From: Athripsodes cinereus
Lineage: Eukaryota; Arthropoda; Insecta; Trichoptera; Leptoceridae
Assembly: GCA_947579605.1 (NCBI GenBank)
Contig: OX388306.1
Span: forward strand, 558,001 to 622,000
Reading direction: 5' to 3'
Length of the DNA stretch: 64,000 nt
Shown here: piece by piece, positions 1-64,000 of the stretch
Layout of the letters: every line of letters begins with the position of its first letter
Numbering within the stretch: position 1 is the stretch's first letter
Program-made: the position numbers and the translations under genes
The notes under the pieces: generated by a model
Databases searched by the model: none
What the model was told of the DNA's origin: nothing
The model's input: the letters and a program-made list of their open reading frames with translations, nothing else

Positions 1-62
1 CATGCCAACAAAAAATTAAAACATTCAGGATGGGTGCTAAACCTCATTGCTGAATTGAGAAT
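1..62 (-). repeat. SINE-like repeat fragment (family S1)
   Basis: Antisense fragment of the SINE-like family seen many times in this window. It has the diagnostic antisense words for 'cattcaggatgggt' and 'cctcattgctgaatt'. It is cut by the window edge. Best complete relatives are near 21172, 36609 and 58621. Confidence 0.6.
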
Positions 63-721
63 AATGCACAATAAGTGATGCAAAAACTAAAGGGCAGCTA
101 GGGGGATTGTTTACATTGGACGATCAGCCGATTTTTCAAAATTAACAGTGAGGTCACTAGAAGGCATGAAGACAAAAACCTAGAAAATCGTCGAAATTTG
201 AAGTGAATATTGCGCGAAAATAAATTGTTAATTGACGATTACACGAAATTCAAGGTGCCACTGTACTTCAGTAGGGCAGGGGGCACAGCGTAGGGCTGTA
301 ACTGTAATGCGATATAACATAACATAATAAAATAAGATTATATTTTACACACAGTAGGTACATACATATTATTATGTATGGGAATATTCCCACGACTTTT
401 ATGACGTAGCGACTACAGGTACAATACAGAGCACCTGTAACGGAGATACACATACATAGTATATACAGTACTACACAATGAAACAATCTAGAGGGCACCA
501 TTTCTAAATCAGATATGTAGATTTAAATAATTGTTACAAAGCTGGTGTGTACAAAAAATGTACAAACTCTCACCCAAAACAATATAATGTAGGTACCTAC
601 CTAAAATGTATGTAACAAACTTTAGACCCAATGTTGAATTTTCGCACAATATGTTATGTTCCATGAATGTCGCCTTTTACAGGACACCCAGAAAACTTAT
701 GGAAAATAAGAGACAGTAATA

Positions 722-985
722 TCACAATCTATCTATATCCTCACGCAGCATCCCAAGTGTGGTAGGCAGGAAGAACGGAACACTTCTTCAATATTCATAC
801 AATTTCACAATTTTACAACAGTCGATTTATCTAACTTAAAACACGGCCATTCATGATAATTTGATCCACGTGGTTCTCGGACGCCCACGCTTCCTTACAC
901 CCCCTCTTTCAGATAGGTATATATCCTCTTTGCCAACCTTTCTTCATTCTTTCGTTCCACATATCAATTTCACAACGTCAGCCGC
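722..985 (-). mobile_element. RTE LINE 3' fragment, 5'-truncated
   Basis: Antisense match to the 3' end of the complete RTE element at 13139-16472. It has the shared plus-strand landmarks 'gtaggcagg.agaacggaac', then 'ggttctcggacgcccacgc' and 'caccccctctttcagata'. It begins at a tetranucleotide 'tctatctatat' tail, which is the 3' end of the element. It is degenerate with no open frame. Confidence 0.7.
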
Positions 986-1890
986 TATTCCTTTCGAAAA
1001 TGATCCTTGAAAGTAAAACTTTATAGTAAAACTAAGATATTATGGTGTAGATGTAGACCCCTCCTAGAGGCGCCACGTCATCGACGCTATAGGTTGATTG
1101 CGTCAGTGACAAAATGCTATTATTGGTGATTGCATTATGAATTACATTTTCCCAAGAACCGCAACATAATATACATTTGCAACGAGGCGAGGGAGCCGAG
1201 CGCTCACCCTCGAAGAAAAATACAACATTTTGATAAATAATAATTGCGATTTTGCCAGATAGCCTCGTACTTTACTCACACCTCACACCTCACACCTAAC
1301 AGTGAATGATATGAATGGGGTCCCTTCCCAATATATATTTTTTTGAGAATATGTTGTGGTGACTCATAAAATATTTCGAAAGGTATAATACACATCGATA
1401 CATATGTGACGAATCCCTTGTGAATTATCTGATAATACAGAGGACATACCTACTGCAAACACACATATTATATGAACGGACTTGAATATTATTATCAATT
1501 AGATTGTGCACTGCCTATCACTATAACATAATATTATAACTGAATCATGCTGTTACTCGTTACAATATTATGCATACAACAGGATATAATCAATTAAACT
1601 GCTACAGATATAGATATAAAGATATATAAGTATGCAATAGTCCAACTCGACCATTGTCTTAATAATATTCGCCATAAAATATAAATAAGTCCCAATATTT
1701 CAATGCATCCTTAACAGCCTTAACGTGACACTTATCTTGAGCTAGCACTCAATTTGGTTCAATTTGCTTTTGTGTGGTGTTCATACGGGGCGGCATAAAG
1801 GCCTGACGATTTCATAAAAAACAAAATCCGTCGGTTGTCCATTGATCGTGATCACACAGTCCACCGACGTAGATTCATTGTTTTCAAAAT

Positions 1891-1905
1891 GGCGAACGTC
1901 GAGGT
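1891..1905 (+). other. Possible tiny first coding exon (MANVE)
   Basis: In a GC-richer block (about 1780-2260) without recognisable repeats, an ATG in good context (AAAATGGCG) opens five codons, Met-Ala-Asn-Val-Glu. A splice-donor-like GTAAAG follows at once. Many housekeeping genes begin this way, but I found no matching downstream exon in the window. It could equally be chance or an unknown repeat. This is inference only. Confidence 0.15.
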
Positions 1906-2705
1906 AAAGATCGCTGGCTGCTAATCTTTAGTTGAAAATGTTATGGTAAAGGATATAATCCGCTTTTTAACTAAGGAAACAAACGCCACAAACCAACAAT
2001 AAAGATAACGACTGTCAAGAAACGGGAAGCGGTTATAAAGTTTTCACCATAGATAAGGATGCCGCGCATACTATCTTCGCATGCACACACATTTCCACCA
2101 ACGAAAAAAGTTGAAAGGTGGTTAACCTTAGACGATATCGTTTTTACTGGTTTCTATCGTTTCAGATTAACTGTCAGTTTGTTCCTACGGTTCAAATGGC
2201 TGACGATATTTTGGTTTCCTGGCGATATTCGCCTCGTGAGAACACCCCATTACGTCCAATAAACCTTAATATTGTAAATTAGATGTACATTTAACCAAAA
2301 CAACGAATAGCGCAGAATAAGCGTTACTCTAAATGCACTTTAAAATGTTGAGACTTAGCATACACAAAAAGGCAGTCTATTACAGTCCAACGCAACATTT
2401 CTATCTATAGGTAAGTACATATGTATATTATGTGCAAAAATAATACGTATCACATTGATTAGCTCTATAGCAACTTCTAAATTGAGTGCAACTTGTAATA
2501 TTTCCGATAAGTAAAGACAGACAGTGAGTGATGCGTTAATCACATTATTGATAAACAAGTATTTTATTTATTTATTTATTCATTATTTACTGCAAATAAT
2601 TGATCGCGACACACGCAATTTTATAGAGAAATGCATTAAAATTAAATACACTAAATATACAGAGGGGGAGTTTATTGCAAAGGCGCGATCTCATAATATG
2701 TATAC

Positions 2706-3078
2706 TGTTACGTAATCACCATTAGGAGGGTACTTAAGTTTGGAAGTTTAATGAATTTGAATTTTTATATTATTTTTGGTTATGGAATGTTTGGAAAATA
2801 ATGACAGGTGGTTGTTTTGGTTTTGATAAAAAGAAAGATCTAGATTAGGCTGGAAGAAAGATGTTATAAAATGGGTATATAAGAAATCTGTGTGAACTGT
2901 AATAATATGTGACGTATATATAAATAATAGTTGTTGTAATATGTATTTTAAATAAATAATAATTGTAAATAAATAAAAACGTTTAAATAAATTGTTAATT
3001 TTCAAGATGTCATTCTTTTAATTGAATTCAGACTTTATTTTCCCTGACACAAGTTATTGAAAAACGATTTACGTTACA
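2706..3078 (+). repeat. Gypsy 5' LTR, 373 bp
   Basis: It starts TGTTACG and ends TTACA, so it has the canonical TG...CA ends. The same 373 bases recur as the interrupted 3' LTR. It contains a TATA-like stretch (ttataaaa, then tatataag at about 2865-2883), followed by several AATAAA-type signals at about 2950-2990. This gives a U3-R-U5 layout with promoter and polyadenylation signals inside the LTR. Confidence 0.93.
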
Positions 3079-3079
3079 T

Positions 3080-3096
3080 TGGTGTCAGGTGTGGGG
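3080..3096 (+). other. Primer binding site, tRNA-Leu type
   Basis: One base after the 5' LTR lies TGGTGTCAGGTGTGGGG. TGG pairs with a tRNA CCA end, and the following bases are complementary to the usual 3' acceptor and T-arm of eukaryotic tRNA-Leu with about one mismatch. The tRNA identity is from general knowledge of tRNA-Leu 3' ends and was not searched. Confidence 0.7.
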
Positions 3097-3146
3097 TTGT
3101 GAATCAGATATTTAAGTGCTTAGTGGAAATAAAGACTGTGTAAAAT

Positions 3147-4610
3147 ATGTCATCAAAAAAATTAACTCTACTTGACTTGAAAGTGGTGGATCTGAAGCGC
3201 GAACTAGAAGAAAGAGACGCGGATACATCTGGAACGAAGGGTGTGCTCCAACTTCGACTAAGAAAGGTGATGGAAGAAGCAGGTGAAGATCCGGAAACAT
3301 ATATCTTCGAGTTGCCTATAACCACCAGTGAGCTTTATAAAGAAATCGAAAAGAAGCTTCAAGAAAATGCTACAGCTATGAAAGAAGAAATAGAAAGGCT
3401 TCGAGAAGATTCTAGAGGAACGAAAGAAGAAATTGAAAGGAAGTTTCAAGAATATTCTGTGTCCTTTGATGAAAGGATTAGCGAGTTAACAAAGCAGGTG
3501 AAAGTTTTGGAGAATCAGGCGCTTTCTTCAACAGCAAGAACGGATTTTGAGCAGAACACAACGGTGGACACAGAGTTCAAGTGTGTAGAGAGTGGTGCAA
3601 CTTCAATGGTGGAGCATGTGCGTAGTGATATGCCAACTTTTGATGGAAAGAACTCTTGGGAAGAGTACTTAACTTTGTTCGAAACAGTAGCTATGATAAA
3701 TGGCTGGTCGATGACAAGAAAAGCATCAGTATTGAGTATATCTTTACGAGGAGATGCTTTAAGAGTCCTTCAGATGATTCCGCTTGCGGATAGACAAAAC
3801 TTTAAATCTTTGGTTGAGAGACTGGAGATGCGATTTGGACATAAGCATATGGAACAAGTTTATAGGTCACAGTTGAAGAATCGTGTGCAGAGGCCCAATG
3901 AAACTCTACAGGAATTCGAGGCGGATGTAGCGCGTCTAGTGAGATATCCATACCCTACAGTTTCTGATGATGTATGTGAAAGTCTTGCAGTAGACAAGTT
4001 TTTGGATGGACTACGAGCAAGTGAGACACAACAAGCTATAAAACTGGCTAGACCACAAACTCTTAGTGATGCTTTAACCCAAGCACTCGAATTTGAAGCT
4101 GTAAGACAATCCGTACGAGGTCACGCTCAAGCCCGTGTGGTGGAAGCTGTACAAGAAAATCAACCACTTTCAATAGAAGACATAGTTAAGAAGGTTTTGG
4201 AGGCCTTGAAAGGAAAGAAGAGACAACTACGTTGCTGGGACTGTGGACAAATTGGACACCTGCGTAATCGGTGTCCAGGAAAACTAAAAAGGGTTGATGG
4301 AAAGGAGCAACTGTCGACCCGCATTGCCAATGCCTCGAAGAGATATGCAGATGTTGCGTCGTTCAGCGGACAAGTCAGCAGCATGTTTATAAATGGCAAA
4401 GTAAATGGAAAGAATTTGAAACTTTTGTTGGACACTGGAGCAACAAAGACAATCATGAGACCTGATTTAGTTTGCGAAAAAAAACAAATAGAATCAACTA
4501 AATGGACATTACGGACGGCAACTGGAGAGTCGGCGTCTGTATGCGGTGAGACAGTTGCCAACTTTCACATTGGAAGCACCATCTTCGATCATCAGGTGTG
4601 GCTGAGATAG
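3147..4610 (+). CDS. gag: Gypsy Gag with SAP-like domain, zinc knuckle and start of protease
   Basis: 487-codon frame of the LTR retrotransposon, coding for the structural protein that packages element RNA. Residues about 5-45 fit a SAP motif (LKVVDLKRELEERD then a Gly/Lys turn and a Leu-Arg helix), a DNA/chromatin-binding fold. About 60-130 is a charged heptad-like coiled coil. About 155-340 is the Gag capsid-like region with a Trp-rich start. C363-X2-C-X4-H-X4-C is a nucleocapsid zinc knuckle. The aspartic protease begins here with the catalytic D429-T-G motif. The frame stops at 4608-4610 inside the protease fold; the rest is in the -1 frame of pol. The start is the first ATG after the primer site. 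Confidence 0.93.
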   Translation: MSSKKLTLLDLKVVDLKRELEERDADTSGTKGVLQLRLRKVMEEAGEDPETYIFELPITTSELYKEIEKKLQENATAMKEEIERLREDSRGTKEEIERKFQEYSVSFDERISELTKQVKVLENQALSSTARTDFEQNTTVDTEFKCVESGATSMVEHVRSDMPTFDGKNSWEEYLTLFETVAMINGWSMTRKASVLSISLRGDALRVLQMIPLADRQNFKSLVERLEMRFGHKHMEQVYRSQLKNRVQRPNETLQEFEADVARLVRYPYPTVSDDVCESLAVDKFLDGLRASETQQAIKLARPQTLSDALTQALEFEAVRQSVRGHAQARVVEAVQENQPLSIEDIVKKVLEALKGKKRQLRCWDCGQIGHLRNRCPGKLKRVDGKEQLSTRIANASKRYADVASFSGQVSSMFINGKVNGKNLKLLLDTGATKTIMRPDLVCEKKQIESTKWTLRTATGESASVCGETVANFHIGSTIFDHQVWLR

Positions 4611-7600
4611 AGGAGGAAGTTATTCTTGGAATGGATGTAATGGCGAAGTATGGATTCAAACTGGATCTGAAGAGGCGAACTCTGAAAATTGGGGATGAAG
4701 ATATTCTTGTACAAGAGCATGAAGAATTCGCTACACGTGTGCTTGCGGCAGAAGTTGTTACTATTCCAAAACAAAGTGAAATGTTAGTACGAGCCTACTT
4801 AGATTGTGACATTCCAAATGGACATGTTTTAGTAGTGGAGTCCAACGCTAATACTGAAGCTGGAAAAGGAGTGTTGATTGCGAGAGTCCTGATTCAAGCT
4901 AAAAAGGATATTTTGGTCAGACTAATGAATATCAATGACTATCCAGTGACTATCAAAGAAGGAGTTTATTTAAGTATGTGTTCATCGGTTTCGTCAGTAA
5001 CATGTAGAGTGAGCGGTGGCCAAGTTTCTTCAGAGGAGGTACCAAAACACCTTGACGACTTAGTGAAGGAGGCTTGTAAGGAACTTACCAAGGAACAGAG
5101 CAAACAGATTAGATCCTTCATCGCTAGAAATCAGGATGTCTTCGAGAACCCAAGTCAACCCAAAGGAAGAACAAGTGTTGTTAGTCATCGAATAGACACA
5201 GGTGATGCAAGACCCATTCGTCAAGTACCCAGAAGATTACCTTTAGCAAAACGGGCGGAAGCAGATCAAATTATTCAAGATATGGAACGGGACAAGGTAA
5301 TAGAACCGTCAAGCAGTCCATGGTGTTCACCTGTAGTGCTGGTTAAGAAGAAGGATGGCTCAACTCGGTTCTGTGTTGATTTTCGCCAACTTAATAATGT
5401 TACTAAGAAGGACAGTTACCCTTTGCCTCGTATTGATGATACGTTGGACACATTGGCTGGCTGTAAAATCTTTTCAACGTTGGATTTGAAGAGTGGATAT
5501 TGGCAGGTTGGACTGGAACCTAAGGATAGAGAGAAAACAGCATTCTCTATTGGAAGTGGATTATGGCAGTTCATTGTTATGCCGTTTGGACTTTGTAACG
5601 CTCCGGCTACTTTTGAGCGTTTAATGGAAAGCGTGCTGAGAGGATTGTCGTGGGAGACCTGTTTAGTGTACCTGGATGACATCATCGTGCTTGGAAAATG
5701 TTTTGAGGAGCACTTACGAAATTTGGAACAAGTGTTTTCACGATTGAGAGCGGCCAACTTGAAACTCAATGTTAAGAAATGTACATTGTTCCGAAGACAA
5801 GTCAACTATCTGGGTCATGTTGTCTCTGAGGAAGGAGTGGCGGTGGATCCTGAGAAGATTAGAGCTGTTCAAGACTGGCCTACACCTAAAGACAAGCATG
5901 AAGTAAGAAGTTTTTTAGGCTTAAGCACTTACTATCGGCGATTTGTTTTGGGCTTCGCTGATATCGCTAAACCATTGACAAAACTCACAGAAGAAAGTAA
6001 TGAATTTATATGGGATTCAAAATGCCAATGCGCGTTTGAAGAATTGAAGAAGGTATTGATTAATTCCCCGATTCTAAGTTATCCTCGAGCCGAAGGGAAT
6101 TTTATTCTGGATACGGATGCAAGCAACGTCGGCATTGGAAGTGTACTATCTCAAGTTCAGGATGGTCAAGAACGCGTAATTGCGTACTTCAGTAAAGTTT
6201 TGTCAAGGCCGGAACGCAATTATTGTGTAACGCGAAGAGAGTTACTTGCTGTAATCAAGTCAGTTGAGCACTTCCGCAAATACCTATATGGACGGAAATT
6301 TCTTTTAAGGACAGATCATTCGGCGCTTGTATGGGTGTTACGATTCAAGAATCCTGAAGGTCAGGTTGCAAGATGGATAGAAAGATTGCAAGAATATGAC
6401 TATGATTCTGAGCATCGAGCTGGACTTCGTCATAAAAATGCTGATGCACTGTCAAGGCGTCCATGTCCAGAGGATTGCCAGCATTGTAATAAAGCGGAGG
6501 AAAGGTTCGTCATGATTCGTAGAACTACAGTCATCGATAATTTTTGGCAAGATGATGAAATTCGAGCGCACCAGTTGGAAGATCCTGACCTTGGACTTTT
6601 GATGCAGTGGAAAGAAAATGATCGAAAACCTTCATGGGAAGAAATAGCTTCATGTTCACCAAATGTTAAATCATATTGGGCACAATGGCAATCCATAGTT
6701 GTGGAAAACGGGTTGTTGAAACGTATTCTGGAAAGTGAAGATGGAACACAGCAGAAACAACAGCTATTGGTTCCAAGGAAGAGAGTTCCTGATGTCCTTA
6801 AGCTGCTTCACGATGATGTGTCTGGTGGACACTTGGGAGTTAAAAAGACTACAGAAAAGATTCGTCAGAGATTTTATTGGGTCCGTTACACTGAAGATGT
6901 AAAAGATTGGTGTAGAAGATGTGTGACTTGTGCTACTTCGAACGGACCTCAAAAACAGAGGCGTGCGCCAATGAGACAGTACAATGTAGGTAGTCCATTT
7001 GAAAGAATAGCCATCGACATAGCAGGACCGTTTCCCACAACTGAAAGAGGGAACAAGTATATTTTAGTAGCAATGGACTATTTTAGTAAATGGACAGAAG
7101 CCTATGCATTACCAAATCAAGAGGCTACCACTGTTGCTGAAATCTTGGTAAGAGAGCTGATAAGTCGTTTTGGAGTACCGTTGGAGCTTCATTCGGATCA
7201 AGGAAGAAATTTTGAGTCAGCCGTATTTCAGCAAGTATGTGAGATATTGGGAATTCGAAAAACGAGAACAACTGCTTTGCATCCACAGTCGGATGGAATG
7301 GTGGAGCGAATGAATCGAACATGTGGAAAATATCTGTCGAAGGCAGTGTCTGATCATCAGAAGGATTGGGACGAATACATCCACTTGTTCTTATTGGCCT
7401 ATCGTTCGGCAATTCATGAGACAACGGGACAAACACCAGCGAGTGTGATTTTTGGCCGTGAACTACGGTTACCTTGCGACTTGCAGTATGGATCTAAGCC
7501 TGGAGAGGATCTTGTTGGAGAAGATTATGTATCGGAACTTCGGAGAAAGATGAACGACATCCATGAACGTGTGCGGGCTAATATTCAAGTCGCTAGTGAC

Positions 7601-8479
7601 AGGATGAAGGAAAGATATGATGTCAAAGCTGTGGAAGGAGGGTATCAAGCTGGAGATTTAGTTTGGTTGTTCAATCCTCAACGGAGACGAGGCTATTCAC
7701 CGAAGCTTCAAAAATCCTGGGAAGGACCGTACGAGGTGATTAAAAGAATAAATGACGTTATTTATCGAATACGACGAAAATCAAATGGCAAGCCGAGGGT
7801 GGTACATTTCAATCGCTTAGCACCGTTTTTAGGAGACAATAAAAGTGAAGGAAACAACCCGATTGTTCAAGTCTGTAAAGTCCTAAGTAAAGAGAAGAGT
7901 TTTGAAGAGTTTATGAAGACGCCTCAACGAAGAATTCATCATGGTGTCACTATCGAAGTTGAGCAAGATCTTTTTGACACTCCAGAGGATTATGTTTTGG
8001 CTCATTGCTTGGCTCAGAATGCAAAATTTACTAATGGCATAGCCAAAGTTTTCAAGAAGAAGTACGGGATATTGGAAGAGATTAAGACCAAGAGTTTGAA
8101 AATTGGAGAAGCGGTCCATCTACAGCATGGGGAACGACATATATTTTACATGGTAAATAAAGCAATCCCTGAAGAACAAACAGAGTATGTTCAGATGTGG
8201 CACTGTTTACAAAGTTTGCGGGATCAAATGTTACAAATTAATCTTACGAAGCTCGGCATACCAAGGATAAGTGGCAGTATGGATTGGAAAGTTGTTCGAA
8301 ATATGATAGAAGAGATCTTCTGTAATACTGGAATTAATGTTTTAGTTTGTTGTTTTAATCCAGGGTATAGTGAGAACATCAAGAAGTCTGTACCTTGTTA
8401 TTTCTTCAAGACTTCACATTGCAGAGAGGATTCAGGATGCTCCTATCTTCATCCAGAGAATTCGTTCGGGACGAACTAA
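4598..8479 (+). CDS. pol: Gypsy Pol: protease end, RT, RNase H, integrase, plus C-terminal macro domain and CCCH finger
   Basis: About 1293 codons, counted from 4598 (a GTG, not a true start; the frame is open back to 4550). Residues about 9-13 (ILGMD) complete the protease. RT is about 200-430 with catalytic YLDD at 358-361. RNase H is about 500-625 (LDTDAS). The integrase zinc-binding region is about 735-785, with the catalytic triad D807, D867 and E903 (D-D-35-E) and a GPYEVI-type module near 1045. Then comes an unusual extension. Residues about 1118-1252 match the OARD1/TARG1 type of macro domain: an acidic DLF start, LAHC, a GIA-VFKKK segment, then K1188 and D1229 in the positions of the TARG1 catalytic pair. 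A CCCH finger follows (C1267-X7-C1275-X5-C1281-X3-H1285). The frame ends 17 bases before the 3' LTR. Apart from the break from gag no lesion is seen. Confidence 0.93.
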   Translation: MAEIEEEVILGMDVMAKYGFKLDLKRRTLKIGDEDILVQEHEEFATRVLAAEVVTIPKQSEMLVRAYLDCDIPNGHVLVVESNANTEAGKGVLIARVLIQAKKDILVRLMNINDYPVTIKEGVYLSMCSSVSSVTCRVSGGQVSSEEVPKHLDDLVKEACKELTKEQSKQIRSFIARNQDVFENPSQPKGRTSVVSHRIDTGDARPIRQVPRRLPLAKRAEADQIIQDMERDKVIEPSSSPWCSPVVLVKKKDGSTRFCVDFRQLNNVTKKDSYPLPRIDDTLDTLAGCKIFSTLDLKSGYWQVGLEPKDREKTAFSIGSGLWQFIVMPFGLCNAPATFERLMESVLRGLSWETCLVYLDDIIVLGKCFEEHLRNLEQVFSRLRAANLKLNVKKCTLFRRQVNYLGHVVSEEGVAVDPEKIRAVQDWPTPKDKHEVRSFLGLSTYYRRFVLGFADIAKPLTKLTEESNEFIWDSKCQCAFEELKKVLINSPILSYPRAEGNFILDTDASNVGIGSVLSQVQDGQERVIAYFSKVLSRPERNYCVTRRELLAVIKSVEHFRKYLYGRKFLLRTDHSALVWVLRFKNPEGQVARWIERLQEYDYDSEHRAGLRHKNADALSRRPCPEDCQHCNKAEERFVMIRRTTVIDNFWQDDEIRAHQLEDPDLGLLMQWKENDRKPSWEEIASCSPNVKSYWAQWQSIVVENGLLKRILESEDGTQQKQQLLVPRKRVPDVLKLLHDDVSGGHLGVKKTTEKIRQRFYWVRYTEDVKDWCRRCVTCATSNGPQKQRRAPMRQYNVGSPFERIAIDIAGPFPTTERGNKYILVAMDYFSKWTEAYALPNQEATTVAEILVRELISRFGVPLELHSDQGRNFESAVFQQVCEILGIRKTRTTALHPQSDGMVERMNRTCGKYLSKAVSDHQKDWDEYIHLFLLAYRSAIHETTGQTPASVIFGRELRLPCDLQYGSKPGEDLVGEDYVSELRRKMNDIHERVRANIQVASDRMKERYDVKAVEGGYQAGDLVWLFNPQRRRGYSPKLQKSWEGPYEVIKRINDVIYRIRRKSNGKPRVVHFNRLAPFLGDNKSEGNNPIVQVCKVLSKEKSFEEFMKTPQRRIHHGVTIEVEQDLFDTPEDYVLAHCLAQNAKFTNGIAKVFKKKYGILEEIKTKSLKIGEAVHLQHGERHIFYMVNKAIPEEQTEYVQMWHCLQSLRDQMLQINLTKLGIPRISGSMDWKVVRNMIEEIFCNTGINVLVCCFNPGYSENIKKSVPCYFFKTSHCREDSGCSYLHPENSFGTN
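7949..8354 (+). other. Macro domain (OARD1/TARG1-like) encoded within Gypsy pol
   Basis: In-frame part of pol, residues about 1118-1252. The order of features follows ALC1/OARD1-like macro domains. These are the DLFDTPEDYVLAHC entry strand, a Gly-containing loop before VFKKKYG, the IFYMVNK strand, an amphipathic helix with Leu-Arg-Asp, PRISGSMDW, and a final MIEEIF helix with a hydrophobic strand. In human TARG1 the catalytic residues are Lys84 and Asp125, 41 apart; here K1188 and D1229 are also 41 apart. The likely activity is binding ADP-ribose and removing it from acidic residues of proteins. It is an inference that the activity is retained. Confidence 0.8.
8396..8452 (+). other. CCCH zinc finger at the C-terminus of Gypsy Pol
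   Basis: Residues 1267-1285 read CYFFKTSHCREDSGCSYLH, a C-X7-C-X5-C-X3-H pattern with the aromatic residues typical of RNA-binding CCCH fingers. It lies about 15 residues after the macro domain and 8 residues before the stop. CCCH fingers usually bind single-stranded RNA. Confidence 0.75.
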
Positions 8480-8495
8480 ATTAAGAGGGAGGCAA
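8480..8495 (+). other. Polypurine tract of Gypsy element
   Basis: Purine-rich stretch (about aagagggagg, followed by caa) directly upstream of the 3' LTR TG, in the place where plus-strand DNA synthesis is primed. One C interrupts it. Confidence 0.7.
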
Positions 8496-8670
8496 TGTTA
8501 CGTAATCACCATTAGGAGGGTACTTAAGTTTGGAAGTTTAATGAATTTGAATTTTTATATTATTTTTGGTTATGGAATGTTTGGAAAATAATGACAGGTG
8601 GTTGTTTTGGTTTTGATAAAAAGAAAGATCTAGATTAGGCTGGAAGAAAGATGTTATAAAATGGGTATAT
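8496..8670 (+). repeat. Gypsy 3' LTR, first part (before LINE)
   Basis: The first 175 bases of the LTR, identical by eye to 2706-2880. The LINE insertion interrupts it just after 'gggtatat', inside the TATA-like stretch tatataag. Confidence 0.93.
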
Positions 8671-11111
8671 TTGCAGAATTTGAGGCCTTATTGGAGTCTT
8701 TGACACATCACTATGTACATAGCATGATAATGGGTGACTTCAACACATGTATCATCAAGAATGATTATCGTGCTACCAGACTATTAAATGTGTTAAATGC
8801 CTTGAGTCTTCAGGTTTTGCCTCTGCTTCCAACTCACCACACATATAATACAAATTTTATATCAGAGACATTATTGGACTTAATCATTACATCTTTGCCT
8901 GACCAAGTAAAATGTCACGGGCAGTTGACTGCTTCAGGTTTCTCCAACCATGATTTAATTTATGTGTCATATAAAGTTAAGCTCCCTAAAGAGAAACCAA
9001 AAATTTACTCCTTCCGAAACTTTCGCCGAATAAACCTAGATCAACTATACGAGGATGCTAAAAGACTGTCCTGGCAAGGGATTTATGAGTCTAATGACAT
9101 AAATTTCATGGTTGAGGAGTTCAATCGTTCAATAACCAACCTTTTCGATAAACACGCCCCAGTACAATTTGCTCCAATGAAATATCCTCCAGCACCTTGG
9201 CTTACAGATGAAATACGAAAACTTATGGCCCGGCGAGATCGAGCAAAAGTAAAATTTAAAATATCTAAATCCTCTTTTAGATGGGAGAAGTACAAGCTTC
9301 TACGTAATCGTTGCTCACATCTCTGCCGTTTAGCCAAAAAAGATTTTTTTCTGTCCAGTATTGAGTCATCATCACCGAGCGATACGTGGAAATTTCTTAA
9401 AAAATACGGGTTGGGTAAGCAGAAAGACTCTTCTGATTCTGTAACTATTGGCCTTGATGAGTTGAATCTCCACTTTTCTACCCCGCCTGTTGTAATTGAT
9501 TCCTCTATAAAAACCGCTTCTTTGAATAATCTTAGAGTTGTTAAGTCTTCTGGCGAACCCTTTAAGTTTAAATTGATAACACTGGAGGAGGTTCGTAAAA
9601 CTCTCAAATCTATTAAGTCCACAGCTGTTGGGTGCGACGGTATAGGTTTGAGAATGATAAACCTTGTTTCAGATTATATTACTCCAATCATCGTGTTTAT
9701 AATCAATTCTTCTCTTCTTTCAGCTTCGTTTCCTAACCAATGGAAAAAAGCAAATGTGATCCCGCTGGCAAAGGTTGGCTCCCCATCTTCACCGAAGGAT
9801 TACCGGCCTATTTCAATTCTGCCTCTCCTTTCGAAGGTCATGGAAAAACTTGTTTATCAGCAATTGAATGACTATCTTCTGGCTAACAATTATCTCAATC
9901 GATTCCAATCTGGTTTTCGTAGGGGACATAGTACAACAACCGCCCTTCTTAAAATTTCTGAGGATGTCAGATCCGCTATGGAGGTAAGACGTTTGACATT
10001 GCTGACACTTTTAGATTTTAGTAGTGCCTTCAATAGCGTAGATTTCGATATCCTTCTGGCTCGATTGGAGGCTTTAAATATTTCTGGTGATGCTCTGCGT
10101 TGGATGGACTCCTACCTTAGGGACCGACAGCAGAGGGTCTGTATTGGTGATGGGGCATCCGATTGGGTCGACCTTGGGGCGGGAGTTCCGCAGGGTTGTA
10201 TACTGTCCCCTTTACTCTTCTCTATTTTCATCAACCCGATTACTGAACATCTTCACGGGGCCTATCATCTTTATGCGGATGACCTCCAATTATACATTCA
10301 CTTTGATCTGAATAACATTGATGCTGCATTCTTCAATATGAATGCCAACCTTGAATACATAAATTTGTGGTGTAGAGATCATGGACTCTTAGTTAATCCA
10401 AGTAAATCACAAGCAATTATTATCGGAAGTCCTAGGAGTCTGTCTTCTCTTACTTCACTCGCTCCTTTGCCATCTTTAGTCTTAAACGACTCAACTATCC
10501 CATTTTCTGATGTTGTTAAAAATCTGGGTCTGTTCTTTGATTCCAAGTTATCATGGTGGAAACAGGTCAACATAATCAGTAAAAAAGTATTCGGTTCACT
10601 GCATTCGCTTAGGAGATTGCAGAATTTCCTTTCAGTAGACACAAAAAAGCTATTGGTTCAATCTTTGATTCATCCCCTATTCGACTATGCGGATGTTTGT
10701 TACTTGGATCTGTCGATTGAAGGTTTAAATAAGTTGGAACGTCTTCAGAATACTTGCATTCGATATGTCTTCGGTCTCAAGAAATACGATCACATATCTG
10801 AATATCGTGAACACCTTGGCTGGAAAACTATTCTTCAACGCAGAAATGCTCACACTCTTTGCCTTCTTTATAAAATTTTATTTGATCCCAACACTCCATT
10901 ATATTTGAAGGAAAGATTTGAGTTTTTACACTCCCACGGACTTTCACTACGATCAACCTCCAACAATCTTCTAGTGATCCCGTCACATCGTTCGAGCTGT
11001 TACACCGATTCTTTTTCAGTTCATGGTGCTAGGTTGTGGAACCAGCTTCCACTAAAAACCCGAACTTGTACTTCTTTTTATAACTTCAAGAAAGAAGTTA
11101 ATGGTTGCTAG
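8661..11111 (+). pseudogene. 5'-truncated LINE ORF2 (endonuclease C-terminus + reverse transcriptase), CR1/L2-like
   Basis: 816 codons open without stops; the first three (8661-8669) are LTR sequence, so the start is accidental. What remains of the apurinic-type endonuclease is its C-terminal half (MGDFN, LLDLIIT, SNHDLI). The RT follows with KDYRPISILP, RRGHSTTTALL, LLDFSSAFNSVD, GVPQGCILSPLLFS and the catalytic YADD at 538-541. The C-terminal tail is of the type 'FSVHGARLWNQLP'. No RNase H is seen. The features fit the CR1/L2/Daphne side of the Jockey superfamily; the exact clade needs a tree. Truncated at the 5' end, so not autonomous, but the frame is undamaged, meaning a recent event. 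Confidence 0.88.
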
Positions 11112-11504
11112 TCTTCCGTCTCATCTACTTGTATAGAGGTTTCCCATGGTTTTAAATCTTTTTTTTGTATATTTATACACAATGAGCAATCCTGACCCAT
11201 TCCTACCACTTATCCTATTCCCGTATCCCATCATCTATGTCGTGTCACGTATCCGAAATTGTTTTATATTTGGGTAGTTTTATATATGTATGTATATATA
11301 TTAATTATATTTATTTGTTTAGTATTTATTTGTATGTATATATCTTCAATTATTTATTTTATTTATTTATTGTTTTTATTTTAGTTTTTGTTTAATGGGT
11401 TAGTTGGAAGATATCGCGCTTCTGCGATAAACTCGCCCATTGCACAATTTTTTTTGTATAGTTAAATTGAATTTTTTCATTTGTTGTTTTTTTGTGCAAT
11501 AAAG

Positions 11505-11542
<38 letters not shown>
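8671..11542 (+). mobile_element. CR1/L2-like LINE, 5'-truncated, inserted in Gypsy 3' LTR
   Basis: It starts abruptly in the endonuclease and ends after an AATAAAG and an (ATT)n tail (about 11511-11542). A 5-base duplication (tatat, 8666-8670 and 11543-11547) flanks it, although the AT-rich tail makes the exact edge ambiguous. The 3' UTR word 'gggcgagtttatcgc' (here antisense: gcgataaactcgccc) recurs at several other places in the window. Confidence 0.9.
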
Positions 11543-11548
<6 letters not shown>

Positions 11549-11745
11549 AGAAATCTGTGTGAACTGTAATAATATGTGACGTATATATAAATAATAGTTG
11601 TTGTAATATGTATTTTAAATAAATAATAATTGTAAATAAATAAAAACGTTTAAATAAATTGTTAATTTTCAAGATGTCATTCTTTTAATTGAATTCAGAC
11701 TTTATTTTCCCTGACACAAGTTATTGAAAAACGATTTACGTTACA
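11543..11745 (+). repeat. Gypsy 3' LTR, second part (after LINE)
   Basis: Remaining 198 LTR bases (11548-11745), identical by eye to 2881-3078, preceded by the repeated tatat. It ends TTACA, then the target duplication atac. Confidence 0.93.
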
Positions 11746-11829
11746 ATACATAATATATATTTCTTATAAAATTTAATTTTTACATTATTATCGAAAGTAT
11801 ATTGATAAATATGTATGTTTAAATTTTAT

Positions 11830-12030
11830 CATTGTCTATTGTTGTAATGGGCAAGATTGAGAGAAGTCGTGGAATGGGAAGGAGGCGGATGTCGTGGCTG
11901 CGTAATTTACGGCAATGGAACGGAATAATACAGATGGGAGAGCTGGTCCTCACAGCGCGTGACAGAGAAGCATTCTCCAGAGTGATCGCCAACGTCGTGG
12001 TGATCTGATACGGTACTGATAGAAGAATAT
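11830..12030 (+). mobile_element. LINE 3' coding remnant (RTE-like C-terminus)
   Basis: Plus-strand translation gives GKIERSRGMGRRRMSW, then a Leu-Arg-Trp segment and LTARDREAFSRVIANVV. This is the usual C-terminal tail of RTE-type endonuclease/RT proteins. A short fragment with no RT core, of a different family from the element at 13139. Confidence 0.7.
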
Positions 12031-12649
12031 ATTTTCATTGATCAAATTATGTTTATCAAACACAACCTGCGAAGTCCCCGGAGCAAAATAGTCCTCACAT
12101 TCTTTTCTATGTATGTACAAGTTTTCGAGTGTCGATGTAATGTTTACATACCACTTTTGCCAACATACATACCGAGAGAATAATAATATTGTTTACTTAC
12201 TCGTATGTTTGCAAGTGTGTGCAACGGTGATAAGGAATGTAAAATATTTAATCGGCAATATGAAAATATATACCTAGGTAGGTATGTAAATAAAGATAAG
12301 GCAAACCATAATCGTATCCGTCCGCCAAAGTTTGTGATTTCATTTCATTACACACAAAATCTTGGAAATCTTTAAAAAACTATATTTTATTTTATTTATT
12401 TTTCCAGAAATAACAACAACAAAAAATTCCACTACAAAATTTTACTACTAACTAAACATTACTTTTATCTCAAAACACATATTCTTATAACAATTATAGA
12501 AAATGGAATTTACTGCCCCACTAGACTTGAGTCTGTTCTGAGTTCTGAGGCAGTATCTATATACATAATAATATGTTGTTCTAAATTATTCTAGTCAGTT
12601 ATTGTAAACCAAAATATCAGTTTGGAGATTAAAAAAATGTATATCAAAG
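12031..12649. other. AT-rich intergenic DNA
   Basis: Nothing gene-like. Contains A/T runs and short scattered 'aataataac' repeats. Confidence 0.4.
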
Positions 12650-12980
12650 CAGATTTTTTTTTCAGAAAACATGTTCCAAAATTCGTGGATTGAAGGTTTT
12701 TACGGCGGTCTTCTACAGCTGGTTGGTCTTTTTCGGGTAGGCTATGTCTGATTTTATTGTTTCTGACGTTTCTGCGCCATCTTCAAGGTATAAATTTGTA
12801 ATGAGTGGTGTGTTCTAGCGTATGAAGTATAAAATTCTCTCACTAGCATATTATGCGCAGAAACGTCGGTACAACAAAATCAGACATGGCCTACCCGAAA
12901 AACAACAACCAGCTATAAAAGATCGCCGTGAAAACATTCAATCCAAAAATATTGGAACATATTTTCTAAAAAAAAAACTG
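12650..12980. mobile_element. Fold-back element with about 125-bp imperfect inverted repeats
   Basis: The left arm (about 12650-12778, e.g. 'cgggtaggctatgtctgat') and right arm (about 12852-12980, antisense 'cgggtaggccatgtctgat') pair along almost their whole length with scattered mismatches. About 70 bases lie between them. No coding content and no clear target duplication were found. A short frame inside is a by-product of the right arm. Confidence 0.75.
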
Positions 12981-13138
12981 AGTTACACGTTTACCTATAC
13001 TATATACCTAGGTCGATGCTTATAGGTGATATGTTTTACGTAAAATTGATATTTACAATAAAACCATTCTATTCGGAGAGTCAGTGGGGATCATTCATAA
13101 ATTCATCCAGCTGTTTATGAATGAATGATCAGGGATAC

Positions 13139-13166
13139 TACTATACTATACTATACTATACTATAC
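13139..13166 (-). repeat. (TATAG)n 3' tail of RTE LINE
   Basis: Tandem 'ctata' units on the plus strand immediately inside the target duplication. Other copies of the family end in tatag or tagatagatag repeats (59161, 62478), so the tail is part of the element. Confidence 0.85.
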
Positions 13167-13168
13167 CC

Positions 13169-16100
13169 TCACGCCATGTCCCAGGAGGGGTAGGCAGAGA
13201 GAACGGAACGCCATATAGATCTATCCTTACATACTTCTTTCGCTTCCTCTACATTCATCCAGTTTCTCATACATGCACGCCGATTTCTCTTACTCAGCAC
13301 GCGTCCGTCCTTAAGAATTTGGTCCACGTGATCAAGCCACGTGGTTCTTGGACGTCCGCGCTTCCTCACACCCCTTCTTTCAGATAAATACATCCTCTTC
13401 GTCATCCTTTCATCTTGCATTCGCTCAACATGTCCAAACCATCTCAACTTGTTTACACGCATTCTGTCCACAACACTCTTCACACATCCGCTCATTCTCC
13501 TGATATCCTCATTCTTCACTCTATCTCGCAACGTTTTACCAACCATTCTTCTCAGTGAACGCATCTCCACAGCATTTATTCCACTCTCATCCTTTTTCAA
13601 CCACGTCCAAGTTTCGCTTGCATACATAAGTGTCGGTACCAGAATGGTATTGTGCACTAGCATTTTTGCCATGTTCGACACACTGCTATTGCTAACAATG
13701 GGTCGAAGTGCACCATTCACTCTAGCACCGGCGACTTTTCTTCTTTCAATGTCCTTATCAAATCTTCCATCCCTCGCAAACAGACTTCCCAAATAGACAT
13801 ACTCATTCACTTGCTCTAAACATTCAACGTCAACCTTTATTTCACATACCGTTCTTTCACTCTCTCTTTCAAACACCATTACTTTCGTCTTCGCGACATT
13901 CATTTTTAACCCATTTGCACTACAGCTATCATACACACACGAAACAATATCTTGTAAGTCACTTTCATTCTCAGCCATTAAGACTAAATCGTCTGCATAC
14001 ATCAAAGCATTCACTCGATTTCCATTCAGTTCAACACCTACATTCATCCCTTTCAAAGGTCGCATACAGAAGTCAAAAAATAGATTGAATAGCCACGGAG
14101 ACATAACACAACCTTGCTTCACTCCTTTAGTGAGGGTAAACCACTCCGAGAGGGTATTGTTTACCCTCACACAAGCGGAACTCCCCACGTAAAGTGAAGA
14201 TATTGCGCGTATCAACTGTGTACTCACTCCATACTCCGACAGCACGCGCCACAGTCTTTCTCGGTCCACACGATCATATGCCTTCTCCAAGTCAACGAAC
14301 GCGCAAAAAAGCTTCTGGTGTTTACCCAAAAACTTTTCTACGATCATCCTTAGGGAAAAGATCTGATCGGCACACCCTCTACCGTTTAAAAAAGCTCCTT
14401 GCGCGTCCCATACCTTACACTCAGTAGTCTTTCGCACTCTCTCAATCAAAATTCTTCCGTACAGTTTACCTACTGAGCTCAGCAAGCTAATAGCCCGATG
14501 GCTTCCGCACTCAAGCCTAGCACCTTTCCCCTTATACAGCGGACAGATGATGGCTTTCCTCCAGTCCTCCGGAGTAGTGCCTTCTCTCCAACAGGTGTTG
14601 AATAGCTCTAGGCACCATGTGAGGGTCTTCGATCCACCAGACTTGATGAGCTCAGTTGAAACACAATCATACCCAACCGCCTTACCGCACTTGGCTCTTT
14701 TCAAAGCATTCTTAATTTCAGTCATACAAATCTCATCTACACCATTCACGTTACTTTCTCCACTATTATACTCACTTGTATTTCCGCCTTCACATTCAAA
14801 CAGTTCTTCAAAGTACTCTTTCCATCTTCTCAACACGCATTCTTCACTAACCAACAAGTTACCATCAATATCTTTTATCCCTTTCACAGAATTTACATCC
14901 ACACTTGTCCTCTTTCGTTTCACCATCTTCCAAAAGATTTTCAAGTTATCTTTCGCGTTCACTGAAAGCTTCTGGCATTCTTTGTCTTCAAGCATCCTTT
15001 TCTTCATTTCCACTATATCACGCACTTCTTTCTTACACACCCTGTAAATCTCTTTCTTCCGTTCTTTTTCGTCTTCATTTCCCTGTCTCACACTCATTAA
15101 ATCTTTCCACGCATTCTTCTTCTTTTCCACAATCATTTTCACATCATCATCCCACCATGCATCACCTTTCTTGCGTCCAACGGCAGTTTCACCACATACT
15201 TCTCTAGCACACTCTACTAGCACACCCTTCATTACTTCCCACTGCTCATCCAATGTACATTCTTTCCCATCATGCGAGCTGAATCTCTCGTTCGTCTTCC
15301 TTTCATACTCTTCCTGTACATTTTCATCTTTCAATTTTTCGACTCTCAGCCTTTTAGTTGGCGTGATTCTTTGTGTTCTCGAGCGCCAGCCAGAAAACAG
15401 ATTTATTTTTGTAACCACAAGGAAGTGATCTGTTTCCAACTCAGCGCCACGATACACTCTGGTGTCCGTGGTTACCTTCCTAAGATGAGAGTCCACACAC
15501 ACAAGGTCTATCATCGATCTTTCACCCCCTCTCTCCCATGTATACTGATGGATTTCCTTATGAGCGAAAAAGGTATTTGCCACAAAGAGATCCATCTCCA
15601 AGCATGCTTCAACTATACGTCTTCCATTGTCATTCACTCTTCTATCACCATTATTTCCCAACACACTCTCTAGTTCGTTTCTTCTTACACCGACCCATCC
15701 ATTAAGATCACCTGCCAAAATTAATCTTTCATTCACTTTCCTGTCATCCGCAATCTTTCGCACACTGTCCCAGAACTCTTCTTTTTCCGTCTCGATAGCA
15801 TCGTTTCCAGGTCCGTACCCAATTATGAGTAAAATCCTAGTCAACCCTACCTTGAAGCGGATCCAGATTAGTCTGGGACCAACACATTCATATCCCTTCA
15901 TACAGTTGCTCATTCTTTCAGACAGAAAAGCACCCACACCTTGACACGCATGTTGAGTGTCAGGAACTCCTGACCACAACTCGATTCTTCCCTCTCTTTC
16001 GTTTATTCCACTACCTTTCCTCTTAGTCTCACACACGCATAAAACATCCACAAATTTTTCATCCATCATCTCAACTATTTCATTCGTCTTTCTCAGCATC

Positions 16101-16213
16101 CCTCCTCTTACATTCAACACACCTACCCGGCATTCCGGTCTCCTCTTTGTGCCTTTCTCCCCCTTTGACGCGCCATGATGGGTGGCAAACCTCATCGCTG
16201 ACATTTGCGTCAA
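13169..16213 (-). CDS. RTE LINE ORF: endonuclease-reverse transcriptase
   Basis: 1014 codons, uninterrupted. An AP-type endonuclease occupies about 25-275, with LNVRGG, CETKRK, GYGPG, DLNGWVG, SMIDLVCVDS and ETDHFLV. The RT lies at about 500-790, with KAVGYDCVSTELIK, CGSHRAISLLS, FVDLEKAYDRVDR, GVKQGCVMSPWLF and catalytic Y739-A-D-D. The C-terminal domain includes WFGHVERMQ and KRGRPRTTW, typical of RTE proteins that databases often label craniofacial-development-protein-2-like. It nicks target DNA and copies its own RNA there. The length suits a complete RTE ORF, so this copy may be capable of movement. The first Met may not be the true start. The stretch coding residues 4-12 is shared with the S1 repeats. 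Confidence 0.93.
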   Translation of the reverse strand: MTQMSAMRFATHHGASKGEKGTKRRPECRVGVLNVRGGMLRKTNEIVEMMDEKFVDVLCVCETKRKGSGINEREGRIELWSGVPDTQHACQGVGAFLSERMSNCMKGYECVGPRLIWIRFKVGLTRILLIIGYGPGNDAIETEKEEFWDSVRKIADDRKVNERLILAGDLNGWVGVRRNELESVLGNNGDRRVNDNGRRIVEACLEMDLFVANTFFAHKEIHQYTWERGGERSMIDLVCVDSHLRKVTTDTRVYRGAELETDHFLVVTKINLFSGWRSRTQRITPTKRLRVEKLKDENVQEEYERKTNERFSSHDGKECTLDEQWEVMKGVLVECAREVCGETAVGRKKGDAWWDDDVKMIVEKKKNAWKDLMSVRQGNEDEKERKKEIYRVCKKEVRDIVEMKKRMLEDKECQKLSVNAKDNLKIFWKMVKRKRTSVDVNSVKGIKDIDGNLLVSEECVLRRWKEYFEELFECEGGNTSEYNSGESNVNGVDEICMTEIKNALKRAKCGKAVGYDCVSTELIKSGGSKTLTWCLELFNTCWREGTTPEDWRKAIICPLYKGKGARLECGSHRAISLLSSVGKLYGRILIERVRKTTECKVWDAQGAFLNGRGCADQIFSLRMIVEKFLGKHQKLFCAFVDLEKAYDRVDRERLWRVLSEYGVSTQLIRAISSLYVGSSACVRVNNTLSEWFTLTKGVKQGCVMSPWLFNLFFDFCMRPLKGMNVGVELNGNRVNALMYADDLVLMAENESDLQDIVSCVYDSCSANGLKMNVAKTKVMVFERESERTVCEIKVDVECLEQVNEYVYLGSLFARDGRFDKDIERRKVAGARVNGALRPIVSNSSVSNMAKMLVHNTILVPTLMYASETWTWLKKDESGINAVEMRSLRRMVGKTLRDRVKNEDIRRMSGCVKSVVDRMRVNKLRWFGHVERMQDERMTKRMYLSERRGVRKRGRPRTTWLDHVDQILKDGRVLSKRNRRACMRNWMNVEEAKEVCKDRSIWRSVLSAYPSWDMA

Positions 16214-16472
16214 GGTATTTTAGTTCTTAACTACATTATTTTATATTTCCATAACTTTAACCTTACCGTCTATCTTGCTATACATTTAACTATCAAATAA
16301 CCACTTATTCACTATACAGTCTTAACTTACAAAATACAAAATTGATTCTCACCAAATACACACAAACAACAACTTAATATTAATAACCGAAGCAACAGAA
16401 TCTTAAATACTATTTACTCATGTCTTTATTATTATTACAGTCATCATATTACTGGTTCATCCACAGCTGATA

Positions 16473-17959
16473 GATCAGGGATACAACATCAATAATCAAG
16501 CTAGACATTCTATCAATCATAATACGTACATAATAATATTATGCATACAGTACACACCTAGTCTAACCAAAACAACATTGCATTAGGTAAATACCTACAT
16601 CTAGTATGCGACACACTTTCTTAATATTCAACGTGCAATTCAATAAAAACTAACAGACACCAGTCAACTGACTAATAACAAGCAACCTGTTAGATTACAA
16701 CACTATACAGTATTAGTATACACCACATCATCTATGTATCTGTATATTCTATTCTATTCTCCTCAAGACCATCCATTCGTTATGTATCTGTATATCGTCG
16801 GTGGATTCGTGAAACCTCCTATGCCTGAAGACTCAGTAGTTTCAAAAAAATTTACAAATGAAACACCTTTTATATTATTTATTGAGTTGACGTTTATTTT
16901 GTAAAACTCCATGTTTATATATGGATGAAAACACAATTGGTTTTAGTTTTGCTTAATTAAGTACAACTAAAACCAATTGTGTTTTCTTCCATATATATTA
17001 TAAACCTTTTATATTAATTTATTTTTTGACACAAAGACTGAATGTCTGCTAATTATATTATTATTATAATTTATTTTATTATTTTACAAAATAAAACAAT
17101 GTCATCCTAAATCCTGGATAATTGGGTTTAATTTAAAAAAAAAAGTTTATTTTTAAAGAATAATACAATATATATACTTAATACAATTTTTTGCGAATAA
17201 GTCGTAAAGAGTCAAATTTCAGTGTTATTAAAAAAGTGCGAAAATAGCGATTTATCGCTAACGCGAATAATTCAGATCTCTAGTATAGCGAATGTCTTAT
17301 TGTTATTAGGTAATAACATTCATGTACCTACATTGCACACACAATATAGATTGGATTAGACGGGCCGACCTTGCCTGCAGACAGTAAGTAGGTAGTAATA
17401 GTGCAATAGTACTACAGTACTAGGTAAGGAGGCCAGAGGGTAATCTATGTATGTAAGTAATGCAATATAATATGATGATATAATAATGCACGTATTCATA
17501 GGTACAATCAATGCATACACTATAATAAGTATGATATAATGACAACACACGTATATTATAATATGTATCTACATATTCAGGTGTGTTGAATAATCATATT
17601 TAGATATGGGTATATTATTCCAAGTGATGAGAGAATCATACCTACATACATAGGTGGGGAGATATTGCATACATTCTGTAACCTTCATACTACATTATAA
17701 TTATTAGAGACATCATCGTATGCAACATAAAAATGCTAAAATATTGACGAACTTAACGAAATCCAAAGCAATATTTCTATCACTGTTTTGTATGCAATAT
17801 ATTTTATTATGGTTTTATTGTTTTTGTACATTTATACTACTGACTGTTCTATCCGCCTCAAAACAGACTCTAGCCTTGCAAGGCGGCAAAAAAATTATAA
17901 TTGCGTTACCATATAACTTTTTAGTTACGTTTAGTTTTAGTTACGTCCTTACTTCAATA
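16473..17959. other. Intergenic AT-rich DNA
   Basis: No gene supported. Holds the short hairpin at 16917-16996 (separate entry). A stretch at about 17210-17275 ends 'gcgaataattcagatctcta', resembling the terminal repeat of the hAT element at 38447 and probably a decayed relative. The 101-codon frame near 17720 runs into a LINE remnant and is not convincing. Confidence 0.4.
16917..16996. repeat. Hairpin: 32-bp inverted repeat with 16-bp loop
   Basis: The arms at 16917-16948 and 16965-16996 pair with a single mismatch. The flank 'ttattttgtaaaactcc' before it recurs near 57538, so this is the end or core of a dispersed element. Confidence 0.8.
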
Positions 17960-18250
17960 TTTCGAAACACTAATACCTCCAAATTTGCAGAAAGAAGCTT
18001 CAGAGACGCCGCGCAAACTCCCTGAAACAGATTACCCGCAGATCTGAGAGAAAATCAGTCTACCACCATATTGAAAGGACTAAGTTGAAAACATTACAGT
18101 TCAGGATAAGTCAAGGCAAGCCCTTGAGATGGACACGAAACATTATACTGCGCTATATATAAATTATTGTCTAATTATTATTATCGCCGCGAGGAACGTT
18201 TAGGGTCGAAAGGACAAAAAGAAGAATAAAGGCTATTGACTTTCAAATAT
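17960..18250 (+). mobile_element. CR1/L2-like LINE 3' fragment
   Basis: The translation (Asn-Thr-Ser-Lys-Phe-Ala-Glu-Arg-Ser-Phe, then 'PETDYPQI' and a Leu-Lys tail) is the C-terminal motif of CR1/L2 ORF2. It is followed by a short 3' UTR with 'attattattatcgccgcgagg' and 'aataaaggc'. It is frame-damaged. Confidence 0.65.
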
Positions 18251-18409
18251 CAAGATTAAAAAGGCAAATTTAAGTTGCACAGTAAATAATATATGTTTAT
18301 AGGCATAAAACGGCTGGTAATTAGAACAAATGCATAACATAATACCTATTACCACAAGTGAGAAAACCTATTTACCTTTTGAAGTAAATATTCACGTTTT
18401 GACACGAGA

Positions 18410-18775
18410 ATTGTTGGTAAAACGTTGCGTGATAGAGTGAGGAATGAGTATATTGAAAAAATGAGTGGATGCAAGATGATTATTTAGGATAGAATGCGTG
18501 TAAATATGTTACCTTGGTCTGGACGAAAGGATGACAAAGAGGATATTAAACTTTTCTGAAAGAGGGGGGTGTGGAGCGCGGGCGTCCGAGAACATCGTGG
18601 CTTGATCACGTAGATCATTTACTCGAGTGTGTTGAGCAAGAGAAAAAATCGACGTGTGTGCATGGGAAACTGCATGAATGCAGAAGAAGCGAAAGAAGTA
18701 CGTAAGGATAGATCTACGTGGCGTTCCGTTCTCTCTGCTTACATCACTTGGGATACAGTGTGAGGGTATGATAAA
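18410..18775 (+). mobile_element. RTE LINE 3' fragment
   Basis: Sense copy of the last about 365 bases of the RTE family, from 'taaaacgttgcgtgatagagt' to 'gggatacagtgtgagggtatg'. Frame-damaged and 5'-truncated. Confidence 0.8.
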
Positions 18776-20667
18776 TAATAATATTCACGTTTCCCGTAAC
18801 TGCAAAACATAGTGAGAGTAATAAAGTAGCTGAACTAATGTGTTGTAACGTAACCGGCGTCCCTCAGGGGTAGTTCTTTGAGCCCGTAAAGTTGATAAGT
18901 GGAATATCTCGTACCGCACTGGCAAATTTCCAGTTAAAAGCAAAGAATTAACAAACATCAACACACACATACACGTTCGTGAAATAATAATTAATCTGGT
19001 CTCTCTTGTATTAGGTTCTACTATGTACGTTGATAATATATATTTATTATGTAGACCTCTGTTCTACAATGGACGGAGATGTCTGATTGACTAAATAAGT
19101 AGATATGGACAACCCTGCGCCATCCTCATCTGTTCTCATCCAGTGATAATTCCTGTAATATCCGGGTGTCTTTTCAATCTTATTCTGCCACTGGGTCTTC
19201 GAAAAGTGTGTTTCATACTTATTTATTTATTTTATTTGTTTATTCATGAAATTTACGGCTTACACCTTTTTGCAATCAACACGAACAAGGAAATTTTCCG
19301 TAAAAATATCGGAAAATTCGAAGTAGAGAATTTTCCGATATTTTTTTATTTTTTATTTAACAGTATAATAATAATCAATATTTTATTCAATCAATCAATA
19401 ACAATGTACAAATGTTGAGACAATTTATCACCAATATGGCTACAATTAATTACGGAAACAAAAAAATGTTAGGTACCTACATAGAAAAAAGTGCTAATAA
19501 CTGATGAAAAATCTTAATTTTTGACACCCCACATGCCCATATTTAAGTAAAAAAAAAAATTGCAGGTACGTACATGGAAAAAAGTGTTAATGACCTCTGA
19601 TTTGGGCCTTAATCAGCCCCACAAATTTTTGGATCAATGAGTTTGGCTGCAAAGTGTACTGGGCGAAAGGTCATAACACCACTAAGAAAAATTATGGAGA
19701 GAAATTTCTCTTCCATCAGAGGAGAAATTTCTCTTCTCACATCACTAGTCTTAAGATGGAGTCTGACCGTCGAATGATTTATTTATTTACCTACTTGTGT
19801 CCAATTTATCCATATCTCTATATTTCTGAGATAATTGCACAACAGCTGGAGAGGCGTAAAAATATCTCTCACTATATATGTATACATATATGACTGAACA
19901 CCGTAGACACGGTAAGATATGAGATGAAAAATATACATCGTGTTATAAACAACATAAGCCACGCAGTGCTTACATAAATTACTACAAAAATATAAGTATG
20001 TATAGTGATATACTAATGTCGATTGATTGTACAGGTGTAAACGAATGTAGGCGGCATATTGTTTAGAGCTAAATGAGAAGCACGTGGCCTGGGCTATCAC
20101 TTGAACAAATATACGATACTATATACAACGTAAACAAACATTACAACTCTACTACTCAATACGGTGAGTATAAAATAATGAATAGAAACAATAGTAATAA
20201 ATATAAATATCATCGTTCATATTGTGAACGTATAACGCCCATACTTACAATAATTATTATTCGAAAGTAGATAATATGACGGACATTTATCACGAGATCG
20301 GAATAATAATATCATGCATCTATCTGCGGAGTACAATAAATAATCTAATGACCAAACAACACGCGACATGCAGTGGTGTGCTTACCACACGTGCATAAAC
20401 CACCGCACGCCTACAGTAAGATATCAATGCATGTCTCAACGGTTCCAAAGACTGCGAAATTTCTCGACCCAAATTCATAAGAAGGGATTTTAGTTTTTAA
20501 ACTCCTATACCTTTGTAAAAACAATAAGAATCTTTTTATTATGTTATACTAAATTGAAAATGCGGTAGCGGGGGGTAAGAATTTTCAAAATCTGTGCATT
20601 TTCTGATTCATCATACAGAAACGAGATTGTGAAATATTTCAAATTACTGTATATATATTATATTGAG
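18776..20667. other. AT-rich intergenic DNA with repeat pieces
   Basis: No gene supported. About 19215-19280 resembles the LINE 3' end also seen at 47648 and 58320. Positions 19466-19600 are listed separately as a minisatellite copy. Near 19700-19735 the 12-mer 'gagaaatttctc' occurs twice. Confidence 0.4.
19466..19600 (-). repeat. Antisense copy of the 31-kb minisatellite unit
   Basis: Contains 'gtgctaataactgatgaaaaat', 'gacaccccacatgccca' and 'aggtacctacat'. These are the reverse complement of the roughly 105-bp unit tandemly repeated at 30840-31540. About 1.3 units. Confidence 0.75.
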
Positions 20668-21135
20668 TTACAATCCATTGGATTGGTCTGCAACGAGTTT
20701 GGACTTTCTTCTCCACTCCTCCCTATTCTCAGCCAGTCTCTTCAACTCCATGTATGAGCCACAGCTCATGTCCCTCTTCAGTTGGCCCATATAGGCGTCT
20801 CTCGGTCGGCCTCTGCCATTTGTGCCTTCGGTCCTACCCTCTGCGATTGCGATGAGCAGTCCTGGATGCCTGATGTTGTGGCCAATCCAGTTAGCTCGTT
20901 GTTGGCAGATTCTTTTGAGGAGTTGCCTTTTTTCGCCAATCCTGGTTAATACTTCTTCGTTTTCGACGTGTTCCGACCAATGAATCTTCAGCATGCGTCT
21001 ATAGCACCACATTTCAAATGCCGCTAACCGTCCGCTTTCCCTCTTGCTGATGGTCCACGTCTCGCACCCATATAGCAAAATGCTCCACACAAAAGCTTTA
21101 GTGAGATTCTTCCTCATGTACCAAAAAAAATGCAA
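20668..21135 (-). pseudogene. LINE C-terminal fragment (endonuclease-RT family)
   Basis: 155 open codons. The features (SILLYGCETWTISK, RRMLKIHW, GHNIRHP, GTNGRGRPRDAYMGQ) are the region C-terminal to the RT palm in RTE-type LINEs. No endonuclease or YADD is present, so this is a 5'-truncated relic from a family distinct from the 13139 element. Confidence 0.8.
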
Positions 21136-21171
21136 CGGAGGAGGGTGTATATTTTAAAGGTTGTTTCTTTA

Positions 21172-21470
21172 TTAAGCCGTGGAGCAACCGGCAAAGAATA
21201 GGTCTCCTACTCTTTTCCTTCGAGTTGAAAGTTTTAATTTTAATAAACAATATTAAACAAAAGGTTTAATTTTGTTTCTTTTTTTTCTGTAAATTTTCGA
21301 GTAAATAGAAGTTAAAAAAATTCATCTTGAATTTAGTCATGGGGTATGCAACTCATCTTGAATGTCTTAATTTTTGTTGGCACAGAGAGCACACTTGCAT
21401 GTTTATTACATGCAACTGGTCTGCTGGCTGGCCCACATGTAGGATATGCCGTGACAGTATATAGCAGTAG
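21172..21470 (+). repeat. SINE-like element S1, near full length
   Basis: One of the longer copies. It starts 'gccgtggagcaaccggcaaagaat', has an internal 'gagttgaaag' region, 'ggggtatgcaactcatcttgaatg' and 'ttgcatgtttattacatgcaact', and ends 'cccacatgtaggatatgccgtgacagtat'. The 3' end parallels the RTE LINE 3' end. No clear tRNA-type A/B boxes were seen. Confidence 0.7.
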
Positions 21471-21880
21471 CTTTTTTATTAATTCTTGTATTGAAATGTG
21501 AAGGTGGGCAACATAAAAGTTGATATTTTTTTCATTATGAAAGCGCGGTTAATATAAAAAGTCTAGTCCCACCACTGGCGACATGTACTAAATACTTTCA
21601 TGTGCGGTGGCACGCACACGAAAGCACATCTCCCAAGAGATACGAACAATAAGTAACGAGTTTAACATAACCAGCAGCTCTACTATAATATTTGCCTTTA
21701 TCTCTCCAATCCTAGACACAGGCCTATTGTGAAGCTTTTCCATGATTTACGACCTCGAACAACAATGATCCTCTGTTTTCCCGTAACTCGGACAATTACA
21801 TTCGGTATCAACCCGTCTTTTTTGGTATTCCTACATCTCTCCTGTTCTCCCACAATCACGTGATATATAATATATAGACT

Positions 21881-22212
21881 GAAATGTTTCGAATGTTTTT
21901 AAATGAGTATTCCACAATGCACTTCTGTTATTTGACTATGTATAGATCGCGATCGATTTCAGCAATCCGTTGGCAACCTCCACACAGCTGGATGAAAACG
22001 TCAATAAATCATCAATCTTAAATCATTCGTTGACAATTCGAAGCATTCTCCGAATTGTCACCGAACGATTGAAAATTGATTGACGTTTTCAGCCTGCCGT
22101 CTGGACGCCCCTAATGGCAACGGTTTGCTGAAATCGATCGCGATCTATATAATATATAATCAAGTAACAGAAGTGCATTTTGGAATACTCGTTTAAAAAA
22201 CATTCGAAATGT
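21881..22212. mobile_element. Fold-back element, about 330 bp
   Basis: Long imperfect palindrome. 'gaaatgtttcgaatgttttt' and 'acagaagtgcattttggaat' occur as complementary arms. The inner arms, around 'gatcgcgatcgatttcagca', are complementary to 'tgctgaaatcgatcgcgatc'. A further short palindrome 'gacaattcg...cgaattgtc' lies at the centre. No coding content. Confidence 0.75.
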
Positions 22213-22413
22213 CTCGAAACCGTTATAATAATACTTCAACAATAGATGATAGACTGAAAAACATAGGCTAACTGACGTTTTTGCCAATTCCGAGTGCCTC
22301 TGCAGCTGTCAATAATTATAGTATGTACTTTACTGTCCGTGATGGAATGTAATACAGGATAGATAATTTTATCGTTTGTTGTGACTCGTCCTGAGACAAT
22401 GATTGTATGAGTT

Positions 22414-23051
22414 GGGCCCGATATTTTAATCTGCCCTTAAGGTGACAATTAGCCCGAACTAGCCTCATAATTCAGGTAAATTTGTTTTTACATCCCATAA
22501 TCAACATGAACAAAATACGATGGTTTGGGCATGTGAAAAGAATGGATGACAGAATGACGAAGAAAATATATATGGCTGAGAGGAATGGTGCTAGGAAACG
22601 TGGCCGTCCGAGTATTGAATAGCAAGACCATTTAAACCAAATCCTTCAAAACGAATGTGTGTTGTCCACATTGAATAAGAAACAATGTCGGAAACGAAAG
22701 GGGCATGCTAAGATCAGAGTAAGTGGCGATTGATCCTTTCTGCCTGCCCCGAAAAGAAAATGGTGTGACGACGATGATTATTATGATAAATATTAATATT
22801 TTACAACTATTTTACACCAAAATCTAAGGGACTGATAGACTCGATGACATGGCTGTTTGTTTTTTATCATTTTTATCAAAATTTAATTTTCACTTTAAAT
22901 TGATAAAAATACCTAGATGTAAGAGGTAATAAGTATCATTGAGAGTCATTATATCTGTCCCTTACATTTTGGTATAAAACAGTCGTGAAATAATATTAAG
23001 GGCTGGCTAAGGATGAGTACCACCCTAAGGGCACGATGACATGTTGGGCCT
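22414..23051. mobile_element. MITE family M1 copy with a LINE fragment inserted
   Basis: The ends read gggcccgatattttaatctg...cccttaaggtg on the left, and the reverse complement of 'accctaagggcacgatgac' plus 'gggcc' on the right. They match the terminal repeats of the 49446 element. Inner words 'tttacaccaaaatctaaggg' and 'cccttacattttggt' form a subterminal inverted repeat. A LINE fragment (about 22500-22795) splits it. Confidence 0.65.
22500..22795 (+). mobile_element. RTE-like LINE 3' fragment inside the MITE
   Basis: The translation includes MNKIRWFGHVKRMDDRMTK, MAERNGARKRGRPS and a Trp-Arg tail near 'agtggcgattgatcc'. This is the RTE C-terminal region from a family divergent from 13139. 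It ends near 'gacgacgatgattattatg'. Confidence 0.75.
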
Positions 23052-23107
23052 TAGTGAATGAATACTAACAGATGAACGATGTTCATTATCTAGTTATTTT
23101 TATTATC

Positions 23108-24410
23108 TACTAGATTTAAGCCCACCTTTGCTCGAGAAATTCAAATATCAAATTGTAAAAGAAAAGAGAATGTCGAAAGTGGAAATTTTTTTCTTAAAAT
23201 GACTGCACCAAGCAAAATAATTATTTTGAACATCTTTAAGAAAAATCCAAAGAATAATATTTTTATTATTAGATTTTGAAAGGCAGTGTAAAATTTTCAG
23301 AATTGAATAAGAGAGAAAAAAAAACGATTATAAAGAATATACCAATCTGCAGTTTTATAAAAACTGCTATGTTAAAGAATATGTCTCCTACTCTTTTGCA
23401 TGTTTTCTAGTGTCCTGTAAAGGACAGGTATTCATCGTAAAACATCACGTATGAGACATACAACATCTTCAGTTCAGCGAGGAGGTATGTCACCCATTCT
23501 GAATGACATAATTAAAATTGGCACGTAGAGGACTACCTGAATGTTTCTGATATGGGGTTGGTCTACTGGTTGCCACATTAATGTGAGATGCCATCATGGT
23601 ATAGAGGCGAGGCATAGTGTTTACTAGTGAACGGACTCAAATATTTCTGCGAGAATTATTTTATCACTAGGTATATGAGTAACAACAGTACCTAATGTCT
23701 ATATGTATTATTATTATATAAACGCATCCAGCGTATAGTCACCATGGTACCTATCGGACCGGAAGCCGCGTCCTGGTGACTGACACTGCCCTGTTATAGA
23801 GGATCATCACACTCGGTGACTTTACAACGTGCGTGCCTGCATATCACATAGTCCCCCCACAACGTATTAATCCATTTATTCTTCTTATAGTCGCTCACAA
23901 CTTGATCTGCGAATTCCGCAGCCACCGGATAGCGTCGTTCTTAAAAAAGTGTAAGTCCTAAAGCTCTCTCCGGAATGCGTGTGTGGGACACTCGTTTTTC
24001 AGACGATCGATAATTTGTGTCATTCCACATGTGCACGCTAGTGAATCAATCCATCACCATTTGCATACTAAGTTAGATCATCTAATTTATTGTAAACCAT
24101 ATTTTCCTGGGTAATGTAAATCAGGGTAGTTCTTCTGTTGGATCTGGTACTAGGTTTTGGTTTCTTACTGATTACGATAGAGCTTTAAGCAACAGCTTTC
24201 CAGTACGTAATGTCAATAAGTTTACCGCGGAACCCCCGAAATAGAATATCTTCCACTTTCAGTGAATTTTATTATTATGTCATATGCTTAGAAAGAAATC
24301 GTATTTTTATTTGTGTAACACATTTAAAATATTCAATTCAAGGATGAGTTAGATATACCACACATCGTGAATATCTTCATTATCTAGATTTTCCGACTAC
24401 AATGTAGTAA
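23108..24410. other. Intergenic DNA with repeat pieces
   Basis: About 23108-23140 reads, antisense, as a decayed Helitron-type end (CTCGAGCAAAGGTGGG then CTAGT). About 23373-23612 is an S1 copy. About 23860-24000 has an antisense stretch that looks coding-like (e.g. KKNKWINTLWGDYV), perhaps a transposase relic, but too short and broken to name. The rest is AT-rich with nothing recognisable. Confidence 0.35.
23373..23612 (+). repeat. SINE-like element S1
   Basis: Sense copy. It has 'ctagtgtcctgtaaaggacagg', 'gaggaggtatgtcacccattctgaatg', 'ggcacgtagaggac', and ends 'gagatgccatcatggtatag'. 5'-truncated. Confidence 0.7.
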
Positions 24411-24412
24411 CA

Positions 24413-24625
24413 GCAGGGTTACTCTTGACAAAACTAAACACGATCTTAATCTAGTCTTGATCTTGATCATACGACGCACGAAGTGACTATTGGCCAAAAA
24501 TACACACAAACCGATTACGCGTTAGCGGTAGCGCGGTGTTTTTGACCATAGTCCCTTCGTGCGTCGTATGATCAAGATCAAGACTAGATTAAGATCGTGT
24601 TTAGTTTTGTCAAGAGTAACCCTGC
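24413..24625. mobile_element. Near-perfect palindromic fold-back element, 213 bp
   Basis: The first 71 bases (from gcagggttactc) are the exact reverse complement of the last 71 (ending gagtaaccctgc). Pairing continues, after one mismatch, to about 90 bases per arm. The central loop is about 30 bases and carries 'accgattacgcgttagcggt'. The near-identity of the arms suggests recent origin or arm-to-arm conversion. No matching target duplication was found. Confidence 0.88.
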
Positions 24626-24626
24626 A

Positions 24627-24935
24627 GGGTCATTCCAACACAATTTTGAGAGATTTTCAGACTTGATGACGACGTATATTTTACGATGCGTGTATTTCTG
24701 AAGCCCTGTGTCTCCTGATCCCAATGAGATCCCATGGGATCAGGAGATACAGGACATGAGATTTTTTTCATAAAAATTGTGATTTTTAAAAATTAATAAC
24801 TTCAAAAATAATTGTGCTACATAACTGAAATTTGGTATTTTTTCATAAGTCTTTGATATATTGCTGCATAAAAAAATCATGAAAATCTGAGACATCAAGT
24901 CTGAATCAGTGTGATGATTTGACATGGAATAACCC
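24627..24935. mobile_element. MITE with GGGTYATTCCA inverted ends
   Basis: It opens GGGTCATTCCAACAC and closes TGGAATAACCC. 'tttcagacttgatga' near the left is matched by 'catcaagtctga' near the right. Inside is a small palindrome around 'cccatggga' (24726-24748). It abuts the palindrome at 24413-24625, which may have inserted at its edge. Confidence 0.6.
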
Positions 24936-25345
24936 AACAACAGAATACTAAATCTAAAATTAAAAGACATAATATTAAAAGACATAATATTATTATAATA
25001 ATGAAAATCTAGAAAGGAGTGGTTACAGCTGTTGGTAGGGGGTGTGTGGAGCAAAAGTGGGTTCAGGAGAAAGATTCTATGTCGAGACAAAAATTTGATT
25101 AAGTACAAATCACTCTAATAAAATAACGATACCAAAGCTACAGAGATGTGACGTATTTGAAATAAAAGTATTTAAAATACAAATACAAAATACAAAATAC
25201 GTATTTGTATTTTGTATTTCAAATACCTTTTTGTAAAAAGTATTTTGTATTTTATTTGAAATACTTTTTTTGAATATTTTGTATTTTACACAAAATACTT
25301 TTACAAAATACCTTTTTATTGTTTGAAACAAAATTCTGCCATTAA

Positions 25346-26063
25346 GGGGCCCCTTTAGCAAAAACGATAAAATATTCAATTTTTAGCAAGTTTGGTACAC
25401 AAACTCTCAAAACTTGTTGACCCTACGAACATTTTGATTTGATAAAATATGAAATCAAATATTAATTACCAATATCAAACTTTAATTTAAAAAAAAAACT
25501 CGATTCAAGCTTCATAATATTCGTTTTTAAAAAAGCATATTTCTAATAATCAAATTCGGGGGTGTGTTTGGTACATAAATGCACGTGAATCCTACAAATT
25601 TTCATATATTTATTTTAATATTGAGAATATTTAGATAGTTACAACAATTAAAGAACAAAAAAAATCATTTTTTTATGTTTTTTTCGTGGATATTGACCGA
25701 CTTAAAAAATATTTTTTTTGATAAAATTTCTCATATTTTGAAACCAAAAATCACCACATGAACTCAATTTTTTGTATAAAAAAAAATTTGCTAAAATCTA
25801 TAGTATTTATTTGCTTGATAGGATAAATAAAAAATATATATATTTTACAAATAATTTGTATTTTGATATAACAAAGAGAACCTAAATTAATCTCGTCAGT
25901 TTGTGATTTATTTATTTTTTAGTAAAAAACTAATATTGGTAATAAATATTTGATTTTTTATTTTATCAAATCAATATGTTCGCAAGGGTCAACAAATTTT
26001 GGCAGTTTTTCTATCAAATTTGTTGAAAATAGAATATTTTACCGTTTTTGCTAAATGGGGCCC
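25346..26063. mobile_element. piggyBac-like MITE (TTAA target), nested in the hAT element
   Basis: Ends read GGGGCCCCTTTAGCAAAAACG on the left and, reversed, GGGCCCCATTTAGCAAAAACG on the right. TTAA lies directly outside both (25342-25345 and 26064-26067). Inverted homology continues inward, including 'tgttgaccctacgaacat' and its partner 'atgttcgcaagggtcaaca'. No coding content. The TTAA plus G/C-rich ends point to the piggyBac superfamily. Confidence 0.78.
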
Positions 26064-26199
26064 TTAATTGATATGCGCGTACGCAAGCTTTTTTTGCCAA
26101 TTTGTTGAATTACAAATACAACGTTTCCATTAGAGTACTCCATGTTTGAGATATACACACATAATAATGATGATTGAACAAATTATACATGACGCCGTT

Positions 26200-26660
26200 T
26201 AATGTTTCATGGCCATTTCAAGGGCGCTGTGATTTCTCCTGAATGGTAGCATTTTCAATTTTGTCTGAAGGCAATCTATTCCAGGCAGATGACGCTGCGA
26301 CTCTGTTTCTTCTTTCTGCAAATTTAGAGGTATTTGCCCTTTTGAGTTCAACGAGTTTAAGAAGCTGATCACAGCCTTCGCCACACATTTTCGTCAGCGG
26401 AACAGCTCAGTGGGTGGTGTGCTGCCTTGTGGACAGTGAGACACAGTTTAAACACCACTATCTCTAGGACTCTCAGTTAGTGTAGACTTCTTAGTAGTGA
26501 AGTTATGTGGCAGCTCTTATTCTCTCTGTAAATGATCCGGAGGCAACATTAAAAACCATCTGAAGACGATAAGGAAGAGTCTGGAGCAGTCCTGTATATA
26601 ATATGATGTTACAGTAGTCCATACGATTTCAGATTTGGATTATCCATTCTGATTTATTTT
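26200..26660 (-). mobile_element. CR1/L2-like LINE 3' coding remnant
   Basis: The minus strand translates with interruptions to TSKFAERRNRVAASSAWNRLP, preceded by RLQMVFNVASGSFTERIRAAT. This is the C-terminal region of CR1/L2 ORF2. It is the same family as the remnant at 43990-44440. Confidence 0.7.
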
Positions 26661-26803
26661 GTAGCCCAAATCAGGAATTCTCTTACCTGCTTGATGATAC
26701 TCAATACATTTATGACAATTTTCGGCTTATCTCTTCTAACAACGGTACATTTTGTCATGACTTAATTTTTTTTTTTTTTGACAGTTCTTCCTAAGGCTCA
26801 TCC

Positions 26804-26990
26804 TCATTGTCTGCAAGCAATGATATATCGAATCATGTCAACCCTTTCTCCATTTATGTATACTCTTGTCCAGTTTTTCATTCATCAATGGCATTCATCA
26901 ATTGTCTGCAAGCAATGTTATATCGAATCATGTCAACCCTTTCTCCATTTATGTATACTTGTGTCCAGTTTTTAATTTCTTTTTCATTCA
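26804..26990 (+). repeat. Tandem duplication, two units of about 93 bp
   Basis: 'attgtctgcaagcaatg.tatatcg' to 'ccagtttttcattcatcaatgg' occurs twice in direct succession with few differences. Confidence 0.85.
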
Positions 26991-27220
26991 TCAATGGTTT
27001 AAATATTAAATACTTTTGTCTTACACCTTGTTCGACTATTTGTAAAAGTATTTTAAAAAGGTTTTTTAAAATAAGTATTTTGAAAATACGTATTTTGTAT
27101 TTAAATACCATTTTGAAAAAGTATTTAGTATTTTGTATTTGAAATACAAAAATTCAAAAGTATTTGTATTTTGTATTTAAATACTTTTTTGGAAGTATTT
27201 TGCACATCTCTGCAAAGCTA

Positions 27221-29435
27221 TTGATGATGAGTAAGAAGGAATAGTCAAGTAACGAGTAATGCCCGTGTATTTGATTCCTGTGTGGCATTTGTTTAGTGCG
27301 AGCCTCGACTACTTATTAAATTTACAAAGTAGGTACATACCTACGTATATAATTATTCCACGTTGCGTGTTTGACGCATTCGTCATCCTTCCATTGTGAC
27401 GTGTTGGTATGTATTTAATTGTTAATTTGTATAATATTATTCTTCCTATCAAACTATTGTGTATTTATTATTTACAATAATAAATTTACATTATGTGTAT
27501 CACGTGACGGACGGACACTGCTACAGACAGCTATGCGTTGTTGTTGTTGTTATTATTATGGAATGAGGAAATGCATTTTTATTTTCGTGGGTGATTCCGG
27601 CACAGTGGACACCCGCGCACCCATAGTACTAACACAAACATAATAGAGTAATATTATTGAGGCATTGAATTAAGCAAGAATTTCATACAATTTTGTAGCT
27701 AGCTAATCAACAACTGATGAATGGTCGCCTAGTCTAAGATCCCTCTGAACGAAGGATTACCAGGATTCAAACTGCCACGCAAACAATGGTCAACACTAAA
27801 TAGACTACGAACAGGGCATAGCAGATTTGTAGACCATATATTATGCACCCATGGGGTTTATCTTCTAGTCCTGAGTGTGAATGCGACTCACAGTGCCATA
27901 CAATAAAAGATATTGTGGAGTGTCTTCTGTATGGCTTCGAGTTTGGTTGGAGCAGGGACCTACACGAAGTTACCACAGAGTGATTACGCTAACAACATCA
28001 GTCAGGCACTTTTGAACTCACAGAACTTGGCTAAAAACTAAACACAAACCGAGTTGATTTCTTGTCGGACGTATGTTTAGCAAAGTGAAAACATCTAATC
28101 CAGCATAGGTATATATTTTTTTTTCAACGCTTATGTTCTTATATATTTATATTTTCCAAACTAACGCAAATAAACTAAAAGTTTATAAAGTAATTGTGAC
28201 TTCGACCCAACGTAATGATTACAACATTTGAATCTACAACCTATAATTGAGAAGTCTGAAACATTGTCATTAGTCTACAGACAAAATAGTAAAGAGTACA
28301 TAATATAGACATAGCATGAGGGTAGATGGGAACAATTAATAATTAAAATTAATTTATTGTGCCTTAAATGCAGATATTAATTAATTAAATATATTGTTCA
28401 AAGAATAAGCGGCGACATAGATAACGCACCTACTTCATAATAATATTATGATTAAATGTAAGAACATATTAAACACTTAACGGGCAATTGAAAAGTTTCT
28501 TAATTATTAACGAAAAGCCGCTTTGTAAGTTCTTTAGAGCAAAGTTTCTTCTCCTTCCGTCACATCTCCACTGCCTGATGGAGATCCCTTCCACTTCTTA
28601 TTCCATTTTCGTTTCACTCGGGTATTTTTGCAGACGACATGGATTATATAATCCTTCTATCTTTTTTAGTGCCGAGACCTGTTATTCTTTTTCCATCACA
28701 GGACCTCCATTTTATGATTCCGGTTGTTCTTCTGTCGCTTTCCTGCTTAACCATAATATAACCATAATCTGCTCGTTTCACTTTGATATTGCAATGCGAT
28801 AAGGGCGAATTTTTGCTATAGAACAAATGACTGAAAAACCTAAAGCGGTCGGTAGCCTAATGGTAGAATCTTGGGAGTCTTTAAATCGAGATATCCAAGA
28901 ATACAATATGAAATAAGTACGAAATACATAAATTTAATATCGTAATAATATATTTCGTAACACAACCGTATCCCACAATATAGCACAAAGCTGTATCCTG
29001 CGTAGATGAATTATTATTATAAATAAACCACATCACACTACAGTGCGGGGTCCATAATATCTAATACTACATAATATATTATATTATACATACGCACACA
29101 CCTCATCATACAAATATGTATTAATTTATTACATCGACACATAACAAGATATAATATTATGAAGCTACTGTAAGTGAATAGGTACATACTTACCTAGCTA
29201 CTGTTTAAAGCTAATAACATAAATGTTATGTACTTACTTCAATTAATAACCGCAACATCAGAGAAACGCGAGTTGTTTGTAGTTGACATTATATTAGGTA
29301 TATATTGTATACCTAAATTAAACAGTAAACACAAAACAATTAGGAAATACAGGTAGTTTACGGTGTAAACAGAGATAATGTAACTTTTTAGTAATTACAT
29401 TCATACAACTTTCATATATTCTTAACTAATCTAGA
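27221..29435. other. Intergenic DNA with a LINE remnant
   Basis: No gene supported. About 27740-27980 is listed separately. About 28840-28895 has a tRNA-like box A word (tagcctaatggtagaat) but no acceptable tRNA fold. The 104-codon frame at 28488 shows no recognised motif. The remainder is AT-rich. Confidence 0.35.
27740..27985 (+). mobile_element. LINE C-terminal remnant with CCHC-like motif
   Basis: Translated across one frame change it reads LPRKQWSTLNRLRTGHSRF, then SPECECDSQCHTIKDIVECLL. This matches the usual LINE tail 'W..LNRLRTG' followed by C-x-C...H...C. Too short to assign a clade. Confidence 0.65.
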
Positions 29436-29439
29436 TCAC

Positions 29440-29665
29440 GCAGAACAGGCTTTGGAGATAGAACGTTTTGCGGGTCCCAGGTGTTAAAACAAGCTGCCTG
29501 TGTCTGCGAGAGGAGGTGAATGGAGAGAGCTTTAAAAGAGGGCTGAAGACGCGCCTTTTTGCTGGGAGTTTCGGGTGATAGACGCGGTATACGGCGCGCC
29601 TTGAGGTTATGTTATGAGTAAACGGCGCTTTACAGATTGTCCATATATTATATTCCTGTAAGTTC
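29440..29665 (+). mobile_element. CR1/L2-like LINE 3' coding remnant
   Basis: With one frameshift the plus strand gives 'GDRTFCGSQ', then 'ERALKEGLKTRLFAG'. This is the LINE C-terminal signature (RTF..AGP..WN.LP...FK..LKT.LF), followed by 'acggcgctttacagattgtcc' as in other copies. Confidence 0.6.
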
Positions 29666-30009
29666 AAAAAGCAACTGCCTCTCAAATAATTGGTTCACGT
29701 TTAAACTCTTAACACTTCATCCGCTTTCATTTTAAATTCTCTCCACTACAACAGTATATTAGGATCTCTCTATCTCTCCCTACATTGATTCAACTCTAAT
29801 AATATTTGCATATTTCTACGTCATCACTAAGAGGTTGTTGATACGAGTGCAAACCGCACGCTGCAGCTGTCTACGTGTCTACGCCTGTAGCACTATAATA
29901 TCATCATCTATGAGCTACGGTGCGTAGAAGAGGCATAACATAACAACACAACAAAGCTACGCTTGGCCTAGTTACGTAATGTAGAACACAGCCGCGCCAA
30001 TCCACACAT
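29666..30009. other. Intergenic DNA, nothing recognised
   Basis: Mixed-composition sequence without open frames, repeats shared elsewhere, or RNA-like folds that I could see. Confidence 0.3.
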
Positions 30010-31618
30010 AAATATTTGAGTCCGTTCGTATGTATGTATGTACGTATGTCCTTAATGGACTCTGAAATTAGGAAAGACCGAAGTAAAATAATACACTCTA
30101 TACGAGGTCTTATCTTCTGGGCAGGTTTAAGGCTAAAAACATTTTAATTATCTTATATATTGATAAAGATATTACAATTTCAATGAGACCATGTCACAAA
30201 ATTAGCAACAAAATGTATGAAAAATATATGCAAGGTTTAGTAAATAGCAATATTCACAGTCAAACATTTTTCATTGTATTGAATTAATTTCAAAATGGAT
30301 GTAACAATAAATACAACAATTCTGAAACTAAATATTAAAGGTTTATTTTCGTAGTGAAATATCGTGTTTGCTAATGATAAAAACTCTTGAATTAAGTGAG
30401 TAAAAATCGCATATTTTTGACATATTGGACTATTTTCATAATGGAAGACATTATGAAATCATAGAAAACTATGCTGTAGAAAAAAAAAGATTTACCTATA
30501 AAATCCATAAACAATGTTAAATGATTTTTCAATGAGTGGGAACCTATTTATTTTCGCCTAATATTTTTTACATGCATGAAAGTAAAATATTCTTTAATAT
30601 TAAAAAATACATATAGATACATCCACTCTTTAAGGTTTTTTGGGGAATACAGAGTCTTGACTTTTTTTATTTCATAGCAAATCGCTCAAATACGCATGCA
30701 TTACTGCAAACCAAAAATACCAATTAGAATGTGGGCAATTATATAACATTTATGTGCTTACAATTTTTTTCACAAAATGGGATATTTTTTAAAGAAATTT
30801 GGGATGACAAATCTTCAAGTTTTTACATTAAGATGACGTTTTTAGTATTTTTTTCACATAGGTACCTGTCTATTTTACTAAATAAAATATAGGCATATTT
30901 TTCATTTGGAAGAGGTTTTTATCACTTTTTCCATGTACCTACCAATATGTGGGGTGTCTTAACTTCAAGCTTTTTCATCGGGAGAGATTTTTAATACTTT
31001 TTCCATGTAGGTACCTACCTACTTATTACCTTTTTTTTTACATAAATGTGGGCATGTAAGGTGTCAAATTTCAAGATTTTTCATTGGGAAGAGGTTTTTA
31101 ACACTTTTTTCGATGTAAGTACCTACCCATTTTTTTACTTAAATATGAGCAAGTGGGGTGTCAAACTTCAAGGTTTTTCATTGGGAAAAGGTTTTTAGCA
31201 CTTTTTTCGATGTAGTTACCTACCTATTTTTTATTACCTAAACATGGGCATGTGGGGTATCAATCTTCAAGATTTTTCATTGGGAAAAGGTTTCTAGCAC
31301 TTTTTTCGATGTAGGTACCTACCTATTTTTTATTACCTAAACATGGGCATGTGGGGTATCAATCTTCGAGATTTTTCATTGGGAAAAGGTTTTTAGCACT
31401 TTTTTTGATGTAGGTACCTACCTATTTTTTGTAACTTAATTTGGGGAATGTAGGGAGTCAAAAATAAAGTTTTCTCATTGGGAAGAGCTTTTTACTTCTT
31501 TTATCCACGTAAGTGCTTACTCCATTTTTTTTCAATAAGATTTTGTCGTTTTAACTCATACATTTGCACGGTTTTCTGTTTAATTAAACCCGAGCGATGC
31601 CGGGTTACATAAACTAGT
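30010..31618 (+). mobile_element. Probable non-autonomous Helitron
   Basis: The 3' end is typical. A short hairpin (AACCCG...CGGGTT, 31587-31606) sits 7 bases before CTAGT (31614-31618). Near the likely 5' end is 'gtatgtatgtacgtatgtcc' with 'atggactctgaaattagg', a pattern common near Helitron left ends. The exact left boundary is uncertain. No Rep/helicase frame. The interior contains the tandem array 30840-31540. Confidence 0.6.
30840..31540 (+). repeat. Minisatellite array, period about 105 bp, 6-7 units
   Basis: Units run 'tttttcattgggaaaagg', 'ttttagcacttttttcga', 'tgtaggtacctacctatttt' and 'catgggcatgtggggtatc'. The last complete units are nearly identical and the first are more divergent. 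A lone antisense copy lies at 19466-19600. Confidence 0.9.
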
Positions 31619-32814
31619 AATAAATAATGCATAGTACACATTAAATTTATATAAAACCCCCCGCATTATCATAGAATAAAAATAGTAGGTACATTCAAAA
31701 TGAATTCAAGTTAGTAATAAACTACCCAGATTAGTACAGTGACGATTATTTGCTGACTCGGGTGTAAATAACCATGAGATTTTACTTATTAACTTAGATT
31801 TACCTCAGCATTGATTCAATTGCACAGTGATTACAGAGGTATTAAAAATATCTTTTCATGTGAATGTGGTTGGATACTGAGAGCTTTTCAGAGGGACACT
31901 GTCACATCTCACCTACGTTATTGCTTCGCCCGTATATGGCAAAAGGTTTGCCATAATCCATAGCAATTAGTTAAAAAAACAAGTAACAAATAATACACAG
32001 CATAAATATTTTACAAATTACAAATAGTGTATGCTATCGTTTGTATATTAAACTGTGAAAGTACTGCTGAATTGTCATAGAGTGAAGTTTGATAAATTGT
32101 TATAGAATTTGTAATTATTTGAAATTTCCATTCTGCATTAGTCATTAATGATATTGCAGTTATTTTGCTGTCTTTATTGCTATCTTTTGTTCATATTAAT
32201 ATTTGTATGCTGTAAACACACTGAATTGGAGGGTTGGCCTGGCCAAGTCTTATTTTATTTTTTTGTGTCTATTTTGTCAACTTTCTGTTTGTGTCTCTGA
32301 TTGATAAATAAATAAATATTTTATAATTCATTTGACATCATATGCCCATCACGACAACTTGCTATAATTATATTCCTTAATAAATAAGTATAGTTTCGAT
32401 ATAATATTATAGATATGTACTATACTAGGTACCCTGTTCGTAGCTGTATTTTTATCCTCGCTTGACCTTTAGTGATAAAGGTCGCCCATTCACTAGTACC
32501 AGTACATAGCTCACTTGATTTGATTTACCCAATCACTGTGTGTACCTATGTATGTATGGTGGTAGTACAGTGCCTACTTAATACTGGTTGTATGTACAAT
32601 GATGAGCCAGTCCTGCCCACAGGACATAGTGTAGGAACAGTGCGGTAGTAATAATTAATGTCCAGTTTTACACTCGATTAATTGCGTAGGGGTATGAATT
32701 ATTCAAAATAATTTGAAGAACGGTACAACATTAATAATAATAATAGCCCATTGTACCTATTATAACACCACCTAACGTGTCCTGGTTGGGTCACGTTTTG
32801 AAAATGTTGGCTAT
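31619..32814. other. AT-rich intergenic DNA
   Basis: No gene, no strong repeat. Scattered 'ataatatta' and (ATA)n runs only. Confidence 0.4.
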
Positions 32815-33030
32815 TAACAGGGTACACTTCCAAATTCGCAGAGAGGAGCTTCAGCGTCGCGGTGCCAACTGCCTGGGAACCGATTACCGGCGGATCTAAG
32901 ACAGAACCAGCCTGCTGCCAGATTCAGGAGCAAGTTGAAAAGATTACTGTTCAGGAGAAGTCACGGCGCCCTTGATATGGCCACGGATCATAGAACGTCG
33001 ACATAAACAAATCGTCCGTGTTATTATTAT
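32815..33030 (+). mobile_element. CR1/L2-like LINE 3' fragment
   Basis: Contains 'tccaaattcgcagagaggagctt', 'ccaactgcctgggaaccgatt' and 'attcaggagcaagttgaaaaga'. These encode SKFAER-type and FRSKLK-type tails. It ends 'gtccgtgttattattattt', with close relatives at 17960, 35422 and 37300. Confidence 0.75.
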
Positions 33031-33033
33031 TTA

Positions 33034-33248
33034 ATGCCCTGTATGAGACGGGTATTCGTAAAATATCACGTTCAAAATATCTTTGATATTTGAGAATCAG
33101 CGATGAGGTATGCAACCCACCCTACTCGTAATTGTCTTAACTATTACAAGCACGGAGAGGAAACTTGCATGTTGTTTGTTACGTACAGTTGGTTCGCTGG
33201 CTACCTCACTTGTGGGAGATGCCGTGATGTTATGAATGAATAAATAGA
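33034..33248 (+). repeat. SINE-like element S1
   Basis: Immediately after a LINE fragment. It has 'gccctgtatgagacgggtattcg', 'tcagcgatgaggtatgcaaccca', 'cacggagaggaaacttgcatg', and ends 'gggagatgccgtgatgttatg'. The centre is the block shared with the RTE ORF start. Confidence 0.7.
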
Positions 33249-33437
33249 GAGTCTACGTCACCTGAGATATCCCAGTGTGAAGTGTGTGTGTGTCTTTCTC
33301 CAATCACCGTTTCTCATCTCAAGACAGAAAGGTTAGGACATATTAGCGAGTGACCTATGAACAATATCAATTGACGCAAAAAGGCTGACGATAATAATGA
33401 AAAAATGTAAGGGCATTATTATTTCAATACCTAATTA

Positions 33438-33722
33438 TAGGGTCGCCATCTGTCCCGATATTTCGGAACCGTCACCTTTATTGACATTCTTGTCCCGACA
33501 TCCCGACAAGACCCAACTTTGTTTTATAAATACTTGCTGAAAAGGGCGAAATCTTCTGAAAAATATGGGGTACCAACTATAATTCTTCCTGAACAAGTTT
33601 CACAAAATTGTGTTCTAAATAAAAAGTGACTTAATCAAATTATTTTTTTACTTCATTTCTACACCCCCCCCCCATCTCAGTTGATTGTCCCGACGAGGTC
33701 CCAACTAGATATGGGAACACTA
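33438..33722. mobile_element. Short hAT-type MITE
   Basis: Left end TAGGGTCGCCATCTGTCCCG; right end, reversed, TAGTGTTCCCATATC with 'gtcgggaca' inside. It is flanked by near-identical 8-mers cctaatta (33430-33437) and cctattta (33723-33730). Both sides contain 'gtcccga' words pointing inward. Old copy. Confidence 0.55.
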
Positions 33723-34016
33723 CCTATTTATTACATAAGACATACGTAAGTAAATAATTATGTATACAGACAAAAAGATGAATAATAATAACATGAATAA
33801 AGATGAGCACAATATAATGTAATTACTAACTGACTACTGTAACGAATACACTATATATAATAATATGTATGTATGTATCTAATTACACGAGTGAGATACA
33901 ATATTAGATCATTTCAAACGTAAAGATTATAAAGTCAAATACTTCAATATATTTATATACAAGAGAGAGAGACAGTGGAGTCTCGTTTAATCGGAACATC
34001 ACATCACATCACACGA

Positions 34017-34130
34017 AGCCGTGGAGCACTCGGCAAAAAACCGTGGACCACCTAGCAAAGAATAATGGCTTCCCACTCTTCTCCATAAGTTTTCGAGTGT
34101 CCTGTAAAAGGCAGGTGTTCATTTGTATTT
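34017..34130 (+). repeat. SINE-like element S1, 5' part
   Basis: 'gccgtggagcactcggcaaa' to 'tttcgagtgtcctgtaaaagg' and 'caggtgttcatttg'. The 5' half only, with the start partly duplicated ('ccgtggaccacctagcaaag'). Confidence 0.75.
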
Positions 34131-34785
34131 CCTTATGCTACACATTATGGTATGAGAGTTTGTTTGGGAGATGTCTGTATGAGATCGAATGAATGTATCT
34201 ATAGATGTCGTGTGCACGGTTTGGATGTTTGATTATTTGTGCGAATTTAGCTGATTCAATTGATAATATGTATCAAACATCTGCTGTGCACCTCAAATAA
34301 ATAAATTATACTGAATTACAGAAACTGAGTAATGAATAATTGAGATAAACATAATATGCATGTATGTAGGTAGCTATCTACTGCCTGAGATCAGACAAAA
34401 GTCTAGTGAGGCGGTAAATTCCATTTCTGATAATTGTTTTTAGAACACACGTAACTAGGTAAGGAAAAGAATCATGTTCGTTTATATTGATTATTGTAGT
34501 AGCGAGTTTGATATAGTTGGAAAAATAAAAAAATAATAATTAAATACAAGCAAAATGTCACTGTTCCATACAATTATACTAGACAAGATAAGAGAGAGTG
34601 CACAGTGCTGAATGTACAGATATAAATATATCATATATTTGTATTTTGATAATGAAGAGATTATCCACACAGCATTACATGTGTTACAACTGAATTATAC
34701 AAATAAAATATTAAATACGTCATAATTAAATTGAAGACGATACATAATGTAATATGTAGGTGCTTAATATACCTACCTATATTTA
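34131..34785. other. AT-rich intergenic DNA
   Basis: Nothing recognised. The antisense frame spanning 34661-35068 runs through the LINE tail below and is not a gene. Confidence 0.4.
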
Positions 34786-34940
34786 TATACATAATAATAA
34801 TAATAATAATAATAAACTTTATTGTACAAAATATATGGATACAAATGATAAAGTTACATGGTATAAACGAATAATTTTGCACAATGGGCGAGTTTATCGC
34901 AGGGACGCGATATCTTCCAACTAACCCAATAAAATAATAA
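34786..34940 (-). mobile_element. 3' end of CR1/L2-like LINE (same family as 8671)
   Basis: The antisense copy matches the 3' UTR of the LINE nested in the Gypsy element: (ATT)n tail, aataaactttattgtaca, 'caatgggcgagtttatcgca', 'gcgatatcttccaactaaccc'. Only the last about 150 bases were inserted. Confidence 0.8.
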
Positions 34941-35110
34941 ACAAATGGAAAAAGAAATATATATGTAAAAATAAAATACATATGTATAATATTTAATTTA
35001 AGCAATGGATCTGATACCCAACGCTGATAAGATATCATCGTATACAACACGTTAAATAACTTAATCAAATCAATTTATTAATTTTTCGGTATAAAAGTTG
35101 TGAAACAACA

Positions 35111-35380
35111 TTTTTAGTGATCTTGAAATATAAAAATTAGCACTGTTTTTCGTTTCAGTAACGTAAATACAACGTACCTATACCTACCACAAACACGCCT
35201 AGCGCTTTCGCCAACGACAGACAAAATATTTAATTCGTATTCCCTCCCTGTTACGTCTACGATACCTAGCACTTTTAGGTTCTGGGAATACGTTAGTTGA
35301 TCCAGGGGTTCTGGAGTGGGCGTGAGTTTGAGGGATCGGGTAACACTAATACGCCTGTAACAAGGTGCAGCATTAACCAT
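35111..35380 (-). pseudogene. Unrecognised coding-like fragment, possibly LINE RT
   Basis: 88 open codons with normal amino-acid mix (LKLTPTPEPLDQLTYSQNLK, then VLGIV, GREYELNILSVVGESARR). The 'NLKVLGI.D' followed by a basic helix recalls the LINE segment after YADD, where 'VKNLGLFFD' is found in the 8661 ORF. It could instead be a host exon, since a splice acceptor-like 'ttgttacag' (35347-35355, antisense) sits before codon 9. I am not sure of either. Confidence 0.3.
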
Positions 35381-35421
35381 TTTCTTATTATTGCCATAGT
35401 TAGATTATATTCCTGAGCTCT

Positions 35422-35770
35422 GTGTTCCCAAAAACACCCTTAAGTATACCCCTACGCTCAGCACAGACATCCACCAATATGCTGGACGAGATCAGAGCAA
35501 ACAAGTCCTGCTTCTATGACAGGTCTTTTGACTTCGCAGGACTCGTCAAATGGAACCGACTCCCCGAGGACTTTCGTAAAAACCAACCAATAACAACGTT
35601 CAGGAGCAAGTTGAAGACATCGCTCTTCCATCATAGTTTCCCGCGCCCTTGAGATGGATGCTCCATTAAACGGCGCCAAACAAATCATCCATCATACATA
35701 TAACAATACCGTATTTATATTGTGCCTGTTGATGTATGATTTTAAATAAATAAATATACTTAGCATTGAG
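35422..35770 (+). mobile_element. CR1/L2-like LINE 3' end
   Basis: 76 open codons end in FDFAGLVKWNRLPEDF and FRSKLKTSLFHHSF, the C-terminal signature of this LINE family. They are followed by 'ttgtgcctgttgatgtatg' and 'ttaaataaataaatatac' as the 3' tail. Better preserved than the other fragments. Confidence 0.8.
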
Positions 35771-35929
35771 TCGAAACTAATCTATCGAGAATACCAACTT
35801 ATAGTACATTTATATCATAATATGGTCATGATATGAATTTAATTCGATACCCTCTCATCAGATATGTGAATAGATAAATAATCTATCTAGAAGACATGCA
35901 TGTCCCAGTCTGATCATTCTCCGCAAGAG

Positions 35930-36100
35930 TTCCGCGCTGATAAGCATTAATGTGCACTGTGCAGTCATCTCCCGCGGCGGCACGGTCCACCCGCTTCGGA
36001 TTACAGATAGCAGGCCTGGTGGTGTCTGCAATTTCCTGGTACCGACTACTCAGTCAGCGCATCTACCTATACCGCATTCAACATGGGATGCAATATTTTT
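35930..36100. other. GC-richer island, unexplained
   Basis: 'cccgcggcggcacggtcca' and neighbours stand out from AT-rich flanks. Both strands have short open frames, but none with a motif I know. Could be a host exon, a promoter or a repeat. Confidence 0.25.
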
Positions 36101-36277
36101 CCAAAGCGCAAACACAATTTTTCCATTTTCATTAAAACATCTATGTACCTGTTTATCAATAACCATCGCGGTTTGTTCCAAAAATGAAGTAGCCAGTGAA
36201 TAATCTGTATATAATGAATATACAAACCGTTTAAATAAATTTATACGTATTGGTAATTTTGCAATTGCACTCTAGTG

Positions 36278-36507
36278 CAGTGTTCTGCAAACTTTCTAAG
36301 TTCAAGGTACACCAATCGAATCAAGAAATTTTAAGGGTACACCAAATCATTAAACAATTCTTACTTAACAAAGCGCCTCGCTTTTATAGCTCTCAGCTAT
36401 TTTTAGATATGATATCTTCACAAAACCTTGATTTTTTTCCGTGGCACACCAACTGATGATCACGGCACACCAACTGATGATCACGGCACACGCTTTGCGG
36501 AACACTG
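36278..36507. mobile_element. hAT MITE with perfect 8-bp target duplication
   Basis: 230 bp with ends CAGTGTTCTGCAAACTTTCT and, reversed, CAGTGTTCCGCAAAGCG, flanked by ctctagtg (36270-36277 and 36508-36515). The inside has 'ggtacaccaatcga' and two tandem copies of 'ccaactgatgatcacggcacac'-like units. CAGTG ends with 8-bp duplication fit hAT. Confidence 0.9.
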
Positions 36508-36608
36508 CTCTAGTGCATTCCAAAAACATTTGCGTGAAGTCGAAATGATGATAAAATTTTCAAATTCTGCTGTGTCTTTGAAATCAAATGCAAATGAATA
36601 AATCAAAT

Positions 36609-36845
36609 TTTAGAGCACCCGGCAAACAATTATTGGTATTCTACTATTTCGCGTAAATTTTCGAGTGTTCTATGAAAGGCTGGTGTTCGAAAAACTTAAG
36701 ACATTTTACACCATAAATTCAGCTTTGAGATTTGTCACCTATCCTGAATGTATTATTTTTTTGTTGAAACGGAGAAGATGCCTTGCATGTTAAGTACATA
36801 CAGCTACTCTGGTGGCTACCCCACTTGCGAGGTATGCCGCGATAA
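36609..36845 (+). repeat. SINE-like element S1, near full length
   Basis: 'agagcacccggcaaacaatt', 'tttcgagtgttctatgaaagg', 'tttgagatttgtcacctatcc', 'ctggtggctaccccacttgcg', ending 'aggtatgccgcgataat'. All segments of the family are in order. Confidence 0.75.
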
Positions 36846-37120
36846 TTTTACAAAATGCGTTGAAAGTTTAATGTCATCCAAAAAACATCAGCGATCATCA
36901 TATTCCCCAGCGGATCTGTGAGAGCAGAGGAGAGAGGCAGTGACCTGATAATGATGAATCAATCAAGAAGGATTTGGGGGGAGGAAGTGATTCATTGATG
37001 ATTTTATTGATACATATACAACTACCTAACTATATACACTAACTAAGCAGATACTTATCCCATTCTCATATTATGATCAACATAGCAGCAGTTACACTAT
37101 ATATACATCTACTTCTATAC

Positions 37121-37290
37121 ATATCCCGCAGTAGACCAGCTGCATGTTATAAACATGCAAGATATCCTCTCCGTGCCAACAAAACATTATTCAGGATGGA
37201 TGGCACACTTCATAGCTGAATTTAAGATTTAAAATGTCTGTATTTTTTCCAACACCTGCCATTTACAGGACATTCGAAAATTCACGGGAA
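37121..37290 (-). repeat. SINE-like element S1, interrupted by a LINE fragment
   Basis: Antisense copy. The landmarks 'gtagaccagctgcatg', 'ctctccgtgccaacaaaac', 'caggatggatggcacactt' and 'cctgccatttacaggacattc' are in reverse order. Confidence 0.75.
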
Positions 37291-37299
37291 AGATTAGGA

Positions 37300-37525
37300 A
37301 TTATATTGAACAGGGTATACACTTCCAAATTCGCAGAGATCAACTTCAGCGTTGCGGGGCCAACTGCCTGGAACCGATTACCAGCGGATTCAAGACAAAA
37401 CCTAACTACTGCCACATTCAGGAGCAAGCTGAAAACATTGCTTTTCAGGAGAAGCCATGGCTGCCCTTGATATGGTCACGGAGCATTAAACGGCGCCAAA
37501 TACAAATTGTCCATATTATTATTAT
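37300..37525 (+). mobile_element. CR1/L2-like LINE 3' fragment
   Basis: 78 open codons reach FSVAGPTAWNRLPADSRQN and FRSKLKTLLFRRSHG, the C-terminal signature. 'cattaaacggcgccaaatac' and 'gtccatattattattattc' form the 3' tail. Confidence 0.8.
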
Positions 37526-37640
37526 TCAGTTATATTTTTTGTTGTTGACATAAATAGAGAACTGTTTGCATGTTTAATGCATGCATTGGTCTGCTGGTTA
37601 CCCCATTTGTGAGTTGTGCCGTGATGGTATAGTATAGTAC
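37526..37640 (+). repeat. SINE-like element S1, 3' part
   Basis: 'ttgcatgtttaatgcatgca', 'ctgctggttaccccatttgtg', then 'gtgccgtgatggtatagtatag'. The end repeats tatag, as the RTE LINE does. Confidence 0.75.
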
Positions 37641-37694
37641 ATCAAAACAAGAATATATATAAAATTGTAATAAAGTTGTAGGTAAAATCCATAC

Positions 37695-37965
37695 ATTTAT
37701 ACCATCATGGTATTTCCCACAAGTGATGATCCCAGTGGAACAACATATGTAATAAACATGCAAGGCGTCCTCTCTGTACCAATAAAAGATAAAACATTTG
37801 GGATGCGAGGCATACCTCATCACTGAATCACAAAAGAAAAATTTCATAATATGTGATACATGTGTTAAACATGCAAGGCATCCCCTCTGTACCAATAAAA
37901 GATAAGACATTCGAAATGGGAGGCACACCTCATCACTGAATAGCTGAAGAAAAATGTCATAATAT
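37695..37965 (-). repeat. SINE-like element S1 with internal tandem duplication
   Basis: Antisense S1 3' part. The segment 'gcaaggc.tcc.ctctgtaccaataaaagata' to 'cctcatcactgaat' is present twice (about 37745-37855 and 37856-37975). Confidence 0.8.
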
Positions 37966-38446
37966 GTGATTCATGTCCTTCAAATACCTGGGAAACCTAT
38001 TCTTCATCACAGACTCCATAGAAAAAAATTCAATATAAAAATGTAAACACTCACAACCATAAAACTATATGTACAATGTATCTACATATAGCTGTTGTAA
38101 GTGAGTATTATCTACTATTAAAGAGGTGGTGGATTGTTTATGAGGGGTTGACGATGGGTTTTTACTTTGCATGTATTTTTATAAAAGTTCATTGGCTACC
38201 CCACTTGTGTGAATGTCATTAGGATAAAGTTATTTTTGAAATGAACTTTGTTCAGGGTGGAGAAGGAAAACAATATGAATTATATGATAAGACAACTACT
38301 CAAATTAACATATTTTTCATTCTATTCTCATTAATTCAACATGTCCAAGTAAAATCATTTACAATAATCTAATTGTTTTTAGTTCAATGCATTTCAAGAA
38401 TTGTACAACACTGAAGTTAAAATAATTAAATTTTGTAAGTCATAAG

Positions 38447-39329
38447 TAGGGACCTGAATTTTTCGCATTTGCGATAAACCCGCCTTTATTCGCGACATTT
38501 GCATTTTTTTCGCGAATAACGCGAATTTCCACATTTAAGCAAAATAAAACCGAAATATGTTTAAAACAATAAAATAATCTATCGAATTCCGCAAAATAAT
38601 GACAAAATTAAAAACATCTATGTCTAAAAATTGGCTAAGTGGTTATTAACTACTGGGTAGCCATAAATTTATTAAAGAATTTCTAAGGTGGCGTGTAAAT
38701 TAAAAGAGGTAATTGAAATTCAATTGGCGGGTGAAATCAAGTGAAATTGACTTATCCAAGACATTGAATATTGTGAAGCTTCAAGAAAAAGAATTTGCTG
38801 AGGGAGTTAGCAGAGCAATATGGATGTTTTGTGCTACTGTCGATTCAGATAGATTCTTGTGCTCTAATAACACAGTGTTGTCTGACCGCAGGACTAATTT
38901 AAAAGAAAAAAAATTAGCTACGATCTCAATTTTTTATTTTGAACCGCAACAAAAGTATTTGTGTATGACATTATTGTGTTTTAAATTTAACCTAAGAACC
39001 GAGATTTAAAAATGACAAAATTCTATTTGTATACCATGGTGGGAAAATTTTAATGATCATCAAATTTATGATAATTCTAATTTCATCCTTCAAATATTTT
39101 TTTGTTATTCTATAATACCCCTGGAATCCTATTCATAATATTTAAAGTGTTTTTTTTAACAACTAGATTTATTTTAATAAAACGGTACCGAAATCTGTAA
39201 AAGAATAACACCAATATTTGGAAAATAACACCGATTTTCCATCAAAATAACACCGAAAAATAACACCACTTTTACAGAATAATAACACCGCTTTTCCATA
39301 AAAATAACACCGAAAAATTCAGGTCCCTA
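38447..39329. mobile_element. hAT-type element, non-autonomous, perfect TSD and TIRs
   Basis: 883 bp. The terminal repeats TAGGGACCTGAATTTTTCG / CGAAAAATTCAGGTCCCTA are perfect over 19 bases and flanked by gtcataag (38439-38446 and 39330-39337). The left end carries gcga-rich words. The right 100 bases carry several 'aaaataacaccg' repeats, likely subterminal binding sites. A 98-codon open frame at 38713-39009 shows no motif I can name, possibly a transposase scrap. Confidence 0.92.
38713..39009 (+). pseudogene. Unrecognised ORF inside hAT element
   Basis: 98 codons, Leu/Lys-rich, with the segment GVSRAIWMFCATVDSDRF. It lies wholly within the element's ends. No DDE residues or BED finger visible. 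Probably debris of a transposase or captured DNA. Confidence 0.3.
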
Positions 39330-39932
39330 GTCATAAGTATGTAACTTGTTTGTTATTTGAATTAGAATCTATTTAATCAATACACCCAGAAATCTTATTC
39401 CATATGTAATATATACGACTTCTAGACACTCATAAAGATTGATAAAATAAATAATTTATAGATAAAAGATAAGTCGTGTGTGAGAAACTTTAATAAATTA
39501 CTAAGCTATACTAGGTATCCATGGAGAGGTTAGGATGTCAACTAATAAAATCAATTTATACAAAACATTTATAATTATTTACACAACACTACTTCAAATA
39601 TGGGTCTTAGAGTGCTTATTCTCGGATAAATGACGGTCAAAGATGATAAAATATGAAATATCTTATTAGATAATGTGAATGTGACACATAGCACTGCAAT
39701 TATTTTGTTGTGGGGTAAACGCCTTCTACAATATAAATACATGTCTTTTGTAGAACACCTTTGCTGAATTGCATAATATAAGTTAACGTTTTAAACTTTC
39801 TAGTATAAATTTCACGTATATAATATGCTTAAAAGATAGATTTGAACATGAAAAATAAAGGCGAACAATCAGTTGTCAAATATCGAGACAGTGACACGGG
39901 CGACACTTTTGTAAAATATATTGTTGCCTTAC

Positions 39933-40053
39933 CTGAAGCGATATATACGTCGGCTTTGTATTCCTGATCCGTTAATTGTAGGGCACAATAACAACACCAC
40001 AAATAAATAACACAACACCTCAATATTATCACAACACTGCACTTAGAAAACAC
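39933..40053 (-). other. Candidate signal-peptide exon (minus strand)
   Basis: ATG at 40053 opens a Met-Phe-Ser-Lys start, a hydrophobic Val/Ile/Leu/Cys core of about 20 residues, then LTDQEYKADVYIAS. A consensus splice donor CAG|GTAAGG follows at 39935-39930. This is what a first exon of a secreted or membrane protein looks like. No downstream exon on the minus strand was identified, and the frame could be chance. Confidence 0.3.
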
Positions 40054-40067
40054 CCAGGTATCGAAAA

Positions 40068-40127
40068 ATGGCGAGCCAACAGCACCGCCTTTCGCTCAAA
40101 AAAGCTCCTCGTCTACACAAACCTACG
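40068..40127 (+). other. Candidate first exon (MASQQH...), plus strand
   Basis: AAAATGGCG context, then 20 codons (MASQQHRLSLKKAPRLHKPT) ending at a GTAATG donor. It starts only 15 bases from the opposite-strand candidate at 40053, so at most one of the two is likely real. The frame stays open to 40451, but the following residues look intronic or AT-driven. Confidence 0.2.
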
Positions 40128-41287
40128 GTAATGAAGCATTTTTTTCTACGAATCATACTATTGACTTTCGTTAAAATTTGTACGCGAAGCTTGATTTTCA
40201 TTATTCAATTGGTAATGTGTATTATTATTGCTAACTTCAGAGTAGTTAATGGCAGTGTAATGATCAACCGTGGAATTCATGAAGCAACAGTAGTTGACAA
40301 AGCTGTTTTTAGCGACATCTCTTTATTGCAGTTAATAATATTATCATCGAGGGCAGAAATAAATTTTACCTTAGCAGGGGGGCGTGGCAATTTTCCGCGA
40401 AATTCAAAATATGTCAGCAGCGACCACATTCCAAGGACATCCAAAATGTAGTAGAACTCCTTGTAAGTTTACACAATACCAAATAGTAAGATCATATTCA
40501 TGTGAAAAGGTAACTTAATTAGCACAAAATCCCTCCGAACGAAACATGTCTTTCCCATCAAGAGGTGCTAAAAAGAAATCTTTCTTTCAAGTCTGCACAT
40601 AAAAGAAAATAATTATTACCCTAGCTTATTTTTTCCCTCACAGATGGAGAAGAGATTCAGCACTTCATCCCCTGAGAAGTTTTGACACAGAGTTTCTTGA
40701 ATACGCGACTAAAAATTGATAAGGTGGGTCCATCTCTTCGATTAGTCAATAGAAACTATTATGCCAAAGTACATGGGTAACTATAAACTTCATAGAATAA
40801 TTTTACAGCCCTTACCATAGTGCAGACAAGCATTATAATGCTACACCATCCTCAAGAGGCAGTAGATCCACACACAGACAATTATGAATACCTAATACAT
40901 ACATGCACAAGTAGTAACTTAGTTTTCATTTTTTGTAGGCATGCACACCTAGCAGGATTCTATAGTTATGCAAGTTGAAAGGAGCATCTCTTTCCACTTT
41001 GTGTATTTAGGTCCGATGTCATTTATTCCACACCATTTAACAGAGCATCCATCCACAGAATAATAAATATACTAAAGTATCCATCCATCTTTTTTCTGCT
41101 TATCAGGCCATTATCAATCTTAATTTATAATAAATAAATCTTTATTGGCCATAATTTTACACAAATACATATAATCTATAGTAAAAAGAAACACTGGTTT
41201 CAATTTACATAATAGCTTTGTTTTTATAAATGAAACTGATCATAGGTATGTAATAAAATGCATATAATTTATTATTAAGTATTTAGT

Positions 41288-41293
41288 TTTATT
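41288..41293 (-). terminator. RACK1 polyadenylation signal
   Basis: AATAAA on the minus strand, about 26 bases after the RACK1 stop codon. Short 3' UTRs of this kind are usual for ribosome-associated genes. Confidence 0.6.
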
Positions 41294-41318
41294 TTTAAAG
41301 TCAGGAATAACAACAAAC

Positions 41319-43287
41319 TTATCTAGCAGAGACGGAGACCTGCCATACTCTGATGGTGTTGTCACTGTATCCTGCAAAGAGGGTCTGTCCATCAGTAGAC
41401 CAGGCCAGGGAGAGGCACTGGATGGGCACAGCCTTGGCTGAGGGAGATGTCACGTCAGGGCGGAGTTCATCTACCATCTCCTTGCTTTCCAGATCCCAGA
41501 TCTTGATAGATGGACCGAAAGCAGCACAGAGCCAGTATCTGTTGGGGGAGAAACAAAGGGCCTGGATGATGTCGTTGTGGTCCAGGGTGTGGAGATGCTT
41601 GCCCTCATTGAGGTCCCACAGCATGGCTTTGCAGTCCTTACCACCGGAGGCACACAGAGAGCCATCAGGAGAGACTGTCACTGTGTTCAGGTAACCAGTG
41701 TGACCAATATGGTTGATCTTCAGCTTGCAGTTAGTCAGATTCCAAACCTACAGAAACACCAAACAAAAATTATTAACAATTTCACTACTTCAAGTACCCA
41801 ATAACTAAATGTAATAAAAACATATCCAATATTGACTATGATCTGGATCATGCGTAATCACACACAAGAAAACAGTTTAAGAAACTTATGTAGGAAGCAG
41901 TCACTCCTTACATATATTTGTAAATAAACAGTCTTAAATGAAATACTTCATGAAATGTCCGATTACCCTTCACATACTTAAGTATACATATAAGAAGATG
42001 AGTACAGACCTTGACAGTCCTGTCCCATCCAGCAGAGACAATGATGGGGTTGGTGTGATTGGGAGAGAACCTCACACAGGAGACCCAATCAGTGTGGCCC
42101 TCCTCCTGGATGGTGAACTTGCACTCGGCCAGGGTGTTCCACAGCTTGATGCTCTTGTCGCGGGATCCAGACACAATCTGCCTGTTGTCAGCTGAGAAAG
42201 CTACGGAGAGCACATCCTGTGAAACATTCAATAAAAGATAACAAAAATTTTCACAAAAGAGATCATACACTCCCTCTCGTATCAATCTGAAAAACAAACA
42301 AAAACTAGGCCTCTTCTGCACTAGTTAGTCATTTCCTTCATCAGTTCTAATACTGCAGGAATGTATTCAAGTGAGAAAAATCATACAAATTGTCCAAACA
42401 TTCTTGTTTTAGATTTTAGGATTCTCAACCTAGAAGGAACGTACTGTATGACACTGTCTCATTCGGCTCTCATGTGTTTTCTACATCTACATTATATAAT
42501 TTTACTTACAACACTCATGGAACGCAGTACATCTTGTCATCTCAGAATCTCTCCTATGAATCTTCTGCCCCGCTGGGCGACACAACTATCACTTGACACT
42601 ACATAATAATATCTTCTGCCCACGACGGGCTCAAATTTAATTATTCAACAATCACAATGATTTGTCAGACCTTTGTATGATCTTCGAAGCGACGAGTTGT
42701 CTTGCAGGCACCCAAGTCCCAAAGACGGAGGGTCTTATCCCAGGAACCAGACAGGGCGTAGTTACCATCGCTGGAGAGGACAACATCAGAGATGAAGTGT
42801 GAGTGTCCATAAAGACGCTTGCTGGGTACTCCATAATTGCCGTCGTTTCTTGTCAGTTTCCAGACGATCAAAGTCTTATCTGAAACGTAGAAAAGCTAAA
42901 TAACATTGCCTAACACGAACACTAACTCCTAACTTATTATCAGAATCATCAGTCCCATATCCGCTAACCGCTCATAGCTCTCACGTGGTTAATTTAGTTA
43001 TACATCACTTACCAATGAAAAATTAACAGAAATATTTTGAAATGCATGAACATAAGTATTAGAATTGATAAATTATACACAAAAAATACAAAATTTGAAC
43101 AAATCTCTACCAGGATTAATCGGATGAAATCACAATATCAAAAACTGTCGTGCTGAAATTAAATAAATATTTACTAACCTCTGGAAGCCGAAAGAATCAT
43201 ATCAGGGTACTTGGGATTTGTTGCAATTTGCGTGACCCAGCCATTGTGGCCGGTCAATTTACCTCTTAGCTGTAAAGTCTCAGACAT
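41319..43287 (-). CDS. RACK1: RACK1, receptor for activated C kinase 1 (small-subunit ribosomal WD40 scaffold)
   Basis: Four coding exons on the minus strand: 43287-43179, 42879-42671, 42216-42010 and 41747-41319. All junctions are GT-AG and the exons splice in frame to exactly 317 aa, the length of animal RACK1. The protein is a seven-bladed WD40 propeller that sits on the 40S ribosome near the mRNA exit and docks protein kinase C and other signalling proteins. Visible blades include [69 protein letters not shown] and [10 protein letters not shown]. The start MSETLQLRG fits the usual N-terminus. Introns are 299, 454 and 262 bp. The gene faces away from the PP2A gene. Identification is secure. 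Confidence 0.97.
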
Positions 43288-43321
43288 TTTCTTACAAAAT
43301 TAAAAAAATTGACGACGAAAG

Positions 43322-43380
43322 CCGCACGTCACCTGCTCGCGCGACAACCGATAAGAAAAAGGATGAGGGAAGCGGAAGAA
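43322..43380 (-). promoter_or_regulatory. RACK1 proximal promoter with TOP-like start
   Basis: About 65-75 bases upstream of the ATG, the minus strand reads CCTTTTTCTTATC (43363-43351 on the plus scale). This is a pyrimidine run like the 5' TOP start of translation-factor and ribosomal mRNAs, to which RACK1 is known to belong. CTTCCG (ETS-like) lies just upstream and GTGACGTG (CRE half-site like) downstream, in the likely 5' UTR. The start site is inferred. Confidence 0.5.
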
Positions 43381-43989
43381 AATTTTAACACCGCTTTGGC
43401 TGCGTCTATGGTAGCTTTAGTGTTGCTAGATAGTAAATAAATAGAGATGCACAAATACAGCCATCGGCAACCTTTAATGTCTATAATAAGATTATTAAAA
43501 TAAAATAGGATTTTCAACTTACTAGGGGTATGAGTACTGTAAGGATCAGAGCTTGGTCCAGTACTATTCACCTTAAACATAGGACCGCCTGCTAGAATCA
43601 TCGCACACCATATGTCCTCGGCGTCCTTCTGAATGGAGCCTCTCTATGGAGGCTCGACAAGTGTCAAGGACGGTGAGCACAGCATTTTTACATATTTGCC
43701 AACTGCACCTCGTATGAATACTTTTTTAAATGCCACAAACGCTTCACACTTCAAGGCATTCGTGGATGTGTGGGTCTCAAGATGGGATCTGCTACGTAAG
43801 CCGGGTCCCCCGCCCACTGACGTAGTAGTGTCGGAGACTCGGAGTAGCCAACACTAGCATAGTAGTACTGACAGACTAGAGAGAGTTGAGATATAAATAA
43901 ATTGTCACCTAAACGGATAAATAGGAGTCCTTGGATTCCTGAAATATCCGACAAATAAAGTTATTTCAACCTGCCTTTTTAATAATATA

Positions 43990-44440
43990 GACATCAATCT
44001 GTAGATACAGTTAAAAGTCTAGTCGCCGCCCTCGTCGTTTCGCGTCTAAACTACTGCAACATTATATGCACAGGACTGCCCCAGATCTTTCTCAATCATC
44101 TTCATAATATATTATGGCCTTTAATGCTACCGCCAGAAACATTTACAGAGAAAATAAGCACTGCTACATCACACCACTGTTTTAGGACCTGCATTGGCTA
44201 AGAGTCCCAGGAAGAGTGGAACTCAAACTGTGCCTCACGGTCCACAAGGTCTTAAGCGGCGCAGCACCTCTATGCCTCGCTAAACTATGTCCCATCGCTA
44301 AAATTCTGAGGTGACCACTGCGCTCAGCTTCTACTGCTGTCAATAAACTTGCAAAACCAAATAGGATAAAATACCTCCGAAATTGCAGAAAGGAGCTTCA
44401 GAATCGCCGCACCAATTGCCTAGAACAATTATGGATAAAA
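43990..44440 (+). mobile_element. CR1/L2-like LINE remnant (RT C-terminal region)
   Basis: Broken frames give SRLNYCNIICTGLPQIFLN, then a His-Trp segment with interruptions, then 'PSKLQKGASESP'-like ends from 'tccgaaattgcagaaaggag'. This is the region after the RT domain. Same family as 26200-26660. Many stops. Confidence 0.7.
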
Positions 44441-44974
44441 TATTCACTGTGTTTTTAGACGTTCATATTCATGCGAGCATACCCAGGATTTTCTCGAGAA
44501 AAGGAGAGTAGCATTTTTTTTAATTATTACGTACCATCAAATATGTGGACCGTTTTGAAGTTTCATTTATCAATATGATATGGAAATATTTTACGATCTC
44601 CGAGTTTTTCGTAAAAACCACATTGTATTTTTTTATAACATAACATTCATAGAAAATTCACACAGATCGAGCTAGTCCCAAATAAACCCAAAGTATTTAG
44701 TCTTTATATTTTTGTTTTGTTTATTTTTTTCGTAAATGAACGAATATTCTCATTTTCGGGACATTGATATAATTTGAGAGGCGATATTAATTTATTATTG
44801 TTTTAATGTATGTACATAACAAAACAGCTATTCTTTATCCGCATTCCTTCTCATCGTTACATCTCTATCTACATATTATTTTATCTTCGTGTTACCTACT
44901 CCTCTATCTATCCCTGCATGACACAAAAATAATATGACTATCTTCTATCATATCCCTTCATAAGAGATGCTAGA

Positions 44975-45150
44975 AAATTAATATGTCCTTACACACTACT
45001 TTCGTCTTTTCCACATTTATCAAGTTCCAAAATATACACGCTAAATTACTCTTAGTAAACACGTATCTTTCCTAGAGAATTTGATCTACGTGGTCAAGCT
45101 TTGTGATTATCAGCCGTTCAAGCTTTCTCATACCCCTTCTTCAGACATAA
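44975..45150 (-). mobile_element. RTE LINE 3' fragment
   Basis: Antisense, degenerate. It matches the 13170-13400 part of the full RTE copy: 'tccttacacactactttcg', 'gagaatttgatctacgtgg', 'caagctttctcataccccttcttcagac'. Confidence 0.65.
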
Positions 45151-45532
45151 ACTTCTAAAACACTTTTATTTCAATTTAAACACGCCATTCTCTCCGCCTA
45201 TTATTTTGTTTTTGGTGAGAAATGGCAACACTTTGCACGTGTACTTGACGTTTTATGTTGGGAAACCTGAGTTTTTTTGGTTTGTAAAGTTTTCTGTCCT
45301 GGGGGCATTCCGTGTGAAGATAGCTTATTAAAATTTGAATAAATCGTGGAATACAAGTATATTGTGAAAAATTTAAAATTCAAATTATATTTTCGTTTTC
45401 ATCTTATTTTATTTTACTTTTTGAATAAGCAAATCCTATATTTACTACATTCAATATTATAGTTTTGTGCAAAAGTAATTTTGATTGTAGTTATATATTT
45501 TGACACTAGAGCGCGCTGGCTACCTTTATACA

Positions 45533-45563
45533 TGACGTCACTTTTGGTATTTGCGCCATTTTG
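45533..45563 (+). promoter_or_regulatory. PP2A promoter motifs: CRE and YY1-like site
   Basis: A full palindromic cAMP-response element TGACGTCA at 45533-45540, and GCGCCATTTTG (YY1-like) at 45553-45563, 140-170 bases upstream of the ATG. There is no TATA box at a sensible distance. Motif matches only. Confidence 0.45.
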
Positions 45564-45703
45564 TAATTGGTGAGGCCGAGTCTCTTATCTTGCGGGTAGT
45601 GTAATATTAAATCGCTAAATTCGCATGAATTATTATAGTGAAACAGTATAAAAGTGTTTATTCACAATTAACGTCTTGTGCGTTACTTATTTAGTCACAT
45701 AAT

Positions 45704-63150
<17,447 letters not shown>

Positions 63151-63173
63151 GATACACACCACACATACACACA

Positions 63174-63179
63174 AATAAA
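63174..63179 (+). terminator. Possible proximal polyadenylation signal of PP2A
   Basis: AATAAA 24 bases after the stop codon. The real 3' UTR may extend further, since the window runs only 850 bases past the stop. Confidence 0.35.
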
Positions 63180-64000
63180 ACATGTAAACACTCGATACAT
63201 CTGCTACCAACCATACATAATATGTACTACACATACCTATTACCTATCCATAACAATATACATATACAACATGTACCACCCGCGTATCCCAGAGATGTTA
63301 TTACAATTTACACCATATCTATGTATGTATGTATGCAGGCAATACATGTGCGCACACCAACACCATTAAGAGCCATCAATATGTATACACGACGACGTTT
63401 ATACGTTCAATCCTGCGACAATCCATTCCAACAATCCACCAAATGTGAGACTGATAATAATATTAAAGCATGGGAAAGGTGACATCATCACAGTCGTCAG
63501 TCGTACGGATTGATGTAATGGTTTGACGCGAGATTGACCACTCGTAGACGTGACCGTGTATAGATTTATAATTATGTATATGTTATAATATTATGATGTT
63601 GTTAAGTCTGTATTATCAATGACGCCTAAACTGTATTATAATACTAAACGTGTATGGTGGTATGTATATGTGAAGGGTGCAGAGAGAAAAATACAAGCAA
63701 GTCCAGTCAGTATTTTTGCGAGAACGAGTTCACTCGAACTAACTCCAATTTGTCATAGGTAATTGTCACCAGTTTACATCATTACATTGTATTATATCAA
63801 CCGTGGAAGAAATGTATCCGTCATTATTGTCAAAATGCTTCATAAAGTATGAAGACTTTTGCGTATATTGACTGAAACATTTCTTAACTTAAATGCTGAT
63901 TTTCTCAAAATGTTTGATTTTGTTTATTTTCTCTGTACCCTTCACATGTATTTATATATATATATATATTATAACTTTATATATTACTACAATACTGTAT
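63180..64000 (+). other. PP2A 3' UTR / downstream flank
   Basis: AT-rich, 'tatgtatgtatg' and (TA)n tracts (about 63953-63969). No repeats shared with the rest and no gene start seen. A long 3' UTR is plausible. Confidence 0.4.

Follow-up and report, generated by a model that had tools for sequence, protein, structure and literature searches.

Non-primate lentiviruses carry a dUTPase between RNase H and integrase, and in Gypsy chromodomain elements the chromodomain reads histone marks and guides integration. TARG1-class domains act on ADP-ribose on proteins and also on nucleic acids. To our knowledge, the restraint of arthropod retrotransposons by ADP-ribosylation has been little tested. In vertebrates, by contrast, the role of ADP-ribosylation in holding back viruses has been studied extensively (PMC7729036). 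Teleost epsilon-like endogenous retroviruses carry macro-domain ORFs (Basta et al. 2009, cited by PMC4977317). In the animal ADP-ribose glycohydrolase TARG1/OARD1 (C6orf130), K84 is the nucleophile, D125 is needed for hydrolysis, and the side chains of S35 and T83 lie at the distal ribose; the TARG1 pattern is given as TKx(30,35)Px[IL]GxGxD (PMC6397177).

The window, which is the whole 64,000-nt stretch of DNA that was analysed, contains a Gypsy-type LTR retrotransposon with a Pol protein that continues behind the integrase into a tail. This tail almost certainly carries a macrodomain of the TARG1/OARD1 class. The features of the element are as follows.

2706-11745: Gypsy-type LTR retrotransposon, whole element
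2706..3078, plus strand: 5' LTR, 373 nt, TG...CA, preceded by the target duplication ATAC at 2702-2705
3147..4610, plus strand: gag ORF, 487 aa, with SAP domain, Retrotrans_gag, CCHC knuckle and the start of an aspartic protease
4598..8479, plus strand: pol ORF, 1293 aa
5342-5821, plus strand: RT within pol (Pfam)
6095-6397, plus strand: RNase H within pol (Pfam)
6770-6943, plus strand: integrase H2C2 within pol (Pfam)
6995-7276, plus strand: integrase core within pol (Pfam)
7724-7825, plus strand: p58-type C-terminal domain within pol (Pfam), followed by the tail
7898..7915, plus strand: SFEEFM box at Pol residues 1101-1106, with the D20-equivalent Asp 23 residues further on
7949..8356, plus strand: TARG1/OARD1-like macrodomain, Pol residues 1118-1253
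8159..8161, plus strand: K1188, aligned to TARG1 catalytic K84
8282..8284, plus strand: D1229, aligned to TARG1 D125; the following loop is three residues shorter
8396..8452, plus strand: CCCH zinc finger C-X7-C-X5-C-X3-H, Pol residues 1267-1285
8496..8670, plus strand: 3' LTR, first part, identical to 2706-2880
8661..11111, plus strand: non-LTR retrotransposon ORF inside the 3' LTR; the listed start falls a few bases within the LTR
11543..11745, plus strand: 3' LTR, second part, identical to 2876-3078; ATAC follows at 11746-11749

The LTRs, the 4-bp ATAC target duplication on both flanks, the gag gene, and the order RT, RNase H, integrase are those of a Gypsy (Ty3) element. The region from RT to the p58 C-terminal domain occupies Pol residues 249-1076 (Pfam), and the pol ORF at 4598-8479 has 1293 codons without a stop, so that Pol runs on in frame past the integrase as originally predicted, with the tail lying after the p58 domain. 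The claim that the reading frame is undamaged holds for Pol, which is open, but not for the coding region as one frame, since gag and pol occupy different frames in the window copy. There is no room for env because the 3' LTR starts 16 nt past the pol stop codon. The 373-nt LTRs, which had been said to look identical, show zero differences between the 5' copy and both 3' parts. A non-LTR retrotransposon with a TATAT duplication at 8666-8670 and 11543-11547 splits the 3' LTR. The inserted element has an 816-codon reverse-transcriptase ORF and an ATT-type simple-repeat end. The gag N-terminus is of the SAP type (window 3177-3266; Pfam PF02037, 27.5 bits against a cut-off of 23.9). Elsewhere in the window, a 1014-codon frame on the minus strand at 13169-16213 resembles a non-LTR endonuclease/reverse transcriptase by eye, and a minus-strand ORF at 41908-42321 is like a WD40 exon of RACK1, a possible host gene. 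Rfam and tRNA scans of the 64,000-nt window gave nothing. TTAGG telomere arrays, a repeat of the arthropod type, occur at five of the ten contig ends examined.

The macrodomain behind the integrase, proposed earlier from the sequence, was recovered by sequence search and by a structure model. In phmmer, the Pol tail matches human OARD1 with an E of 1.3e-19 across tail residues 4-133. Six PDB entries match the tail at E up to 1; five of them are OARD1/C6orf130, and the other, at 0.57, is unrelated. The Pfam macro model has no hit on the window tail at E 1 or below, and on the relative P0003, which comes from a 990-base contig, it gives 0.047, under the cut-off. The predicted fold is closest to TARG1 among macrodomains (1.0-1.5 A with VIA-align, 32-33% identity), a likeness that is partly built in because the structure model was made from an alignment of mostly OARD1; the phmmer search is independent of the model. 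A single-sequence model of the tail reaches a pLDDT of only 39.7. The second-best fold family is DarG, with 14-18% identity.

The catalytic positions were placed as originally predicted. K1188 and D1229 align without gaps to K84 and D125, the spacing is 41 in both proteins, and both residues are present in all 41 tail copies read. The tail also retains the D20 position (residue 1124). In contrast to this conservation, the tail departs from the published TARG1 pattern at T83, which is replaced by N, at G121, replaced by S, and at G123, which is S in 35 and N in 6 of the 41 copies; the position of S35 is A, and three residues of the TARG1 loop that follows D125 are missing. Both catalytic side chains therefore sit in an altered pocket, and the departure from the pattern places the tail among TARG1-like domains, not proven TARG1 enzymes. 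Because the TARG1 motif is only partly matched, ADP-ribose binding is a safer reading than hydrolysis. The domain probably binds ADP-ribose, and it might equally well hydrolyse it or leave it intact.

The finger that follows the macrodomain has exactly the predicted C-X7-C-X5-C-X3-H spacing. CCCH fingers range over C-X7-9-C-X4-6-C-X3-H, and the window finger fits this range. Its Pfam score is under the cut-off (zf-CCCH_2, E 0.1), whereas the corresponding finger in P0003 is above the zf-CCCH cut-off, at 20.9 against 20.5 bits. The C, C, C and H residues are intact in 41 of 41 tail copies. The structure model is poor over the finger, with block means of 38-52.

When the tail was searched against its own genome (716 Mb; best 150 of 165 candidates scored), at least 145 rows matched, of which 141, including fragments and split copies, form one family at 89-100% identity and the remaining four are distant, at 24-27%. 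The whole tail query is covered in at least 119 of the 145 rows. An open frame of 1775-1788 codons, about gag plus pol, is present in 48 of the 145 rows, 42 of them with exactly 1779; in-frame tails in further copies, on which the original prediction had staked itself beforehand, are thus found. Another 18 of the rows have a frame of 1412 codons, and the others have different lengths, all below 1775. If the 1412-codon frame reflects one shared frame break, transposition has spread it. A one-off capture was ruled out by the rows that span the whole tail and by the tail of P0003. The Gypsy-type family is recently active, as had been proposed.

The 41 copies read (the window copy and 40 picked from full-length rows) comprise 27 distinct tail sequences with 37 distinct differences. 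Codons 1-135 contain 21 replacement differences, 5 silent differences and 1 stop; codons 136-176 contain 6 replacement and 3 silent differences, and one further difference lies within the stop codon. The replacement share is near the 0.70-0.73 expected without selection. Since the copies are young and their differences split as they would without selection, the window's family is uninformative on constraint, and within-family dN/dS was dropped as a proof of selection on the tail, given 37 distinct differences among 41 sequences. P0003, which is 72% identical to the window tail and has the same order of integrase end, macrodomain and CCCH finger, retains K, D, every CCCH residue and the second Gly of the TARG1 pattern; T and the first Gly are altered as in the window tail. 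Among the sequences compared, P0003 alone hints that the tail itself has been maintained.

Beyond the genome, a tail-length search of predicted proteins gave P0003 as the sole relative among 9 candidates, and a Pol-length search with region 1118-1293 gave no relative among 152 candidates. In the alignment search, the named matches among the best 120 of 850 are from vertebrates and mostly OARD1, and no arthropod OARD1 was seen among them. IMG/VR scans gave no relatives. For a host OARD1 gene, 150 of 160 candidates were scored, and the rows that were checked or fall in known families are retroelement copies, in a search that can miss genes split by introns.

A related domain occurs at a different place in other elements of this genome. 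The four distant rows led to loci L009-L012, where a macro-like stretch sits between RNase H and integrase. By Pfam, RNase H of L009 extends up to residue 689 and the integrase H2C2 domain starts at 887, and L012 and L066 have a similar gap; Pfam names no domain on the stretch itself in L009 and L012. In the PDB, a profile of four internal stretches matches five TARG1/C6orf130 entries with E values of 3.5e-13 to 1.6e-12, and the entry that comes next has 0.55; the hhalign values are 98.5% for OARD1 and 97.0% for the tail. With the L009 stretch as query, at least 26 internal-type rows at 25 places were found among 150 scored, at 35-100% identity, the rest being of the tail family. The elements with the internal domain are of at least four types, of which L009, L012, L066 and L068 were read; L009, L012 and L066-L068 map to C21, C20, C5 and C7 of the same genome.

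Surroundings were read at seven places (L009, L010, L011, L012, L066, L068, and L067 in part). L010 has an integrase that is cut short, and L011 is a damaged copy with a split pol. A basic site followed by LFGT.D lies downstream of pol in L066, L067/L072, L068, L069 (the L009 place) and L071 (the L011 place); no such env-like motif was seen downstream of pol in L070 (the L010 place), and the L012 sequence extends only up to the integrase. L065 has no match to the pattern used on internal-type loci. Several internal-domain elements thus have an env-like ORF, and they may be errantivirus-like. The RTs of the internal-domain elements are 46-47% identical to that of the window element and 61-83% identical among themselves.

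Over ten pairs, the internal macro part has dN/dS values of 0.16-0.48, with silent distances above 1.1 in nine of the pairs, the tenth including the damaged copy L011. For the RT of these elements, the ratio is 0.055-0.21 in four pairs and zero in L009-L011, which shows no replacement change, and it is not computable in five pairs because silent sites are saturated. On this modest sequence evidence, the internal domain looks constrained, and less so than the RT. All five aligned internal rows contain S35, D37 and M40. The D20 and K84 positions are each present in four of the five, L012 having N and Q, respectively, while the D125 column has no Asp in any row (gap, N, E, R and R, with gap placement uncertain). 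The two versions are thus reversed, as the tail lacks S35 and keeps D125, whereas the internal domains keep S35 and lack D125.

The origin of the two versions can be read as one module that moved within Pol or as two separate captures of host OARD1, one behind and one before the integrase; the two are about equally likely, two captures being put only just short of even. Separate captures agree with the difference in Pol position between elements that have only 46-47% RT identity, and with the tail being nearer to OARD1 (35% identity) than to the internal domains (17-27%). Against them stands a short box upstream of the macrodomain. The SFEEFM box of the window is also present in P0003, and a [TS]YEDF[IL] form lies upstream of the internal domains. 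The general motif [ST][FY]E[DE]F[ILM], which was defined post hoc after being seen, was checked in six retroelement domains (window, P0003, L009, L012, L066 and L068), and in every one of them it precedes, by 23-26 residues, an Asp in the D20 column or adjacent to it. Scans of five Pol ORFs gave a single occurrence in each, compared with 5.5e-7 per position in shuffles, and the OARD1 rows of the alignment have nothing resembling it. Gapped linker comparisons are weak, with 23 to 206 of 2000 shuffles equally good in eight comparisons, and the macrodomain tree cannot decide the origin because it is unrooted. A broader picture is offered tentatively and with some doubt. Arthropod retroelements, env-bearing retrovirus-like ones among them, may share an ancient TARG1-derived module, made of a YEDF-type box and a macrodomain, at two Pol positions. 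One form would have kept Lys and Asp and acquired a CCCH finger, the other would have lost the Asp and perhaps become a reader, and both would take part in an arms race against ADP-ribosylation by the host.

The best overall explanation of the tail, which stands about evenly balanced, is that the Pol-borne macrodomain binds and may remove ADP-ribose, countering PARP-type modification. As a part of Pol, it would travel inside the virus-like particle, packaged with RT and integrase. It would bind ADP-ribose, and the tail form may also hydrolyse it, on the element nucleoprotein (Gag, RT, integrase, RNA and cDNA ends), on nearby host factors or on neighbouring chromatin. The outcome would be a countering of PARP-type modification while the element is reverse-transcribed and integrated, and the CCCH finger could serve as a tether to the element RNA. 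The presence of a related domain elsewhere in Pol in further elements of this genome suggests that it is of use to elements of this kind. According to PMC7712786, five of the eight significantly misregulated mobile elements in fly parp-1 mutants were up, and three of the eight are of the gypsy superfamily; ten more elements, nine of them gypsy-superfamily, were up but did not pass the false-discovery limit or a p value of 0.05, and the authors state that the effect of PARP-1 on mobile elements may be indirect. A counter-PARP role of the domain, with the counter-defence that we infer, is conceivable with the balance leaning somewhat against it.

Other readings of the tail differ in what the domain would do with ADP-ribose. 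It may be a reader without eraser activity, directing the integration machinery towards ADP-ribosylated chromatin or DNA breaks, or holding Pol in place. This is rather unlikely; the changed residues around the TARG1 reaction centre, the persistence of the D20 position in the tail and most internal rows where none of the latter has Asp at D125, and the position of the domain next to the integrase in both arrangements are in line with it, but the tail family and P0003 retain both catalytic side chains. It is improbable that the domain specifically protects the ends of the element's cDNA or RNA by taking ADP-ribose off nucleic acid, an activity reported for DarG and TARG1, and so keeps these ends usable by integrase. 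Being joined to integrase and a CCCH finger, the domain would be positioned at nucleic acid, and DarG is the second fold family, although its identity to the tail is low; end protection is a special case of the countering of PARP-type modification and not its opposite. The tail may also be a passenger, a captured host fragment without function, in agreement with the neutral-looking differences within the family and the several changed TARG1 motif positions. This is very unlikely in view of P0003, which at its distance preserves the domain order and the catalytic and finger residues, and of internal relatives of at least four types with dN/dS below 0.5.

The positions of K84, D125 and D20 are common to TARG1 and the tail. 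In contrast to TARG1, the tail is part of a retroelement Pol and is joined to a CCCH finger, its residues at T83, G121, G123 and S35 differ, and the loop is shorter. The macrodomains of RNA viruses, such as alphavirus nsP3, are also part of a viral polyprotein and match the fold of the tail model; those of alphaviruses and rubella are 11-18% identical to the tail. The nearest viral fold models include macrodomains of arthropod-associated viruses; among these nearest models are VP8 of Kadipiro virus, at 28% identity, and Frankliniella-associated viruses, at 20-21%. Within a partial coverage of the literature, neither position of the TARG1-class domain was found to have been described for a Gypsy Pol, and the sole retroelement found to be reported with a macro domain is the fish retrovirus, in a sentence of PMC4977317. 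The view that the arrangement is undescribed needs to be softened, since macro-domain ORFs in fish retroviruses are already in print. The fish retroviruses resemble the window element as retroelements with a macro domain and differ in that theirs is described as additional ORFs, in vertebrate retroviruses, known here by the citing description. The Pol tail and the related internal domain point to ADP-ribose as something that such elements must handle, and the system offers a domain that can be tested in two naturally occurring variants, one of which has the Asp and one of which lacks it. The lentiviral dUTPase is likewise a host-derived enzyme domain and is placed like the internal macrodomain, but the enzyme is unrelated. 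Gypsy chromodomain elements also have an extra host-like domain behind the integrase, which is replaced here by a macrodomain and a CCCH finger.
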